From Anaerolineales bacterium (GTDB taxonomy: Bacteria; Chloroflexota; Anaerolineae; 4572-78; J111), in assembly GCA_015075405.1 (NCBI GenBank), contig JABTUK010000002.1:1860001-1924000 (forward strand): a stretch of 64,000 nt of DNA, in the 5' to 3' direction. Position 1 is the stretch's first letter. Every line of letters begins with the position of its first letter. Below are positions 1 through 64,000 of this stretch, piece after piece. Made by a program: the position numbers and the translations under genes. The notes below the pieces were generated by a model that was given only the letters and a program-made list of their open reading frames with translations, searched no databases and was not told the DNA's origin.

Positions 1-1
1 G

Positions 2-211
2 GCCCTCTTCGAGGCGATTGGGCGGGCTAACGATACCCGCCTGCGGAGCCACGAACTGGTCCCGGCCTCTCCGCATTGGCCGGGTCGCTGGATAGGCCGC
101 CAGACTTTTTCAGCCATTCCACCGCTGCTCATTCCGTACCTGGAACTGGCCTCGATTCTGCATATCGGCCAACAAACCCACTTTGGCTGTGGAACCTTTA
201 TCCTTACCTGA
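2..211 (+). CDS. cas6: C-terminal end of a Cas6-type CRISPR endoribonuclease (partial)
   Basis: An open frame enters from the left edge and stops with TGA at 209-211, giving 69 residues. The end of the protein reads like the C-terminal RAMP fold of Cas6: a hydrophobic segment LIPYLELASILHIG followed by the Gly-rich stretch QQTHFGCGTFIL, which matches the 'LHIGKxTxFGxGxY' pattern seen in CRISPR pre-crRNA-processing Cas6 proteins. Cas6 cuts CRISPR transcripts into guide RNAs; its catalytic residues would lie outside this fragment. The stop is one base before the ATG of the addB-like gene, so the two are probably co-transcribed. No CRISPR array is visible in the window. The call rests on one motif region, so another RAMP-fold protein is possible. 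Confidence 0.68.
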   Translation, partial: ALFEAIGRANDTRLRSHELVPASPHWPGRWIGRQTFSAIPPLLIPYLELASILHIGQQTHFGCGTFILT

Positions 212-212
212 C

Positions 213-3200
213 ATGGCTGCCCATCTTTACCTCGCTCCCGCCGGTTACGGCAAAACCGCTTATGTCCTTGAGCGTATCCGTCAGGCTCGCGCTGCTGATC
301 CGCTTGCCCCCATCACCGTCATCCTGTCCAACCAACCCCAGGTGGATGCCTTTCGCCGCCGTCTGAGTGACGGCGGCGGGGCGTTGGGGGTGAGCCTGGG
401 CACATTTTACAGCCTTTACGCCGAAGTGCTGGCCTGGGCCGGTCAGCCGGCGCCGCGCCTGCCGGAGCCGGTGCAGTATCGCCTCTTGCGCACCATTGTG
501 CTGCGCCTGACGGATGAAGGCCGCCTGGCCTACTATGCCCCGCTGCGCGACAAACCCGGTTTTGTGACCGCGCTGCGAGTCTTGATCGAAGAACTCAAGC
601 GCGCCCGCATCCGTCGCGACGACTTCCGGCTGGCCATGAACAGCCTACCCCAATCTGACCCCCGCCTGTTGGAACTTTCTGAGATTTACGCCGCTTACCA
701 GGATTGGCTGCTGGATAACGGCTGGGTAGACCTCGAAGGCCAGGGCTGGCTGGCCGCCCTGGCCCTGGAACGCCAGCCCAACCTGGGCCGCCACCTGCGC
801 CTGCTCCTCGTAGACGGCTTCGACGAGTTCAACCCCACCCAATTAGAAGTTCTCAAGTTTCTCTCCCAACGCGCCAGCGAGACTATTATTACCCTGACGG
901 GTGTTTCAACGTTGAACGTTAAAACCCAGACGCGTCCCGTTCTCCGCCGCTTCACCCGCGCCCTGCAAACTGTCAGCCAGGCGCTTGCCCTTGAGCCAGA
1001 GCCACTCCCGGCGTCACCCTCTCCCTCCATTGCCCCTGCTCTGGCCTATCTGGAAGCCAACCTGTTTGAAGTATCTGCCCAAACTCCGCCCCCCACCCCT
1101 GAGTCTCAATCCCCGTCTACCGTCTACCGTCTACCGTCTACCATTACTTTTCTGGAAACCCAAAATCGCACCGAAGAAGCCCGCGCCGCGCTGCGCTGGC
1201 TGAAAGCTCGCCTGGTCCGCGATGAGCTGCTGCCCAACGAAGTGGCGCTCATCGCCCGTGACCTGGCCCCCTATCGCCCGTACATCGAAGAAATCGCCGC
1301 CGAATTTGGCCTGACCTTGCACTGGCGCGAAGGCTTGAGCCTGGCCACCAACCCGGCGATTGCCGCCCTGGTCTCGCTACTGGCCTTGCCCCTCAAAGCC
1401 GGCGCCGATGGCAACTGGTCTCGCCGCCCGGTCATTGACGCCTGGCGCAGCCCCTACTTCGAGAATCTGATCCCGGGTCTCACTCCCTCAGCCGCCGACC
1501 AGCTCGACATCGTTGCCCGGCGGGGGTTGGTGATGCAAGGGCTTGACCAGTGGCGGGGAGCGCTGCGCGTTCAAACGTTGAAACATTCAAACGTTGAAAT
1601 GCCCGCCGACGAAGATTTTCCCCCGCCCGATCAACTGACCCAGGCTGAAGCCGTAGCCCTGCAAGCCACTTTCGAAGCCTTCGTCGCTCGCCTGACCCCG
1701 CCATCGTGGGCCACCCTGCGCGAATTTGCCGCCTTTGTGGAAAATCTCATCGGCGACGACCCCGAATTAGAGAAGGCAGAAGGCGGAAAGATGAAGGATG
1801 AAAAGTTAACCTTCAACGACCCTCTTCTCCCCTCTGCCCCCCTGCCCCTCCGCTCCACTGCCCTCCCCGGTCTCGTCAATCGCGTCCGCGCCGCACCCAC
1901 TACCCGCTCTCGAGACCTGGCCGCCCTGCGCGCCTTCAAAGATGTGCTCCGGGGATTGGTTCTGACCGGGTCGTTCTTTGTAACCCCTGGACAAACCGCT
2001 GAGAGTGAATTGATGGCTTACGAACTCTTCTACGCCGAATTGGCCGGCGCGGTTGAAGGAGCCGCGTATTACCTGCCCCCGCCTGAACCGCTTCAGGCGG
2101 CCATACCGGTGCTGTCGGTGGTGAACGGCCGCGGCCTGTCCTTTCGGGCTGTGGCTCTCATCGGCCTGGCCGAAGGCGACTTTCCGCGAGCCGAACGGGA
2201 AGACATTTTGCTGCGGGAAGAAGATCGCCCGGCCCTGCGCCAGGTTGGCCTGACCGGCCTAGAAACTCGGTTGCGCGGCGACGAAATCAGCCTGTTTTAT
2301 CAGGCCATGACCCGCGCCCGCGAAAAGTTACTGCTCTGCCGCCCCTACCTGGCCGACGATGGGCAGACCTGGGAACCGTCCCCCTATTGGGCCGAAATGC
2401 GCCGGCTGGCCGCCGATGCGCCGCTGCGGCGCCTGCGCCCGGAAGACCCGCTGCCCTGGAGCGAAGTCGCCTCGCCGCCGGAATTGGCCGGGGCGCTGGC
2501 CCTGCTGGGCCTGGCCGATTTTGAGCTGCTGCCGCACTGGTCAAGCCTGGCGACAGCCCGGCTGTGGCACGGAGCGACGGTGCTCCAAGCCAGACTGGCC
2601 GTCGAGCCGGAAGGCCCCTTTGAAGGCGACCTGTCCGATCTGGCGGATCGCCTGGCCATGGTTTACGGCCCCGACCACATTTGGAGCGCCAGTCGCCTGG
2701 AAGCTTACGGCCTGTGCCCGCACCATTTTTGGCTGGGTCAGGACCTGGCCCTGGAATCGCGCCAGCCGCCGGCGGAGGGCTACGATGTTTTTATCCTGGG
2801 CAGCATGTACCACGAAATCCTGGAAGAAGTCTACCGGCAAACCGGCCCACAGGCCAACGGCGAACATTTGCTGGCGCTACTGCCGGCCGTGGCCCAAAAG
2901 GTTTTTGACGAAGCCCCTCGCGTCTATGGTTTCCGCCCCACCGCCTTGTGGCAGATGCAGCGGCGCGAACTAGAGCGAATCATGGCCAATACCCTGGTCG
3001 CCCTGGCCGAAGCCACACAGAACAGCACCCCGTTGGCTCAGGAACAAATTTTTGGCATGCGCGATCAGCCGCCCCTGGTGGTCCAGCGTAACGGCGACGA
3101 GTTCCGGCTGCGCGGTTTCATTGACCGGGTTGATCAGGACGCCGCCGGCCGCCTCTGCCTGATTGATTATAAATCCGGCTCGACTCCCATCACCGTCCGT

Positions 3201-3521
3201 GATCTGGTCGAAGGGCGGCGGCTGCAAATTGCCTTGTACGCCCTGGCTGCCCGCGACGCCCTGGCTTTGGGCGAGGTGGCCGATGGCTTTTACTGGCACA
3301 TTGGCTCCACCCGGGCCGGCTCCGCTAAGGCCAGCAGCCTCAAACTGGCTGACTTCGAGGGGGGCGTCGAAGGCGCTTTAGCCACAGCCCTGGCCCATAC
3401 CTTCAACCACATCACCGGGGTGCGGGCTGGCTATTTCCCGCCCGTCCCACCGCCGGCCGGCTGTCCGAGTCACTGTCCGGGGGCCAGTTTTTGCTGGCGA
3501 TATGAGGCGAAGGGGTGGTAA
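213..3521 (+). CDS. addB: AddB/RexB-like ATP-dependent nuclease subunit
   Basis: About 1102 residues, close to the usual AddB size. A Walker A (APAGYGKT, residues 9-15 region) opens the protein. The middle has the UvrD/RecC-like signature GLSFRAVALIGLAEGDFPR, where AddB proteins carry 'lGlxEGxFP'. The C-terminal PD-(D/E)XK nuclease shows GFIDRVD near residue 969 and LIDYKSG near 984. A cysteine near 834 (YGLCPHH) and the terminal cluster CPSHCPGASFC near 1084-1094 could form the AddB-type 4Fe-4S staple. With AddA it should resect double-strand breaks for recombination. I chose ATG 213, one base after the cas6 stop; a TTG at 183 would overlap cas6 by 29 bases. The frame contains several low-complexity word repeats (see the repeats at 1113, 1570 and 1768). 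Confidence 0.85.
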   Translation: MAAHLYLAPAGYGKTAYVLERIRQARAADPLAPITVILSNQPQVDAFRRRLSDGGGALGVSLGTFYSLYAEVLAWAGQPAPRLPEPVQYRLLRTIVLRLTDEGRLAYYAPLRDKPGFVTALRVLIEELKRARIRRDDFRLAMNSLPQSDPRLLELSEIYAAYQDWLLDNGWVDLEGQGWLAALALERQPNLGRHLRLLLVDGFDEFNPTQLEVLKFLSQRASETIITLTGVSTLNVKTQTRPVLRRFTRALQTVSQALALEPEPLPASPSPSIAPALAYLEANLFEVSAQTPPPTPESQSPSTVYRLPSTITFLETQNRTEEARAALRWLKARLVRDELLPNEVALIARDLAPYRPYIEEIAAEFGLTLHWREGLSLATNPAIAALVSLLALPLKAGADGNWSRRPVIDAWRSPYFENLIPGLTPSAADQLDIVARRGLVMQGLDQWRGALRVQTLKHSNVEMPADEDFPPPDQLTQAEAVALQATFEAFVARLTPPSWATLREFAAFVENLIGDDPELEKAEGGKMKDEKLTFNDPLLPSAPLPLRSTALPGLVNRVRAAPTTRSRDLAALRAFKDVLRGLVLTGSFFVTPGQTAESELMAYELFYAELAGAVEGAAYYLPPPEPLQAAIPVLSVVNGRGLSFRAVALIGLAEGDFPRAEREDILLREEDRPALRQVGLTGLETRLRGDEISLFYQAMTRAREKLLLCRPYLADDGQTWEPSPYWAEMRRLAADAPLRRLRPEDPLPWSEVASPPELAGALALLGLADFELLPHWSSLATARLWHGATVLQARLAVEPEGPFEGDLSDLADRLAMVYGPDHIWSASRLEAYGLCPHHFWLGQDLALESRQPPAEGYDVFILGSMYHEILEEVYRQTGPQANGEHLLALLPAVAQKVFDEAPRVYGFRPTALWQMQRRELERIMANTLVALAEATQNSTPLAQEQIFGMRDQPPLVVQRNGDEFRLRGFIDRVDQDAAGRLCLIDYKSGSTPITVRDLVEGRRLQIALYALAARDALALGEVADGFYWHIGSTRAGSAKASSLKLADFEGGVEGALATALAHTFNHITGVRAGYFPPVPPPAGCPSHCPGASFCWRYEAKGW
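1113..1142. repeat. Heptamer array CCGTCTA x4 inside addB
   Basis: Four exact head-to-tail copies of CCGTCTA occupy 1113-1140, followed by CC. The array is read through in frame and encodes a short Pro/Ser/Tyr-rich linker between the helicase-like N-terminal part and the next conserved block. It looks like one arm of the word-array hairpins that occur between genes elsewhere in the window, without the matching opposite arm. Confidence 0.85.
1570..1598. repeat. TTCAAACGTTGAA word pair inside addB
   Basis: The self-complementary word TTCAAACGTTGAA occurs twice, separated by ACA, and encodes a short linker in AddB. A similar word (TTTCAACGTTGAACGTT) lies at about 904-920 in the same gene. Both are read through in frame. 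Confidence 0.7.
1768..1862. repeat. Word-array hairpin inside addB
   Basis: A purine-rich arm (GAAGGCAGAAGGCGGAAAG) is followed by a pyrimidine-rich arm (CTCTGCCCCCCTGCCCCTCC). The stretch encodes a charged, then Pro/Leu-rich insert in AddB ahead of the conserved 'LPGLVNRVRA' segment. Architecture as in the intergenic word-array hairpins. Confidence 0.5.
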
Positions 3522-3531
3522 CTCAGCTCAC

Positions 3532-3560
3532 TTGACGATGGTTTGGGAAATAGGTAAGAT
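3532..3560 (+). promoter_or_regulatory. Sigma-70-type promoter of the first PIN toxin-antitoxin pair
   Basis: TTGACG (3532-3537), a 17-bp spacer and TAAGAT (3555-3560). Transcription would start near 3567, upstream of the strong site AAGGAG before the ATG at 3590. It starts just after the addB stop and gives the pair its own promoter inside the add cluster. Confidence 0.65.
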
Positions 3561-3589
3561 AGCTATATGGTCAAGAAGGAGATGCTACG

Positions 3590-3868
3590 ATGATTATTAC
3601 TCTTGAATTGTCACCCGAAGTGGAGGCACAGTTGCGGGTGGGGATAGCCACGCATGATACTGAGAGTATTCGCCAATTGTTAGTACAGGCATTTAGCCCG
3701 ACTATCGAAAAACTGCTTCAGCAGGACACCGATCAACTCGACTATCAAGCTTTTGAATCAATTGCCGATCAATTAGCCGACGAATTGATTGGGGGCATCG
3801 AGCCAAATATGCCTCTGCTGTCAGATTATGCGGTTAGCCGCGCTAGTATTTATGAGGATCATCCCTAA
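3590..3868 (+). CDS. Putative antitoxin paired with a PIN-domain toxin
   Basis: A 92-residue acidic protein immediately upstream of a PIN-domain gene (2-base gap), preceded by the ribosome-binding site AAGGAG. The N-terminus (MIITLELSPEVEAQLR) has the alternating pattern of a short DNA-binding beta strand plus helix, as in ribbon-helix-helix antitoxins. The rest is helical and acidic, suited to wrapping a toxin. I do not recognise a named family from sequence alone. The functional assignment comes mainly from gene order and size: it would neutralise the downstream nuclease and probably autoregulate the pair. Confidence 0.6.
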   Translation: MIITLELSPEVEAQLRVGIATHDTESIRQLLVQAFSPTIEKLLQQDTDQLDYQAFESIADQLADELIGGIEPNMPLLSDYAVSRASIYEDHP

Positions 3869-3870
3869 CC

Positions 3871-4314
3871 GTGATTTACCTCGTAGACACGAATGTACTG
3901 TTACGCTTCGCCGATCGGACTCATCCCCTCCATTCCCTTGCTCGAACCGCTGTGCGAAAATTGCGCGATGACGCCCATCAGTTGCGCATCACTCCACAGA
4001 ATTGTGTTGAGTTTTGGAATGTTGTTACCCGCCCCACTACCAAAAATGGATTTGGGTTGACCCCCGCTGTTGCAGATCGTTTGTTACACCTTGTTGAATA
4101 TCTTTTTCCATTACTGGCCAACACCCCCACCCTCTACCCTGAATGGCGTCAAATCGTCGTTGAGTTTAATGTGTCAGGTGTTCAAGTCCATGACGCTCGT
4201 CTTGTCGCTGCGATGAAGGTTTATGGCGTAACCCATCTCCTCACTTTTAACACCAGTGACTTCATTCGCTATAACCGGGTGGGAATTGTGGCTGTAGATC
4301 CGACAACGGTCTGA
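3871..4314 (+). CDS. vapC: PIN-domain ribonuclease, VapC-type toxin
   Basis: 147 residues with the PIN acidic residues in order: VDTN (Asp6), NCVEFWN (a Glu near 47), VHDARLVA (an Asp near 107) and NTSDF (a final Asp). VapC toxins cut RNA with Mg2+ held by such a cluster. It starts with GTG at 3871, two bases after the antitoxin stop, and ends four bases before addA, so transcription from the toxin promoter may continue into addA. The pair sits between the two subunit genes of a recombination nuclease, an unusual location suggesting insertion into an addBA operon. Confidence 0.85.
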   Translation: MIYLVDTNVLLRFADRTHPLHSLARTAVRKLRDDAHQLRITPQNCVEFWNVVTRPTTKNGFGLTPAVADRLLHLVEYLFPLLANTPTLYPEWRQIVVEFNVSGVQVHDARLVAAMKVYGVTHLLTFNTSDFIRYNRVGIVAVDPTTV

Positions 4315-4318
4315 GCCG

Positions 4319-7300
4319 ATGCAGGATTCCCTCTCCATCCTCTCTCTCTTCCCCCTCACCGACGAGCAGCGCACTGCCTCAACCACCGGTGAAGTAGCTG
4401 TTTCGGTTACGGCGGGGGCGGGTTCCGGCAAAACCCGGACGCTGGTCGGGCGCTACCTGGCCTTGCTGGAAGCTGGCCTGCCGCTGCGCTCGCTGCTGGC
4501 TATCACCTTCACCGATAAAGCGGCCCGCGAGATGCGCAACCGCATTCGGGCCGAAATCACCCGCTGGCTGGAGCGGTGTCCTGCCACCAGCCGGGAGCAA
4601 TGGCAGGAAGCTTTTAGCGCCCTCGACGCCGCCCGAATCAGCACTATCCACAGCCTGTGCGCCATCATTCTGCGGACGCACCCCGCCGAAACCGGCCTCG
4701 ATCCCGGCTTTGTGGTGCTGGACGAAGGCCAGAGCGCCCTTTGGCGCGCCCGCGCCGTCGAGGCCGGGCTGGCCTGGGCTACCACCGACCCGGAAGCGGC
4801 CCAACTTTTTAGCCTGTGGTCCGAAGCCCAACTACGCAGTTTGCTGACCCATTTACTGGAAAACCGATTGGATGCCATCCAGGCCCTGGCCGTTCTACCG
4901 GCTAACCCTTTGTCGTTATGGGGCGCAGTTCTGGAGCAGTGGTTCACCGCTCAGCTATCCACACCGGGCTGGCAGTCAGCCCTGGCAACACTAGCCGAGT
5001 TAAGCAGCTCTAATGAATCGGACAAGCTGGAACTGGCCCGCCGGGAAGTTCTGGCCTGTTGGGCCGAGGCGCAGCAAGCGCAAACGACGCAAGATTGGGA
5101 TGCCCTATACCCTGCGCTGCTGGCCCTGCGTAAAGCCGTTTCGACCGGCGGGGTCAAAGGCAACTGGGCGCCCGACGATTTGACGGCAGTGCGAGAAGCG
5201 ATGGCCCTGCTGCGCGATCATTTTGACAACGTGGTGAGCGGGCTGGTAGACGCCAAAAAACCATGCCGCTGGGCGCTGGACCGGCAGGCGGCGGAACGGC
5301 TGCCGGTGGTTCGCCGCCTGTTTGAACAAACCCAGGCCATTTACCAGGGCTACAAAAATGAAGCCCAATCGCTGGATTTTGATGATTTGGAGCAACTGGC
5401 CGCCCAACTCCTGGTCGGCAACACTGCCGTGCGCGCTCGTTGGCAGCGCGAAATCAACGCCATCCTGCTGGTGGACGAGTTTCAGGATACCAATCAACGC
5501 CAGCGAGAGATTGTCTATGCCCTGGCCGGGTTTGAGGAGGCGAGAAGACGAGGAGGCGAAGAGGCGAAGAGGCGAAGAGGCGAGGAAAAGAAGACTATAG
5601 AATCTGTCGCCTCCTCGCCTCACGCGCCCTCGCCTCATCCCTCCGCCTCCTCACCTCACGAGTCATCGCCTCACCCCCCCGCCTCCTCGCCTCACGCGCC
5701 CTCTCCTCACTCTCCCGCTTCCCTCTTTGTGGTGGGCGATGCCAAACAGTCCATCTACCGCTTTCGCGGCGCGGATGTGACCGTTTTTCGCCAGGTGCAG
5801 GCCGATATTAAAGCCGCCGGAGGCGCGCTGATCAACTTTGATTTGACCTTTCGGGCGCACAAGACCCTGGTGGAATTGACCAACAACCTGCTGGCCCCCC
5901 TTATGCCCGCTGCCGATGACCCGGCCCGGCCCTACGAAGTGCCCTTTACCCCGCTCCTGGCCCATCGCCCACAATCACGCGAACAGATCCGTCCGCCATA
6001 CCTGGAATTTCAATTGGGTCTGGGTGAGAACAAGGAGACGGGACGACATGCAGCGGCGGCTGGCCTGGCTGAGCGGCTGCGCGAGTTACAAGCCGGCGGT
6101 CAAATCGAGTGGCAAGACGTGGCTTTGCTGTTTCGGGCCAGCACCGCCTTCGGCGTCTACGAAGACGCCCTGGAGCAGGCCGGCATCCCCTTTGTGACCA
6201 TTGCCGGGCGCGGCTTTTATGATCGCCCCGAAATCCGCGATTTGCTCAATGCGCTGGCCGCCCTGGCCGACCCCACCGATGACCTGGCTATGGCCGGATT
6301 GCTGCGTTCGCCCGCCATTGGTCTGAGCGACAGCGCGATTTACCGGCTGCGCTGGTCCAGATCAGGGACACGTCGGTCCTTTTGGTCAGCCCTGCGCCGC
6401 GAGAGTGTGTTGGCCGATTTGCCGGAGGGGGATCGTGACCGGGCTGATTTTGCCCGGCAGCTTATCGCCGATTTGCATGCCCAAGCCGGGCGGGTATCGG
6501 TGGCCCAACTGCTCAAGGCGTTTCTGGATGCGACCCACTACCGGGCTATCTTGCGCCTGGTCACTGGCGGCGAACGGCTGCGCCGCAATGTGGACAAGCT
6601 GCTGGCCGACGCTCACCGCAGTGAATTGGTCAGTATCCCGGCCTTCTTGGAATATCTCGCTGCGCTGGGGGATGTGGGCGTCCGCGAGAGTGAAGCTCCC
6701 ACCGAGGCCGGCGGGGCGGTGCAGTTGATGACCATCCACAAGGCCAAAGGGCTGGAATTTCCGGTGGTGGTGTTGGCCGACGCCGGGTACACCGGCGGAT
6801 TTCGCGCCGCGCCATTTTACCTGGATCAGGACTTAGGCTTGCTGCTCAATCCCTCCGGCGACGAGAGCCAGCCAGCCGCCTTTCGTTTGGCCGCCTGGCG
6901 GGAAGCGCAACAGGAAGCGGCTGAAGAGAAACGGCTGCTTTATGTGGCAGCCACGCGGGCTATGGAAAAATTCATCGTCTCCGGCAACGTTACGGTAAGC
7001 ACGGCCAAGACTCACCCCGGCCGGCTGATGTTCAGTGGCTGGTTGAAGCAACTGGCCGAAGTTGTCGGCTTGAACGAAACTCACCTTTCCGAAACTCCAC
7101 TGGCGGCCCAAACCATTCCCCTGGCCTGGGCCGGCGGCGCAGCTATCTGCACCGTTCACCCGCCCCTCTCCTATTCTCATTTCCAACCCCCAACCCCTGA
7201 CTCCCAGCCCCTGACCCCTGACCCCGACTTCCTTGACCTGTTAGCTCCTCTCACCGTCGCGGCCAGCCCGGAATTGGATGCCAAACTCAAAGAACGCGAA

Positions 7301-7852
7301 AGCGATCCGCCCCCCCGAGTCTGGCGGGTTGTGCCGGATACCCAGTATGACGTGCCGGCCTGGGTCGTTGGCAGCCTGACTCATGCGGCGCTGCGTCACT
7401 GGCGCTTTCCTGACGATGACACGTTTGCCAGATTTTTGCGCCCCTTTGCCCTGGAAGCCGGCCTGACCGACCCGGCCAGCATTGATACAGCCTTGCAGCG
7501 AGTCACCCGCCTGCTCAACCGCTTTCAGCGTCATCCCTTATACGCCGAATTGACCGCCGCCGAGCGCCACCACGAATTACCCTATGCCTTGACCCTGGAC
7601 GGCCAGATGGTGAGCGGGATCATTGATCTGTTGTATCGGGCGCCCCCCTCCGCGCCCTGGACAATTGCCGAATTTAAAACAGACCGGCTGGCTGAAGAGA
7701 CTGATCTGCCAGCTTACGCCCGGCAGCAGGGTTATCTGCGGCAGGTTGAGACCTATCAACAGGCCATCACCCAACAACTCGGCGCTGCGCCTCAAGTTTT
7801 GATGGTCTTCTTGAATGTGGGGCAATCGGTTCAAGTGCTAAGACTTGGCTAA
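4319..7852 (+). CDS. addA: AddA-like helicase-nuclease subunit
   Basis: 1177 residues, the usual AddA size. UvrD/Rep superfamily 1 motifs appear in order: Q motif with Gln17, Walker A AGAGSGKT (32-39), Ia AITFTDKAAREM, II DEFQDTN near 386, III VVGDAKQSIYRFRG near 471, V MTIHKAKGLEF near 804, VI RLLYVAATRA near 871. The C-terminal nuclease has SGIIDLLY near 1099 and IAEFKTDR near 1116, giving the D...ExK triad. Together with AddB it would unwind and digest broken DNA ends before RecA loading. A ~65-residue Ser/Pro/His- and Arg/Glu-rich insert lies between motifs II and III and is encoded by a word-array hairpin (5533-5725). A second Pro-rich insert lies at 7182-7227. Confidence 0.9.
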   Translation: MQDSLSILSLFPLTDEQRTASTTGEVAVSVTAGAGSGKTRTLVGRYLALLEAGLPLRSLLAITFTDKAAREMRNRIRAEITRWLERCPATSREQWQEAFSALDAARISTIHSLCAIILRTHPAETGLDPGFVVLDEGQSALWRARAVEAGLAWATTDPEAAQLFSLWSEAQLRSLLTHLLENRLDAIQALAVLPANPLSLWGAVLEQWFTAQLSTPGWQSALATLAELSSSNESDKLELARREVLACWAEAQQAQTTQDWDALYPALLALRKAVSTGGVKGNWAPDDLTAVREAMALLRDHFDNVVSGLVDAKKPCRWALDRQAAERLPVVRRLFEQTQAIYQGYKNEAQSLDFDDLEQLAAQLLVGNTAVRARWQREINAILLVDEFQDTNQRQREIVYALAGFEEARRRGGEEAKRRRGEEKKTIESVASSPHAPSPHPSASSPHESSPHPPASSPHAPSPHSPASLFVVGDAKQSIYRFRGADVTVFRQVQADIKAAGGALINFDLTFRAHKTLVELTNNLLAPLMPAADDPARPYEVPFTPLLAHRPQSREQIRPPYLEFQLGLGENKETGRHAAAAGLAERLRELQAGGQIEWQDVALLFRASTAFGVYEDALEQAGIPFVTIAGRGFYDRPEIRDLLNALAALADPTDDLAMAGLLRSPAIGLSDSAIYRLRWSRSGTRRSFWSALRRESVLADLPEGDRDRADFARQLIADLHAQAGRVSVAQLLKAFLDATHYRAILRLVTGGERLRRNVDKLLADAHRSELVSIPAFLEYLAALGDVGVRESEAPTEAGGAVQLMTIHKAKGLEFPVVVLADAGYTGGFRAAPFYLDQDLGLLLNPSGDESQPAAFRLAAWREAQQEAAEEKRLLYVAATRAMEKFIVSGNVTVSTAKTHPGRLMFSGWLKQLAEVVGLNETHLSETPLAAQTIPLAWAGGAAICTVHPPLSYSHFQPPTPDSQPLTPDPDFLDLLAPLTVAASPELDAKLKERESDPPPRVWRVVPDTQYDVPAWVVGSLTHAALRHWRFPDDDTFARFLRPFALEAGLTDPASIDTALQRVTRLLNRFQRHPLYAELTAAERHHELPYALTLDGQMVSGIIDLLYRAPPSAPWTIAEFKTDRLAEETDLPAYARQQGYLRQVETYQQAITQQLGAAPQVLMVFLNVGQSVQVLRLG
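5533..5725. repeat. Large word-array hairpin inside addA (word GAGGCGAA)
   Basis: Left arm: repeated GAGGCGAAGAGGCGAA. Right arm: repeated CTCGCCTCA/CGCCTCCTC. It is an inverted array of about 190 bp inserted in frame between helicase motifs II and III. The same word family forms the intergenic hairpin at 43920-44002, so the element is mobile or repeatedly generated rather than part of the AddA fold. Confidence 0.85.
7182..7227. repeat. CCCCTGA word array inside addA
   Basis: Degenerate copies of CCCCTGA/CCCAACC encode a Pro/Thr/Asp-rich linker between helicase and nuclease parts of AddA. Only one arm of the typical hairpin is seen. Confidence 0.6.
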
Positions 7853-7907
7853 GCCGGATGGTGTTGATTTAGGCGCATCGGCGGAAGGTTAGGATAATCT
7901 GTAGCAG

Positions 7908-10784
7908 CTACATTGGAGAGCTTATCCCCCAACGATCTTTAAAAGACCACCAACACAATATAAGGGCAGCCAGAGCCAGCAGCACCCATTCGTGGGGTTC
8001 CGGGACGCCGGTGACAGTAAAGGGATTCTGCGGAACGGTCTCGCCCACTTCCTCGTATTCCCGCTGAAATCGGTCGCTGCGCTTTTCAAGCTGATCAAGA
8101 AGCTTTTGCTGCTCGGTGTTGACCAGCACAATCATCGAGGAATAAGGGCTGACCAGGCTGTGTTCGATAGCCAGCGCGTGTAGATAATCCAGGGTATGCA
8201 GTTGATTCAGTCCGTCCCGCCGCCGGTAGACCTCGGCCAGGATCAGCCGCCGGGCGGCAAAGGGGGCGAAATCAGCGCTTGCTGCCACCGTGCTATCGGC
8301 CAACCCGCCTGGCGTGACCTCCCAAACATAGCCATCTATCACATCGGCTATCGCCGGGGTGTCTTGACCGGCGGCCAGGGCGACTTGCAGCCGGGTCAAA
8401 GCTTCGGCAAGGTCGCTCGTTGCACCCCCGCCGCTGGCCTGGATGGCTTCCAGGGTCGGGTCGTCGTATCCCAGCGAGAAATCCCCGCCCAGGTGAATCA
8501 TCCACACCGGCGCAGCCGGGATAACTACGGCGATATTCCCTTCACCCAACTCATAGCCGCTGCCATCGGTGAGGACCAGAATGGCATCGTAAATTTGCCC
8601 TGCCCGCAGCGCATCGAATTGGGCCAACAGTTCGGCGGCATTCTGCCCGCCGTAGTACATGATGGTATCGGGGTTAAGATCGGCCAGGACCACCCGTGAA
8701 GGGTCTTCGCCTCGATATTTTGAGGCAGTCAGGTAAACATCAATCGTGGCTCCAGCGTTCATCAGTTCAGTCAGCCGGGCCAGGGCCGCCTTCACCTCGC
8801 CCGCATGGTCGGCCATACTCCGGGAGCGATCCAGAATGACTGCCAGCCGTAAAGCGCGATCCAGTTCAGGCAAAGCGTCTGTCGAGATAGGCCGAATCAG
8901 CACACTTTCCCCGTTGGGAAAATCCACCCGGTGCGAGCCGGGCGTCACCGGCGTAGCCGCGGGAGTTGTGGCCGGCAGCCAGTCATCCTCAGCCAGAGTC
9001 ATGGGCTGGCCATTGAGCAGCCGCACCGAAGCCTCATCCCAGTACACATTCCGTTTTTCGGCCAGCCGGGGCAGCGGCCAGGTGTTGTCTCGGGCCAGCA
9101 CGCGCCAGGTCAGCCACAAATGCAGCGGCGGCCCGGCCTTAAAGGTGGAACGGGCTGAGGCTTCGTCCCAATCAAGGCTCTGCGGCTCGATGGGGAAGAC
9201 ACGCAGCCGGTACTGGCGCGGGCCAATCTGCTCCACCAGGGCCGGGTCCATATTGTGACGAACTTCGTTCTGGTAAACGGCTTGGGCTGCGCCGCGCGGG
9301 GCCACCCGATAGACAAATCGTTCCTGGCGATTCGGGCTGTTGCCCAACCAGACCCCGGTGACAACCGCCGACTCGGGCAGGCTGAAGTAGTAGACGACTT
9401 CCTGGCGCTGACCGGTCTTATTCTGGTAGACTTCATAGAGTTCAACCTCGGCCCAATCGCCGCGCTCGGTCAGGTTGAGTTCCTGGCGGAGTAGGTGGAC
9501 TTCACGCTCGTCAACCGCCTGGAGGGAGGCTTGGGCCTGGTCAATGGACCAGGTTGAACGCACGGCCTGGATCACTGCTTCGCGCTCACCCTGATTGATG
9601 GGCCGGTCAAAGAAGGTTTCATACAGTTCAGCCGCCTGGGCCGACTCCTCGCGGAAGGTCACATTGTCCCAACTTTCACCCTTTTGATGGGATTCGACCG
9701 GCTCATACAAGATGGGCCGCGCCACCACTTCGTAAAGCTGCTGGATGCGGTCGGCCTGTACTTGCGGGATATTCAGGGTGTAATAATACATATCGCTCAC
9801 GTGGCGCACTTCGCCAACGGCGCTGAGATAACGCTGTGGGGCCAGGTAAGCATTGAGTAGCCCAGCCCGGATCGTTTCCTCTTGTTCCAGCAGGGCTTGG
9901 GCCTCGGTTGGGTTGGCCGGCGGCGTTTCCAGCAAGGCAAAGGCCCGATGCTGGGGCTGTTGGTTGGTTTGCCAGATCAGCAGCAGCCCGACGCCCAACA
10001 CAAGCAGGGTTAAGGCTGTAGCCGGCAGTGACCCATAACGAGCGGCCATCGTCCGCAAGCCCTGCCACCAGGCCCGGCTGTAAAGGGCCAGCATCACCAG
10101 GGGCATCCCCACCAATAAAGTGGCCGTATAACCCAGCAGGAGCATGCCCAGTATGGTAAAGGGCAGCCAGCGCCACTCCATCGCCGTCCAGTCAAACTCA
10201 ATGAGCGTGGCCCATAGAGCGCGCAGTATTTCGCCGGTCCTATTCCAACCGAAAACGGCGAGCGGGAGCGCATAAAAAGCCAACCAGACTCCGGCGTACA
10301 ATCCTACCAGCAACAGCAAGGTTAAGCCAAAGGCCCGCAGGTAGGTCAGGAACGGCCCGCGCCGGTCAATCTCCCGGTCGAAGAGCTGCCATATGTAGGT
10401 CGCCAAACCCAGGCCGGCGATAGTCAGGAGCAGAGCGACAACCAGAATGAGTTCCCGCACCACAAAAAAGCGCAGCGCCAGCAGCAGCATGACCGGCCCC
10501 TCGACCCCGTAGCCAAAGGCCAGCAGTCGCCCTGGAGACCGGCGCAAAATCGTCAAACCGAGGATGACGGCCAGGGCTGGAATAGCCGTGAGCAGCCCGG
10601 CGGTGACCAGGAAGGCCGCCGGAATCTGGTCAGCCTGAACGGCGGTAATCATCTCCGGCAGCAAAAGCGGGGCAAAGCCCAGGAACATAAAAGCCAGGAA
10701 GATGAGATTCCACGACCAGAACAAACCATAGGCCCAGGCGCGCGGGTAAACTCTTTTTAGAATAGCGGCGATTATTTGTTTCAT
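7908..10784 (-). CDS. Integral-membrane VWA protein with PEP-CTERM tail, exosortase partner
   Basis: 958 residues. The N-terminal ~280 residues hold about seven to eight membrane segments. A central region of vault/inter-alpha-trypsin type precedes a von Willebrand A-like domain with a MIDAS-type DRSRS motif in LAVILDRSRSMADHAG. The C-terminus has VPEPHEW, a hydrophobic segment LLALAALILCWW and a basic FKDR stretch: a PEP-CTERM sorting signal. This architecture agrees with the PEP-CTERM integral membrane family (TIGR02921 as I remember it), found beside exosortases. The stop-to-start gap with the exosortase gene is two bases, so the two are one operon. The role is unknown; it may be the dedicated substrate or partner of this exosortase. 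Confidence 0.8.
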   Translation of the reverse strand: MKQIIAAILKRVYPRAWAYGLFWSWNLIFLAFMFLGFAPLLLPEMITAVQADQIPAAFLVTAGLLTAIPALAVILGLTILRRSPGRLLAFGYGVEGPVMLLLALRFFVVRELILVVALLLTIAGLGLATYIWQLFDREIDRRGPFLTYLRAFGLTLLLLVGLYAGVWLAFYALPLAVFGWNRTGEILRALWATLIEFDWTAMEWRWLPFTILGMLLLGYTATLLVGMPLVMLALYSRAWWQGLRTMAARYGSLPATALTLLVLGVGLLLIWQTNQQPQHRAFALLETPPANPTEAQALLEQEETIRAGLLNAYLAPQRYLSAVGEVRHVSDMYYYTLNIPQVQADRIQQLYEVVARPILYEPVESHQKGESWDNVTFREESAQAAELYETFFDRPINQGEREAVIQAVRSTWSIDQAQASLQAVDEREVHLLRQELNLTERGDWAEVELYEVYQNKTGQRQEVVYYFSLPESAVVTGVWLGNSPNRQERFVYRVAPRGAAQAVYQNEVRHNMDPALVEQIGPRQYRLRVFPIEPQSLDWDEASARSTFKAGPPLHLWLTWRVLARDNTWPLPRLAEKRNVYWDEASVRLLNGQPMTLAEDDWLPATTPAATPVTPGSHRVDFPNGESVLIRPISTDALPELDRALRLAVILDRSRSMADHAGEVKAALARLTELMNAGATIDVYLTASKYRGEDPSRVVLADLNPDTIMYYGGQNAAELLAQFDALRAGQIYDAILVLTDGSGYELGEGNIAVVIPAAPVWMIHLGGDFSLGYDDPTLEAIQASGGGATSDLAEALTRLQVALAAGQDTPAIADVIDGYVWEVTPGGLADSTVAASADFAPFAARRLILAEVYRRRDGLNQLHTLDYLHALAIEHSLVSPYSSMIVLVNTEQQKLLDQLEKRSDRFQREYEEVGETVPQNPFTVTGVPEPHEWVLLALAALILCWWSFKDRWGISSPM

Positions 10785-10786
10785 AG

Positions 10787-12370
10787 CTAACGACTTTCTC
10801 CTTCCAGGTAACGAGCGACGGTTTCGCGCAGGGCCAGGTAGAACGTTTCAACCTGGGCCTCATCCGGCTCGGTCACGCTGTCGAATAGAATGGAAACCAG
10901 CACCCAGCGTTCGCGCTGCGGAGCCAGATCGGCCCAGATACGAGCGCCGTAGTCATCGCTGGTGCGGCCCGCCGATTGAAACCAATAGGTGGCTGAGAGC
11001 AGGCCGGTGTGGTTGCCGTCCCCTAAAGAAACAAAACGCACAGGGAAGTTTGGCTTGACCAGGTGAGTGCGGGAGTCCTCAAGCGACAACCCATAAACTT
11101 CAAAGCAGCGTTCCGGGCGATGGTGGGCGCGCCAGGTCGAACTGGTGATCAGAATCATCGAGCCGGTCAGTCCGCGCCACTCGAAGCGCCGCCGTTCGGC
11201 CGACTCGGCCCCATCGCGGGTTAGCCAGGCAATCTCATCGGGTTTGAGCGGCATGGGCGTGGTGATGAGATCGGTGGGAAACTGCCAGGTGGGCGGGGGC
11301 TGACTCAAACCTGTTGAGGGTCGTGGTGTGTAAGCCAGCCCCATCGCCAGGATGACCGTAATCAGAGCCGGACTTAACCAGGCCGGCTGGTTTAGACGGT
11401 GAGATTGGACGCGAAGCGTGGAGATTGGTTCAACTTCAATCTTCAATCTCCAATCTCCAATCTCCTCTTTTGCCGGTGACAAACGCAGTAACCAAACCAC
11501 CCCAGCGCAGGCGGCGACAAAGCCAAGCACACCCAGCGGCACGTGGAGCATTTCGGCCAGCAGGGGCCACCCGGCCACCGGCCCGACGGCGACCAGGACG
11601 CCGACACGCACCAGGTTGGCAATAATCAGGAGGATGGCAAAGCCAAATGCCAGCAGCAGCCAGCGCAAGTTGAGTGGGCGACGTTCGAGCCAGGTGGCGG
11701 CCAGCAGAAAGAGCAGGCCGGTCCACAGGCTCTTGACCCCGCTGCACGGTAAATCCACCTGCGATATGCCGTTTTCAAAGACGAGGATGGTGTCAACCCC
11801 TACCGAAGTTACCCCGGCGGCGGCCAGTCCATCGCGGACCAGGGTAGCCGTAAAGATACGCAGCGGATAGCCGATGAAGGTCTGCATGTGCTCGCCAAAG
11901 GGGAGCGCGCCGACGAGCAGCAGCGCCGCGGGAAATCCCTGCCGCCAACGGTGGGGCGGCAGCCACAACCCCAACAGACCATAGCTGGCCAGGCCAAACA
12001 GGCTGGCCGAGAGGGTGTTGACATCGAGAAAGCGTTCAGAGACGAGGTAAAGAATCGAGCCGGCCAGAACGAGACTGAGGGCGGGAAGGTACAACTGGGG
12101 CCTGCCATCGAGCCGCAGGCGCAGGTGTTTCCGGCGCAGTTGGAGCGCGATCAAGACGATCACCCCAACCAGGACCAGTTGATTGGTCCGAAAATCCTCA
12201 CGAGAGAAGATGACAGAGAAGTAGTCGAATAAGGGCCAATAGAGCCAGAGCCACAGACCAACAATAAGGACGTTGATCCCAAGCTTCAGGATTTGGGACC
12301 AGACAACCTCTGGGGCATTCAGGTTCGAGGCCGGCAGCACCTCAGCGTCTGGCCGAAGTTGTCTCTCCAT
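10787..12370 (-). CDS. xrt: Exosortase with fused EpsI-like C-terminal domain
   Basis: About 527 residues from the ATG at 12370, preceded by AAAGAGA; an upstream in-frame ATG at 12394 lacks such a site. The first ~300 residues are a multi-pass membrane transpeptidase with the exosortase triad: Cys near 208 in DLPCSGVKSLW, Arg near 254 in NLVRVG, His near 275 in EMLHVPLG. The C-terminal part (RRFEWRGL ... WRAHHRPERCFEVYGL) resembles the EpsI domain. It should cleave PEP-CTERM tails and attach proteins to a cell-surface carrier. The pairing with the downstream 958-residue protein suggests the exosortase O type. A word-array hairpin (11400-11466) encodes the linker between the two domains. Confidence 0.85.
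   Translation of the reverse strand: MERQLRPDAEVLPASNLNAPEVVWSQILKLGINVLIVGLWLWLYWPLFDYFSVIFSREDFRTNQLVLVGVIVLIALQLRRKHLRLRLDGRPQLYLPALSLVLAGSILYLVSERFLDVNTLSASLFGLASYGLLGLWLPPHRWRQGFPAALLLVGALPFGEHMQTFIGYPLRIFTATLVRDGLAAAGVTSVGVDTILVFENGISQVDLPCSGVKSLWTGLLFLLAATWLERRPLNLRWLLLAFGFAILLIIANLVRVGVLVAVGPVAGWPLLAEMLHVPLGVLGFVAACAGVVWLLRLSPAKEEIGDWRLKIEVEPISTLRVQSHRLNQPAWLSPALITVILAMGLAYTPRPSTGLSQPPPTWQFPTDLITTPMPLKPDEIAWLTRDGAESAERRRFEWRGLTGSMILITSSTWRAHHRPERCFEVYGLSLEDSRTHLVKPNFPVRFVSLGDGNHTGLLSATYWFQSAGRTSDDYGARIWADLAPQRERWVLVSILFDSVTEPDEAQVETFYLALRETVARYLEGESR
11400..11466. repeat. Word-array hairpin inside the exosortase gene (word CAATCTC)
   Basis: GAGATTGG occurs twice in the left arm; CCAATCTCCAATCTC forms the right arm. 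On the coding strand it gives a short charged linker (EIGDWRLKIEVEP) between the membrane transpeptidase and the EpsI-like domain, without breaking the frame. Confidence 0.75.
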
Positions 12371-12412
12371 ATCAATCTCTTTGTTGTTTCGCAATTACAC
12401 TCATCGGTTTGG

Positions 12413-12418
12413 ATTATA
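12413..12418 (-). promoter_or_regulatory. -10 element (TATAAT) upstream of the exosortase operon
   Basis: On the minus strand TATAAT lies about 43 bases before the exosortase ATG. No good -35 is present at 17 bp. The hexamer overlaps the outer bases of the IS630-type left inverted end (12417-12451), so the element end may contribute to this promoter. Confidence 0.35.
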
Positions 12419-12929
12419 TACTCTAAACGGGTAAGAATTGGACTTTTTTGAAAGACTGGAAGTTCCAGGCCAACAGGGTGTCCAGTTCTGCTCGATGCTC
12501 AGTGTGGGCGGTTTCAATACAAGTGGCAATGGCCTGTTTGAAAGTGGCGAAATCGGCATAATACTTGGAGTACAAACACTCTTTACGCACAAAACGCCAC
12601 AAGCGTTCGATCAAGTTCAACTGAGGCGAATAGGCGGGTAAAAACAACTATTCGATCTTCAAGGAGGCGGCGTGATCCAAAACCAAAGCACACTTTTGAT
12701 AACGGGCATTGTCCAAGACCAGGGTGATCGGAATGGGTCCATATTTCTTTTGAACTTTGGGGTGAGGATGATGATACCGTTCGTATTCCAAAGCTTCGAT
12801 GTCGGCTGGACTAAATTCTATCGTGATCACTTTCCGCTCCCTATCATTGGCCGATACATAGCCTTCAGACTGCTTGAGGATACTATTGATCACGTCAAAA
12901 AAGTCCAGTTTTAACCCGTTTTCAGTATA
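12417..12929 (-). mobile_element. Internally deleted IS630-family element with 35-bp inverted ends
   Basis: The ends 12417-12451 and 12895-12929 are imperfect inverted repeats, matching at 30 of 35 positions, each starting with TATACT and finishing in a shared GGACTTTTTTGA. TA dinucleotides at both outer borders fit IS630/Tc1 target choice. Between them only ~440 bp remain, too short for a complete transposase. With both ends intact and the gene gutted, it has the form of a non-autonomous derivative. Confidence 0.8.
12423..12830 (-). pseudogene. IS630-type transposase remnant, internally deleted with an amber codon
   Basis: Reading starts at a GTG (12830-12828) preceded by AGGGAG. The N-terminus ITIEFSPADIEALEYERYHH is typical of an IS630 transposase start. 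It joins directly to a DDE-domain segment ITLVLDNARYQKC, so roughly the middle two thirds of the gene are gone. An in-frame TAG at 12648-12650 then interrupts IE*LFLPAYSPQLNLIERLW; Trp is common at that position, so TGG to TAG is the likely mutation. After it the frame continues to 12423. It cannot encode an active transposase. Confidence 0.85.
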
Positions 12930-13114
12930 ACTTTAATTCCCCTGTTAATGGTGTCATTGACCGGCCAACTGCCCATGCCTATTTTACCGCACATGATTCT
13001 AACTGTCATCTTCAAAGCCTGACCACAAGAGTTAATTCTACTATACGGTCCATACGGGGTTTAGGTGCGATGGATTGGATGACGGAACTCATCCCGGAGT
13101 ATTCAATAGAGTAT
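12930..13114. other. Intergenic stretch without a recognisable gene
   Basis: The 12930-13414 gap holds the right flank of the IS630 remnant, one ~95-bp palindromic element (13114-13208) and a terminator (13250-13281). In the remaining bases I see no coding frame with a convincing start and no RNA gene. Confidence 0.5.
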
Positions 13115-13208
13115 CAGTAGATCCAATTTTTCACCGTAGCTGGCGCATCCCTATGCGTCAGCGGGTGGCATAGGGATGCCACCCTACGGGAAATTTAGAT
13201 CCACTGAG
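13114..13208. repeat. Palindromic ~95-bp element, copy A
   Basis: The outer arms TCAGTAGATCCAATTTTTC and (complement) CTCAGTGGATCTAAATTTC are inverted. The core is an imperfect palindrome around GCATCCCTATGCGTCA / TGGCATAGGGATGCC. The whole is close to the reverse complement of copy C at 32612-32707 and shares its arms with copy B at 31358-31453. Confidence 0.85.
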
Positions 13209-13249
13209 TATGACTCACTAAAGAGGAGATTTGAATCAGCTTAAAAATA

Positions 13250-13281
13250 AAAACGCGCCAGATTAACTGGCGCGTTTTTTC
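13250..13281 (-). terminator. Rho-independent terminator
   Basis: Stem ACGCGCCAG / CTGGCGCGT with loop ATTAA, flanked by A-rich and T-rich tracts, so it could work on either strand. No gene of the window ends close to it on either side; it may insulate the IS-remnant region from the minus-strand cluster that ends at 13415. Confidence 0.75.
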
Positions 13282-13414
13282 TGATAAGGCGAGTCGAGGT
13301 AAAAGGCAGGTAAAGCAGCAAGTCGAAATTGATGTTCGGATGAATAATACTATAGCAGCTTTTCGGATTTTCGTCTGTAAACTCTACGTAAAGATTTATA
13401 ACAGAGGTATAAGT

Positions 13415-14650
13415 TTATTTAACCACCTCTAACGGAAAATCAAGCTCAACATCGGGAGCATTAGCCCGCGGCCGCCTCACCACCACGGCCCATCCGATCG
13501 GGTCGTAGAGCGGCGTTTTGACGGTAACTTGAGCCTCAGGCGGGATGGTCAACGACAAGATGCGCTCCGAAGGAGTGGGATGGTTCAGATTAGCTTCCTT
13601 GTCCAGGTTGGCTTCATAAATCACAGACGTCCGATGGCGATAGCGGGTTTCGCCTTTGTCTTCGCCCTTGCGGTCGGTGTACTGCTCCTCAACCGTCTGG
13701 CGGCAGACCAGCTTGACCTGCACCACCTGACTGGTCGAGGAGGTGGCCGGAAGACTCAGGTATAGTTGAGCCGTCTGGCCGGGTTGCAGCGGGTGGGCCG
13801 ACAATTCGACAGTGATGCCCCGGCTGACCAGGCCGAGGCGAAGTTGGCGAGCCGCCTGGTAGAGCATAAACAAAGCGCCGAAAACTAATAAGAAGGAGAG
13901 GATGCCCAAACAGGTTGTCGAATTCAGGTTAATTGCGCTGCCAAAGTCCGATGGCAGCCACTGCGCTGCCTGCCAGAGCGGCCAGAGCGGGCCACCCAGG
14001 GTCAACGCCAGTAGCAGATTGAACTGCACCTCCCGCCAGGGATTGGGATTCCCTTCCGGGTACAGCCGCACCGTCAGGTGTTGCCCCGCCGAAGTAGGTT
14101 GCCTCGGTTGCCATACCCGGCCGGCTAGCCCTAGCGCACCGGTAGGTAAGGCCAGGGTCAACAGCAGCCAAAACGGCAACGGAAAGATCAAGCCCCAGGG
14201 TTCGAGGGTGGCCTGGCTGGACCAGAGCGGGTTATACCAGCAGCGCGAGCGCGGCTCGGCGAGGGCGGGTTCTGCATTGGGGTCTACAAAAGTCACGGCC
14301 GGTTCAGCCCACTTGGCCGCCGCTTGCCAGGCCACCGCCGGCCAAGTCCGGTCGTTGCCGGTGTAGAGGCGCAGGCTAATTTTTTGCAGCACCGGTTGAA
14401 AAAGCCCTCTTGTCTCCTGGTAGTCCTCAATTCGGCACTGCGCTTCAAGGCGAGGCAGACCGAGGACCAGGGCGGTCACCAAGCTAACCAGACTAATAGT
14501 TAACAGCGCCTTGATCAGAGGCGGACTGCACCCTTTGAGAGTCTGATCCTGGCGATGGGCTGGGGGCGCTGTCGGGCTTGGGGTAGCGACCGGCTCAAGT
14601 GGAGCTGATTTTTTACTTCGTTTTGGTTTGTTCATAGTAGTGTGTTTCAT
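13415..14650 (-). CDS. Membrane protein of unknown function
   Basis: 411 residues. A Lys/Pro-rich cytoplasmic N-terminus is followed by three to four hydrophobic segments (near residues 45-65, 150-180, 210-235, 240-265), then a soluble C-terminal domain rich in beta strands ending in DVELDFPLEVVK. A Cys/Trp-bearing segment between the first two membrane spans should face outside. It might resemble DUF3592-type membrane proteins, but I cannot confirm it. The start is uncertain between 14650 and 14635 (MNKPKRSKK), since neither has a strong ribosome-binding site. It is the last gene of the minus-strand surface-protein cluster. Confidence 0.7.
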   Translation of the reverse strand: MKHTTMNKPKRSKKSAPLEPVATPSPTAPPAHRQDQTLKGCSPPLIKALLTISLVSLVTALVLGLPRLEAQCRIEDYQETRGLFQPVLQKISLRLYTGNDRTWPAVAWQAAAKWAEPAVTFVDPNAEPALAEPRSRCWYNPLWSSQATLEPWGLIFPLPFWLLLTLALPTGALGLAGRVWQPRQPTSAGQHLTVRLYPEGNPNPWREVQFNLLLALTLGGPLWPLWQAAQWLPSDFGSAINLNSTTCLGILSFLLVFGALFMLYQAARQLRLGLVSRGITVELSAHPLQPGQTAQLYLSLPATSSTSQVVQVKLVCRQTVEEQYTDRKGEDKGETRYRHRTSVIYEANLDKEANLNHPTPSERILSLTIPPEAQVTVKTPLYDPIGWAVVVRRPRANAPDVELDFPLEVVK

Positions 14651-14667
14651 TTAGGGCCGATTTCTCT

Positions 14668-15735
14668 TTATCGTTCAGATAATACAGCCGGCTCACTCCA
14701 AAAGCCATACTGGGGGGTTGAGAGGGCGCTGCGAAACAGCGGTTTATCCAGGCCCATGAGGCCGGGCCGGCGCAGGCCGGGCAGCACTTGCACGTCATAA
14801 ATCTCTTCACAGCCACTCAGATATTGAAGGTGGCCCACTATTTGCCCGCTGGGCAGATGCAGGACCAACACGCCGCTGAACAACTCGCGCCGGGCAATCG
14901 GCAGGTCGCCGAAGGTGCGGTTGGGCCGCAAGCGCGACAGGCCCACAAAAAGGTAATCCCCGCAGCGAGCCAGCCCCCGCCCAAAGCCGGGCAGGGCCGC
15001 GACGATTTCATAACGCCCGCTCTCTGGTTCAACCGTGACCAGCTCACCGCTGGCCGACAGCAGCAGGTAGAGCCGCCCCTCAAACAGGCGGGGCGAGTGA
15101 GGCATCGCCAGGCCGCTCAAGATGATCTCGCCGCTGGGCACGTGCAGCAGAACGCCGCCGGTGGGCTTGGTGGACCGCCAGCCCTTGGGACTGTCGGTTG
15201 CCCCCAGGGCGGTGGCATACAGCGGTTGGCCGTTGGCCAGGGCCATGCCGTTGAGGTGGCAGTGGTCGTCGGGGGTAAAGGCGGTGACAAAGGGCGGCCG
15301 CCAGACTGGGGTAAAGCTGAACTGGTCATCAATACGGCACAAGCAGGAAAAACGGGTGTTGACCGCCCACAACGTCGAGCCGATCCAGGCCAGGTCGTGC
15401 AGGTCTACCTCACCGCTAAAGTAGACGGCGCGCGGCGCAAACAGGCTGTCGTAGCAGTCGGGGTTGGAGGGATAACCCGGAGCCAGGCTGGGCGCATTAG
15501 CCAGCACGACTACTTCGTGGCGGGTGGCTACGGCCAGGCGAGCGCCGGCCACGGCCAGGCCCATCGGCTTGTCAAAGTTGCGGGGGAGCTGGATCAAGCC
15601 ATCAGGCGTAGCACTGATGAAAATTACTTTGCCGGCCTGGTAGGTGCTGATGACTAAAGAACAACCCAGGCTAGCCAGCAGGTCTGGGAAGTCCGGTGAA
15701 TGAGTACAGCTAAAAGGGGCTAAAGGTGCAGTCAT
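14668..15735 (-). CDS. TIGR03032-type beta-propeller-like protein
   Basis: 355 residues with the recurrent segments of the TIGR03032 (DUF4915) family: LVISTYQAGKVIFI near the start, FDKPMGLAV, HDLAWIGSTLWAVNTRFSCLC, PDDHCHLNGMAL and a GMPHSPR-like motif (AMPHSPRLFEGRLYLL). These are blades of a predicted propeller. No signal peptide is visible, so the protein is probably cytoplasmic or exported by another route. The function of the family is unknown; members often sit with glycan or surface-protein genes. The ATG at 15735 follows CGGAGA. The C-terminus runs to 14668, 17 bases from the next gene. Confidence 0.8.
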   Translation of the reverse strand: MTAPLAPFSCTHSPDFPDLLASLGCSLVISTYQAGKVIFISATPDGLIQLPRNFDKPMGLAVAGARLAVATRHEVVVLANAPSLAPGYPSNPDCYDSLFAPRAVYFSGEVDLHDLAWIGSTLWAVNTRFSCLCRIDDQFSFTPVWRPPFVTAFTPDDHCHLNGMALANGQPLYATALGATDSPKGWRSTKPTGGVLLHVPSGEIILSGLAMPHSPRLFEGRLYLLLSASGELVTVEPESGRYEIVAALPGFGRGLARCGDYLFVGLSRLRPNRTFGDLPIARRELFSGVLVLHLPSGQIVGHLQYLSGCEEIYDVQVLPGLRRPGLMGLDKPLFRSALSTPQYGFWSEPAVLSER

Positions 15736-15766
15736 GGTATCTCCGATTTTGAATTTACGATTTGTC

Positions 15767-17275
15767 TCAGTTTTTCAACACCAGCGGGATATATACGCTA
15801 CTCATACTTTGGGCGGTGTATCGCCGGGCATACACCCCCTCCTGGCTGCCATCCTGGCCGTAACTCTGCCAGACCACCACAAAATCGCCGTCGGCATCCA
15901 TGGACACCTGGGGCAGCAGTTGCGCTTCGGTGGTATAAGTGTTGACCTGAAACTCGCTACCTAACGGCGCACCGCTGGCCCGGAAGGCCTGACCATACAC
16001 CCCATATTCATCGCCATCCTGGCCAAAACTCTGCCAGACCACCACAAAATCGCCGTCGGCGTCCATCGCCACGCTGGGGTTACGCTGGCTGCCGCTGGTG
16101 TAGGTATTGGCCCGAAACTCAGCCCCCTGCGGTGCGCCGGCGGCGTTATAACGCTGGACATACACCCCATACCCGCTTCCATCCTGTTCGAAACTCTGCC
16201 AGACGACGACAAAATCGCCATCGCTATCCATCGCCACACTGGGGAAAATCTGGCCGTTGGCGGTGGTGGTATTGACCCGAAATTCGCTCCCTTGAGCCAC
16301 CCCGGCGGCAGTGTAGCGCTGGCCGTAGATACCCGCGTTACTGCCATCCTGGCCGCTGCTCTGCCAGACCACCACAAAATTACCGGCTGCGTCCAGCGCC
16401 AAGCTTGGCTTGGCCTGGTCACTGGTTGTGGTGGTATTGACCCGAAACTCGTTTCCCTGAGCTACCCCGGCGGCATTGTAGCGCCGGGCATACACGCCAT
16501 CACCGCTGCCATCCTGGAGATAACTTTCCCAGGCGACCACAAAATCGCCGTCGGCATCCAGAGCAACTTTGGCAAAATCTTGATTGCCGGTGGTATGGTT
16601 ATTAGCCCGAAACTCGCTCCCTTGCGGTACACCGGCAGTATTGTACCGTTGACCGTACACTCCGGTTACGCCCCCGTCCTGGCCATAACTATCCCAAACG
16701 ACCACAAAATCGCCGTCTGTATCCATTGCCACACTGGGGCGACTCTGGTCATTGGTGGTGAAGGTGTTGACTAAATTGGGGCCGCCGGGAAAGAACGCGC
16801 CGCCGGTGTTAAGCCGGTGGCGGTAGATGGCCGACCCACTGCCATCCTGATTGGCCGTTTGCCAGGCGACGACAAAATTGCCGGCCGCATCCCGCGCCAC
16901 ACTGGGGCGGCTCTGAACGCCGTTGGTAAAGTTGTTGATGCGGAATTCTACACTGGGCTGAAATGGCTCATCGGCCCGGGCCGCCGATGGCGAGACCAGC
17001 AGCGTCGCGGTCAGAGCGGTTGCTGCGGCCAGGGGAAGGAGATGGGAGGAAGCGAGGGTTGCCAGCCGCCCCCAAAGAGCGGCCAGGGAGGGACAAGCAA
17101 TCAGCACCGGCAGGCGCGGCGTGGTCAACTGATCCCACAGGCCATTCAGTCGGGCTAACCGCTGCTGCCAACAGGCTGCCGCGTAAGCGGAATACCCCCA
17201 TCTGGCCGGCAAACCGGGGCCTGGTTGGGTCTCGGGGGTGGGGCGACTTATGACCGAGGGCTGAACATTTGGCAT
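15767..17275 (-). CDS. Secreted repeat protein with 'LPLVLKN' C-terminus
   Basis: 502 residues. A long N-terminus leads to a signal peptide-like segment (LLPLAAATALTATLLVSPSAARA) around residues 75-100. About seven repeats of ~50 residues follow, each with PSVAMDADGDFVVVWQSxGQDG, a Tyr/Arg segment (GVYGQRYNAAG) and (Q)GSEFRVNT; these should fold as beta-propeller or beta-sandwich blades. The protein ends SSVYIPLVLKN, a tail shared with three other secreted proteins here. The nucleotide repeats are well conserved, indicating recent internal duplication. RBS AAGGGAG precedes the ATG. Likely a surface or secreted protein; ligand unknown. Confidence 0.8.
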   Translation of the reverse strand: MPNVQPSVISRPTPETQPGPGLPARWGYSAYAAACWQQRLARLNGLWDQLTTPRLPVLIACPSLAALWGRLATLASSHLLPLAAATALTATLLVSPSAARADEPFQPSVEFRINNFTNGVQSRPSVARDAAGNFVVAWQTANQDGSGSAIYRHRLNTGGAFFPGGPNLVNTFTTNDQSRPSVAMDTDGDFVVVWDSYGQDGGVTGVYGQRYNTAGVPQGSEFRANNHTTGNQDFAKVALDADGDFVVAWESYLQDGSGDGVYARRYNAAGVAQGNEFRVNTTTTSDQAKPSLALDAAGNFVVVWQSSGQDGSNAGIYGQRYTAAGVAQGSEFRVNTTTANGQIFPSVAMDSDGDFVVVWQSFEQDGSGYGVYVQRYNAAGAPQGAEFRANTYTSGSQRNPSVAMDADGDFVVVWQSFGQDGDEYGVYGQAFRASGAPLGSEFQVNTYTTEAQLLPQVSMDADGDFVVVWQSYGQDGSQEGVYARRYTAQSMSSVYIPLVLKN

Positions 17276-17369
17276 AGATTTACTCCCTTCTTTACTTTTT
17301 TTCTACCTTTGCGCTTTTTGATTAACACTGAGGCCATAGATCGTAGGTGTAGCGTTGTCGAAGTAATCA

Positions 17370-18737
17370 TTATTTCAACACAATGGGCAGGTAAACGGGT
17401 TGTGTTTGTGGAGCGGGCGCAACTGCGCCAAACTCCACCGCGCCAATATCGCAGCGAGATTGGCCGCTGCCGCCGTCGACCGGACGGGGATAGCCGCGCT
17501 GGTCGGTGGTCAGAAGTGAGCCGCCCAACCCTCGACAGCCGCTTGGAGTACCGGCATCAATAGCCGGACTGCCTGGCTGCAAGGCGTGGGTGCGGGTTGA
17601 GCCGCCATTACCGGCCAGCAGGTCGAGCTTGGGGTCCTGGCCGGTGATATTGTCGCCGGGGTCGCCGGCGGCCAGGGTGCAGTTAGTCATCGTTTCAACC
17701 AGATTGCCGCCGCCGGAGACGAGCGTACCAGCGCAGTCATCGGGGTTGTAACTAAACAAACCTTCCCAATTAAAGTTGTTGCCAATCAGGCTGTTGCGGA
17801 CAACTACCGGCGAACCTGGCTCAGTCAAGAGGCCGCCTCCCCGGCCGCTGTTGTCGTCATTATTATCAGCCACATTGCCCGCGATAGTAACGTTGAACAG
17901 TTCAACCCGGCCAGCGTTCCAATTGAGAATACCGCCGCCGTTGAAGTCGGTTCGGTTGTCGCTGATTGTGCTGTTGATGGCATAAATGACGCCGCCGCTG
18001 TTGGCCAGGCCGCCTCCGCCTCCCTGTGAACGGTTGCCACTGACAGTGCTGTTGTTGAGCCTAACCGTGCCAAGATTGTAAATACCGCCCCCTGTATCAC
18101 CGGTCACGCTGCTCCCGGTCGCGCTATTCCCTGTGATGGTACTGTTATTGAGAGTCAACGCGCTGCCGTAGTTTACGTAAATTGCGCCGCCGGGGCCGGC
18201 AGGAGAAGTGTTGTTACGAATAACGACCTCATTGAGGGTCAAATTGCCATCGCTATAGATGGCCCCGCCATAGCCGCTCGAACCATTGCGGAGGGTTATG
18301 GCATTTAAAGTGACTGTTACATTGTCATCCCTAATTATCAAAATGGCGTCGAGATGATTGCCGTCAATAATAGTGCTGGCTGCACCTGTACCCTGGATGA
18401 TCAAATCATCGGTAATATCCAAATCGCCGTCGGCCCCATCAAAATCCATTTTTGTGGGCGTCAGGTTCAAGGTGTAAGTTAATGCTGCCAGGATAATCAA
18501 ATCCGCCCCCGGCGTCGCGTTGGCGACTCGCACTGCCTCACGCAGAGAGCAATCGGTGGGCAGGCAGCTATCCGGGATCGGGTCATCGGTGCGGGTGACG
18601 GTGTAGATGGTGAAGGCTCGCGCCGGGGCGATGAAAAACATTAGCCCGGTCAGCCCCGCGGCGACGACAACCACCAGAACGAAGCTAAAATATGATAAAA
18701 ACAGTTTTGTTTTGGTATTTTTTCTTGATGTTGCCAT
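17370..18737 (-). CDS. Secreted CSLREA/beta-helix protein with 'LPIVLK' tail
   Basis: 455 residues. N-terminal membrane/signal segment (LSYFSFVLVVVVAAGLTGLMF), then the CSLREA motif (DCSLREAVRVAN) of a domain found at the start of bacterial right-handed beta-helix proteins. The middle carries ~20-residue coils with repeating GGGIYN, LNNSTISGN and NNTS elements. Near the end is SPAIDAGTPSGC...DQRGYPRP...CDIGAVEFG, typical of the 'choice-of-anchor Q' domain, then the tail QPVYLPIVLK. The RBS AAGGGA precedes the ATG. It is paralogous to the next gene upstream. Probably a surface-exposed polysaccharide-binding or adhesive protein. Confidence 0.85.
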   Translation of the reverse strand: MATSRKNTKTKLFLSYFSFVLVVVVAAGLTGLMFFIAPARAFTIYTVTRTDDPIPDSCLPTDCSLREAVRVANATPGADLIILAALTYTLNLTPTKMDFDGADGDLDITDDLIIQGTGAASTIIDGNHLDAILIIRDDNVTVTLNAITLRNGSSGYGGAIYSDGNLTLNEVVIRNNTSPAGPGGAIYVNYGSALTLNNSTITGNSATGSSVTGDTGGGIYNLGTVRLNNSTVSGNRSQGGGGGLANSGGVIYAINSTISDNRTDFNGGGILNWNAGRVELFNVTIAGNVADNNDDNSGRGGGLLTEPGSPVVVRNSLIGNNFNWEGLFSYNPDDCAGTLVSGGGNLVETMTNCTLAAGDPGDNITGQDPKLDLLAGNGGSTRTHALQPGSPAIDAGTPSGCRGLGGSLLTTDQRGYPRPVDGGSGQSRCDIGAVEFGAVAPAPQTQPVYLPIVLK

Positions 18738-18766
18738 GGGTTTCCCTTAATGAAATAAGTCAGGGG

Positions 18767-20098
18767 TTATTTCAGCACAACCGGCAGAAAAACTTGGGTG
18801 GAAGCCGGCGCCGGCGCGGAACCTAGCGGGGATGAGGCAAATTCAAACGCGCCGATATCGCAGCGAGCGCTGCCATTACCGTCACCATCCATCGAGCGAA
18901 TGTAGCCGCGCTGGTCCGGGCGCAAGTTCAAACCCGAGGCCGAGCCGGCTTTGCAACCCGCAGGATTGCCGGCATCAATAGCCGGGCTGCCGGGGTTGAG
19001 GGCGTGAGTTAGGGTTGGACCGCCGTTGTCGGCCAGCGGACCAATCTGGGGGCCAACGTCGGTTTTATTGGCGCCAGTACTGCCGGTGATAGTACAATCG
19101 TTGGTGATACTGATCAGGTTGTAGCCTTCGGAGATGAGCGCTCCATAACAATCATTGGGCAGGTTCAGCAAGCTGCCCTCCGTAGTATTGAGAGCAATGA
19201 GGCTATTGCGAATGGTTATGGGTGTGTCTGAATTACCGCCATAAATCCCCCCACCCTGGCCTGAGGCGTTATTGTCTGCGTTGGCCGTGTTGAGAGCCAA
19301 GGTGACGTTATAAAAGTTAGCCGTACCACCCTGGAAAACGGATAAACCGCCGCCGGAGCCGTTGGCTTGATTACCGCTCACTGTTGTGTTGATCAGGGTC
19401 AGACTGCCGCCAGCCAAGGCCAGGCCACCCCCATTGCCCACCGTTGTATTACTATAAATGGCGCTGCTGGTAATGGTTACATTCCCGGCAAGTATATCAA
19501 TACCACCCCCTTCACCGGGGCTGGTGCGGGTCCAGTTGTTGCGGATGGTAACATTGTGTAGCCGTAACCGTCCTTCGTTGTAAATGCCGCCGCCGGTATA
19601 GCCCGCCTCATTGTCTTCGACGATCACGTTGTTCAGCGACAAATCTCCTCTATTCGCAATGCCACCCCCAGAGATAAAAGCAGTCCCATCTCGAATCGTC
19701 AGGTCATTGAAGCTGACAGCGTTATCGCCGAAGATGTCAAATACCCGATCCACGGTGCTGTAGCCGTTGCCGTCAATAATAGTACGGGTTGCGCCCGCCC
19801 CATTGATGGTCAAAGGGCCGGTAATGTCCAAATCGCCATTGAATCCAGCCTGGTCCTCTCCCCAGCGGCCTAAAAGGTAGATACCTTCATTCAGAACGAT
19901 GGTATCCGCGCCGGGGGTGGTGTTGGCATCAATAATCGCCTCACGCAGCGAACAGTGGTTAGGCTGGCAGCCGTTCGGAACCGGGTCGTTGTAGAGGGTA
20001 ACGATGAAAGTTTGGTCGGCTTGCACTGGGGCGCTGGTCAGCAGGCTCCCGGTTAGCAAAGCCAACAAGATAAGGAGATATGAAGGTTTGGTTGGCAT
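18767..20098 (-). CDS. Secreted CSLREA/beta-helix protein, tandem paralogue, 'LPVVLK' tail
   Basis: About 443 residues from the ATG at 20098, which follows GGGAG at good spacing; an in-frame ATG at 20116 has no such site. The signal peptide (LLILLALLTGSLLTSAPVQA) is followed by HCSLREAIIDANTTPGADTI, beta-helix coils (GGGIANRGDLSLNNV, GGGIYNEGRLRLHNV), the anchor-Q-like end SPAIDAGNPAGC...LRPDQRGYIRS...CDIGAFEFA and the tail TQVFLPVVLK. Same architecture as the 17370 gene, with clear divergence, so an older tandem duplication. Confidence 0.85.
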   Translation of the reverse strand: MPTKPSYLLILLALLTGSLLTSAPVQADQTFIVTLYNDPVPNGCQPNHCSLREAIIDANTTPGADTIVLNEGIYLLGRWGEDQAGFNGDLDITGPLTINGAGATRTIIDGNGYSTVDRVFDIFGDNAVSFNDLTIRDGTAFISGGGIANRGDLSLNNVIVEDNEAGYTGGGIYNEGRLRLHNVTIRNNWTRTSPGEGGGIDILAGNVTITSSAIYSNTTVGNGGGLALAGGSLTLINTTVSGNQANGSGGGLSVFQGGTANFYNVTLALNTANADNNASGQGGGIYGGNSDTPITIRNSLIALNTTEGSLLNLPNDCYGALISEGYNLISITNDCTITGSTGANKTDVGPQIGPLADNGGPTLTHALNPGSPAIDAGNPAGCKAGSASGLNLRPDQRGYIRSMDGDGNGSARCDIGAFEFASSPLGSAPAPASTQVFLPVVLK

Positions 20099-20126
20099 AG
20101 TTGTTACTCCCTGCATCTTTTACCCA

Positions 20127-20546
20127 TCAGGCTAAGGCAGCAATCGCTTGTTCCCACGGTAATGGCCCGGTAACGCGCCAAACGATCACTTCGGCCTCAA
20201 TAACTTGCTCTCCGTAAGCCTTAGCCACAGAGATGCGGTGATGCCCATCTTCGACAAAGTAGGTGTTGCCCACCTGCACCAGCGCGACTGGCGTCAATTT
20301 CACACCCCGCCGCCGGACAGCAGCGATATGCTGCCAGCGGCTTTCGGAGTGGCTCTTGAGAGGACGAAAATCCGCGTCAAAGTCGTAACGGCGAGCCGAA
20401 GTGGCAGTGCCGCGAATCTGGCTGAGCGATACGGTCTGTCTCCCCGCAAAGGTGGAAGCGAGGATAGTACAGTTCGCCTCGATCTCAGCCAGATCGAGCA
20501 GGCGGCGGTTGCGTCCGGTCAAGGCCGACCACATCTGGCGGAGCAT
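20127..20546 (-). CDS. Small ParB/sulfiredoxin-like domain protein
   Basis: 139 residues with VEDGHHRISVAKAYGEQVIEAEVIVWRV, the nucleotide-binding 'DGHHRl' motif of the ParB/Srx fold. An N-terminal ~60 residues include LAEIEANCTILASTFAGRQTVSLSQIRGT. Stand-alone ParB-like domains of this size bind or turn over nucleotides, but the substrate is unknown. The RBS AAGGAG overlaps the stop of the upstream gene (20550), so the two are likely translationally coupled, although one is secreted and the other cytoplasmic. Confidence 0.75.
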   Translation of the reverse strand: MLRQMWSALTGRNRRLLDLAEIEANCTILASTFAGRQTVSLSQIRGTATSARRYDFDADFRPLKSHSESRWQHIAAVRRRGVKLTPVALVQVGNTYFVEDGHHRISVAKAYGEQVIEAEVIVWRVTGPLPWEQAIAALA

Positions 20547-20549
20547 TCG

Positions 20550-21311
20550 CTACTCCTTGCCCAGCTCGTCGGCAGGAGACACAATACCGGGCTCGCCTGC
20601 CACAGACTCGATAACGAAGTTAGCTTCGCTGCCATCAGGCGCCGTTGTCGTTTGGACAGAGGCGGCGCTTGAGCCTTCGACACTGACCAAATCAAGGCGG
20701 AAATTGGTGTAGCGGCTGCTGTCGGTGGTACCGCGGAAGTAAAGGCGCAGCGGTTGTCCAGGGTTGGGAATTTGATTGTAGGTGTAGGTCATTCGCACCC
20801 AGGCGCAGGTGTCACAGTCGCTCGTGTTATCGGCTACTTTTACCTCCGGGTTAGTGATGCTGCCGGCGGGCTGTAAACTGGCATAGAGGTTATCGTACGG
20901 GAACGAGCTGATTTCCTGGGTATACAGGTTCAAATGGACGGTAATGGTCAGCCTGGTGCAGCCGGCCGGCACCGTAAAAGGCTGGGAAGCAAGCCGGTCG
21001 TTAGCGTTGTTATAACCGCCAAACCAGGCCACTTTGGCCCCATCGAGGGCATTAGAATAGGTTTGAATGATGGGGTAAGAGCCGGCTAACTGGGCCCAAT
21101 AGGGTGAGCCGGTTTCAAAGCTGCTGTCCTGGAGCAGGTTGCCGGCCGGGCAGCTTCCCCCGCCTCCCCCGCCTCCGCTGCCACTGTTGCCGCTTTTTAA
21201 CACCACCGGCAGAAAAATCGTATCGGCGTAGGCCAGGCTCATAAAGCTACCTGACAAGGCAATTAGCAAGCAAGCCACTCCACAAAAACGAACCCAAAGT
21301 TTAGACAGCAT
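20550..21311 (-). CDS. Secreted protein with 'LPVVLK' motif at the mature N-terminus
   Basis: 253 residues. Signal peptide (FCGVACLLIALSGSFMSLAYA), then directly TIFLPVVLKSG and a Gly/Ser linker GNSGSGGGGGGGSC. A carbohydrate-binding-like beta-sandwich follows (NLLQDSSFETGSPYWAQ, FTVPAGCTRLTITVHLNL, LRLYFRGTTDSSRYTNFRLDLVSV), a pattern common in secreted proteins that bind glycans. The motif normally found at the C-terminus of its neighbours is here at the other end, which is unusual. It overlaps in regulation with the ParB-like gene. Function unknown. Confidence 0.75.
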   Translation of the reverse strand: MLSKLWVRFCGVACLLIALSGSFMSLAYADTIFLPVVLKSGNSGSGGGGGGGSCPAGNLLQDSSFETGSPYWAQLAGSYPIIQTYSNALDGAKVAWFGGYNNANDRLASQPFTVPAGCTRLTITVHLNLYTQEISSFPYDNLYASLQPAGSITNPEVKVADNTSDCDTCAWVRMTYTYNQIPNPGQPLRLYFRGTTDSSRYTNFRLDLVSVEGSSAASVQTTTAPDGSEANFVIESVAGEPGIVSPADELGKE

Positions 21312-21386
21312 GATTGGTCTCCTTTAATTGATTAAAATGAATAAGTTTACCTACCACTAATATCGCCATTCTATCAGATCATTCCT

Positions 21387-21411
21387 TGTCAAAATTGACA
21401 TTTATTGTCAA
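21387..21411. promoter_or_regulatory. Inverted repeat TGTCAA-AA-TTGACA
   Basis: A perfect 6-bp inverted repeat with a 2-bp spacer, and a third TGTCAA 5 bp on. Each arm reads TTGACA on the minus strand, the -35 consensus, but no convincing -10 follows. It is ~75 bases upstream of the 21311 gene and could be an operator or a -35 region. Confidence 0.4.
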
Positions 21412-21535
21412 ACCCGATCTACTTGAGGATCTCTTAATTTATCCGGCGCTGCCAACTGCCTTGTTACCCTTAGCTTATCAAATGAGCGTACAGAGAGTGT
21501 AAGGGGGGCTGAATTTGAAAACTCAGCCATAAAAA

Positions 21536-21563
21536 CAAAAACCCGGTTGTTTACCGGGTTTTG
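21536..21563 (-). terminator. Hairpin with T-tract, terminator-like
   Basis: Stem AAAACCCGG / CCGGGTTTT with loop TTGTTTA. The T-rich tail is better on the minus strand (TTTTTGTTTTT). It lies ~225 bases upstream of the 21311 gene, so it may close an upstream transcript or act as an attenuator. Confidence 0.5.
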
Positions 21564-21935
21564 GTGTAAAAAGGCTGCCCTGACCAGGTCAGTGGCAGGA
21601 GCTGATTGCCAGAACGATCAGTTTTTTAGCGTTACGCCAACGAATCCTTAACGAATTCTTTATGTTACTGGCCCCAATTTTGTGGTAATATAAGAAATAA
21701 ACCTACTCCTGTTTGAAAGGTTGCCCCCAAGGGAGCAACCTTTGCAGCGCTGAACAAAGGTTACGGCATCAAATCCCTTATACTGTCTACGCGGACGGCT
21801 TGAAATCGTCACGTTTCAGTTGATTTGCCGCTGGATTACATTTGGTTGGGCACACGATATTTGGTACTTTAACAGAATAAGCGACAATAGCGCTGTAACC
21901 TTAACAGCGCTGTCTTTCAAGGAGTACAGAGGGAT

Positions 21936-23318
21936 ATGCCTTATCTGGCTAACACTACTTATGAAAATATGAAACAGGAACTTACTCGCCTCAAACTGGC
22001 TGAGGCTGAACAACGACGCCTGAGCCAAGCGCTGCGCCAGGCGGGAGCTGTTTTGAATAGTACCCTTGATTACCAACAAGTTCTGGATCGTATTCTGGAG
22101 GCAATGAGTTATGTCGTTCCCCATGATTCCTCAAACATTATGCTTATTGAGGGCGATACAGTACGGGTTTTCCGCTGGCGCAATTATGAATGGTTTGGGG
22201 GTGAAGATTACGCCGGTTCTATTACCTTCAAGCTAGAAAATGTTTCGTTACTGCGCCAGATGCAACAACAAGGGCGGCCCTTGGTTATTCCCTATGTAAC
22301 TCGTGACCCTGAATGGGTTTATTATAAAGAAGAACATCGTTGGATCCAATCGTATGCTGCTGCGCCCATCCAGAGTCATGGCCAGGTGAAAGGATTTTTG
22401 AATGTCAACAGCGCCACCCCCGGTTTTTATACCGAGGCTGATGCGGAACGCTTGCAAGCCTTTGCCGATCAGGCCGCCCTGGCCCTGGAAAATGCCCGTC
22501 TCTTTGAAGCAGAGCGCCAACGCCGCCAAGAAGCTGAGAACCTACGGGATCACCTGGAAGAGTTGGTGGCTGAACGCACCCTGGCTCTTTCAAGGTCCAA
22601 TAAGCAGCTAAATGAACAACTTATCGAGCGCGATAAATTGATTGCTGAGCTGGATGCTTTTGCTCATACCGTAGCGCATGATCTCCGCTCGCCTATTGGC
22701 ATTATGACTAACTATGCCGAACTTCTCCAAAGAGAATGGACTACCCTATCGGTGGAAGAGATCAGGGAGTTTTTGGTTAGCATTAGACGAGTTGGACGCA
22801 AATCACTGACTATTATTGAGGAATTATTGCTGCTGGCCAGTATTCGAAAGGGGCAGGTCAGAATGACCTCTCTCGATATGGGCCTTATCGTTGCTGAAGC
22901 GCAACAGCGCCTGAGTCATATGATTGAGGAATATCAAGCTACCCTTGTTGTGCCTAGCGATTGGCCAATTGCCAGGGGTTATGCCCCCTGGATTGAGGAA
23001 GTTTGGACCAACTACCTTAGTAATGCTATTAAATATGGAGGCCAACCCCCGCACATCGAGCTGGGCGCAACCAAACAGGCAGAAAATATGATTTGCTTTT
23101 GGGTACAGGATAATGGCCGGGGGTTAACGCCCTCAGAGCAGGCTCAGTTGTTCACTCCCTTTACTCGACTCAATCAAGTGCGTATTGAAGGACACGGTCT
23201 TGGGTTGTCTATTGTCCAGCGGATTGTGGATAAGCTAGGCGGGAAGGTGGGGGTAGAAAGCCGGGCAAAGGTTGGACAGGGTTCTGTCTTTTGGTTTACC
23301 CTACCTGGTAGTGGTTAG
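21936..23318 (+). CDS. GAF-domain sensor histidine kinase
   Basis: 460 residues with no membrane segment, so cytoplasmic. A GAF domain (about 50-185, ending FADQAALALENARLFEAERQ) is followed by a coiled coil and then the kinase core: H-box AFAHTVAHDLRSPIG with His248, N-box NYLSNAIKYGG, G1 VQDNGRGL, G2 GHGLGLSIVQRI. It phosphorylates a partner receiver on sensing a small ligand through GAF. RBS GAGGGAT is close to the ATG. The convergent single-domain response regulator (23315-23683) overlaps its stop by four bases and is a plausible but unproven partner. Confidence 0.9.
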   Translation: MPYLANTTYENMKQELTRLKLAEAEQRRLSQALRQAGAVLNSTLDYQQVLDRILEAMSYVVPHDSSNIMLIEGDTVRVFRWRNYEWFGGEDYAGSITFKLENVSLLRQMQQQGRPLVIPYVTRDPEWVYYKEEHRWIQSYAAAPIQSHGQVKGFLNVNSATPGFYTEADAERLQAFADQAALALENARLFEAERQRRQEAENLRDHLEELVAERTLALSRSNKQLNEQLIERDKLIAELDAFAHTVAHDLRSPIGIMTNYAELLQREWTTLSVEEIREFLVSIRRVGRKSLTIIEELLLLASIRKGQVRMTSLDMGLIVAEAQQRLSHMIEEYQATLVVPSDWPIARGYAPWIEEVWTNYLSNAIKYGGQPPHIELGATKQAENMICFWVQDNGRGLTPSEQAQLFTPFTRLNQVRIEGHGLGLSIVQRIVDKLGGKVGVESRAKVGQGSVFWFTLPGSG

Positions 23319-23683
23319 GATAAACCGCCAGGATCGTGAAACCGGACTATTTTCAATAAATCCGAAATAGAGGGTGGCTTGGCCAAGAAATCATCAAATC
23401 CTACGGCTAAAAGTTGAGCGTGATCATCCGGCACAACCGAACCCGTGAAAGCAATCACCGGTATCTGGCCCAGTTCTGGATTAGCTTTGATCTGTTTAAC
23501 AACATCAAAACCGCTCATGCCGGGCATCTGAAGATCCAGTAAAACCAGATCAGGTTTTAACTGACTAACCAGGTTCAGGCCATTTAGCCCATCTTCAGCA
23601 TGGACAACATGGTAGCCATAGGAACTCAAAACTCTGTGGATAAGCTCACGTATTTCGGCGCTATCATCAATGTGCAAAATCAT
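23315..23683 (-). CDS. Single-domain response regulator (CheY-like)
   Basis: 122 residues, one receiver domain: acidic pair Asp6-Asp7 in HIDDSAE, phosphoacceptor Asp50 in LVLLDLQMPG, a Thr in AFTGS and the conserved Lys in FLAKPPS. There is no output domain, so it would act by protein contact or phosphotransfer. It is convergent with the histidine kinase at 21936 and overlaps it by four bases, so the two have no shared promoter. Confidence 0.9.
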   Translation of the reverse strand: MILHIDDSAEIRELIHRVLSSYGYHVVHAEDGLNGLNLVSQLKPDLVLLDLQMPGMSGFDVVKQIKANPELGQIPVIAFTGSVVPDDHAQLLAVGFDDFLAKPPSISDLLKIVRFHDPGGLS

Positions 23684-23885
23684 CTTTTGTCCTGGCTATC
23701 TTTCTTACTCAAAAGGATGTTCTATTAAATGGAATGTAGGTTGATGGCAGATAGTGAACTTAAATCCAAATCAGAATGAAAATACAAGTTTTCACTCGAC
23801 CTGTGACCGAAAAACTATTGTTTTTGAACTCAATTTAGTATAAGTTAACATTGGACCGCTGTCTGTATCTTCAAACACGTTTATC

Positions 23886-23901
23886 TGTGCGCTAGGTCAC
23901 A
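23886..23901. promoter_or_regulatory. CRP-like box in front of the CRP/FNR gene
   Basis: TGTGC-GCTAGG-TCACA differs from the TGTGA-N6-TCACA consensus at one base. It sits 16 bases before the ATG at 23917, a position fitting autorepression by the encoded regulator. Confidence 0.5.
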
Positions 23902-23916
23902 CTCGAAGGAATTAAA

Positions 23917-24648
23917 ATGCGTTCTTCTTTATCAATCGAAATCCCCCAATTTCTCAGACAAATTCCCCTGTTTGCTGTGCTCAGTGATGAACAATTCGGT
24001 ATTTTGCTCGCTGATTTTCGCTTACGAGAGTATCGCCCTAACGAGATCATTTTTCATCAAAGTGATAATAGCGATGAACTATATATTGTGGTTCAGGGTA
24101 AAGTTCGAGTTTTTAAGATTAGTCCAGCCGGCTACGAAACCTCTATTCAAATTTTCTCCCCTTATAGTATTGTGGGTGAATTTGCCGCCATTGATAACCA
24201 ACCTCGCTCGGCTACTGCCAAGACTATCGGGCATTGTCAACTGCTGGAGATACGCGGGGATAAATTTATGCAGTATATGCAAACGATGCCTGCCCTGGCC
24301 ATAGAGATGACCCGTTTAGTCATCAGTAAGGTACGTTGGACGGCCACGTATGCAGAAACCATTGCCCAATATGATGCCGCCGGACGGTTGCTGCATATTC
24401 TGCTTCTTTATAACGAGCAGTTTGGGCAAGAAATTGAGTCAGGCAAACGTTATATAGTTGATTTGGCCATGAATCAGGCTGACCTGGCTTCGCTCATTGG
24501 CGCCCGTCGAGAATGGGTCAATCGTCTTCTACAAGATTGGCACAAACGGGGGCTTATTAGTTTTGACAGTGGTCGGATCACCATTTTAGATTTGCCTCGA
24601 GTGGTAGAAGAGCGTGACAGTCGTATTGAAGCCTACCGGGCTAAGTGA
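23917..24648 (+). CDS. CRP/FNR-family transcription regulator
   Basis: 243 residues. The N-terminal cyclic-nucleotide-binding fold begins FLRQIPLFAVLSDEQFG and includes SDELYIVVQGKVRVF and IVGEFAAIDNQPRSATAKTI, the phosphate-binding cassette region. The long dimerisation helix is followed by a C-terminal Crp helix-turn-helix (MNQADLASLIGARREWVNRLLQDWHKRGLI). No cysteine cluster like that of FNR is present, so oxygen sensing by an Fe-S centre is unlikely; cAMP or another ligand fits better. A cyclase-domain protein is encoded at 27091. CRP-like palindromes lie just before (23886) and just after (24657) the gene. Confidence 0.9.
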   Translation: MRSSLSIEIPQFLRQIPLFAVLSDEQFGILLADFRLREYRPNEIIFHQSDNSDELYIVVQGKVRVFKISPAGYETSIQIFSPYSIVGEFAAIDNQPRSATAKTIGHCQLLEIRGDKFMQYMQTMPALAIEMTRLVISKVRWTATYAETIAQYDAAGRLLHILLLYNEQFGQEIESGKRYIVDLAMNQADLASLIGARREWVNRLLQDWHKRGLISFDSGRITILDLPRVVEERDSRIEAYRAK

Positions 24649-24656
24649 TAATCATA

Positions 24657-24670
24657 GTGATTTAAATCAC
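24657..24670. promoter_or_regulatory. Palindrome GTGATTTAAATCAC (CRP/FNR-type site)
   Basis: A perfect 14-bp palindrome a few bases after the CRP/FNR stop and ~187 bases before the subtilase start. It fits CRP or FNR operator half-sites (GTGAT/ATCAC) and may link the regulator to the subtilase gene. Confidence 0.5.
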
Positions 24671-24756
24671 ACCTGCTTGTGCAGTAGGGCATAGACAAAG
24701 CCACAGAAATAGACTAAACTACCCATAAGTCTTCACATATCTCGTATTTAGTTTGA

Positions 24757-24775
24757 TTGAGACTCTAAGTCTCAA
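24757..24775. promoter_or_regulatory. Inverted repeat TTGAGACT-CTA-AGTCTCAA
   Basis: A perfect 8-bp inverted repeat with a 3-bp spacer, 82 bases before the subtilase ATG. There is no T-tract, so it looks more like an operator than a terminator. Confidence 0.4.
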
Positions 24776-24856
24776 AACCGAGCCATTAACAGCAAAATTA
24801 CCCTGATGGGTGAAGAGGTCTATCACCACTAGCATTTTCAAACCCCTGAAAGAAAT

Positions 24857-27013
24857 ATGATCATGAACCCCAAACCCCAATTTCTTCAACTTTTCCTCGC
24901 TCTCACTTTATTACTAGGACTCGCCACCCTCCCCATGAGTGCTGCTCCTCCTACGCCCTCAGCTTATGTTGAGCCGGGCCTGTGGACGCACCAGGGCGAC
25001 ACCCTGGCAGTCATCGTCACCGCCGCCAATTCCAAAGCAGCGACCCAGGCCGTCGAGCGGGCCGGTGGACAAGTCAGCAGCGATTTGTATATTATTGACG
25101 CCGTCGCCGCCACTCTACCCACTGCTCAACTTCCCTATTTAGCCAGCGACCCCGCCGTTATCTCCATTACTGTTAACAAAGGCGTCAAAACCTCTGCCAC
25201 GGCTGATCCTTATTGGCCCTGGCTCACCGACAAGGCCTGGCCGGTGGCGGATGATGTCGGGGCCGTCCAGTTGCACGACGCCGGCATTACCGGTGAGGGA
25301 ATTGGGATAGCCGTGATTGACTCCGGTGTTTACTTTTCGCAGGGTATGTGGTCCCCAAACAATCAGGGGCTGGCTATGGATTTCGCCGTTCAAGTTGACT
25401 TGCTTGTAGCCCAAAGCTGTAACGGCGGTTACGACTCCTGGAATCGCATCTGTTATCAAGCTGCTGGCCAGACGATTGATCCCTACGGTCACGGTTCCCA
25501 CGTGGCCAGTACCATTGCCAATCGTTTTAAGGATAAGACCACCGGTATCTACCTGGGTATTGCCCCGTATGCAAAAATAATTAGTGTGCGCGCCCTGGAC
25601 AATACTGGCGTTGGGACCTACGAAAACGTCATCAGGGCTATTCAGGTTGTTGTTGAGCGGAAAAACTCCGACAATATTCGGGTACTGAACCTGAGCCTGA
25701 GCGCTCCTGTCACCACCCCCTACTTTGCCGACCCGCTCAACCGGGCGGTTGAGAAAGCCTGGGCTGCCGGAATTGTGGTAGTGGCCGCTGCCGGCAACGA
25801 TGGCCCTGCCTCCGAGACCATTACCGTGCCCGGCAATGACCCCTACGTTATTACCGTTGGCGCAGTAGATAGCAACCGCACAGCCAACAAGTGGTCCGAC
25901 GATTATCTGTCGGGTTGGTCCTCTACCGGCCCCACCTTGGATGGTTTCCCCAAGCCCGACGTGCTGGCCCCTGGCGCGCGCGTCGTCGCCTTTATGTACA
26001 AAGACGCTGTTGACAAGACTAAATCGGCCAAATTGGCCCAGGACCACCCCGACTATTCCGTTACCACCAGCCTGTTCCGCATGAGCGGCACCAGTATGGC
26101 CACTGCCGTTACCTCCGGCGTGGTCGCCTTGATGCTGCAAAAGAACCCCAGCCTCACCCCCGACCAAGTCAAATACCGCTTGATGCTTTCGTCCAGGCCG
26201 GCCCTGACCAGCAACAAGAAAGACATTGACTATAACATCTTCCAACAAGGCATGGGCCGTATCTGGGCTCCCGACGCCGTTAATGGCTCCTTCCCAGCCG
26301 ATGGCAAGGCCAACTACGGTATGAACATCAATACTGACCTGGCCCACGGCCTGGGTTGGAAGGATAGCAACAAAAATGGCGTGGTTGAAGAGAGTGAATT
26401 GAGCGCCAGCGAGATGGCCTACCACTACCAGGGTGAGTTTGGCCGGATGCTCAGCGATGATGGCCGGGCCTATATGTATTACTTCATCAATAGTGCCGGC
26501 CAGACAGTGGCCATGGGCGTGGCCTGGAAAAATAACCGCCGCTGGCTAACCCAGAGCGAAATGTCTAGCTCCGGCCTGAAGTGGAATAACGGCCAGGTAA
26601 CCTGGTCTACTACCAGCTTCACCTGGGCCGGCGGCGTCTCTTATGGCGGTGGGCGCGCTCGCGGCGGTGGTGCTCATTGGGGCGCCAACAATTTTTGGGG
26701 TAGTAGCAATACCTGGGCCGGGGGACGCGCTCGTGGCGGCAATGTCACCTGGGGCGGTGGCACCTCCTGGACAGGCGGCAACGCCTGGGGCGGCAGTTAC
26801 ACCTGGGGCGGTGGACGCGCTCGTGGCGGCAGCCTGAGTTGGAGCGGCGGTAGTATGACCGGCAGTAGTATGAAAACGACCACCTGGGTCGGCGACACCT
26901 GGACCGACACGGGAGCAGCGCCTCCGCTGACGGCCTTAAGCCTCGATCTCGATCTCAATCCGACGGGCGGCTCGCCTACGACAATTTATTTGCCAATACT
27001 GTTTAATAAATAG
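24857..27013 (+). CDS. Secreted subtilisin-like serine protease with Trp/Gly repeats
   Basis: 718 residues. Signal peptide (LFLALTLLLGLATLPMSAA), an I9-like prosegment (about 45-115), then the S8 domain: Asp near 154 in AVIDSGVY, His near 214 in GHGSHVAST, oxyanion Asn near 313 in AAAGNDGP, Ser near 414 in SGTSMATAV. The C-terminal region (about 585-680) has alternating WAGG/TWGGG/SWTGG units and three GGRARGG blocks, a repeat type seen in other bacterial subtilases. It ends TTIYLPILFNK, a variant of the LPxVLK tail of its secreted neighbours. It should be an extracellular or surface-held protease. Start could also be the second ATG at 24863. Confidence 0.9.
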   Translation: MIMNPKPQFLQLFLALTLLLGLATLPMSAAPPTPSAYVEPGLWTHQGDTLAVIVTAANSKAATQAVERAGGQVSSDLYIIDAVAATLPTAQLPYLASDPAVISITVNKGVKTSATADPYWPWLTDKAWPVADDVGAVQLHDAGITGEGIGIAVIDSGVYFSQGMWSPNNQGLAMDFAVQVDLLVAQSCNGGYDSWNRICYQAAGQTIDPYGHGSHVASTIANRFKDKTTGIYLGIAPYAKIISVRALDNTGVGTYENVIRAIQVVVERKNSDNIRVLNLSLSAPVTTPYFADPLNRAVEKAWAAGIVVVAAAGNDGPASETITVPGNDPYVITVGAVDSNRTANKWSDDYLSGWSSTGPTLDGFPKPDVLAPGARVVAFMYKDAVDKTKSAKLAQDHPDYSVTTSLFRMSGTSMATAVTSGVVALMLQKNPSLTPDQVKYRLMLSSRPALTSNKKDIDYNIFQQGMGRIWAPDAVNGSFPADGKANYGMNINTDLAHGLGWKDSNKNGVVEESELSASEMAYHYQGEFGRMLSDDGRAYMYYFINSAGQTVAMGVAWKNNRRWLTQSEMSSSGLKWNNGQVTWSTTSFTWAGGVSYGGGRARGGGAHWGANNFWGSSNTWAGGRARGGNVTWGGGTSWTGGNAWGGSYTWGGGRARGGSLSWSGGSMTGSSMKTTTWVGDTWTDTGAAPPLTALSLDLDLNPTGGSPTTIYLPILFNK

Positions 27014-27046
27014 AGCAATGAAGTAAAAGAGAGCTTCCTAACCCTT

Positions 27047-27092
27047 GAAAAAACCGACCCCGTTTTCTTGGAGAAAACGGGGTCGGTTTTTT
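27047..27092. terminator. Strong bidirectional terminator
   Basis: Near-perfect stem AAAAAACCGACCCCGTTTTC / GAAAACGGGGTCGGTTTTTT with loop TTGGA, lying between the convergent subtilase and cyclase genes. It overlaps the last bases of the minus-strand stop codon at 27091. Confidence 0.9.
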
Positions 27093-30000
27093 AGTCGCCC
27101 GGCCGCTGCTGTTGTACCGTGGCTACAATCTCTTGATTGATTGCCACCCGTTCCAAAAATGATTGGCGCAGGATGGGATCAGCGATTTGGTTGGCGCGGG
27201 CTGTGACCAGCTTGTGAGCCGTTTGTAAAGCAACCCGAGCCGCTGTGATCTCTCCGACTGCGGTCAGAACTTGATAGCAAAAAAAATAATTGCGGGCGGG
27301 AAACTCCGGCCCCTCGCCGCCACGCTCATCCAGAATGGCCAGGGACTGCCAGGCATACTCGACCGCTTTAGCCCGGTTGCCGGCCATGAGTTGGGCTTTA
27401 GCTAACACAGCCAGATCGTCAGAAGTATTAAGATGCATCCCCAATTTTTGACGCAAGGCTAAAGCTCGTTCAGCCTGAGCGATTGCTTGTTGGGGCTGGC
27501 CAGCCTGTAAGCTCACTGTGCTCAGATAGCTAAGGTAAAAGGACATCTCATACTCATTTTGTTCAGCTTCATACAATTTCAAGCGGCGGCTGAATAGCTG
27601 CTCTGCTGCTACCAGCTCCCCCTGGTCACGCAACACCAAACCTAGATTCGACTCCAGATAATTTTGGCCGGCTTCGTCGCCAATTTGCCGGGCTACCTCT
27701 AAACCGGTGTGGAGCGAAGTTTGGGCCTTAGACAACTCACCCAATTCTTGATAGAGAATACCCAAACTAATCCAAACATTAATTTCCTGCCAGCGATGGC
27801 CGGCGGCCTGGAGAATTGCCAAGGCTGTCATATAGTAATCTTGGGCCTGACTGTAGTCGCCCATTTCACGGGTCACGTCGGCCAGGTTGGTCAGGCTGGC
27901 GCCCTCGCCGGCCCGGTCGCCAATAGCCTGACGAATGGTCAGGGCTTGCCGCAGATACAGGTGAGAGGCAGCCAACTGGCGCTGGTAGCGGGCCAACACC
28001 CCCAGAAAATTCAATGCCTCGGCTTCACGCTGGCGGTCACCGTTTTGCTCGCTCAACTTCAGGGCTTGGATGTGGCTGTCTTTGGCCTGGTCAAAGTTAC
28101 CTTGCTCCCGATAGACAAAGCCCAATCCGTTGAGGGTTTGGGCTAATACACGCCGCTGCTCTTCTGAGTAAGTTCCCTGATTCTGGAATAAGTTTAAAGC
28201 ATGCTGATAGCTAACTATTGCGTCCTGGTAATCCCCCTGGCGACTGGCAATCAACCCAAGCTGAGACAGGCAACGGGCCTCATCCAAAAGGTTAGCCTGT
28301 TGGCGGCTGGCAACCAGGGCGCGTTCTACCGCTGCCTGCGCCTGGGCATATTCGCCTACAGCTTCATAATATTGGCCCCACACATAAAAAACCTCGAAGG
28401 AGGGCGCTGCCGGTATAGCCGTTATTCGTTGCAGTTCGGCCTGTTCTTCCTTGCGCCGCCCCAAAATGTGCAAGATTTCAATTTGGCTTTTGCGCCATTC
28501 CCACCGTTCTTCCAGCGCTATAGCTTGTTGGTAATAATTCAAAGCGGTTTCATTAGCATATTCCCGCTGCGCTTTTTTGGCTGCCTTGTCCAGGTAGAAT
28601 AGGGCTTTGGCCTGGAGGCCGCTCTGGCGATAGTGATAAGCCAATCGTTCCACTGCTTCCGGCTGCAACTGCTCCAGGGCCTGGCCTACAGCCAAGTGTA
28701 ACTCACGCTGCTGATGATCCAGCAAGGTTTGGTAAACCACTTCTTGGGTAATATTGTGCTTGAACAAATAACTTAGTTGAGGATGCGGCGCTTCCAGGCG
28801 AACAAAATCCCGTCCTTCTACCCCTTGTATCTGGGCCAAGAGTGCAGCTTGATCGGGCTGAAGCGGATGAGCCAGGGTCAGGGCCTCAAATTCAAAAACC
28901 CGACCAATCACACTGGCTACTTTCAAGGTCAATTTGTGCAGCTCCGGCAGGCGGTCCAGACGGGATAAGACAAGGCCGTGAATAGAGTCCGGAATACCCA
29001 AATCTATAGTTGAGAGGTTGGCTTCAGGAGCCAAGACCCACTGTTCTTCTTTTTTGACCAGGGCATTGGCTTGCCGGAGCGCCTGGAGCATTGTCTCAGA
29101 CAAATTCCATTGACCATCAGGCCGGCGGTACAGTTTGCCGGTTTCGCGCAGCGTATCTACCAATTCTTCGGTATAGAATGGGTTGCCCTGCGCGTAGAGT
29201 TGGATAAGCGATGCCGCCAAAGGAACGGGTTGTCCCTGGAGGCGGTTAGCTACCAGCGCCGTAATCCCGGCAGGGGATAGCTCATTTAGGTTCAGTAGAT
29301 CATAGGATGGTAACTGCTCTAAACCAGAGAAGAAGGGTCTTGTCTGGTTGCCCGGTGGGGCAGGACGATGCACCAGGACCAACAAAACCCGAGGCGTATG
29401 GGCAATTACTCTGCTGAGGGCCAGGACCAGTCTCCAGGAAGCTTCATCTAACCAATGGGCATCTTCAAAGAGAAGCAGCAAAGGCTGCTCTTTGGCCCAC
29501 TTTTGGATCATTTCTAGTACCAGGGTAAAAAGCGCTTCTTGCCGTAGTTGGGGATCAAAAGCAGCCGTCGTGGGGTTGTCGGGAATGGGAAAGCCGAGCA
29601 AATCTCCCAACAAGGGCAAACGGAGCAGCCAGTCCGGGTTCAAATTTTGAATCATTGACTCTACCTGAGCCAGCGGAGAGCTATTGAGTTGAGTGGCTGC
29701 TTCAATCTGATGACCGGCTTGCTCGTCGGTCAGTTTAAACAAAGTTCGAAATATTTGCCGCCAGGGGTAGTAGGCCATATTCTGACTGGTACTCTGGCAG
29801 GCCCCCAGGCTCACCCGAAACCCCAGCCGGAGTGCTCGCTCAACAAACTCAGCCGAAAGATGACTTTTCCCCACCCCCGCTGTACCTTCAAGGCGCACAA
29901 TATGACCTTCGCCCAGCAAGACAGCGGCCAGGTTCTTATCCAGCTGGGCCAATTCGGTTTCCCGGCCTACCAGGGGCTGGGTAAAAAGGGTGGCGGGCCG

Positions 30001-31320
30001 TTGGGGCGAGGGTAAGCGCCGCTCTAAAACCAGCGACACTAGCAGCGGTTCTGCCCTACCCTTGACATTCACCGGCCCCAGGTACTGTAGCTGGTAACTT
30101 TTGGCTACCGCTTCGGCCACCCGCTGGCTAATTAAAATTTGTCCAGGCTCAGCCTTATTCATCAAACGCGCGGCCATATTGGTTTCATCACCCAAAACCC
30201 CATAGGTTTGTCGAGAGGGGCTGCCATACGCGCCTGTGCGCATCCGTCCCTGACTGAGGCCGATTTGTACCGGACCAATAAAATCGAGTTCAACCGGTGG
30301 TGAGCGTAATTCCAGGGCCACCGCCACGGCTCGAGCCGGGTCATCATCGTGGGCTACCGGCGCCCCATAGACCGCATAAAAATAACTGCCTTTATCGCCT
30401 ACGGTCAGTTGGATCAGATACCCTTCGTAACGAGCCAGGGTACGCTGCGCCCACTGAATATACCTATCCAGTTTCTTGCCGGCGTCATCCTCTTGATCGT
30501 AGTTGATTCCGCCAAATTTTAAGAAGAGGGCCACGGCTGGGCGGATTTCGGCCAAAAAGTCATCTTGCCCGTCGTGGAGTCTTTCGAAGATGGGGGGCAA
30601 AAGCCAGGGACGAACCTGGTCTTCAGATAAATGCTCCTCAGCAGTGAAGGACGCAGAGGGACCTATAGGAATTTGTGGGGAAAGGGTCAGGCCGGTCACT
30701 ACAGCAAAGCGGCCGGTTCCCAGGGTTTCAGTTTCACTCCGCCACTCTGCCACCGTAATGGCCTGGTTAAGCAGGGCGACCGTTTCTGAGGAAACAAGCA
30801 CTTCTCCCCGTTGGGCCTGATGTTCAGCCGCAGCCATCCGCTCCAGGGTCTGTCCGGCCAGGACATCAATGTATTGTATCTGAGGATCGCCTACGCGGAA
30901 GCGGCGCGCCGGTCCGCCGGCAATGGCAACCTTCATCCCCAGCGAGATGACGTTGCCGGAGGAGGTGGTAATGCGCTCAAATTGAGTCATCGCCTGCTGC
31001 ATATCTAACCCGCAGGCAATGGCTCGTAAACCTTCGTCGTGGTCAAACCAGCAGGTAATGGCATCACCGCTGAAGCCAATAACACTGCCACCGTAATGTT
31101 GCGCCCGGGCGATGAGGGCGCTATACACAAGATTGAGATGTTTCGTTAACTCGTCAGCCCCACGGCGAGAACCAAGCTCTTTAACCAGAATTTCAGTCAA
31201 CGGGGTAAAACCAGAGATGTCGGCAAACAAGGCAGCTCCCTGTGTCCGGTCGGGTAGGTCTTCGCCCCTGGCCATAGCCTGGCGGCGATCTTGGGGAATA
31301 TAAACACTGGGCGACCCCAT
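27091..31320 (-). CDS. Tandem class III cyclase domain-AAA ATPase-TPR signalling protein
   Basis: 1409 residues. First cyclase homology domain at about 25-200 (GAALFADISGFTPLTE; GFSGDAITCWF), second at about 250-430 (IDRYIQWAQR-like segment; YGVLGDETNMAARLM). An AAA/STAND-type ATPase follows, with Walker A GTAGVGKSHLS near 478 and LLLLFEDAHWLDEASW. The C-terminal ~500 residues are TPR repeats (EALNFLGVLARYQ, GEGASLTNLADVTREMGDY and others). Such proteins are adenylate/guanylate cyclase-linked regulators; whether both cyclase domains are active cannot be told here, since the second has degenerate metal sites (LFLKFGG). It is monocistronic and could feed cAMP to the CRP-like protein at 23917. 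Confidence 0.88.
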   Translation of the reverse strand: MGSPSVYIPQDRRQAMARGEDLPDRTQGAALFADISGFTPLTEILVKELGSRRGADELTKHLNLVYSALIARAQHYGGSVIGFSGDAITCWFDHDEGLRAIACGLDMQQAMTQFERITTSSGNVISLGMKVAIAGGPARRFRVGDPQIQYIDVLAGQTLERMAAAEHQAQRGEVLVSSETVALLNQAITVAEWRSETETLGTGRFAVVTGLTLSPQIPIGPSASFTAEEHLSEDQVRPWLLPPIFERLHDGQDDFLAEIRPAVALFLKFGGINYDQEDDAGKKLDRYIQWAQRTLARYEGYLIQLTVGDKGSYFYAVYGAPVAHDDDPARAVAVALELRSPPVELDFIGPVQIGLSQGRMRTGAYGSPSRQTYGVLGDETNMAARLMNKAEPGQILISQRVAEAVAKSYQLQYLGPVNVKGRAEPLLVSLVLERRLPSPQRPATLFTQPLVGRETELAQLDKNLAAVLLGEGHIVRLEGTAGVGKSHLSAEFVERALRLGFRVSLGACQSTSQNMAYYPWRQIFRTLFKLTDEQAGHQIEAATQLNSSPLAQVESMIQNLNPDWLLRLPLLGDLLGFPIPDNPTTAAFDPQLRQEALFTLVLEMIQKWAKEQPLLLLFEDAHWLDEASWRLVLALSRVIAHTPRVLLVLVHRPAPPGNQTRPFFSGLEQLPSYDLLNLNELSPAGITALVANRLQGQPVPLAASLIQLYAQGNPFYTEELVDTLRETGKLYRRPDGQWNLSETMLQALRQANALVKKEEQWVLAPEANLSTIDLGIPDSIHGLVLSRLDRLPELHKLTLKVASVIGRVFEFEALTLAHPLQPDQAALLAQIQGVEGRDFVRLEAPHPQLSYLFKHNITQEVVYQTLLDHQQRELHLAVGQALEQLQPEAVERLAYHYRQSGLQAKALFYLDKAAKKAQREYANETALNYYQQAIALEERWEWRKSQIEILHILGRRKEEQAELQRITAIPAAPSFEVFYVWGQYYEAVGEYAQAQAAVERALVASRQQANLLDEARCLSQLGLIASRQGDYQDAIVSYQHALNLFQNQGTYSEEQRRVLAQTLNGLGFVYREQGNFDQAKDSHIQALKLSEQNGDRQREAEALNFLGVLARYQRQLAASHLYLRQALTIRQAIGDRAGEGASLTNLADVTREMGDYSQAQDYYMTALAILQAAGHRWQEINVWISLGILYQELGELSKAQTSLHTGLEVARQIGDEAGQNYLESNLGLVLRDQGELVAAEQLFSRRLKLYEAEQNEYEMSFYLSYLSTVSLQAGQPQQAIAQAERALALRQKLGMHLNTSDDLAVLAKAQLMAGNRAKAVEYAWQSLAILDERGGEGPEFPARNYFFCYQVLTAVGEITAARVALQTAHKLVTARANQIADPILRQSFLERVAINQEIVATVQQQRPGD

Positions 31321-31620
31321 GGGTTATTCGCTTTCTAACCTAAACAAGAGGTGGAGTCTCAGTGGATCCAAATTTGAGGAGCCAGCACGCCCACGTGCGG
31401 CGGTGTTCGGCACGTGGGTGTGCCTCACTCCTCGGAAAATTGGATCTACTGAGGCTAATAAATGTGTTCTGGAACACAGACAATTTCCGCCAGAGATGGT
31501 ATGATGTGTGGTAGAATCACCTCAATACCCCTCCAACCACTATGCTAATCACCAAATCAGGTTATGATAATAGCATAAAAACCTCAAGAATAATAGTACT
31601 TCATCAAAGTATTACCCAGC
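31321..31620. other. Divergent intergenic region
   Basis: Holds copy B of the ~95-bp palindromic element (31358-31453) and about 165 further bases of AT-rich sequence in front of the DUF3307 gene. No coding frame seen. Confidence 0.5.
31358..31453. repeat. Palindromic ~95-bp element, copy B
   Basis: Outer arms CTCAGTGGATCCAAATTTG and (complement) CTCAGTAGATCCAATTTTC match copies A and C. The inner stem (CCCACGTGC / GCACGTGGG) has a different sequence from those copies. The outer ends are kept while the core is swapped but stays palindromic. Confidence 0.85.
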
Positions 31621-31968
31621 ATGTTAACACCTTTTGAACGCGGTTTGATTGCCCACTTGATTGCCGACTGGTTGTTACAAAATGACTGGATGGCTAATAA
31701 CAAGACCAACCTGAGACACCCGGCGGCCTGGACGCACGCAGCTATACAAGCTGTCGCTTTAACAGTCGCGCTTGGTTGGCAGGCTGGATTGATCCTGGGG
31801 TTGATCCATCTTTTGGTAGATACTCGCTATCCCCTGCGCTGCTGGCAGCGAATTTTTAGACAAACCGTTAATGGACCGGCCACCCTGCATGTATCTATTT
31901 GGGGCGATCAGGTTATCCACATCATCACTATTGCTATGTGGGTCGCCCTCACCCCGGTGTACGGCTGA
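31621..31968 (+). CDS. DUF3307-family membrane protein
   Basis: 115 residues with three hydrophobic segments. The N-terminus GLIAHLIADWLLQNDWMANNK matches the start of DUF3307 proteins ('HllaDfllQtdwma'), and a later HLLVDTRYP is also typical. Function of the family is unknown. It lacks a clear ribosome-binding site; a promoter is not obvious either. The gene stands alone between the cyclase and ridA. Confidence 0.75.
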   Translation: MLTPFERGLIAHLIADWLLQNDWMANNKTNLRHPAAWTHAAIQAVALTVALGWQAGLILGLIHLLVDTRYPLRCWQRIFRQTVNGPATLHVSIWGDQVIHIITIAMWVALTPVYG

Positions 31969-32003
31969 ACCTGGATTGGGGTTTGGTAATTTTCGCCCAT
32001 TTT

Positions 32004-32031
32004 TTGCCCAGGCCCATCTCTGTGCTACAAT
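32004..32031 (+). promoter_or_regulatory. Promoter of ridA
   Basis: TTGCCC (32004-32009), a 16-bp spacer, and TACAAT (32026-32031), ending 56 bases before the ridA ATG at 32088. Confidence 0.45.
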
Positions 32032-32087
32032 AGAATATTATCCCCCGTGTTTCGCAAATTTTTAGGATCCACAGGATCGAGAGAAAT

Positions 32088-32480
32088 ATGCCATCCAAAC
32101 GAGAAATTATTGCCACGCCGCATGCTCCGGCGGCAATTGGCCCTTATTCGCAAGCTGTACAGATTGGCGATTTGATTTATACCGCCGGGCAAATTCCGTT
32201 GGTTCCTGAAACAGGCAAATTGGTCGAAGGTGGAATTGAAGAACAAACACAGCAGGTGCTGCAAAACCTGTCCCGGATTTTAGAAGCAGGCGGCAGCAGC
32301 TTGGCCCATATTATCAAAACTACTATTTTTGTAACCGACCTGGCTGATTTTGCCGCCCTGAATAAGGTTTACGGTAGCTTTTTTGCCGGCGACCCGCCCG
32401 CTCGAAGTACCGTTCAAGTAGCGGCGCTACCTTTAGGAGCTAAGGTAGAAATCGAAGCTATAGCGATTAGAGCCAGTTGA
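32088..32480 (+). CDS. ridA: RidA-family reactive imine/enamine deaminase
   Basis: 130 residues, the normal RidA length. The family pattern is clear: AAIGPYSQAVQIGDLIYTAGQIPL near the start, and ARSTVQVAALPLGAKVEIEAIA near the end, with the substrate-binding Arg (ARSTV) and Glu (VEIEA). RidA trimers hydrolyse 2-aminoacrylate and related enamines from pyridoxal-phosphate enzymes, protecting metabolism. It has its own promoter and a following hairpin, so it is probably monocistronic. Confidence 0.95.
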   Translation: MPSKREIIATPHAPAAIGPYSQAVQIGDLIYTAGQIPLVPETGKLVEGGIEEQTQQVLQNLSRILEAGGSSLAHIIKTTIFVTDLADFAALNKVYGSFFAGDPPARSTVQVAALPLGAKVEIEAIAIRAS

Positions 32481-32481
32481 C

Positions 32482-32522
32482 AGAAACCCTTCTTCAGGCT
32501 AACAACCTGGGGAAGGGTTTCT
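32482..32522 (+). terminator. Terminator after ridA
   Basis: Stem AGAAACCCTTC / GAAGGGTTTCT with an inner pair CAGG/CCTG and a short T-containing tail. Confidence 0.65.
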
Positions 32523-32551
32523 AAAATTTTAACCGCCCCTCATCAAACCGT

Positions 32552-32580
32552 TTGATTTTTGGATAGAGTCAAAGTATAAT
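32552..32580 (+). promoter_or_regulatory. Strong promoter of rpsA
   Basis: TTGATT (32552-32557), a 17-bp spacer and TATAAT (32575-32580). Transcription would start near 32587, giving a ~168-base leader that contains copy C of the palindromic element. Confidence 0.75.
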
Positions 32581-32611
32581 GTGATTATGCTTTAAGCCTA
32601 CAAAAATAAGA

Positions 32612-32707
32612 CTCGGTGGATCCAAATTTGCCGTAAGATGGCATCCCTATGCCGCCCGTTGACGCATAGGGATACGCCAGCTACGGTGAAAAATTGGATC
32701 TACTGAG
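32612..32707. repeat. Palindromic ~95-bp element, copy C, in the rpsA leader
   Basis: Outer arms CTCGGTGGATCCAAATTTG and (complement) CTCAGTAGATCCAATTTTTC. The core is close to the reverse complement of that of copy A. It lies between the rpsA promoter and start codon, so it is transcribed and should fold into a long hairpin in the mRNA leader. Confidence 0.85.
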
Positions 32708-32754
32708 ACTCATGCTGTACGGCCAAGAGCAATATCCAATGGGGAGAGAGCATT

Positions 32755-33945
32755 TTGATTAGCTCAGATGATGACAAAATGATGACAATGGCAGAGCTGT
32801 TAGCCCAGCAAGAAAATTTGGTCCGGGTGGTCAAGCCGGGCGAAATTGTCAAAGGGGTTGTAGCACGCAAACGATCAAGCGAGATTTTGGTTGATGTTGG
32901 CGCAAAATCCGAAGGGATGGTTGATCCCAAAGATTTAAATAACCTCAGTCCTGAAGAACTGGATCAGATTAAAGTTGGCGATACGATTCCTGTCTATGTC
33001 GTCAGCATCGAAAATGATCAAGAAGAAGTCCATATCATCCTTTCGCTCAGCCAGGCCAGAGTGGAAAAGGATTGGGAGGAAGCCGAACGTATTTTTGCCG
33101 CCAAGGAAACCATCGAGAGTACCGTTATTGGCAACAATAAAGGCGGCCTGATTGTAAATTTTGGCCAGGTGCGTGGTTTTGTGCCCGGCTCGCAGTTGGT
33201 CAATGCCCAATTTGGCGGCCCCAACAAGCCCGAACGCTGGAACCAGTTGATGGGCGAGAAGTTGCAACTCAAGATTATCGAGGTGGACCGCGAGCGCAAC
33301 CGCCTGATTTTGTCGGAACGCGCTGCCGCCGAAGAAGCCCGCAAAAACAAAGCCAACATCATGGTAGATTTAACCGAGGGTGATGTCCGCACCGGGCGGG
33401 TGACCAGCCTAGCCGATTTCGGCGCGTTTGTAGACATCGGCGGCGTTGATGGGCTGATCCACCTGTCAGAGTTGGCCTGGACTCGCATTTCGCATCCCCG
33501 CGAAGTTTTAAAAGTCGGCGATGAAGTCAAAGTTTATATCTTAAGCGTTGATCTCGATCAACAGCGGGTGGCCTTAAGCCTCAAACGTCTCCAGCCGGAA
33601 CCGTGGAGCCAGGTTTTTGATTACTACGAGATCAACCAGATTGTGGACGCCGTTGTTACCAAGCTGACCAATTTTGGCGCTTTTGCCCGCATTGATGATC
33701 GGATTGAAGGGCTGATCCACATCTCTGAACTTTCGGACAAAAATATCACCCATCCCCGGGAGGTTGTGTCTGAAGGTCAAGCCATCAAGGTGCGTATCAT
33801 CCATATTGACCCCGATAGACGGCGGATGGGCCTGAGCATGAAGCAGGTCGAAGACAAAGAAAACTGGGCTGCTTATAAAGAGAGCAGCGCCGGCGACACC
33901 AGCGAACCCGGTTCCGAAGAAGACAAAGAAACGGTCGAAGCATAA
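32755..33945 (+). CDS. rpsA: 30S ribosomal protein S1
   Basis: 396 residues with four S1 RNA-binding domains at about 22-90, 105-178, 192-262 and 278-348. The third and fourth are the most typical (GRVTSLADFGAFVDIGGVDGLIHLSEL and AVVTKLTNFGAFARIDDRIEGLIHISEL). S1 binds mRNA at the ribosome. Four domains are usual outside Proteobacteria. A TTG start at 32755 is preceded by GGGGAG with an 8-base spacer; the ATG at 32779 has no comparable site, so TTG is preferred. The gene has its own strong promoter and a terminator. Confidence 0.92.
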   Translation: MISSDDDKMMTMAELLAQQENLVRVVKPGEIVKGVVARKRSSEILVDVGAKSEGMVDPKDLNNLSPEELDQIKVGDTIPVYVVSIENDQEEVHIILSLSQARVEKDWEEAERIFAAKETIESTVIGNNKGGLIVNFGQVRGFVPGSQLVNAQFGGPNKPERWNQLMGEKLQLKIIEVDRERNRLILSERAAAEEARKNKANIMVDLTEGDVRTGRVTSLADFGAFVDIGGVDGLIHLSELAWTRISHPREVLKVGDEVKVYILSVDLDQQRVALSLKRLQPEPWSQVFDYYEINQIVDAVVTKLTNFGAFARIDDRIEGLIHISELSDKNITHPREVVSEGQAIKVRIIHIDPDRRRMGLSMKQVEDKENWAAYKESSAGDTSEPGSEEDKETVEA

Positions 33946-33973
33946 AATCGGGAAAATCTTCATTTTCCCGATT
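33944..33973 (+). terminator. Terminator after rpsA
   Basis: Stem AAATCGGGAAAAT / ATTTTCCCGATTT with loop CTTC; begins inside the stop codon region. Confidence 0.8.
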
Positions 33974-34048
33974 TGTGTCTCGCTCGCTTTCGTCATATTA
34001 AACTATTGTTACAAAGTTTTATGCAGGACTAATTAAGGAATTAATTAC

Positions 34049-36535
34049 ATGGCTGACAAATTTGATCGTTTTACCAAGCGAGCGCGCCGGGTTCTAACCT
34101 TGGCTCAGGAAGAAGCGCAACGCCTCAACCACAACTACATCGGCACCGAGCATCTTCTGTTGGGACTGGTAAGAGAAGAAAACGGCGTAGCCGTTAGGGT
34201 TCTGCGCGATTTAGGCGTAGACCCCAAGCAAGTCCGGGAGCGGGTAGAACGGACCGTTGGCCGCGGCCAGCGGGCAATGTATGGCAAACTAAGTCTGACC
34301 CCCCGCACCAAGCGGGTGATCGAGTTGGCGGTGGATGAAGCCCGCCGGCTGGGTCATCATTACATCGGCACCGAGCACCTGCTTTTGGGCCTGGTGCGAG
34401 CCGGCGAAGGCGTGGCCGTAGATGTGCTCAAAGGCTTGGGTGTGGGGCTGGATAAGGTTCGCTCGCAAACAGCGCGGGTGATGATGGAAAGTTCAGCCCA
34501 ATCGGCCACCTCAAGCCCGGCCCGCGAATCCAAGGGTACGCCCCTGGTGGACCAGCTCGGCACCGACCTGACCGCCCAAGCCGAAGCCGGTAAATTAGAC
34601 CCGGTGGTAGGCCGCCAGAGCGAAATCGAGCGGGTGATTCAAATTCTTTCCCGCCGCACCAAAAATAATCCCGCCCTCATCGGCGAGCCGGGCGTAGGCA
34701 AAACCGCCATCGTCGAAGGGCTGGCCCAACGAATTGTCAACAATCAAGCCCCCGATACCCTGTTGGGCAAACGGGTGGTCATGCTGGATGTTGGCTCGTT
34801 GGTAGCCGGGACGATGTATCGCGGCCAATTTGAAGAACGTCTGAAACGGGTCATTGAAGAAATCAAAGAGTCTGGCGCAATCCTCTTTATTGACGAACTG
34901 CACATGCTGGTCGGAGCCGGCTCTGCCGGCAGTTCGGTTGACGCGGCCAATATTCTCAAACCGGCCCTGGCCCGCGGCGAGTTACAATGTATCGGCGCGA
35001 CCACGCTGGATGAATACCGCAAAAATATCGAGGGTGACGCTGCCCTGGAACGCCGCTTCCAATCGGTCATGGTGGATGAACCCAGCATCGAAGAAACCAT
35101 CGAGATTCTCAAAGGTATCCGCAGCCGCTACGAAGCCCACCATAACCTGGAAATCACCGATGAAGCCCTGATCGCTGCTGCTCATCTGGCGGCGCGCTAT
35201 GTGCCGGATCGGTTTATGCCGGATAAAGCCATTGACTTGATTGACGAAGCTTCGGCCCGCGTGCGGCTGTACAAAGTTCCGTTCGCCTCCGAGCTAACCG
35301 ATAAAGTCGTTGAGATGCGCGACCTGCCCTCGGAGCGAGAACCCTCTTTTTCCTCGTCGCGTTATGATGATATGGCCCGTTTGCGCGGCGGGGAGGATTT
35401 GACCGACGCCCTGGATGATTTGGACCTGGATTTTGAGGAGCCGGCGCTGGAAAAGCCCAAAGTTATGGAAGAAGACATCGCCGAGGTCGTCTCCATGTGG
35501 ACCGGAATCCCGGTTCGCCGCCTGGCGACGGAAGAGAAAGAGCGACTGCTCCAGATGGAAGGAGCGTTGCACAAGCGTGTCGTGGGGCAAAACGAAGCCA
35601 TCGAGGCCATTTCAAAGGCGGTGCGCCGGGCGCGAGCTGGTTTGAAAGACCCCAAACGGCCCATTGGCACTTTTATTTTCTTGGGACCGACGGGCGTGGG
35701 CAAAACCGAATTGGCCAAAGCCCTGGCCGAGTTTATGTTCGGCAGTGAAGATGCCCTGATTAAACTCGACATGAGCGAGTTTATGGAACGGCACAACGTG
35801 GCCCGCTTGGTGGGTTCACCGCCGGGTTATGTCGGTTACGAGGAAGGCGGCCAACTGACCGAAGCCGTCCGCCGCCGCCCGTACAGCGTGATTTTGTTTG
35901 ATGAGATTGAAAAAGCGCACCCGGAAGCCTTCAATACCTTGCTCCAAATCATGGAAGACGGCCATCTGAGTGATGCCAAAGGCAAAAAAGTTAATTTCCG
36001 CAATACCATTCTCATTCTGACCTCTAACGTGGGCGCAGACCTGATCAAGCGCGAAACTAGCCTGGGCTTTGGGGTCAAAAAGGATGAGAAAGTCGGCGAA
36101 AACGACGCCTATCAGAAGATGCGCAAAAAGGTTGTCAGCGAGATGGAGCGCATGTTCCGGCCCGAATTTCGTAACCGGCTGGATGGAACCATTATCTTCC
36201 GGGCGTTGAGCCGCGAAGAAATCACCCAAATTGTGGACCTGCTGATCAACCTGGTCCAGGAACGCTTGAAGGAGCAAGAACTGACCCTCGAAGTGACCGA
36301 TGCGGTCAAGCAACTGATTGCCGAAGAAGGGTACGATCCCGACTTTGGGGCGCGCCCGCTGCGCCGGGTCATTCAGGCCAAGATTGAAGACGCTTTGTCT
36401 GAAGGCATTCTGGCCGGCGACTTTGCCCTGGGCGACACCGTCCAGGCGGAAGTTGAGGACGGCAAAATTGTCTTCAAGGTTTTGCAGGCAGGTAATCAGG
36501 AGCCGGCTGAAAAACTTTCGGCGCCAGTGGTTTAA
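34049..36535 (+). CDS. clpC: ClpC-type AAA+ unfoldase
   Basis: 828 residues. Two Clp N repeats (about 5-70 and 80-145; [32 protein letters not shown]) bind substrates and adaptors. The first AAA+ domain has Walker A GEPGVGKT and [14 protein letters not shown]; the second has GPTGVGKT and [15 protein letters not shown]-terminal D2-small domain ([15 protein letters not shown]). It threads proteins into ClpP and is linked to heat and regulatory proteolysis. The segment between D1 and D2 (about 425-475) is a Ser/Arg then strongly acidic linker ([10 protein letters not shown]) rather than the UVR-type coiled coil usual in ClpC, so adaptor control may differ. A weak AAGGA site precedes the ATG. Confidence 0.93.
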
Positions 36536-36563
36536 GATAACCGCCGCTAAAAACTAAAAACAG

Positions 36564-36597
36564 AACAGGCTCTGCGCTGTGTAGAGCCTGTTTTTTA
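36564..36597 (+). terminator. Terminator after clpC
   Basis: Stem AACAGGCTCT / AGAGCCTGTT with loop GCGCTGTGT and a T6 tail. Confidence 0.9.
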
Positions 36598-36613
36598 TGA
36601 GATAGGATAAAGC

Positions 36614-36715
36614 ATGACTTCCAAACATATTGCCGCTCAAATGTAGGCAGTGCGCCAGGCGTCCGCCGAGGATTTCCGTGGGGTGCTGCGGCGCGTGGCC
36701 GAACTGTTACCTTAG
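36614..36715 (+). pseudogene. Possible relict coding frame between two terminators
   Basis: ATG at 36614, in-frame TAG at 36644, then continuing in the same frame (AVRQASAEDFRGVLRRVAELLP) to TAG at 36713-36715. Thirty-three codons in all. It might be a decayed gene end or chance; no family is recognised. Confidence 0.25.
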
Positions 36716-36728
36716 ATCAGGAAAAACC

Positions 36729-36766
36729 AAAAGGCCGAGGATTATGACTCCTCGGCCCTTTTATTT
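36729..36766 (+). terminator. Terminator
   Basis: Stem AAAAGGCCGAGGA / TCCTCGGCCCTTTT with a following T-rich tract. Works best on the plus strand; also plausible for the minus strand after 36851. Confidence 0.8.
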
Positions 36767-36772
36767 TAACTA

Positions 36773-36831
36773 GCCCAAGCACCCTTCAATACGCCCTTCG
36801 CTTCGCTCAGAGCTACTCAGGATGCTTGGGC
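36773..36831. repeat. Palindromic repeat with CCTTCG...CTCAG core
   Basis: Perfect outer inverted repeat GCCCAAGCA / TGCTTGGGC around CCCTTCGCTTCGCTCAG...CTCAGG. The core is of the dispersed 'CCTGAG..GTCGAAGG' kind, also seen at 48695-48811. Confidence 0.55.
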
Positions 36832-36850
36832 CGAAGAATGGTAACTTGAG

Positions 36851-37240
36851 TTAACCGTAACTTTCCTGGGGATATTTTTTGACCTGGCTGTAGATGGTTT
36901 CAATCAAGTGACTGGAGCTAAAAGGTTTGGTCAAGTAGCCGCTGGCGCCCATGGCGGTGGCCCTGGCGGCTTCTTCTTCCTGGCCCAAAGCTGTCACCAC
37001 AATGATGGGGATATCCCGCGTTTGCGGGTCTTCTTTAGCGGCGGCCAAAAATTCATGCCCATCCATCAGCGGCATAGAAATATCACAGGTTACCACATCA
37101 GGCTTTTTCTCTTTGAGAAGACGCAGACCTTGCAGGCCATCAGGGGCTTCCAGGGTAATAAAGCCGGACTGTTCGAGCATCCTGGCCACCAAGCGACGAA
37201 TGTGGACAGCATCATCGATGATTAAAACGGTTACTGGCAC
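36851..37240 (-). CDS. Single-domain response regulator
   Basis: 129 residues, one receiver domain: Asp9-Asp10 in IIDDAVH, phosphoacceptor Asp53 in VTCDISMPLMDG, Thr in VVTALG and Lys in YLTKPFSS. It is the last gene of a minus-strand row with two STAS proteins and an RsbU-RsbW-type protein, so it may take part in the same control, but no kinase is beside it. Only a 14-base gap separates it from the STAS gene at 37255. Confidence 0.9.
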   Translation of the reverse strand: MPVTVLIIDDAVHIRRLVARMLEQSGFITLEAPDGLQGLRLLKEKKPDVVTCDISMPLMDGHEFLAAAKEDPQTRDIPIIVVTALGQEEEAARATAMGASGYLTKPFSSSHLIETIYSQVKKYPQESYG

Positions 37241-37254
37241 AGATAGAAACCACT

Positions 37255-37593
37255 TTAGGGTAAATTTTGCCGGGCCGCTTCTGGGGTAGGGTAAATGGGA
37301 AAAACCCGATCGAGCATTGTCAGCCGAAGCACTACTTGCACTTTTTCTTGAACGCCACTCAGAGCGAGATTTCCCCCTTTTTCACGCACCAAACGCAGCC
37401 CTGAGACCAATGAGGATAGCCCTGAGCTATCCATAAACGGCACCTCTTGCATATCAATCACAATTTTGAGATGGCCTGCCGCAATAAGGTCGTTCAAGTC
37501 GGCCTTAACGGTAGGACAAGTATAGGCATCGAGTCGGCCCTCAAGACGAACCACCGTCCAGTCTGGGGGCAGGGCTTGGTGCGAGATCTCCAT
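37255..37593 (-). CDS. STAS-domain anti-sigma-factor antagonist
   Basis: 112 residues, a complete STAS domain (VVRLEGRLDAYTCPTVKADL; DMQEVPFMDSSGLSSLVSGL) with the phosphorylatable Ser57 in DSSG. Antagonists of this type (SpoIIAA/RsbV) bind an anti-sigma kinase when unphosphorylated. A paralogue lies 20 bases upstream at 37614 and an RsbU-RsbW fusion further upstream, all on the same strand. Confidence 0.88.
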   Translation of the reverse strand: MEISHQALPPDWTVVRLEGRLDAYTCPTVKADLNDLIAAGHLKIVIDMQEVPFMDSSGLSSLVSGLRLVREKGGNLALSGVQEKVQVVLRLTMLDRVFPIYPTPEAARQNLP

Positions 37594-37613
37594 GTCAGGC
37601 TTGCCTTTCGGTT

Positions 37614-37952
37614 TTAATTCAGGCTGCTTAAGGCGTCATCCACACTATCGTGTATTTCAAAAACACGATCAAACATGGTTAGTTCAAACAGCAACCGCGC
37701 CTGCGATTGGGGAGAGGCCAGCTTTAAGTTTGCAGCCTCACCGCCCAGAGTTTTTAACCCCGATACCAGCGCCGCCAGACCAGAACTATCTATAAATGGA
37801 ACCTCTTGCAGATCAACTACCACTGTTGTCACGCCCTGGTCAACCAGATTTCTAAAGGCTTGCTTGGCTTCTTCAGCGGAACGGGCATTTAACGCCCCAT
37901 TCAGAGAGACAATGCTCATGGTCGGGGATACGGATTTGTACGAAATTTCCAT
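37614..37952 (-). CDS. STAS-domain anti-sigma-factor antagonist, paralogue
   Basis: 112 residues, with the same layout as its neighbour: VVDLQEVPFIDSSGLAALVSGL with Ser57. Moderately diverged from the 37255 protein, so an established duplicate rather than recent. It would be a second switch protein for the same or another anti-sigma kinase. Confidence 0.88.
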   Translation of the reverse strand: MEISYKSVSPTMSIVSLNGALNARSAEEAKQAFRNLVDQGVTTVVVDLQEVPFIDSSGLAALVSGLKTLGGEAANLKLASPQSQARLLFELTMFDRVFEIHDSVDDALSSLN

Positions 37953-38107
37953 AAAATCTACTCCTGATACATTTGCATGATTTAGAGTGAGTATTTAGCT
38001 TATAACAACCAACTGGCAATATTGGTTGAGAGCTGTTTAACCGATAGGTAAAACCTAATCCCTATTGTAATCGCTAAAGAAATAGAACGCAATTTACACA
38101 GGGTATG

Positions 38108-40165
38108 TCAAGTGCTTTGGATATACTTTTCCAGATGCCAATGGTTGCCCCGCTCCGGATGTCGATCATAAGTGACCACGTCCATAATTTGCCGGACGAT
38201 ATGCAAGCCGTATCCCCCCTCAATCAGTTGATGGGGGTTGATGCTGGGTTCAGGAATAGTGGCTGGATCAAAACTGACTCCGGTATCATAAAAGTCCAGA
38301 TATACAGCTTGCTGCAACAAGGTAATCCGGCCGGTGATCTCGCCTTTTTGGTTGGCATAGGCATGCTGGATAATATTGGTGCAAATTTCAGAAATAGCCA
38401 GTTCTATCAGATAGATGAAATCGTTGGCCGCCGAGCCCGAAGGCAACATTGGCAACTGGCGGCAGGTATGGGTAATTTCTTGGGAAATTTCGGTCAGGTA
38501 CCTGATATCGGCAGGATACTTAAAATCTATGGTTCTGATCACGGGTCCGGCAGTTTTTGGAATGATAGTCTCTGGTTGGGGCAGCATTTTGACCACCAAC
38601 ATCGTGGCGTCATCCCGGCTCAACGAGTCCTGCCGAAACTGAGCAATTGCCGTTTGAATCTGCTGCTGTAGCGCCTCAGGGGGTTCCTGAGCATTCGCTT
38701 CTACCAATTGAATGAGCCGGTCCAGGCCAAAAATCTCACCATCTGGGGCTTGCGCCTCGGTGATGCCGTCGGTATAGAAGATCAGGGCATCGCCGGGTTT
38801 CAAGGCTACGGTCCGGGTCGACTCGCCCCGGTAAAATATGCCGATAGGGGGAGAAGTTGCTTTTAATTGTTCAGTGATTTGGGTTTCGGCTCGCCAGAGA
38901 ATGGCCGGCGTGTGACCGGCGCTGGCATAACTAAGCATGCCGGCAAAGGGGTCAATTGTGGCTACAAAAGCCGTCACAAAAGAGTCGGCCCGGCTCAGAT
39001 CATGATACAAAACATTGTTGGCTTGATGGATAATGGTATGAGGCAGGTCGCCCCGAATGGCCTCGACCCGCAGTATAGTCCGGGTAACAGAGGTAAGCAT
39101 GGCCGCCGGAATACCTTTACCGGCCACATCGCCAATAATGATGGTGAGCTGCCGGTCGCCAACGGTTATGAAATCATAAAAATCACCCCCTACTTCTGAA
39201 GCCGGAATAGATACCACCGCCATTGTCAAGCCACTCAACTGGGGTAGCTGCGTGGGCAGCAGGCTCTCCTGGATTTCGGCGGCAATTTCCAGCTCGCGGC
39301 TGAGGCGCTCTTCGATAATCAAGCGCTGGTGGACCAGAAAATTCTTAATAATGGAAGCCACTTGTTGGGCCAGGGCGGCCAGTAATTTGGCGTCGCCAGC
39401 AGTGAAATTTTTATTGGTCTTATTGATCAAACCCAGCGCGGCCTGGCAATCTTCATCAGTAATCAACAGAGGGGTGGCTAAAAGTGTTTCCACCGGGGCC
39501 GGCGCTTCGGGCCAAATCTGGCGGCAGGTCGTCATATCATTGCAAAGCACCAAATGGTTGGCCCGGATCAAATTCTCCAGAAGGGATTCTCGACAAAGCT
39601 GAGGCTCGATCCGGTGAGTTCCACCGGTGACACAATCAAACGCATCGGGCCTCTGCAGCAGAATAAAACTGTCCTCGGTGTTAACCACCTGTTGGATTTC
39701 CTGAAGAATGGATTTGAGCGCCGCCAGCAGGTTGGAGGTAAAAGCCAGATTTTGAGTGACCCGATAAATCAATTCCAGTTGGTCCCAGGCCCCAATTAAC
39801 TCATCGGTCATGCCCTGGAGCGCTTCTTCCTCCACAAAACGAGCCACCAGCGTTTTAGCGCCCCAACTTAATAAGGGGACATCTTTCTCGGCGGCATTCA
39901 GTGCCAGCAGGTAGCCAAAAGCCTGCTGACCATCGAAAAGGGGCATAGCCAGCAACTTTTGGTTAACGTAGGTAACAACAGTGGGTTTATCGGGCGAGAG
40001 TTGAGGAAAAATTTCAGGCCAGGCGATCTGATGCGCCCCATTTGTGTGGGTCAACAGTTCCCCTGCCGGGGAAAGCGCAAATAGATCACCGCCGGAAATC
40101 TGACGCCACTGCTGCGCAAATTCATGCAATAAATTAAGCTTGGTTGAGTTCAATTTTGGCATCAA
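38108..40165 (-). CDS. RsbU-type phosphatase fused to an anti-sigma kinase domain
   Basis: 685 residues. A GAF-like sensory region (about 120-280), a coiled coil, a PP2C-type SpoIIE phosphatase domain (VSIPASEVGGDFYDF near 323; IGDVAGKGIPAAMLTS; HTPAILWRAE), and a C-terminal GHKL ATPase of RsbW/SpoIIAB type (ELAISEICTNIIQHAYANQ near 588; EGGYGLHIVRQIMDV). The phosphatase would dephosphorylate STAS antagonists and the kinase domain would phosphorylate them, so both opposing activities are in one chain. No sigma factor is encoded nearby. A -10/-35 pair on the minus strand (40201-40229) is 36 bases before the start. Confidence 0.9.
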   Translation of the reverse strand: MMPKLNSTKLNLLHEFAQQWRQISGGDLFALSPAGELLTHTNGAHQIAWPEIFPQLSPDKPTVVTYVNQKLLAMPLFDGQQAFGYLLALNAAEKDVPLLSWGAKTLVARFVEEEALQGMTDELIGAWDQLELIYRVTQNLAFTSNLLAALKSILQEIQQVVNTEDSFILLQRPDAFDCVTGGTHRIEPQLCRESLLENLIRANHLVLCNDMTTCRQIWPEAPAPVETLLATPLLITDEDCQAALGLINKTNKNFTAGDAKLLAALAQQVASIIKNFLVHQRLIIEERLSRELEIAAEIQESLLPTQLPQLSGLTMAVVSIPASEVGGDFYDFITVGDRQLTIIIGDVAGKGIPAAMLTSVTRTILRVEAIRGDLPHTIIHQANNVLYHDLSRADSFVTAFVATIDPFAGMLSYASAGHTPAILWRAETQITEQLKATSPPIGIFYRGESTRTVALKPGDALIFYTDGITEAQAPDGEIFGLDRLIQLVEANAQEPPEALQQQIQTAIAQFRQDSLSRDDATMLVVKMLPQPETIIPKTAGPVIRTIDFKYPADIRYLTEISQEITHTCRQLPMLPSGSAANDFIYLIELAISEICTNIIQHAYANQKGEITGRITLLQQAVYLDFYDTGVSFDPATIPEPSINPHQLIEGGYGLHIVRQIMDVVTYDRHPERGNHWHLEKYIQST

Positions 40166-40200
40166 ACTGATCTACCCGATTCGGATGTAAACATGGTTCA

Positions 40201-40229
40201 ATTATACCACAATTTAGAGCGTGTGTCGC
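40201..40229 (-). promoter_or_regulatory. Minus-strand promoter of the RsbU-RsbW gene
   Basis: On the minus strand GCGACA (40229-40224), a 17-bp spacer and TATAAT (40206-40201), the latter preceded by TGG (TGn extended -10). Transcription would start near 40195. Confidence 0.6.
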
Positions 40230-40257
40230 AGGTAAATTTATTTATTAGCCAACCCTG

Positions 40258-40266
40258 TGCTATAAT
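40258..40266 (+). promoter_or_regulatory. Extended -10 promoter of the lgt operon
   Basis: TGCTATAAT, an extended -10, with no good -35. It is 123 bases before the lgt start; the word-array hairpin at 40286-40371 lies between. Confidence 0.5.
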
Positions 40267-40285
40267 AGGCCCTTGTTGCTTAACG

Positions 40286-40371
40286 GTAATCAGTATCCAG
40301 TAATCAGTAGTCAGTAATCAGTAATCAGAAAGACAGTCCACTGGTAACTGATAACTGGTCACTGATTACTA
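40286..40371. repeat. Word-array hairpin (word CAGTAAT) upstream of lgt
   Basis: Left arm with five degenerate CAGTAATs, spacer AAAGACAGTC, right arm with ACTGGTAACTGATAACTGG and ACTGATTACT. Transcribed in the lgt leader. Confidence 0.85.
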
Positions 40372-40388
40372 CTTTATGAGGAGAAGAT

Positions 40389-41318
40389 ATGCCCTCCCCT
40401 GCGGATCCAATTTTATTTCAAGCAGGCCCTTTTGTTGTGCGCTGGTACGGGTTGTTAATTGTAGCCGGCGCGCTGGCCGCTGCTTATATTGCCTCCATAG
40501 AGGCGCGTCGCAAAAAAGAAGACCCGGATCATGCCTGGAATGTGCTGATCTGGTGTTTAATTTTGGGCATCATCGGCGCCCGGTTGTATCACGTACTCTC
40601 ATCTCCCGCCGGCGGCAGCCGAGGGTTCAGCTATTACTTTATCGAACAGCCCTTTACCACGATTACCCTCTTTGGGGTAGCTATCCCTTTTCCCACCGCT
40701 TTGATGATTTGGCAAGGGGGCATTGGCATTTATGGCGCGCTATTGGGCGGCATTTTGGCGGTTTTTATCTATACCCGCCGCCACCACCTGAACTTTTGGC
40801 GCTGGCTCGATAATATTGCGCCGGGCATGCTCCTGGCCCAGGCAATTGGCCGTTGGGGCAACTTTTTCAACCAGGAACTTTATGGCCCACCGACTGATCT
40901 ACCCTGGGGCATTACCATCACCAACGCCAATCAGCGGATTCCTCCCTACAATGACTTGACTGCTTATCCCCTGGAAACAACCACCTTCCATCCCGTTTTC
41001 CTGTACGAGTCGCTTTGGAATTTGATCGGGTTTGGACTACTCATGTGGATCGCCCGCAAATACGCCCATAAATTATTGGATGGCGACCTGCTCTCGTTGT
41101 ATCTGATCTGGTACTCCACCGGCCGGATTCTCATCGAGTTTTTACGCCCCGATGCCTGGACCATTGGCGCTGTTCCTACGGCCCAGATTGTGGGGGCGGT
41201 CCTGATCCTGATGGGCCTGGGCCTGATGATCTACCGCCGCCGCAACCCGGCCCTGGCGACCAACCCCTTCACCCATCCCACTCCCCAACCCAAACGCCGC
41301 CGCCCGGCCCGGCCATGA
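40389..41318 (+). CDS. lgt: Prolipoprotein diacylglyceryl transferase, copy 1
   Basis: 309 residues, about seven membrane segments. The family signature GRxGNxxNxExxG appears as AIGRWGNFFNQELYG near 152, preceded by the conserved ALMIWQGGIGIYGALLGG. Lgt transfers diacylglycerol to the lipobox cysteine of prolipoproteins. The C-terminus has a Pro/Arg-rich extension. RBS GAGGAG before the ATG. A second lgt follows one gene later (43008), so the cell has at least two copies; one lipoprotein substrate (45015) is nearby. Confidence 0.93.
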   Translation: MPSPADPILFQAGPFVVRWYGLLIVAGALAAAYIASIEARRKKEDPDHAWNVLIWCLILGIIGARLYHVLSSPAGGSRGFSYYFIEQPFTTITLFGVAIPFPTALMIWQGGIGIYGALLGGILAVFIYTRRHHLNFWRWLDNIAPGMLLAQAIGRWGNFFNQELYGPPTDLPWGITITNANQRIPPYNDLTAYPLETTTFHPVFLYESLWNLIGFGLLMWIARKYAHKLLDGDLLSLYLIWYSTGRILIEFLRPDAWTIGAVPTAQIVGAVLILMGLGLMIYRRRNPALATNPFTHPTPQPKRRRPARP

Positions 41319-41334
41319 GGATGTTTCCCCTTCA

Positions 41335-42915
41335 ATGATTAAAAAACAAACCCCTCATGTGGTTTTACTGGTTTTAGATACACACCGGCGCGACCGGCTG
41401 ACCACCTACGGCTATACCCGGCTCACCTCGCCCAACATTGATGCCTTTGCTCAACAGGCCACCGTCTTTGAAAACGGCATCAGCCCGGCCCAGTGGACCA
41501 TTCCGGCCCACACCTCTATCTTTACCGGCGAATACCCCACCACTCACCAAACCCTTCAGGCCCACTCGACCCTTGACCACAGCTTTGATACGCTGGCTCA
41601 CCTGTTACAGCTCAACGGCTACCACACCGTTGGCTTTTGCAACAACCCCCTGATCGGTATTTTGAATAATGGTTTAAAGCGGGGTTTCGATACCTTCTAC
41701 AATTATAGCGGCGCAGTGCCCTCGGTGCCGCGCTCATCCAACCGGCTGCCCTGGCCGCTGGACGGCCTGTGGGAGTGGTACACCCAACTTCTGCGCAAGG
41801 CTTCCTACCCGGTGCAAAATGTTTTTGCCCACTCAGAGTTTTGGTTCCGCCTGTTTATGCGCCCCGCCTTTGTTTCGATGTGGACCTGGCTGGCTAATTT
41901 CAAGGGGGACACGGCCAAAACCGTGCGGGATGTCCACGAATGTTTGAGCCGGGCGCAGACCAGCCCCACCGCCAAACCTCACTTTCTGTTCATCAATTTG
42001 ATGCAAACACACACCCCCTACACCCTGCCCGAAAGGTATATCAATCAGTTTGCGCCTTACTTTAAAGAAGATCGTGCCGTGCGCGACTTTGTGCGTAACT
42101 ACAACTCGCAGGCGTTTCGCTGGTTGTTACCCCTGGAAGAACGTTTCAAACCGATGGAGGCCAGAGTCCTCAGCGATCTGTACGACGCTGAGGTGGCCTA
42201 CCAGGATCACCTGTTGGGCCAGTTGTTGGAATTTTTAAGCCGCCAGGAAAATATCCTGACCATCATTGTGGCCGACCACGGCGAGGGCCTGGGTGAGCAC
42301 AGCTTTATGGGTCATTCTTTTGTGACTTATCAGGAGTTGGTGCATGTTCCACTCGTTGTTAAGTTTCCCGACCAGACAGCAGCCGGTCAGCGGATTGGCA
42401 AAACCGTGTCAACCCGGCGCATCTTTCATACCATCCTCGATACAGCCAAAGTTCATCCAGCCGAGTCAACCTATCGCCCGGCCGGTGAAATAAAAGGGTT
42501 GAGCCTGGCCCGGACCGTCCAGGGCTTAGAGCCGGAACAGGAAACGGTTTTGGTTGAAGCCTATCCGCCAAATACCTTCCTGGGCATGATGGAAACCCAC
42601 GTACCCCGCATGATCGAAAGTTTTCACTGCCGGCTCAATCGCTGGGCCATCTACGATGCCGAAGATCGTTACAAACTGGTGCGAATTGCCGGAATTAAAG
42701 ATGAACTGTATGATTTGCAGGCAGACCCCCAAGAGGAAACTGATCTTGCGGCCACGCAGCCAGAACAAGTTGCCCAACTTGTTAGCAAACTAGAGAGCAG
42801 CATCGCCAAAGCGGTCGCTCGCCGCCCGGCAAACTGGACGACTGCCCCGGCGCTTAACTTTGACGACGACGAAAATTTAAGAAAACAACTGCGGGCGTTA
42901 GGCTATATTGAGTAA
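41335..42915 (+). CDS. Sulfatase-fold hydrolase/phosphotransferase with Thr at the nucleophile site
   Basis: 526 residues of the alkaline phosphatase superfamily. Metal-binding Asp15 in LLVLDTHRRD, the active-site block AQWTIPAHTSIFTGEYP with Thr55 where sulfatases have the formylglycine-forming Cys or Ser (CxPxR), and the second metal site IIVADHGEGLGEHSFMGHS. The absent Cys and the H instead of R (T-x-P-x-H) argue against a normal sulfatase; a Thr nucleophile is known for LtaS-type phosphoglycerol transferases. There is no membrane domain or signal peptide. It starts 16 bases after lgt and precedes a second lgt, suggesting work on a lipid or anionic glycan. Confidence 0.75.
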   Translation: MIKKQTPHVVLLVLDTHRRDRLTTYGYTRLTSPNIDAFAQQATVFENGISPAQWTIPAHTSIFTGEYPTTHQTLQAHSTLDHSFDTLAHLLQLNGYHTVGFCNNPLIGILNNGLKRGFDTFYNYSGAVPSVPRSSNRLPWPLDGLWEWYTQLLRKASYPVQNVFAHSEFWFRLFMRPAFVSMWTWLANFKGDTAKTVRDVHECLSRAQTSPTAKPHFLFINLMQTHTPYTLPERYINQFAPYFKEDRAVRDFVRNYNSQAFRWLLPLEERFKPMEARVLSDLYDAEVAYQDHLLGQLLEFLSRQENILTIIVADHGEGLGEHSFMGHSFVTYQELVHVPLVVKFPDQTAAGQRIGKTVSTRRIFHTILDTAKVHPAESTYRPAGEIKGLSLARTVQGLEPEQETVLVEAYPPNTFLGMMETHVPRMIESFHCRLNRWAIYDAEDRYKLVRIAGIKDELYDLQADPQEETDLAATQPEQVAQLVSKLESSIAKAVARRPANWTTAPALNFDDDENLRKQLRALGYIE

Positions 42916-42918
42916 AAA

Positions 42919-42990
42919 GTGGAAGGTTGGAAAGTTGGAAGGTTGGAAAAAACCAGCCTTCCAATCCTCCACCCCTCCCTTCTTCCAATC
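42919..42990. repeat. Word-array hairpin (word GGAAGGTT) between sulfatase-fold gene and lgt2
   Basis: Left arm GGAAGGTTGGAAAGTTGG repeated; right arm CCTTCCAATCCTCC...TTCCAATC. It starts right after the stop of the upstream gene and ends ~15 bases before the RBS of lgt2. Confidence 0.85.
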
Positions 42991-43007
42991 TTTTTTGAGG
43001 TAATTTT

Positions 43008-43916
43008 ATGCTCGATCCCATTCTTTACACCTTCGATTTTGGTTCGTTTCAAATTCCCATCCGCTGGTACGGCCTGCTGGTGGTGGCCGGGGCGCTGGCC
43101 GGGGCCTGGTATGCAGCCTGGTATTTCAAGCGCAAAGGCGAAGACCCCAACCTGGTCTGGGACGCGCTGATCTGGCTGCTCATTTCCGGCATCGTCGGGG
43201 CCAGAATTTGGTATGTGGTTTCCGACATCATCGGCGGGGGGCAGCGCTACCTGACTGATCCTCTGTCCATTGTTTACATTAACCAGGGCGGCTTGAACAT
43301 CCTGGGCGGGGTGATGTTGGCCGCCCTGGTGGGCTGGTACTACGCCAAACGCAACAAAATTGACTTCTGGCTGCTGGCCGACGCCATTGGCCCCGGCGCA
43401 CTGCTGGGCCAGGCCATTGGCCGCCTGGGCAATTACATCAACCAGGAACTCTACGGCCCGCCGACCACGCTGCCCTGGGGTATTCCCATCGAAGCTGCCC
43501 ACCGCCTCGCTCCCTGGAACGATATGACCCAGTACCCCTTTGAGACGACTCGCTTCCACCCGACCTTTGCTTATGAAATGATCTGGAATCTGCTGTTTGT
43601 CGGGCTGCTCACCTGGCTCATTATCCGCTACGGCGACCGGTTGAAAACCGGGGTCATCGCCGCCAGCGCCCTCGTTATCGCCGGGGTGGGCCGGACCTGG
43701 ATCGAATTGTTTCGGCCCGACCAGCCCCGCTTTTTCGGCACAGCGGTTAGCACCTCCATGGTCGTCTCGATCATTTTTGCCCTGATTGGCGTGTTTATTC
43801 TGCTGGTCAAGTTGGGAAAAATCAACGTACCCTTTATGAAAGCCGGCTCCGTGGACTACGCCCGCAAGCCGGTGCGCCGCCCCCCAAGAGAGCGTATACG
43901 CCGCCAGGAGCGGTGA
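43008..43916 (+). CDS. lgt: Prolipoprotein diacylglyceryl transferase, copy 2
   Basis: 302 residues with the same fold and signature (AIGRLGNYINQELYG; YINQGGLNILGGVMLAALVGWY). About seven membrane segments, ending in a basic tail (RRPPRERIRRQER). Diverged from copy 1, so not a recent duplication; differences in the substrate-lipid region may reflect a different donor. RBS GAGG. Word-array hairpins flank it on both sides. Confidence 0.93.
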   Translation: MLDPILYTFDFGSFQIPIRWYGLLVVAGALAGAWYAAWYFKRKGEDPNLVWDALIWLLISGIVGARIWYVVSDIIGGGQRYLTDPLSIVYINQGGLNILGGVMLAALVGWYYAKRNKIDFWLLADAIGPGALLGQAIGRLGNYINQELYGPPTTLPWGIPIEAAHRLAPWNDMTQYPFETTRFHPTFAYEMIWNLLFVGLLTWLIIRYGDRLKTGVIAASALVIAGVGRTWIELFRPDQPRFFGTAVSTSMVVSIIFALIGVFILLVKLGKINVPFMKAGSVDYARKPVRRPPRERIRRQER

Positions 43917-43919
43917 AAC

Positions 43920-44002
43920 GAGGAAGCGAAGAGGCGAAGAGGCGAGGAGGCGAAACCTTTGACGTGTCCTCGCCTCTTCGCCTCACTACGCCTCGCCTCA
44001 CA
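43920..44002. repeat. Word-array hairpin (word GAGGCGAA) between lgt2 and the selenoprotein gene
   Basis: Left arm GAAGCGAAGAGGCGAAGAGG; right arm CCTCGCCTCTTCGCCTCACT. Same word family as the insert inside addA. Confidence 0.88.
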
Positions 44003-44020
44003 CTTTAGGAGGATTAACTT

Positions 44021-44266
44021 ATGCTTACCATCACCCTTGAATACTGCCGGGTTTGAAACTACACCCCGCGGGCCGTGAGCCTGTGGCATGAACTGCTGGC
44101 AGATAAAGAGTTGGAAGCCCAAATCGAGGCGCTGACCCTCATCCCCACCAGCGGCGGCAAATTTGAAGTGACCGTCAACGGCGAGTTGGTTTTCTCCAAA
44201 AAGGGCCTGGGCCGCCACGCCGAGCCGGGGGAGGTGTACCGGCTGGTAAAAGAAAAAATGGGCTAA
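44021..44266 (+). CDS. SelW/Rdx-family selenoprotein, TGA read as selenocysteine
   Basis: 81 residues including Sec12. The start ATG at 44021 has AGGAGG at 44007-44012. The N-terminus MLTITLEYCRVUNYTPRA carries the redox motif CxxU (Cys9, TGA codon 44054-44056), as in SelW/SelT/SelH-type Rdx proteins (CxxC or CxxU after the first strand). The remainder matches the small thioredoxin-like fold: LWHELLADKELEAQIEALTL, then GGKFEVTVNGELVFSKKGLGRHAEPGEV. Directly after the TGA, bases 44066-44086 form an 8-bp stem with loop CGTGA starting 17 nt from the codon, the geometry of a bacterial SECIS. A standard gene caller would start at GTG 44075. No sel genes are in the window. Alternative: a mutated CxxC protein. 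Confidence 0.8.
44066..44086 (+). promoter_or_regulatory. Bacterial SECIS-like stem-loop
   Basis: Eight pairs (CCGCGGGC / GCCTGTGG, two of them G-U) closing a five-base loop CGTGA with G among its first two positions. The loop is 17 nt after the TGA, inside the 16-37 nt range known for bacterial selenocysteine insertion elements. Confidence 0.7.
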
Positions 44267-44384
44267 CTCAGTGATAGCGCCATTTATCAAAGCAGGCAAA
44301 ACTGGACTCAGCACTCAACAGAAGCTAAAATTAGCTAAAACTTTTCTAATGGCAATACAACCTCAAAAGTGCTGGAGGTGAGTG

Positions 44385-44621
44385 ATGACTCTGAAAGAGC
44401 AGATCGTCCAAGAGTTGAACAGCCTGAGCGAAACTGAAATTAAACAGGTCGCCGAGTATGTGGCGTTTTTGAAATTTCGGACTCGCCATCCTTTGACGTT
44501 ACCCCTGAATGAAACTAAGTTAGCCTCACTCTATGCTGAATTTGCCGAAGAAGACCGAGAGTTGGCCGAGGCAGGAATAGCAGACTATAGCGCGGGATTG
44601 GCCAGGGAAGATATAGAATGA
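44385..44621 (+). CDS. Antitoxin of a MazF-type pair
   Basis: 78 residues. MTLKEQIVQELNSLSETEIKQVAEYVAFLKF is a DUF2281-like N-terminal segment found in small antitoxins; the rest is acidic and helical. I took the ATG at 44385, six bases after GGAGG; a GTG at 44382 is too close. It overlaps the toxin gene by four bases. It would bind the downstream MazF-like ribonuclease and probably repress the operon. Confidence 0.75.
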   Translation: MTLKEQIVQELNSLSETEIKQVAEYVAFLKFRTRHPLTLPLNETKLASLYAEFAEEDRELAEAGIADYSAGLAREDIE

Positions 44622-44962
44622 TGGTCAAACGGGGTGAAATCTGGTTGGCAGATCTTAACCCAACACGCGGTTCCGAACAGGCAGGAACTCGACCTGTGCT
44701 CATTTTCCAAAACAACTTAGTCAACAAATTTACGACAACTGTGTTGGCCATTCCCCTGACAACCAACTTACGGCGAGCCGCTTTACCTTCGTGTGTCCAA
44801 ATTGCCAAAGGCGAAGGAGGACTGACGAGCGCCTCTGTGGCGCTTTGCCACCAATTGCGAGTTCTGGATACCACGAGGTTACAGCGAAAAATGGACGCGG
44901 TAAGCCAAGAAACTATCCTGGCCCTCGAAAGTTGCCTTATGTTTACAATGGGGATTGTTTAA
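44618..44962 (+). CDS. MazF/PemK-type endoribonuclease toxin
   Basis: 114 residues with the family start VKRGEIWLADLNPTRGSEQAGTRPVLI, the core LAIPLTTNL and SVALCHQLRVLD. MazF toxins cut mRNA at short sites; the conserved Arg after the GEIW...P segment and the Thr of PLTTN are catalytic. Its ATG overlaps the antitoxin stop, a typical coupled pair. Confidence 0.9.
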   Translation: MMVKRGEIWLADLNPTRGSEQAGTRPVLIFQNNLVNKFTTTVLAIPLTTNLRRAALPSCVQIAKGEGGLTSASVALCHQLRVLDTTRLQRKMDAVSQETILALESCLMFTMGIV

Positions 44963-45014
44963 TCCATCAATTCCGTTACCAACTGAGATTTTGTTTTTAG
45001 TGGGTAATAAGCGA

Positions 45015-47057
45015 TCATTTTAACCACCTCTCTAACAAAGCGAAGAAAGTATACGGATCAACCACCGTATAATTGGGATGTAGCACCTCTCCATTTTCTC
45101 CCAAAATCTGCCCCGCCGAGTCTTGCGCCTGTAGCCGATCTCTGACCCCCCACAAAAATGTGGCCGACTGGAACGAAGAACGAAAGGCCAAAAAAGGCGG
45201 GCGACCCTGCTCTAAAACCACGCGCCGATAGGCTTGATGAACCGCCTCGGCGGCGACATCCGGCGTGCCGGCCAGGGTTTCGGTCGCAACCGCGGAAAGC
45301 GGCGTGCCGAGTTGCAAGCGCGGCCAGGGTTCGTCAATTTCGTAATCGGGGGTGAGGATGCCGGCGGGAGCTAAAAAGGTAAAGGCGTCGAGGCGAAGCT
45401 GCGACATGGCCGCGCCGTTGCCGTTGAGCAAAAAACCCTGAGTATCGTAGCCATATTTGCGGTAAAAGTCGTGGCTGCGCCCCAGCCAGCGGAGCAAGCC
45501 TACTTCCGAGAGGGCATCGGGGTTGAGATAACCCGCGCCGCTGTTGGCGGCCACAAAATAATCCTGCCCGCTTTGGCTGGCATACAAATAGCTGATAATG
45601 CCGGGAATGTCTTCGACCAGGGCCGGGTTGAGGCCCCAGGCCAGCGGAATCTGCCCCCGGCGGGCGTCGAGCCAGGGCGAGGTGGCATAATTTGCCAGCA
45701 AAATTTGAACCGGGTGAGCCAGGTCGTAATCGCCCATATAAAAAAGCACAAACGTCCGGTCGGGTGACACCCGGCCGGCGGAGGTTAAATACCCTTTTTT
45801 GACCAGGTCGGCTGGGGTGGGCAAGGGGGGTGGCGTGCGCAGCGTGGGACGGGGACCAAATCTGTGGACTGACACATTCGCCATTGCCAGGCCAAAGACA
45901 TCGCCGCCGCCGCCTTGCAAATAGACGCCGTGTTGCGAGAACAGCCAGGTACTCTCCCACTCCCCTTTGATCGGCGTGTGCTGGGTTGAACCCATTCCCG
46001 GCTCAGTCGCGTATTTTTCGTACCAGGGGATAAAGCCCCAAACTTTGATCAACTGCCCACCCGCCTGAGCCTCAGCCGCCTCGACAATGGCTTTGAGGGT
46101 GGCCGCATCTGTGCCAACAGGTTGGGCAGGGTCATCGTTGGGCGCTTCGTCGGCCCAGGGCGACAAGTCGAAGGCAAAGCCGCGTTGTTGCACTACATAA
46201 TCCCGCTCCAGGGCGTACGCGCCGCCACGGGTCATTTTGTTTTGGGCATAGCGGGTCGCCGGCCAGCCATCCTCAAAATAGGCTAAAAAAAGGGGATTGG
46301 CCCGGCCTGTATCCAAATATTTTTCTTTGGCCCACAAATAGGCGTCGGTTTTGGGCGAGCTGGAAGAGGGGGTGGCGCTGTGGGGCAGGGTAGCTGCGCC
46401 CGGTTTGAACAACCCCACCAGCGATTGTCGAACCGGCAGACGCGCTGTAATTTCCGCTTCGATTTCGCTGCCAGCCCGCAGCACAGCTAGATTTTCTACT
46501 CCGGCGATGGTTGTCGCTACGTTGAGCGTGGCCGGAACCGCCGGGTCCCACAGGACAACCCCCTCCACGTGGTCGTCAAAGGTTGCCAGCACCTCGGCCA
46601 GGCTGTTCAACTTGACGATTTTTGTTTGGGCCAGCCAGCCATAGGGTTGGCCGGCTTCTTGATATTTTTCTAGCCAGAAAGTATCTACCCCCGGCGTTTC
46701 CAAACGCTGATAATCGTGTTCCAGATAGAGTTGTGGGCGGTCTCGGTTGACCAGACCTTGCAAGGTGGCTAAAAAAATGAGGGTATCGTAATCGCGCAGC
46801 AAATCCGGGTAGGATTTGCCGGGTGGCGGCGTGTCCAGCTCGCATGGACTTGGTTCGCCGGTTGAGGCGATGCAGGCTTCGTAATGGTTCAGATGTAGAC
46901 GGCTCACGTCAAAGAGATAGAGCCGGTCAGGGGTAGGGGCGGCGGGGGTGGGGGAAATAGTACAGGCATTCAAACAAAAGAAAACCAGGGGTAAAAGCAT
47001 GGATAGAGCAACAATCTTCCCGATCCCTCGGCGAAAGGGTAGCGTGACCAAGGTCAT
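45015..47057 (-). CDS. GxGYxYP-type lipoprotein, putative glycoside hydrolase
   Basis: 680 residues. Lipoprotein signal with lipobox LNAC and Cys32, so a substrate of the Lgt enzymes encoded upstream. The body has NRDRPQLYLEHDYQRL and VVLWDPAVPATLNVATTIAGVENL in the N-terminal domain and, in the C-terminal domain, ANSGAGYLNPDAL, the motif after which the family is named (GxGYxYP, with Asn for Tyr here). The family is thought to act on glycans, which I cannot prove from sequence. Likely anchored at the outer face of the membrane. The start codon is weakly supported. Confidence 0.8.
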   Translation of the reverse strand: MTLVTLPFRRGIGKIVALSMLLPLVFFCLNACTISPTPAAPTPDRLYLFDVSRLHLNHYEACIASTGEPSPCELDTPPPGKSYPDLLRDYDTLIFLATLQGLVNRDRPQLYLEHDYQRLETPGVDTFWLEKYQEAGQPYGWLAQTKIVKLNSLAEVLATFDDHVEGVVLWDPAVPATLNVATTIAGVENLAVLRAGSEIEAEITARLPVRQSLVGLFKPGAATLPHSATPSSSSPKTDAYLWAKEKYLDTGRANPLFLAYFEDGWPATRYAQNKMTRGGAYALERDYVVQQRGFAFDLSPWADEAPNDDPAQPVGTDAATLKAIVEAAEAQAGGQLIKVWGFIPWYEKYATEPGMGSTQHTPIKGEWESTWLFSQHGVYLQGGGGDVFGLAMANVSVHRFGPRPTLRTPPPLPTPADLVKKGYLTSAGRVSPDRTFVLFYMGDYDLAHPVQILLANYATSPWLDARRGQIPLAWGLNPALVEDIPGIISYLYASQSGQDYFVAANSGAGYLNPDALSEVGLLRWLGRSHDFYRKYGYDTQGFLLNGNGAAMSQLRLDAFTFLAPAGILTPDYEIDEPWPRLQLGTPLSAVATETLAGTPDVAAEAVHQAYRRVVLEQGRPPFLAFRSSFQSATFLWGVRDRLQAQDSAGQILGENGEVLHPNYTVVDPYTFFALLERWLK

Positions 47058-47067
47058 AACCAGGAGA

Positions 47068-47529
47068 TTAGTAGTTGTTAGGATTTTCTACGGCCAGGCC
47101 TTCAGCCGCAGCAACGGTGTTCAGGTGATTATCAGCACAAACAAAAGTAAGGGGCGAAAGCGAGAGGGTTGTCCTTATAGATTGTAACGCCATTGCACCG
47201 GCCAGTTGAACGGAATCATAGCCGCGCAGACTGTTTTTCTCTGCCAATATCATCGCCAAGTCTATCAGGTGTTCAGTCACTTCAACAACTTGATAATTGT
47301 TACGAAAATCGGCCCTGAATTGAGTTGCAGCGGCCTGACCATCCGCCAGAGCAATGTCGCCATTCCGCACCCGGCGAAACAAAGCAGCAATTAGCTCTGC
47401 TCCCCTAATCCGCACCACATAGAGCGTATGTTCCTGACTTACATGGCACAAGTTGTTTACCCAAGTTGTCCCAGTTTCAACTACATACCGTTTAATAAGG
47501 GCGCTGCTGTCAAAATAGTAATGACCCAC
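47068..47529 (-). CDS. vapC: PIN-domain toxin, VapC-type
   Basis: 153 residues with the PIN acidic residues: Asp7 in YYFDSSALIK, Glu45 in GAELIAAL, the Asp of RGYDSVQLA and the Asp of VCADNHL. It overlaps the antitoxin gene by one base. Diverged from the PIN toxin at 3871, so a separate acquisition rather than a local duplication. Confidence 0.88.
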   Translation of the reverse strand: MGHYYFDSSALIKRYVVETGTTWVNNLCHVSQEHTLYVVRIRGAELIAALFRRVRNGDIALADGQAAATQFRADFRNNYQVVEVTEHLIDLAMILAEKNSLRGYDSVQLAGAMALQSIRTTLSLSPLTFVCADNHLNTVAAAEGLAVENPNNY

Positions 47530-47771
47530 TAGCGCCGATCCTTAATAATTGTTTCAGAAACAGGTGCGCCACTTACACCCACAGGCACGAACTCAGAGCC
47601 AGGCAATAATTGAGAGCGAAATTCTTTAATTAAGCCCAGTTCCAAAAGTTGCTGCCAGTAAAGTTGTTCTTGTTCGGGGATCAGGATTTCGACCAGAGTA
47701 TTTGGCAATAGGGATACAGGTTCAAGCAATACAATTTTTGTGCCGTCATAAATACCTTTTACTTTTACCAT
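47529..47771 (-). CDS. Antitoxin of the second VapC-type pair
   Basis: 80 residues. MVKVKGIYDGTKIVLLEPVSL resembles the N-terminal strands of DUF104/AF2212-type antitoxins ('kvkgiydGgkivllePv'), followed by an acidic helix (PEQEQLYWQQLLELG). It should be the cognate antitoxin of the PIN toxin at 47068. No promoter is obvious. Confidence 0.78.
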   Translation of the reverse strand: MVKVKGIYDGTKIVLLEPVSLLPNTLVEILIPEQEQLYWQQLLELGLIKEFRSQLLPGSEFVPVGVSGAPVSETIIKDRR

Positions 47772-47826
47772 ACAGACCTCATTATTAGATTTAAGCTAAT
47801 TCTATTACACACCACGCACCAGGTTT

Positions 47827-48426
47827 TCACTCCGGCATATGGCTGATAAAATAATACATCACTACACCCCAAACGGCGAAAATCACAATTGCCAGAATAG
47901 CCGTAATCGGGGCGCTCGCCAACATCACCCACGAAGCCCAGACCAATGGCCCTCCAGCGCCCAACGCCACCACAGTGGTCGGAATAGCCCGGATGAGAAA
48001 CCAATTTGTCGGCGAGATCTCGCCCATACGCGGCATCTGACCGATAAAATAGGAGATGACTGCCCCCCAGCCGCCAAAAAAGAGCACGGCTACCGTGGCC
48101 GTAACCCAGGGATTTTGGACAAAGGTATGGGCCGCCCAGATACCGGCTGCCCCGGCCCCCAGAATCAGCAGCGTTGACGGCACCACCCAAACCAAAAACC
48201 AGGTAGTCAGTGAACCTTCCGTCACCTTGCCGCTGCCCAGACAGGTCTGGCACAGCTTTTTCTGCACCTTAAATTCGCCGGTGCCTACCTCACCGTGCTT
48301 ATTACAGCGTTTGCATTCCGCGCCGTTGGGTAATACTTTGCTGCCGCCGCAATCGGGACAGCGGGTCATAATCTCTCGTCTGATTTCGCGCTGGCCGGTG
48401 CCCTGGCAGTCTCGACAAATTGGCAT
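47827..48426 (-). CDS. DnaJ-type zinc-ribbon membrane protein with an internal duplication
   Basis: 199 residues from the ATG at 48426 (GGAG nine bases upstream). A longer reading from 48513 would translate the word-array hairpin and is unlikely. The N-terminus has CxxCxGxG motifs as in the DnaJ zinc centre: CRDCQGTGQ, CPDCGGSK, CKRCNKHGE, CQTCLGSGK. Two similar ~60-residue membrane modules follow, each with WFL, PxT, LGAG, IWA or VWA, a second segment ending in GxVxxYFI and a final MP. Each holds two membrane segments. The zinc head probably faces the cytoplasm. Function unknown. Confidence 0.8.
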   Translation of the reverse strand: MPICRDCQGTGQREIRREIMTRCPDCGGSKVLPNGAECKRCNKHGEVGTGEFKVQKKLCQTCLGSGKVTEGSLTTWFLVWVVPSTLLILGAGAAGIWAAHTFVQNPWVTATVAVLFFGGWGAVISYFIGQMPRMGEISPTNWFLIRAIPTTVVALGAGGPLVWASWVMLASAPITAILAIVIFAVWGVVMYYFISHMPE

Positions 48427-48479
48427 ACTTGGCTTCTCCACAAAGATACAGTGCTCCAGAAAAGTTTTTGTCGCTAAAA

Positions 48480-48538
48480 CAGGTAGCAGGTAGCAAGGTA
48501 GCAAACCTGCCATCTGCTACTTGCTACCCTGCTACCTT
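48480..48538. repeat. Word-array hairpin (word GGTAGCAA)
   Basis: Left arm AGGTAGCAGGTAGCAAGG, right arm CTGCTACTTGCTACCCTGCT. It lies in front of the zinc-ribbon gene. The same word family recurs at 57020-57130. Confidence 0.85.
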
Positions 48539-48694
48539 GATTGTTGAGAAACAATTTTTCTGGACACCTATAATTGCTTAAGTTTAGCATAAAACCCCCG
48601 GTGGGTAAAACGATTCGAGCCTAAATCACCAACTCGAAGGTTTGGTCATTCATGCCAAATTCGGTACAATCAATTTTAGCTGTAACTGCTCAGC

Positions 48695-48811
48695 CATGTC
48701 ATTTCGACCGCAGGGAGAAATCCCCCATACCTTGCTTTTACGTATTGCATCCTGGGGGTTTCTCGGCTTTCAGCCTCGAAACCTGTCCTGAGTTTGTCGA
48801 AGGATGACATG
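48695..48811. repeat. Dispersed palindromic repeat
   Basis: Terminal inverted repeat CATGTCAT / ATGACATG, an internal pair AGAAATCCCCC / GGGGGTTTCT, and CCTGAGTTTGTCGAAGG near one end. The 'CCTGAGTTTGTCGAAGG' motif is a dispersed type seen in many bacterial genomes. It ends 24 bases before the permease start codon. Confidence 0.7.
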
Positions 48812-48834
48812 AGGAGCGAGATTTAAGGCCCAAA

Positions 48835-51800
48835 ATGACCCTCCGTTACGTTCTCAAAAACCTAAACCGGCGCAAAATTCGCACCATCCTCATGCTTTTG
48901 GCGCTTATCGTCGGCGTAGGGGCATTGGTCGCACTGAACGCTACCGTTGACGTGTATGAGCGCTTCTATGTAGCCACCATCAGCAACAGCGCCGGCGATT
49001 ACGATTTGGTCATCACCAAAAACCAGATCGAGCCGAACCTGCTCATTGACGAGCAGGCAGTCATTCCCCTCATCCAGGCCAGCGACCCGGAGGTGAAGCG
49101 GGTGGTCCCCCGGATTCAGGGCGTGGTGAATGTGGACGCGCCGGTGCGGGAAGAAGAAGCGGCAGGGGAGCAGGGGAGCGGAGGAGCAGGGGGGGAGTTA
49201 TCAGAAGTCAGTAATCAGTTGGCCACTATAGACCCAATGGGCAATGGGCAACAGCCCACGCACCTCGCACCAGAGCGAAGCCTCCCTTTGGGACGCACCT
49301 CGGAAACCATCCACGGCAGCGCCCAATTTGTGGCCTTGAACCGGACTATTGACGATATGGGCGACTTTGAGGTCATCAGCGGCACGCTCGATTTCGCGCC
49401 CGGCTATGCTGTTGTCTTGCAGGAAACCGCCGATACCTTTGGCCTGCGCCCCGGCGATACCTTTGACATCAGCTACGCCCTACCCGTACCCCGTCAGAAG
49501 GGCATCGAGAGCGCCGCCAATGTCAGCAGCCGCCAGGCCCGGACCACCTTGACCGTCAGCGGGATTGCTTTGCAGCGCGGCGTGACCGGCCTGGGTGGCA
49601 ACGATGGGGTGCTGGTTGACCTGGACTATACCCGCCACTGGCTCGGCATCCCTGGCCAGGCCGAGCGGATTGTGGTGGCCTTTGACGAGGGTATTTACAG
49701 CGACAACGACCCCCAGGCTGCGGCTTTTCGCGCCCGCACCCTGGCCGAAAACATTCAAGACATTTTGGGCGAGAGTTACAGTTACAGCTTGCCCCGCGCC
49801 ACCATCCTCAGCGATACCTTTGAAGCCTTCATCTTTTTTCAAGCCCTGGTTTCAATTTACGGCGTCCTCTCCCTCAGCGTAGTGGGGCTGCTGGTGCGGA
49901 CCATGGTCATGACCAATGTGCGCGAGCAAACCCGCGACCTGGCCCTGTTTCGGATTTTGGGTGCGCCGCGCGCTTATCTGTTCACCCTGGTGGCGGTTGA
50001 AGTCGCCACCTTGGGTGTCGTCGGAATTGGCCTGGGGGCAGTGCTGGGCCAGGTATTGACCAACACAGTCATTGTGCCCTTTATTGCCGAGCAGGCCCAG
50101 GTCGCTATCACGGATGTGCCGCCGGCTTCGGCCAAAGCCATCCTCCTCTCCGTCGCTACAGCGGGAGCGATGCTGGCTTTCAGCGCCTACGCCCCCGCCC
50201 GCCGGGCCGCCGGAACCAAGATCATGTATGCCATCAATCCCGGCGTGGCCGAAGGGTTGGGCCTCGATGACCTGGCCAAACTGCGGGAGCGGCACGTTAA
50301 CGTCAAGATTTTCTGGAGCGGCCTGGTGACGCTGGTTTATCCGGCGCTGATCTTCTTTATTTTTCCCTTAGCGTTTAGTTTTGGGGTGTTGTGGCTGCTG
50401 GCATCGCTCTTTTTTACTGCCCTGCTGCTGCTGATTGTCAGCACCTCGCTAATCTTTTTCCCGATCACCCTGCCCATGGAACGGCTGCTGATTGGCCTGG
50501 TCAAACTGGTCAACGGGCCGATTGGCTTTTTTGCCCAGCGCAACATCACTCGCGGCCAAAATCGCAACACCCTGATCAGCCTGATGGTTGTCATCAGCGC
50601 CACCCTGCCGACCTTTTTTGCCACCAGCCTGGCTATCGAAACGGCCAATACCCCCACCGATACCCGCCTCAGCAACGGCACGCCGCTGGTCATCCGCAAA
50701 TCGGGCGCGGCGCTGCTGGAAGATGACGACGGCCCCGGCCCGCCCCGCCAAGCTCAACCCGCCGAGGTGAAAGATCGCTTTACCCGTGAACTGCTGGGCG
50801 AAATCCGGGCCGATGGCGCGCTTGGCCCCAATGTGGCGGTCACGTATCGTTTCGACACCCAGGTGCGCGATGATGTCGGGCTGCGTAACGTGGGCGTGCG
50901 CGTTTTTGGCATAGACGGCAATTTGAGCGAAATCACTTATCCCGAAGGGATTAGGTGGCTGGCCGGGGGTCCGGCCAGTTTTGCCGAAGCGCAGACCGAC
51001 CCGAACACGGTCATCGTCAGCCAGGGCTTGTCGGAATATTTTGAACGGAGCGTGGGCGACACGCTCCGCTTGAAGGGTGAAGGGCTGGACCACGAGCGAG
51101 TAGTGCGGATTGTGGGGGTGCTGGGCCGTTTTTCCGGCTTTGACGGGTTCACCTCCAAGCGCACCCGGGCCGAGGATGGCCGGACTGATCTGTTTCTCAA
51201 CCAGACCGCCTTCCGCGAACTGACCCGCGACCCGCTTGAAGGTCCCTACGACCCCACCTACCCGATTGTCGAGCGGCTGATGGCCGCGCCCAACCTGCGG
51301 GTGGGCATCGCTGGGCTGCCGGAGGAGGTGGGCAATACCGCCATCAAGCAGGTGGCAACCGACCTGCGCAAAACCTACGGCCTGACAGAGAACGTCAATG
51401 TGCGTTCCACCCCGGAAGATATCGAAACTGCCGCCGCCAGCGCCCAGCAGATTCGGGTGGTCATTTTGGTGCTGACTACGCTCAGTTTTGTGCTGGCAAT
51501 TTTTGGCGTCTTTGTCGTCACCTATATTTCCGTCTACACCCGCCGGGCCGAAATTGCCATGCTCAAAGCCATCGGCGATTCCAACCGCCATCTCTTTGGC
51601 ATGTTTCTCAGCGAGGCCCTGGTGATGACCCTCAGCGCCACCCTGACCGGCATTGTGGCGGGAATCATTTTAGGCTACGTTTTCCGCTTCTCCAACGCTT
51701 TCCGCAGCGAGACGCCCACCATCGCCGCGTTCGATGAAATCGTAACGCCCTATATGCTTATTTTAATGGCCACGGCGGCGCTGGTCAGTACACTGCTGGC

Positions 51801-51852
51801 GACGTGGGGCTATTTGCGAAAAAAAGCGATCGAGATTATCAGAATGATTTAG
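48835..51852 (+). CDS. FtsX-family ABC transporter permease
   Basis: 1005 residues. One membrane segment at about 15-37, a large external domain, an FtsX segment with three to four membrane spans (about 330-480), further membrane spans near 500-560, a second external domain, and a second FtsX segment (about 870-1000; VVTYISVYTRRAEIAMLKAIGDSNRHLFGMF). It has the LolC/MacB-type mechanotransmission layout. No ATP-binding gene is adjacent, so its partner is elsewhere. A Gly/Glu-rich insert is encoded by the word array at 49150-49265. The ATG at 48835 has only a weak site. Confidence 0.88.
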   Translation: MTLRYVLKNLNRRKIRTILMLLALIVGVGALVALNATVDVYERFYVATISNSAGDYDLVITKNQIEPNLLIDEQAVIPLIQASDPEVKRVVPRIQGVVNVDAPVREEEAAGEQGSGGAGGELSEVSNQLATIDPMGNGQQPTHLAPERSLPLGRTSETIHGSAQFVALNRTIDDMGDFEVISGTLDFAPGYAVVLQETADTFGLRPGDTFDISYALPVPRQKGIESAANVSSRQARTTLTVSGIALQRGVTGLGGNDGVLVDLDYTRHWLGIPGQAERIVVAFDEGIYSDNDPQAAAFRARTLAENIQDILGESYSYSLPRATILSDTFEAFIFFQALVSIYGVLSLSVVGLLVRTMVMTNVREQTRDLALFRILGAPRAYLFTLVAVEVATLGVVGIGLGAVLGQVLTNTVIVPFIAEQAQVAITDVPPASAKAILLSVATAGAMLAFSAYAPARRAAGTKIMYAINPGVAEGLGLDDLAKLRERHVNVKIFWSGLVTLVYPALIFFIFPLAFSFGVLWLLASLFFTALLLLIVSTSLIFFPITLPMERLLIGLVKLVNGPIGFFAQRNITRGQNRNTLISLMVVISATLPTFFATSLAIETANTPTDTRLSNGTPLVIRKSGAALLEDDDGPGPPRQAQPAEVKDRFTRELLGEIRADGALGPNVAVTYRFDTQVRDDVGLRNVGVRVFGIDGNLSEITYPEGIRWLAGGPASFAEAQTDPNTVIVSQGLSEYFERSVGDTLRLKGEGLDHERVVRIVGVLGRFSGFDGFTSKRTRAEDGRTDLFLNQTAFRELTRDPLEGPYDPTYPIVERLMAAPNLRVGIAGLPEEVGNTAIKQVATDLRKTYGLTENVNVRSTPEDIETAAASAQQIRVVILVLTTLSFVLAIFGVFVVTYISVYTRRAEIAMLKAIGDSNRHLFGMFLSEALVMTLSATLTGIVAGIILGYVFRFSNAFRSETPTIAAFDEIVTPYMLILMATAALVSTLLATWGYLRKKAIEIIRMI
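49150..49265. repeat. Word-array insert inside the permease gene
   Basis: GCAGGGGAGCAGGGGAGCGG then AGTCAGTAATCAG and ATGGGCAATGGGCAAC. Encodes a Gly/Glu/Ser-rich, weakly structured insert in the first external domain. CAGTAAT is also the word of the hairpin upstream of lgt. Confidence 0.65.
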
Positions 51853-51919
51853 CGTTTCTTTGGCTTTACCTCATACTCTGTTTGTGTTACAATCACTTTG
51901 AACTTAAACAGGATAGTCC

Positions 51920-52244
51920 ATGATGACAGAGTCGGGTAAAGCTTGGACGGTTCGAGATCGCTACGACAACGAGGTTTATCTAACCTGGGAGCGATGGTAT
52001 AACCATATTTTGGGTTTCCACCCGGAGATGGTCGAATTTTTTTGATGAGTTACGAGAGACGATTCAAACTGGACGGCGTTGGCAAGACCCGCTCAATCCC
52101 CATCGTTATCGCCATATTCGTTGGTTTGACCAACTGGTTTCGGATGAGCATAATTGCATTGTAGCTATTGTGATCGTCAAGCCAACGCATAATGAGCGTT
52201 TTGTGGTAACTGCCTACCAGGATTATCAGATCGAGAGAAGGTAA
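51920..52244 (+). pseudogene. Frameshifted small gene, PBECR-like
   Basis: ATG at 51920 runs to TGA at 52043-52045 just after a T7 run (52037-52043). One base fewer in that run would continue the frame as FDELRETIQTGRRWQDPLNP...HIRWFDQLV...CIVAIVIVKPTHNERFVVTAYQDYQI to TAA at 52242-52244, 108 codons in all. The second half (VVTAY) resembles PBECR-type nuclease-like domains. A sequencing or assembly error or phase-variable slippage are both possible. Five bases separate it from the DUF2283 gene, with which such proteins are commonly paired. Confidence 0.7.
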
Positions 52245-52249
52245 CTCTT

Positions 52250-52615
52250 ATGCAAGACCTGCATATTACTTATGATGAGGAAGGTGATATTTTATACATT
52301 GCTTTCAGAACAGATCGTCACGCTTCAACACTATCGTTGCATGATAATGTTCTGCTCCGTTATGATCCCCAAACGGTTGAGGTTGTTGGCTTGACGATCA
52401 TTGGCTTTTCTGACTTATTAGCCTTTGAACGCCAGGGACAACCTTTAGCTTTACGCAGTTTAACCGAACTCCCCCCCCCCCTCGCTCAAGTCATCACAAA
52501 ACTGCTGAACCAGCCTCCCCTCAGCTTTTATCTTCAACTTGGCGAAGATCAGCGCCACCTGACCACTCGCCTGGGCCGGGAATTTTCCCTGCCGGAATTG
52601 CTGCTGGCGGCGTAG
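52250..52615 (+). CDS. DUF2283-family protein
   Basis: 121 residues. The start ITYDEEGDILYIAF is the DUF2283 hallmark, followed by NVLLRYDPQTVEVVGLTIIGF. The rest (about 60-121) is a helical extension. The family commonly follows toxin-like genes, and here follows the frameshifted PBECR-like gene by five bases; an antitoxin or partner role is likely but unproven. No strong RBS is visible. Confidence 0.85.
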   Translation: MQDLHITYDEEGDILYIAFRTDRHASTLSLHDNVLLRYDPQTVEVVGLTIIGFSDLLAFERQGQPLALRSLTELPPPLAQVITKLLNQPPLSFYLQLGEDQRHLTTRLGREFSLPELLLAA

Positions 52616-52738
52616 CCTTACGGACCTACAACCTTCCAAACTTCCTCCTCTTTCCCAAAATCCCAAAAAGCGTTTGCCTCTCATTTAACATAGATGTATA
52701 ATCCGCCCATCCGATTGTAAAAAATCCCACAAACCTTT

Positions 52739-52806
52739 CAAAAGGGAACTAATGGAACTAAAGGAACTGAGGAAAATAAGTTAACCCGGTCCCTTTTGTT
52801 CCTCTT
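52739..52806. repeat. Word-array hairpin (word GGAACTAA) upstream of sdhC
   Basis: Left arm AAGGGAACTAATGGAACTAAAG-type words, right arm GGTCCCTTTTGTTCCTCT. Lies ~100 bases before the sdhC start. Confidence 0.75.
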
Positions 52807-52903
52807 AATTGAAGAAACCGTCACCAACTCATCGCACTTGATCAAAACTGATATTTTTCGGCGGTCAGTGGTCGGCGGTCTATTGACAAAGGAGGTTTCT
52901 TAC

Positions 52904-53605
52904 ATGGGTGTAATGAACGTTGGGGTGTTAAGCCTATATCGCACTTCTATCGGCAAAAAGGTGATTATGGCTGTTACCGGCTTGATTGGGATTGGCTATG
53001 TGGTTATGCATATGTACGGCAATCTCAAAGCCTTTTTGGGGATGGAGTATTTTAATCACTATGCCGAAGGTCTGCGCGAACTGGGTGCGCCAATCTTCGG
53101 CCACTCGCACCTGCTCTGGATTGCCCGGCTGGTGCTGATTGGCGCGGTGGTGCTGCACACCTGGGCCGCCTGGTCGCTTTACCAGGAGGCCGAGCGAGCC
53201 AGGTCAACCAAGTATGTCAAACATGTCAAACTCCAGGCTAATCCGGCTGCCTTATATATGAGAGTGGGCGGGGTGATTCTCTTTGTTTTTATCATCCTGC
53301 ACCTCATGCACTTTACCTGGGGCATACCCGGTGTTCACCCCGATTTTCGCTGGGATGACGCCTACCATAATGTGGTGGCCGGGTTCAAATCGTATTTCTA
53401 TTTGCCAGCCATTTTTTATGTGGTAGCAATGGTCGCCCTGGGCTTCCACCTGTATCACGGAGCCTGGAGCATGTTCCAAACCCTGGGCCTGAATAATCAC
53501 ACCTATACCCAGCCCCTGCGACTCTTGAGCCTTGCGTTGGCCATTGTTATCGCCGGCGGCTTTGCGCTGGTTCCCCTGGCTATTATGTTCGGGATCATCA
53601 GTTAG
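52904..53605 (+). CDS. sdhC: Succinate dehydrogenase cytochrome b558 subunit
   Basis: 233 residues from the ATG at 52904, with GGAGG (52891-52895) eight bases before it; the frame is open further upstream but without support. Five membrane segments with heme-ligand histidines (VVMHMYGN, VVLHTWAAW, ILHLMHFTWG, LGFHLYHGAWSMFQ), as in the diheme B. subtilis/Wolinella-type subunit. It anchors the SdhAB dimer and passes electrons to quinone. First gene of sdhCAB; 22 bases separate it from sdhA. Confidence 0.93.
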   Translation: MGVMNVGVLSLYRTSIGKKVIMAVTGLIGIGYVVMHMYGNLKAFLGMEYFNHYAEGLRELGAPIFGHSHLLWIARLVLIGAVVLHTWAAWSLYQEAERARSTKYVKHVKLQANPAALYMRVGGVILFVFIILHLMHFTWGIPGVHPDFRWDDAYHNVVAGFKSYFYLPAIFYVVAMVALGFHLYHGAWSMFQTLGLNNHTYTQPLRLLSLALAIVIAGGFALVPLAIMFGIIS

Positions 53606-53627
53606 ATAAGGAGAGAGGACTCTCATC

Positions 53628-55598
53628 ATGGCAACAACAACACAACCCGAAGTTCAAGCAGGCGCCTTGCCCAAATTTACCGAGGCGACGCTGAACGCCG
53701 GTATCCCCACCGGTCCCATCCAGGAAAAGTGGGACAAACATCGCTTTGACATGAAGTTGGTCAACCCGTCCAACCGGCGCAAATTCAATATCATTATCGT
53801 CGGTTCTGGTCTGGCTGGAGCCTCGGCGGCGGCTTCGCTGGCCGAGCAGGGCTACAATGTGGACTGTTTCTGCTATCAAGACAGCCCGCGCCGGGCGCAC
53901 AGCGTGGCCGCTCAGGGTGGGATCAATGCCGCCAAAAATTACCGCAACGACGGCGACAGCATCTACCGCCTCTTTTACGACACCGTTAAAGGCGGCGACT
54001 ACCGTGCCCGTGAAGCCAACGTCTACCGGCTGGCCCAGGTTAGCGTCAACATTATTGACCAGTGCGTGGCCCAGGGCGTGCCCTTTGCCCGTGAGTATGG
54101 CGGCTTGCTCGACAACCGCTCCTTTGGCGGGGCGCAGGTTTCGCGCACCTTTTACGCTCGCGGGCAGACCGGTCAGCAGTTGCTGCTGGGGGCTTATCAA
54201 GCCCTGGAACGGCAGATTGGGCTGGGCGCAGTCAAAATGTACCCCCGCACCGAAATGCTCGATCTGGTCGTGGTTAATGGCCGGGCGCGGGGTATTGTCG
54301 TCCGCGATATGGTCACAGGCGAGGTTCGCTCTCACGCCGGCGACGCTGTGGTGCTGGCAACCGGCGGTTACAGCAACGCTTACTATCTCTCTACCAACGC
54401 CAAAGGCTGCAACGCTACCGCCATCTGGCGGGCCTACAAGCGCGGCGCGTTTTTCGCCAATCCCTGCTTCACCCAAATTCATCCCACCTGCATTCCCCCC
54501 TCAGGCGAGCACCAATCCAAGCTGACCCTGATGAGCGAGTCGCTGCGCAACGATGGCCGCATCTGGGTGCCGCGCAAAAAAGACGATAACCGCAACCCCA
54601 ACCAGATTCCCGAGGCCGACCGCTACTACTATCTGGAGGAGCGCTATCCCGCTTTTGGCAACTTGGTCCCGCGTGACATCGCCTCACGGGCGGCCAAGCG
54701 GGTGGTTGACGACGGCCACGGGGTTGGCCCGCTCAAAAACGGGGTTTACCTGGATTTTGCCGATGCCATCAAGCGGCTGGGCAAAAAGGTCATCCAGGAA
54801 CGCTACGGCAACCTGTTCGACATCTACAAAAGCATTACCGGCGAAGATGCTTATGAGATACCTATGCGTATCTACCCAGCCGTGCATTACACGATGGGCG
54901 GCCTGTGGGTAGACTACAACCTCATGAGCACCATCCCCGGTTTGTTTGTCGCCGGCGAGGCCAACTTCTCCGACCACGGGGCCAACCGGCTGGGGGCCAG
55001 CGCCCTGATGCAAGGGCTGGCCGACGGCTACTTCATCTTGCCCTACACCCTGGGTAACTATCTAGCTTCAACCAAACAGGATAAAATTGAAACCAGTCAC
55101 GTAGCCTTCAAAGAGACCGAAGCCGAAGTAGCCCAGCGGATCAACCGCCTGCTCAGCATCAAAGGCAAGCGGACGGTCAGCGAACTACACCGCGAGTTGG
55201 GCCAGGTGATGTGGGATAACTGCGGCATGGGCCGCACCGAAGCCAGCCTCAAGCAAGCTTTGGCCCGCCTGCCCGAAATCAAGGCCGAGTTCTGGGAAAA
55301 TATCAACGTCCCTGGTGAGAGCAAGGACCTAAACCAGAGCCTCGAAATGGCCGGGCGGGTGGCCGACTTTATCGAACTGGCCGAACTACTCTGCCTTGAC
55401 GCCCTCCACCGCAACGAGTCTTGTGGCGGCCACTTCCGCGAGGAGTATCAAACGGAAGAAGGCGAAGCCATGCGCGACGACGAAAACTTTGCCTACGTCG
55501 CCGCCTGGCAGTTTAGCGGCGATAACAGCGCCCCCATCCTTAACAAAGAGCCGCTGGAGTTTGAGTACGTCAAACTATCGCAGCGGAGTTACAAATAA
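53628..55598 (+). CDS. sdhA: Succinate dehydrogenase/fumarate reductase flavoprotein subunit
   Basis: 656 residues. FAD-binding start [20 protein letters not shown], the flavinylation segment [15 protein letters not shown] with His91 as the expected covalent FAD ligand, and VARGQTG-like and [20 protein letters not shown] catalytic segments, ending in the usual [14 protein letters not shown] helix. Oxidises succinate to fumarate. The overall shape, with a membrane subunit of the diheme type, fits the menaquinone-linked group. RBS AAGGAGAG. Confidence 0.95.
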
Positions 55599-55661
55599 GG
55601 CTAAGGCTGAGGCTAAGGCTAAGATACTTTTCACCGCCTCAGCCTCAGCCTTAGCCTTGGC
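55598..55661. repeat. Word-array hairpin (word AAGGCT) between sdhA and sdhB
   Basis: AAGGCTAAGGCTGAGGCTAA on the left, CCTCAGCCTCAGCCTTAGCC on the right, overlapping the last base of the sdhA stop codon. It separates the two genes of an otherwise compact operon. Confidence 0.85.
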
Positions 55662-55688
55662 TAGATAGCCAAGGAGCAAATAATACCC

Positions 55689-56462
55689 ATGAACCTACAT
55701 CTCAAAGTCTGGCGACAGAAAAATGCTAACACGGCGGGCCAGTTGGTTGATTATGACATCGAAGATGTTAGCCCGGACTCCTCGTTTTTGGAGATGCTCG
55801 ACCTGCTCAACGAGAAATTGACCGCCCAGGGCCAGGAGCCGGTTGCTTTTGACCACGACTGCCGCGAGGGTATCTGCGGCATGTGCAGTTTGATGATTAA
55901 TGGGGTGGCGCACGGTCAAAATCATGGCGATGTAGCCATTACCACCTGTCAGTTGCACATGCGTCATTTCAAAGATGGCGACACCATCATCATCGAACCT
56001 TGGCGGGCCAAACCCTTCCCCATTCTCAAAGATTTGGTGGTGGATCGCGGCGCGTTTGACCGGATTATCCAGGCTGGCGGCTTTATCTCGGCCTCTACCG
56101 GCAGCGCCCCCGAAGCCAATTCCATTCCGGTGGCCAAAAAAGACGCCGACCGGGCTATGGATGCCGCCGCCTGTATCGGCTGTGGCGCTTGTGTGGCTGC
56201 CTGCCCCAATGGCTCGGCCATGCTTTTCACTGCGGCCAAAGTCTCACACCTGTCGCTGCTGCCCCAGGGTCAAGTAGAACGGTACCAGCGGGTCATCAAT
56301 ATGGTCCAGACGATGGACGACGAGGGTTTTGGCGGCTGCACCAACATTGGCGAGTGTACCGCCGTTTGCCCCAAAGAAATTAGCCAGGATTTCATCGCTC
56401 GGATGAACGGCGAATTAATCAAGGCGACGCTGTTGGGCTTTACGGCTAACGGCCGCCGTTAA
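55689..56462 (+). CDS. sdhB: Succinate dehydrogenase iron-sulfur subunit
   Basis: 257 residues. The [2Fe-2S] ligands are in [15 protein letters not shown], the [4Fe-4S] and [3Fe-4S] ligands in [14 protein letters not shown] and [15 protein letters not shown]. Passes electrons from the flavoprotein to the cytochrome b subunit. RBS AAGGAG about 11 bases before ATG. Last gene of the operon; followed by a terminator. Confidence 0.95.
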
Positions 56463-56471
56463 GGGCTAAAG

Positions 56472-56512
56472 AAGATAAAAGGCGAGGATAAAACTCCTCG
56501 CCTTTTATCTTT
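56472..56512 (+). terminator. Terminator after sdhB
   Basis: Stem AAGATAAAAGGCGAGG / CCTCGCCTTTTATCTT with a loop of ATAAAACT. Confidence 0.8.
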
Positions 56513-56560
56513 AAAATCCTCTTTTGTCTGGTCAGGTGCGCCCGGTAGTTCAATCATTCA

Positions 56561-56671
56561 TTAATACCCCCGTCCCCCCATGCGGTGAATAGCTACAATA
56601 TGAGCCGCCAGCAAACTAAAGCCCAACATAAAGATTAAAATGGCTAATACAATCAGTAAAAACACAAACAT
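56561..56671 (-). CDS. 36-residue single-span membrane protein
   Basis: Found on reading the minus strand: ATG at 56671 with AGAGGGA seven bases upstream, TAA at 56563-56561. The peptide starts MFVFLLIVLAILIFMLGF and ends HIVAIHRMGGRGY: one membrane span with a basic/Gly tail. Short, but the strong RBS and the coherent hydrophobic profile support translation. Not a known family to me. It lies between the convergent sdh operon and the STAND gene. Confidence 0.55.
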   Translation of the reverse strand: MFVFLLIVLAILIFMLGFSLLAAHIVAIHRMGGRGY

Positions 56672-57019
56672 TTTTCCCTCTTTTCTGCCCATCTGCTACT
56701 AAACGGGAGCTAACATTTGTCCTTTTTTTATTCTTAGCCGCAGTATAACCCCTTGCACCTAATAATTCTTGTAGATTTACTACAATTTTTTTTCTTTCAG
56801 CCACATGGGACTAAAATTAAATCTTACGGTTTTTCGTAGCCTGATTACCACTTTTTGGCAGGCTTTGCATCTATCATATGTCTGTCGTTTGTTTGCTGAC
56901 GCCATCTACATGAAATAACCCTTTAACTTTACTGCCGTTCCTGCCACGTCGAACTTTCGCAGTGTAAACGTAGGCAAAGCGTTAACATCATCCCTAGAAA
57001 ATTTTTCGTCACTGAAAAC
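56672..57019. other. Intergenic region upstream of the small membrane gene and the STAND gene
   Basis: AT-rich. Contains the inverted repeat TTGTAG-ATTTA-CTACAA with a T8 tail (56769-56794), which may be a weak terminator or operator. No coding frame or RNA gene recognised. Confidence 0.4.
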
Positions 57020-57130
57020 AGGGTAGCACGCCCTTCGGCGCACCCGAAGGGGTGAGGTAGCAGAGTAGCAATTTTATGGCCTTGCTACCCTGCTACTTTG
57101 CGACCTTGCTACCTTGCTACCTTGCTACTT
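57020..57130. repeat. Word-array hairpin (word CTTGCTAC) upstream of the STAND gene
   Basis: Left: GGGTAGCACG...GGTAGCAGAGTAGCA. Right: TTGCTACCCTGCTACTTTGC and three further CCTTGCTAC words. An inner hairpin CGCCCTTCGG...CCGAAGGGG is included. Confidence 0.8.
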
Positions 57131-57143
57131 TGAAAGAACACCT

Positions 57144-59453
57144 ATGACAAACTCCGAATTCAAATTACTTTTAAAAGAAGGTATTGACAGCGTTGCTAAC
57201 CGCCAGGGCAAAAAGGTCAGCATTGTCGAGGAAGAAATCGGCGAAGCCTTGTGCGTCTCGCCGCACACGGTTCAACGCTGGAAGCGCGGTTATGTTCCCA
57301 ACGACCTGCAGCGCCTGGAATTTTTGACCGCCTACTGCCAGCAGCATGGCCGGGTGGACCGCACCTGGGGCCGGCGTTTTCTGATTCAGGGCGGCTTTCC
57401 TGCCCCCGAAGCGGTGCTGGACCGCCTGTTTCCCGCTCCGTCAGCCCAACCCAGCGAGCGTGACGTGCCCCGCGTTTTTCACAATCTGCCCCCCCGCTAC
57501 GGCGAATTTATTGGCCGGGAGGCCGAAGTGTCCCGCGTGCTGGAATGGGTTGAAACATCGCGCTGGCCCCTGGCCTCGATTGAGGGCATGGGCGGCATCG
57601 GCAAAACCAGCCTGGCCATCGAAGTCGCTCACCGCTGTTTGCCCGGCCCTAACCTGACCATTGCCCACCCCTTTGATGCAGTGGTCTGGACTTCGGCCCG
57701 TGATTACCCTGATTTCAACTTGCGGCTGGACCACGTGCTGGATACTATCGCTCGTGTGCTCGATTACCCGCACCTGGCCCAACTGCCGCCCGAACAAAAA
57801 GTGGGGGCGGTAGACAAGTTGCTCCGCAGCCACCGCACCCTGCTGCTGGCCGACAACCTGGAAACCGTGACCGACCTGGCCCTGGTAAAATTTCTAGAGC
57901 AGATTCCAGAACCCAGCCTGGCCCTGGTGACAACCCGCTACAAACAACTTCGCCGGGTGTGGGATATTCCCCTCTACGGTCTCAAAGACGCTGAAATCCT
58001 GACTCTAATCCGTCGCCACAGCCACCGTATCGGCCTGGAAGTGGTGGCCGGGGCCGACGATGATACCTTGCAGCGCCTGGCCGCCGCCACCGGCAACAAC
58101 CCCAAAGCGGTCGAACTGTCGCTGGGTTTAATCAAGCAAAAAGGGCTGCCTTTCCATACAGTGGTGGATGAACTGTACCGGGCCAGCCAGATGGTCAGCG
58201 AGGTTTTTGATTACATCTTTGCCGAAGCCTGGAAGTTGCTGGATGACGAAACTCGCCAGGTCTTGCTGGCAATGTCGTTGTTTGTCTCTTCGGCCAGTCG
58301 AGCCGCGCTGGCCGCCGTGTCAAAGGTAGCGGAATTTGACTATTTCAAAGCCATCGAGCAGTTGGTCGGCATGTCGCTGCTGGAGGCCAGCGAAGCTTTA
58401 GACCTGAGCCAGCAGCGCTACTGGCTGCACCCCCTAACCCAAATCTTTGCCCGCCATCAATTGGGCGTTGATTTGTCGCTGCATCTTCTGCGCAATAACG
58501 GCGGGGCCAGTCCCCAAAAAATTGCGGAACTAAAAACCAATTTCTGCAATTTCTTTGCTGCCTGGAGCGAGAAAAAAGCTGGGCGCGGCTTTTGGGATTT
58601 CGCCGCCTGGAACGCCGACCAATACGCCGAAATCCACCAGGAGCTGCCCAACTTGCTGATCGCCATTGAATGGGCTTATGCCCACAAAAATTGGGGGCAG
58701 GTGTTAGCTCTGGCCAAGGCCATCGTCCACCCGGTCTACTATCAGGGGCATCCTGACAAACGGATAAAATGCAGCGAGTATGCCTTGACTGCCGCCAAAA
58801 TGTTAGGGGCGAAAGAGGACGAGGTTTGGTTTTTGGTCCACGGGCTGGGGTCAATTTATCTGCTGCGGGGCGATTACGACACCACCGAAACCTATTTGAG
58901 CCAGGGTATCCAACTGGCCAAGGAGATTGATTTGCGCGAGGCTATCGCTTTAGGCCACACCTACCGGGCCTACAAAGCCTTACAATTGGATGAGGAGTTA
59001 ACCGCAGCCCAGCATAATGTGGAAATTGCCTTGAGCAGCACCCAAGACCCGTTATTCAGACATCGCGCTTTGCAAGCCGCCGGACATATTGCCCGCTACA
59101 TTCACGATTATGAACAGGCCAAAGCTTATTATCTCGAAAGCATCCAATGTTTGGCCGGCAGCCCCTATCGCGATCCCTCCTCCGAAGTATGGCTGGGGTT
59201 TGCCGACCTGGGCCTGGGGCAGCATGAGCAAGCGGTAAAGCACTTTCGCACTTATCTGGATGTGCATGGCAAATATGGTAATCACCGAGTAGCAGCTATG
59301 GCTAAACTCGGCTTAGCCCTCTTTTATGAAGCTCACGGACAACCCGCCCAAGCCGCAAACTTTGCCCACGAAGCTTTTGACCTGCTGGCCCCCATGAACG
59401 CCCAGTGGGAACTCAGGCAGGTGCGGGAGCTGTTGGGGCGGCTGGCCGTTTGA
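57144..59453 (+). CDS. STAND NTPase regulator with HTH and TPR-like repeats
   Basis: 769 residues from the ATG at 57144; reading from 57114 would translate the word array. An N-terminal helix-turn-helix (EEIGEALCVSPHTVQRWKRGY) is followed by an NB-ARC-type ATPase: GMGGIGKTSLA Walker A, LLLADNLETV Walker B, VTTRYKQL sensor. The C-terminal ~250 residues are TPR-like (GSIYLLRGDYDTTETYLSQG; GHIARYIHDYEQAKAYYLES). Such signal-transduction ATPases oligomerise on ligand binding. The HTH points to DNA-linked regulation rather than a killing effector. Ligand unknown. Confidence 0.85.
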   Translation: MTNSEFKLLLKEGIDSVANRQGKKVSIVEEEIGEALCVSPHTVQRWKRGYVPNDLQRLEFLTAYCQQHGRVDRTWGRRFLIQGGFPAPEAVLDRLFPAPSAQPSERDVPRVFHNLPPRYGEFIGREAEVSRVLEWVETSRWPLASIEGMGGIGKTSLAIEVAHRCLPGPNLTIAHPFDAVVWTSARDYPDFNLRLDHVLDTIARVLDYPHLAQLPPEQKVGAVDKLLRSHRTLLLADNLETVTDLALVKFLEQIPEPSLALVTTRYKQLRRVWDIPLYGLKDAEILTLIRRHSHRIGLEVVAGADDDTLQRLAAATGNNPKAVELSLGLIKQKGLPFHTVVDELYRASQMVSEVFDYIFAEAWKLLDDETRQVLLAMSLFVSSASRAALAAVSKVAEFDYFKAIEQLVGMSLLEASEALDLSQQRYWLHPLTQIFARHQLGVDLSLHLLRNNGGASPQKIAELKTNFCNFFAAWSEKKAGRGFWDFAAWNADQYAEIHQELPNLLIAIEWAYAHKNWGQVLALAKAIVHPVYYQGHPDKRIKCSEYALTAAKMLGAKEDEVWFLVHGLGSIYLLRGDYDTTETYLSQGIQLAKEIDLREAIALGHTYRAYKALQLDEELTAAQHNVEIALSSTQDPLFRHRALQAAGHIARYIHDYEQAKAYYLESIQCLAGSPYRDPSSEVWLGFADLGLGQHEQAVKHFRTYLDVHGKYGNHRVAAMAKLGLALFYEAHGQPAQAANFAHEAFDLLAPMNAQWELRQVRELLGRLAV

Positions 59454-59490
59454 GTGTTGCAAACCCTCCCGGCCTGTGATAAACTAATCA

Positions 59491-59581
59491 AAATTAGAAA
59501 TAAGAATTTAGAAAAAAATAGACAAAAGCCTCCATCTCTCTAATTTCTTATTTCTCATTTCTTATTTCTCACTTCTTCTTC
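59491..59581. repeat. Word-array hairpin (word TTTCTTA) upstream of the E1 alpha gene
   Basis: Left ATTAGAAATAAGAATTTAG, right TAATTTCTTATTTCTCATTTC. It fills most of the gap to the E1 alpha start at 59596. Confidence 0.8.
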
Positions 59582-59595
59582 TTGCACAGGAAACT

Positions 59596-60588
59596 ATGCC
59601 AACCCCAACCTACGAACACCCTTTTTTGGTGGAGCTGTACCGCAAAATGGTCACCGTCCGCGAGTTTGAGCTGCGGGCCATCAACGAGCGGCGAGCCGGG
59701 CTGATTCCCGGCTTTATCCATAGCTGCGTGGGCCAGGAAGCAACGGCGGTGGGCGCTTGCGCCGCCCTCAACGCTGATGATGTGATTACCAGCACCCATC
59801 GCGGCCACGGCCACCTGATTGCCAAAGGCGGCCAGCCCAAATATATGATGGCCGAACTGGCAGCGCGGACCACCGGCTACTGCGGCGGCAAAGGCGGCAG
59901 TTTGCACATGACCGATTTTAACCTGGGCATTCTGGGGGCCAACGGCATTGTGGCCGGCGGGATTCCCATTGCCGTTGGCGCGGCCCTGGCTTTTCAACAG
60001 CGCCGGGAAAAACGAGTTGCCCTGGCCTTTTTTGGCGATGGGGCCACCAACGAGGGCGCGTTCCACGAGGCGCTCAACCTGGCCGGGTTGTGGAAACTGC
60101 CCGTCATCTTTTTTTGCGAAAACAATCTCTACGGCGAAGGCTCGCCCCAGCACACCCAGGCCCCGCTCAAAGATTTGGCCGAGCGAGCCGCCAGCTATGC
60201 TTTCCGCGGGGTTATCGTGGACGGCAACGACGTGCTGGCCGTGTTTGAAGCTACCCGCCAGGCGGTGGAACGAGCGCGGGCCGGCCAGGGACCCACCCTG
60301 ATCGAGGGCAAAACTTACCGTTTGCGCGGCCATTACGAAGGCGACCCGATGCTGTACCGCGACAAAGCCGAGGTTGAAACCTGGCGGCAGCGTGACCCGC
60401 TGACCACCTTCCGGCGCTATCTGCTGGAGCAGGCCATCTGCGCCGAGACCGATCTGCAAGATATTGAGGCAGCCGTTCAAGCCGAATTGAATGAAGCCGT
60501 CGCCTTTGCCGCCGCCAGCCCCACCCCCGCCCCCGAAACAGCCCTGGAGGGGGTTTACGGCCAAACCTGGGGCGGACGCGTATTTTAA
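59596..60588 (+). CDS. pdhA: Thiamine-diphosphate-dependent dehydrogenase E1 alpha subunit
   Basis: 330 residues, the length of a separate E1 alpha. The thiamine diphosphate motif is GDGATNEGAFHEALNLA...FFCENNLYG, and HRGHGHLIAKG and GKGGSLHMTD carry the conserved active-site His residues. It decarboxylates pyruvate or a 2-oxo acid in a complex with E1 beta, E2 and E3, none of which is in the window, so the substrate (pyruvate, acetoin, branched-chain) is undecided. RBS CAGGAAAC. Confidence 0.9.
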   Translation: MPTPTYEHPFLVELYRKMVTVREFELRAINERRAGLIPGFIHSCVGQEATAVGACAALNADDVITSTHRGHGHLIAKGGQPKYMMAELAARTTGYCGGKGGSLHMTDFNLGILGANGIVAGGIPIAVGAALAFQQRREKRVALAFFGDGATNEGAFHEALNLAGLWKLPVIFFCENNLYGEGSPQHTQAPLKDLAERAASYAFRGVIVDGNDVLAVFEATRQAVERARAGQGPTLIEGKTYRLRGHYEGDPMLYRDKAEVETWRQRDPLTTFRRYLLEQAICAETDLQDIEAAVQAELNEAVAFAAASPTPAPETALEGVYGQTWGGRVF

Positions 60589-60589
60589 C

Positions 60590-60646
60590 GGGGGTCAGGG
60601 TCAGGGCAAACACTGACACCTGATACTTGACACCTGACACTGACAA
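60590..60646. repeat. Word-array hairpin (word CCTGACA) between E1 alpha and PP2C genes
   Basis: Left GGGGTCAGGGTCAGGGC, right CTGATACTTGACACCTGACA. It lies in the PP2C leader. Confidence 0.7.
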
Positions 60647-60664
60647 ACAGAGGGAAGGTTCACC

Positions 60665-61834
60665 ATGAAATATCGTTTGAGCCAGATTTTGTCGCGCCTT
60701 GCTCGAATCAAGCCTGACTTTACCCAGCAACCTGTTTTGTCGCTCCTGCCGGTGGGGGCGCCGCTGTTGGCTTTTTTGCAGCCCGGCCAGGAGTCGGTCA
60801 GATGGTTTTTGATGATGGTCATGGCCTTGATCGTTCTGCTCTTTATTGCCGTGGCCTTCTTATTGCCCATCACCCTTCGCTTGACCCAGGGGCGGCAAAA
60901 GAAGAAACCACAGGCGACTGCCCCCGCTGCTGTGCCGGAACCACCTCCCCCCGACCCCCTGCTAGATACCGTCGAATCAGCCCCGGTGGAAGTAGCTGAC
61001 GAGGATTTGGCTGCCACCCAGCCCGGTCTGCGCTCCATCCGCGCCGAACAGGAGCCGGAAACCCTGCCGGCCTCCGGCCCGCGCCCGGCCCAGATTGGCT
61101 GGCAGATTGCCGGCTTGAGCGATACCGGGCTGCGCCGGGAACTGAACGAGGATAGCATGCTGATGTGGGAAAGCGACCTGCCCTGCGGTTTGTACGTGGT
61201 GGCCGACGGCATGGGCGGGCACGACGCCGGCGAGGTTGCCAGCCGCCTAACCATCAATGCCATTCAGCAGCATTTTACGCAGCACCCCCCCACCGACGCC
61301 GTTGTTTCCGACGAGTGGCTCACCGAGGCGGTCACCACCGCTAACGAAATGGTTTTAGCTAATCAGGGAGATCGCACCCAGGAACGAAAAATGGGGTCAA
61401 CCCTGGTCATGGCCCTGGTAGCTAACGGCCAAGCTCACATCGCCAACGTGGGCGACAGCCGGGCTTATAGGCTCAGCCAGGCCGGCATCGAGCAAATCAG
61501 CGTGGATCACTCCCTGGTCGAGCGGCTGGTCCAAATCGGCCAGTTGACCCGCGAAGAGGCCCGCACCCACAAGCAGAAAAATGTCATTTACAGCACCATC
61601 GGCGACAAAAAAGACATGGACGTTGGCCTCTACCACGTTGCTCTGCAACCCGGCGACCGGCTGCTCCTCTGCTCCGACGGCTTAAGCGGCATGCTGACCG
61701 ACGACGAAATCCTGGCCCTCAGCCGCAGCCAACCCGACCCCGCCGCCGCCTGCCGCGCCCTGATCGAAGCCGCCAAACGCGCCGGGGGGCACGATAATAT
61801 CACGGTGATTATCGTGCAGATGGATGGGGGGTGA
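60665..61834 (+). CDS. PP2C-type Ser/Thr phosphatase with a membrane anchor
   Basis: 389 residues. One or two hydrophobic segments near 25-80, a Pro-rich linker, then a PP2C domain from about 135: GLSDTGLRRELNEDSM, VVADGMGGHDAGEVAS, VGDSRAYRLSQAG, LLLCSDGLSGMLTDDE, HDNITVIIVQ. The metal-binding Asp residues (ADGMGG, CSDGLS, HDN) are all present. It should reverse serine/threonine phosphorylation; no kinase is adjacent. RBS AGGGAAGG. Confidence 0.93.
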   Translation: MKYRLSQILSRLARIKPDFTQQPVLSLLPVGAPLLAFLQPGQESVRWFLMMVMALIVLLFIAVAFLLPITLRLTQGRQKKKPQATAPAAVPEPPPPDPLLDTVESAPVEVADEDLAATQPGLRSIRAEQEPETLPASGPRPAQIGWQIAGLSDTGLRRELNEDSMLMWESDLPCGLYVVADGMGGHDAGEVASRLTINAIQQHFTQHPPTDAVVSDEWLTEAVTTANEMVLANQGDRTQERKMGSTLVMALVANGQAHIANVGDSRAYRLSQAGIEQISVDHSLVERLVQIGQLTREEARTHKQKNVIYSTIGDKKDMDVGLYHVALQPGDRLLLCSDGLSGMLTDDEILALSRSQPDPAAACRALIEAAKRAGGHDNITVIIVQMDGG

Positions 61835-61999
61835 GGCGAGATTTCTACCTGACAATTTCTCCCAAACTGAGAGAGCAAAGTCCTGTGAGCCATATTTGAG
61901 CCTGGAAAATATTATGGGGATGTCTGCTATTTCAAAATTAGGTTGCTGGCCAGTTACGTTATTCGCTTGAAAGGCCAAATATAAAGGATTTTCGATTTG

Positions 62000-63097
62000 A
62001 TGCTAAGTTTAGAACTTTGGGTCGGTGCCATTTTAGGGGCAACTCTGGGTTCCATCGTAATCCCGAGTCTTCATTACTCTGTGAAGCGGCTTGCTAAATG
62101 GTGGCAAGAGACAAGACCACCTCGTAAACTACTCGCGGGGATTGCAAAACAAAACGAAACTTGCCGCATCTTTGTAAGGGACTTGTACGTATCCAAAGAG
62201 GCGTCTCTAATTTCTGTGGAGCCAAAGATTGGTGTTGGTATAGTACCAAATGTCCAAGAAGTCTGGCCGGACTCAGAAGGTAGAGGTATAGCAAGTATTT
62301 TTAATGTTCTTGGTCAGGTAGATAAAACTGAAAACATTGAAATAGTACGGATGAGCCAAGATATTGGTAGATGGAATTGTCATGTAATAGTTCTTGGTGC
62401 TCAAGCGAACAAAGCTTTCGATTTTTATAAGTTAATGGAAAACGTAGCCTACAGAATGGATAGCGATAATATATACAACAATCTATCGGGGGAAATTATA
62501 AAACGTGAAGCTGGTTTTGGCTATGGAATAATTTTGAAAGCTTCGAATCCGTACAAAACTTTGGAACGAGGTGTTGGGATATTAATTGGTGGCTATGGTG
62601 TTTTGGGAACTGCCGCAGCAGCATACTACTTTCGAGAGCATTTTCGTGATTTGGGTCGTGAGTTTGGGGAAGATTACTTTGGTATAATTGTTCGAGCTCC
62701 AGTCACCGCTGGTGAAGAAGCGGTTGAGCGGTTAAAAAGCTTTGATGTACACTTTCCTTCTAAAACTGTCAAATGGTTCAATTTTGTCAAGCGGAAGCAA
62801 AACGTCAAGGCAGTTGTGCAAGAAGATGTTAGCTATAGAGAAATTGAGAAAGATATAGACACCCAAACTCCTTTTATACCAGATACTTCCGCTTCCGCAG
62901 CTAGAGGACAGGTTCAACCCGTTAATCGACAAGACATAACTTTAACCTCTGGAAGTAGCGTTGGGCTAGACGAGGTTTTAGGAGATTTTGATCAGCAAGT
63001 GCAGAATACTCATTCAAAATTCGAACCACATTCAACTGGTGGAACTGCGACTTGGCCGAAAAACTCTGGAGAAGACTTAGAGGCTAAAAGCAATTAG
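62000..63097 (+). CDS. AT-rich membrane-anchored protein of unknown function
   Basis: About 365 residues. An N-terminal membrane anchor (LWVGAILGATLGSIVIPSL), a soluble domain with WNCHVIVLGAQANKAFDFYKLM and, in its centre, the Gly-rich GILIGGYGVLGTAAAAYYFREHF, then a charged, low-complexity tail (from about 270). Neighbouring genes are GC-rich while this one is clearly AT-rich, which suggests horizontal acquisition. I do not recognise the family; the anchor plus sensor-like domain layout might fit a defence or stress protein. The ATG at 62000 is used; a TTG at 61997 is as close to AAAGGA. Confidence 0.7.
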   Translation: MLSLELWVGAILGATLGSIVIPSLHYSVKRLAKWWQETRPPRKLLAGIAKQNETCRIFVRDLYVSKEASLISVEPKIGVGIVPNVQEVWPDSEGRGIASIFNVLGQVDKTENIEIVRMSQDIGRWNCHVIVLGAQANKAFDFYKLMENVAYRMDSDNIYNNLSGEIIKREAGFGYGIILKASNPYKTLERGVGILIGGYGVLGTAAAAYYFREHFRDLGREFGEDYFGIIVRAPVTAGEEAVERLKSFDVHFPSKTVKWFNFVKRKQNVKAVVQEDVSYREIEKDIDTQTPFIPDTSASAARGQVQPVNRQDITLTSGSSVGLDEVLGDFDQQVQNTHSKFEPHSTGGTATWPKNSGEDLEAKSN

Positions 63098-63340
63098 GGA
63101 GATAAACACGCTGCTAATGAGTAATAACATTGCAAGCTAAAAGCAACCCACCGACGAAGTACAGTTGTCAAGCAGCAGAACCTTAAAATTGTCAAAAGAG
63201 ACTCCAGTAAAGGCCGAAAAAGAGACAGCTTGAATCAAACCAGCCTCAAACCAACCCTTGAGCAATTGGACCTAATTTTGCTGGCCCGGCAGCAGTTTAA
63301 GCCACCAAAACCACTTATCGAAGTATCGAAACCCAACAGA
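63098..63340. other. Intergenic region with no clear gene
   Basis: A weak frame from TTG 63230 (NQTSLKPTLEQLDLILLARQ...) runs to a stop near 63367 inside the promoter; it looks like a gene fragment, but no family is recognised. Confidence 0.3.
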
Positions 63341-63368
63341 TTGACATCACTAAGATATAGACTATAAT
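63341..63368 (+). promoter_or_regulatory. Consensus promoter of the RelE-Phd pair
   Basis: TTGACA (63341-63346), a 16-bp spacer, TATAAT (63363-63368). Only 8 bases separate the -10 from the ATG at 63377, so the mRNA would be leaderless or nearly so. Confidence 0.75.
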
Positions 63369-63376
63369 TCTAGTCA

Positions 63377-63700
63377 ATGACACCTCGACCCAGATTCACC
63401 TTAACTTTCGCCCCGGAAACTCTGGAACATCTCGATTTTGTTGAACGTAAATATCACAGCCTGATTCAAAAGACTATTAACGAACAGTTAAGCCATACCC
63501 CAGAAAAAATAACTCGTAACCGTAAACCGTTAGACCAACCTGCTCCTTTCGATGCGACTTGGGAATTACGGTTTGGGCCTAACAATCGCTTTCGCGTTTT
63601 GTATGAGGTTGAGGGTGACGAACAAATTGTATGGGTCTTGGCTGTTGGGATCAAAGAGGGAAATAAGTTAGTTATTGGTGGAGAGGAGTTTGAGGCATGA
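63377..63700 (+). CDS. RelE/ParE-like toxin
   Basis: 107 residues. The fold of a RelE-type ribonuclease is suggested by FAPETLEHLDFVERKYHSLIQK at the start, FDATWELRFGPNNRFRVLYEV in the middle with basic residues, and a final strand IVWVLAVGIKEGNKLVIGG. The stop overlaps the following antitoxin ATG. There is no ribosome-binding site, in line with the promoter position. The toxin comes first, as in HigBA-type systems. Confidence 0.75.
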   Translation: MTPRPRFTLTFAPETLEHLDFVERKYHSLIQKTINEQLSHTPEKITRNRKPLDQPAPFDATWELRFGPNNRFRVLYEVEGDEQIVWVLAVGIKEGNKLVIGGEEFEA

Positions 63701-64000
63701 GAATTGCACCTTTGGCAGATGTGAAAGCACGATTAAGCGCTTATGTGGAGCAAGCTGAGACAGAAGGTCCCATTGTCATCACTCGAAATGGTAAGGCCGT
63801 AGCCGTCCTATTAGCTCCTCTTGATGATGACGATTTGGAGAGATTGATTTTAACTCGTTCGCCCCGTTTTCAAGCGTTATTAGAAAAATCAAGAAAGAGT
63901 CTTCGGGCGGGTAAGGGATTATCAGAGGAAGAGTTCTGGAAAGTTGTAGCAGAGCGAGAAAACCAACAAGCAGAGGATGAACCAGTTTCGCCAGAGAAGG
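63697..64000 (+). CDS. Phd/YefM-type antitoxin (partial, cut by window end)
   Basis: The ATG overlaps the toxin stop (ATGA). RIAPLADVKARLSAYVEQAE and GPIVITRNGKAVAVLLAPL are hallmarks of the Phd/YefM fold, which binds the operator and neutralises the toxin through its C-terminal tail. The frame is still open at 64000, so the C-terminus is not seen. Confidence 0.85.
   Translation, partial: MRIAPLADVKARLSAYVEQAETEGPIVITRNGKAVAVLLAPLDDDDLERLILTRSPRFQALLEKSRKSLRAGKGLSEEEFWKVVAERENQQAEDEPVSPEK

Follow-up and report, generated by a model that had tools for sequence, protein, structure and literature searches.

SelW-like proteins with a CxxU motif have been recognised as bacterial selenoproteins since 2005. 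They were the most abundant selenoprotein family in the Sargasso Sea set of 2005, with 48 genes (PMC1088965), and the GOS survey of 2008 found them to be the most abundant prokaryotic selenoprotein family, with 427 Sec and 56 Cys forms (PMC2398784). A 2006 survey remarks that Cys homologues of the SelW-like family are few in Sec-using organisms, and it lists the Chloroflexi with three selenoproteins of three families (PMC1794560). A redox role is suggested by the CxxU motif, and glutathione is an interaction partner of SelW (PMC1088965). It is on record that SelW genes are overlooked by annotation (PMC4607533). The open-access literature, outside which most subscription journals lie, yielded no paper about SelW in Chloroflexota.

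The window, that is, the whole stretch of 64,000 nucleotides of an Anaerolineales genome that was analysed, holds one more member of this long-known and common bacterial family. On sequence evidence, we consider it nearly certain that 44021-44266 on the plus strand is a SelW-like (Rdx/TIGR02174) selenoprotein gene, the UGA at 44054 of which is decoded as Sec to give a redox product with a thioredoxin fold. The gene encodes 81 amino acids, MLTITLEYCRVUNYTPRAVSLWHELLADKELEAQIEALTLIPTSGGKFEVTVNGELVFSKKGLGRHAEPGEVYRLVKEKMG, and its frame is closed by a TAA ending at 44266. The only internal stop is the TGA at 44054-44056, which completes the CxxU redox motif Cys9-Arg-Val-Sec12 (44045-44056). A Shine-Dalgarno sequence, AGGAGG, lies at 44007-44012 with a spacer of 8 nt to ATG 44021. 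The initial annotation had pointed to this AGGAGG, to the CRVU with its TGA, and to a coherent Rdx-like frame running on to 44266; each is borne out, and the Pfam Rdx match spans the TGA. It had also expected a gene caller to start at GTG 44075 and to lose the active site, and table 11 ORF calling does leave only a 63-residue frame at 44075-44266 on the plus strand, devoid of the CxxU. Such a remnant, whose GTG sits inside a hairpin loop, is what standard gene calling is expected to yield and is not the real gene. The selW catch matters mainly as an annotation correction, and the same truncation by table 11 would apply to many Chloroflexota genomes.

The window gene shares family, size and CxxU site with the described bacterial SelW-like selenoproteins (PMC1088965, PMC2398784). 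Both have a TGA followed by a bacterial-type SECIS, and in the close relatives of the window gene, as in the described family, the Sec form is far commoner than the Cys form. There is no difference in kind; the host is an Anaerolineae genome.

Judged by its sequence, the product is a member of the SelT/SelW/SelH (Rdx, TIGR02174) family in its CxxU form. Pfam Rdx (PF10262) matches residues 3-77, across the TGA, with E = 4.9e-17 and 62.3 bits against a cut-off of 22.6, and NCBIfam TIGR02174, "SelT/SelW/SelH family protein", scores 56 bits against a curated cut-off of 34.2. The C9 and C/U12 columns are invariant in 41 aligned proteins. An AlphaFold2 model of the 81-residue product, built from 41 sequences, has a pLDDT of 96.7. 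Bacterial SelW-related proteins head its PDB matches, among them 2p0g, "Selenoprotein W-related", with a TM of 0.85-0.88. In the model, CRVU (residues 9-12) follows strand 2-9 of a thioredoxin-like fold. The solved Rdx CxxC proteins 2p0g, 2fa8, 3dex and 2obk share this fold and align with the window protein over the full length, but carry Cys where the window gene has TGA; in 3dex, 2fa8 and 2p0g the TGA is aligned with the second Cys of CxxC. By analogy with the family, the likeliest role of the Cys9/Sec12 pair is that of a thiol/selenol oxidoreductase. Mouse SelW (2npb) is a weaker match of the model, sharing the fold at a TM of about 0.6, and has a CxxU motif, as does the window protein. The eukaryotic SECIS is sited in the 3′ UTR. 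In contrast, the window hairpin lies within the coding region, just after the UGA.

When stops of any kind were read through, the genome and its 60 relatives yielded 27 Rdx matches. Exactly one stop is present in 26 of these, it is always TGA, and it sits in the CxxU; the remaining match is a TGA-free Cys form. A second set comprises 94 aligned loci with a legible active site. It was found with patterns from the window protein rather than sampled at random, and it overlaps the 27 matches in at least one genome, L021 and L033 being one and the same gene. Of these 94 loci, 88 carry Sec (TGA) at the active-site position and 6 carry Cys. A 95th locus, L065, has TGA at this position too. The alignment of homologues at the TGA column, a check proposed in the initial annotation, thus gives Sec or Cys in the 94 relatives, never Trp or Arg. 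Two genomes (G010 and G006) carry a second, divergent TGA-bearing Rdx copy alongside the main one (L031 and L032, respectively).

These alignments bear on two readings in which the TGA is not a Sec codon. The gene might be a pseudogene, in which a nonsense mutation struck an Rdx gene that once encoded CxxC, or the TGA might be a base-calling error, and indel-rich stretches do exist in this assembly (see below). However, the genus-mate, whose protein is 84% identical, has the same TGA, as do dozens of genomes from several phyla that were assembled independently. The alignment of the window copy with its relative is free of gaps over 236 bp. Compared with the genus-mate, dN/dS is 0.06 before the TGA and 0.20 after it, with 19 of the 36 changes after the TGA at third positions; compared with more distant family members, dN/dS after the TGA is 0.10-0.35. 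By these ratios, purifying selection acts on both sides of the TGA, and both sides are coding sequence. With the TGA conserved and the downstream coding sequence constrained, we regard the pseudogene or error reading as refuted and give it hardly any credence. An equally small chance is left to the proposal that the 63-residue ORF from GTG 44075 is the real gene, a shortened Rdx protein without active site. That frame is open by table 11, but conservation in the 11 codons upstream of the TGA is no lower than in the remainder, and the ATG and the AGGAGG belong to the upstream part. Moreover, no purine-rich Shine-Dalgarno sequence precedes GTG 44075, a hairpin-loop position, and Cys homologues cross the site in one frame.

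A third reading, which is even less probable than these two, is that UGA has been reassigned to Trp or Gly throughout the genome, instead of being recoded as Sec. We found nothing in its support, and it is refuted by normal TGA stops: ordinary genes end in TGA, e.g., lgt at 43914-43916. It is further opposed by the position being Cys in homologues and by the presence of a Sec-type UCA tRNA, SelA and SelD. The genome has selC, a tRNA-Sec(UCA), at C3:678884-678978 (69.7 bits), selA at C1:956339-957691 (SelA 585 bits, an intact frame of 463 aa) and selD at C1:425335-426270 (SelD 374 bits). SelD has a Sec of its own in KCAGUASK, the TGA of which is at G000:C1:426238-426240 (L117:2239-2241, minus strand) and is followed by a hairpin; this is the usual, known Sec site of SelD. 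The other TGA-bearing gene thus argues against reassignment as well. Among the Rdx, SelD, AhpD-like and FdhA-like matches in the genome, SelD alone joins the window gene as a Sec gene; the seven AhpD-like matches (PF02627) and all FdhA-like matches have no in-frame TGA.

The initial annotation had asked for selABCD in the genome. The check turned up selA, selD and the tRNA-Sec(UCA); selB is present, but frameshifted. Its intact frame is missing from this assembly, which is the weak point in the case for Sec decoding. Parts of selB lie in several frames at C4:34134-36048, the sole good candidate in the assembly. Because its neighbours are frameshifted too, and because the genus-mate (G001) has an intact selB frame of 636 aa, the split is read as an assembly error. 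In G000:C4:30000-36100 (locus L115), comparison with the genus-mate shows frameshifts in selB, cysN, cysD and their neighbours alike. Against the genus-mate, 2.8 kb of the cysD/cysN stretch has 42 gap openings and the 3.2 kb containing selB has 21, and the selW island has none. Assembly indels are, from these alignments, the best explanation of the split selB.

For the SelW-like selenoprotein gene, decoding would proceed as follows. SelA, supplied with selenophosphate by SelD, would turn Ser-tRNA(Sec) into Sec-tRNA(Sec). SelB, binding the hairpin at 44066-44086, would bring the Sec-tRNA(Sec) to the ribosome, where UGA 44054 would be decoded as selenocysteine, an insertion predicted from the family. 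The resulting protein of 81 residues would have a thioredoxin fold, and its Cys9/Sec12 pair, again by family resemblance, would exert redox activity on a partner.

The predicted SECIS hairpin extends from 44066 to 44086 on the plus strand. Its 8-bp stem (44066-44073 paired with 44079-44086) encloses the loop CGTGA (44074-44078); the stem begins after a spacing of 9 nt from the TGA, and the loop is 17 nt away. The bSECIS model allows a loop of 3-9 nt, a stem of 4-16 bp, a G among the first two nucleotides of the loop, a distance of 16-37 nt from the UGA and an MFE of at most -7.5 kcal/mol (PMC13188914). The window hairpin, with a 5-nt loop (CGUGA) that has G second, an 8-bp stem, a distance of 17 nt and -14.3 kcal/mol, lies within all of these limits. 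The stem, loop and distance claimed in the initial annotation, which had placed the hairpin in the bacterial range of 16-37 nt, are upheld. Taken alone against random controls, the hairpin is only moderately unusual and not extreme, with z = -1.84 against dinucleotide shuffles and p = 0.015 against synonymous-codon shuffles that keep the protein. Across the family, Sec genes form hairpins that are more stable than their synonymous shuffles, with a mean z of -1.8 (n = 83, many of them close relatives); Cys genes, a small group (n = 6), show no such excess, with a mean z of -0.2. At locus L027, from a relative, the 8-bp stem is kept, with compensating changes, read by eye, in the three outer pairs. 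A search of Rfam gave no match at the SECIS and only chance-like miRNA matches to an upstream inverted repeat.

The window's loop at +17 differs from the +21/22 that is usual among the relatives collected here. A register with its loop at about +21/22 (register B) is found in 61 of the 83 Sec relatives, and one with its loop at +17/18 (register A) in 18, the window's family included. Over all 83 sequences, register B pairs in 89% of cells, against 24-51% when slid, and double changes occur in 47 cells, compared with 14.5 in shuffles. In the 7 sequences of the window's family, register A pairs in 83% of cells, against 10-43% when slid. In these 7 sequences its covariation shows no excess over shuffles, and since the shuffles do equally well, covariation is not shown for register A. 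On the protein tree, which has few columns and on which registers are labelled by pairing counts, register A needs four changes, gains or losses, at least three of which are forced by well-supported branches. We see an even chance that the SECIS moved between the two registers (about +17 and about +21/22) several times, with the AVSL residues nearly kept and some genes forming both hairpins. If so, SelB tolerates a shift of 4-5 nt, and a SECIS can slide inside constrained coding sequence. The two-register SECIS is a natural test set for the tolerance of SelB to hairpin shifts. Such register switching in the SelW-like family seems to be what is new here, modestly.

The initial annotation had described selenoproteins as patchy in Chloroflexota, and this claim failed. 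Of 400 species drawn evenly from the Chloroflexota, 321 have selA above the cut-off and 186 have an Rdx match, which suggests that Sec decoding and SelW-like genes are common in the phylum. Little is said of Chloroflexota Sec decoding in the papers found, despite this frequency of selA. Among the 60 nearest relatives selA is nearly universal (53 of 61 with the genome itself) and so uninformative, for which reason the co-occurrence analysis was repeated over the phylum. Among the matches listed, selA is present in 94 of 95 genomes with a TGA-bearing Rdx (one of the 94, G283, with a weaker match only, 5.1e-68) versus 31 of 43 with TGA-free Rdx only; the Fisher test on these genome lists, coded by hand from match tables, gives p = 2.5e-6 and ignores relatedness.

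In the relatives' loci, the gene neighbours of the window's selW recur in the genus-mate only, other clades having other neighbours, and so guilt by association points to no substrate. A SelD-like gene is close to the SelW gene at L085, L086, L090 and L050, which come from three genomes of Sutcliffiella/Bacillus horikoshii and one of Anaerolineaceae; the distance is at most about 1.3 kb at three of these loci and about 5 kb at the other. Directly downstream of selW in the window is a PemK/MazF-like toxin gene (44618-44962), preceded by a small ORF that is likely an antitoxin (44382-44962 for the pair). Just upstream, two paralogues of Lgt, the prolipoprotein diacylglyceryl transferase, at 40389-41318 and 43008-43916, flank a sulfatase gene. 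A dispersed repeat, GAGGCGAAGAGGCG, occurs in the window at 43923-43984 and 5537-5590. The 9-Mb genome has 100 exact copies of it, 57 forward and 43 reverse, against 0 in a reversed-letter control. The repeat is often arranged in tandem 8-bp steps, and between lgt and selW it forms a perfect 18-nt inverted repeat.
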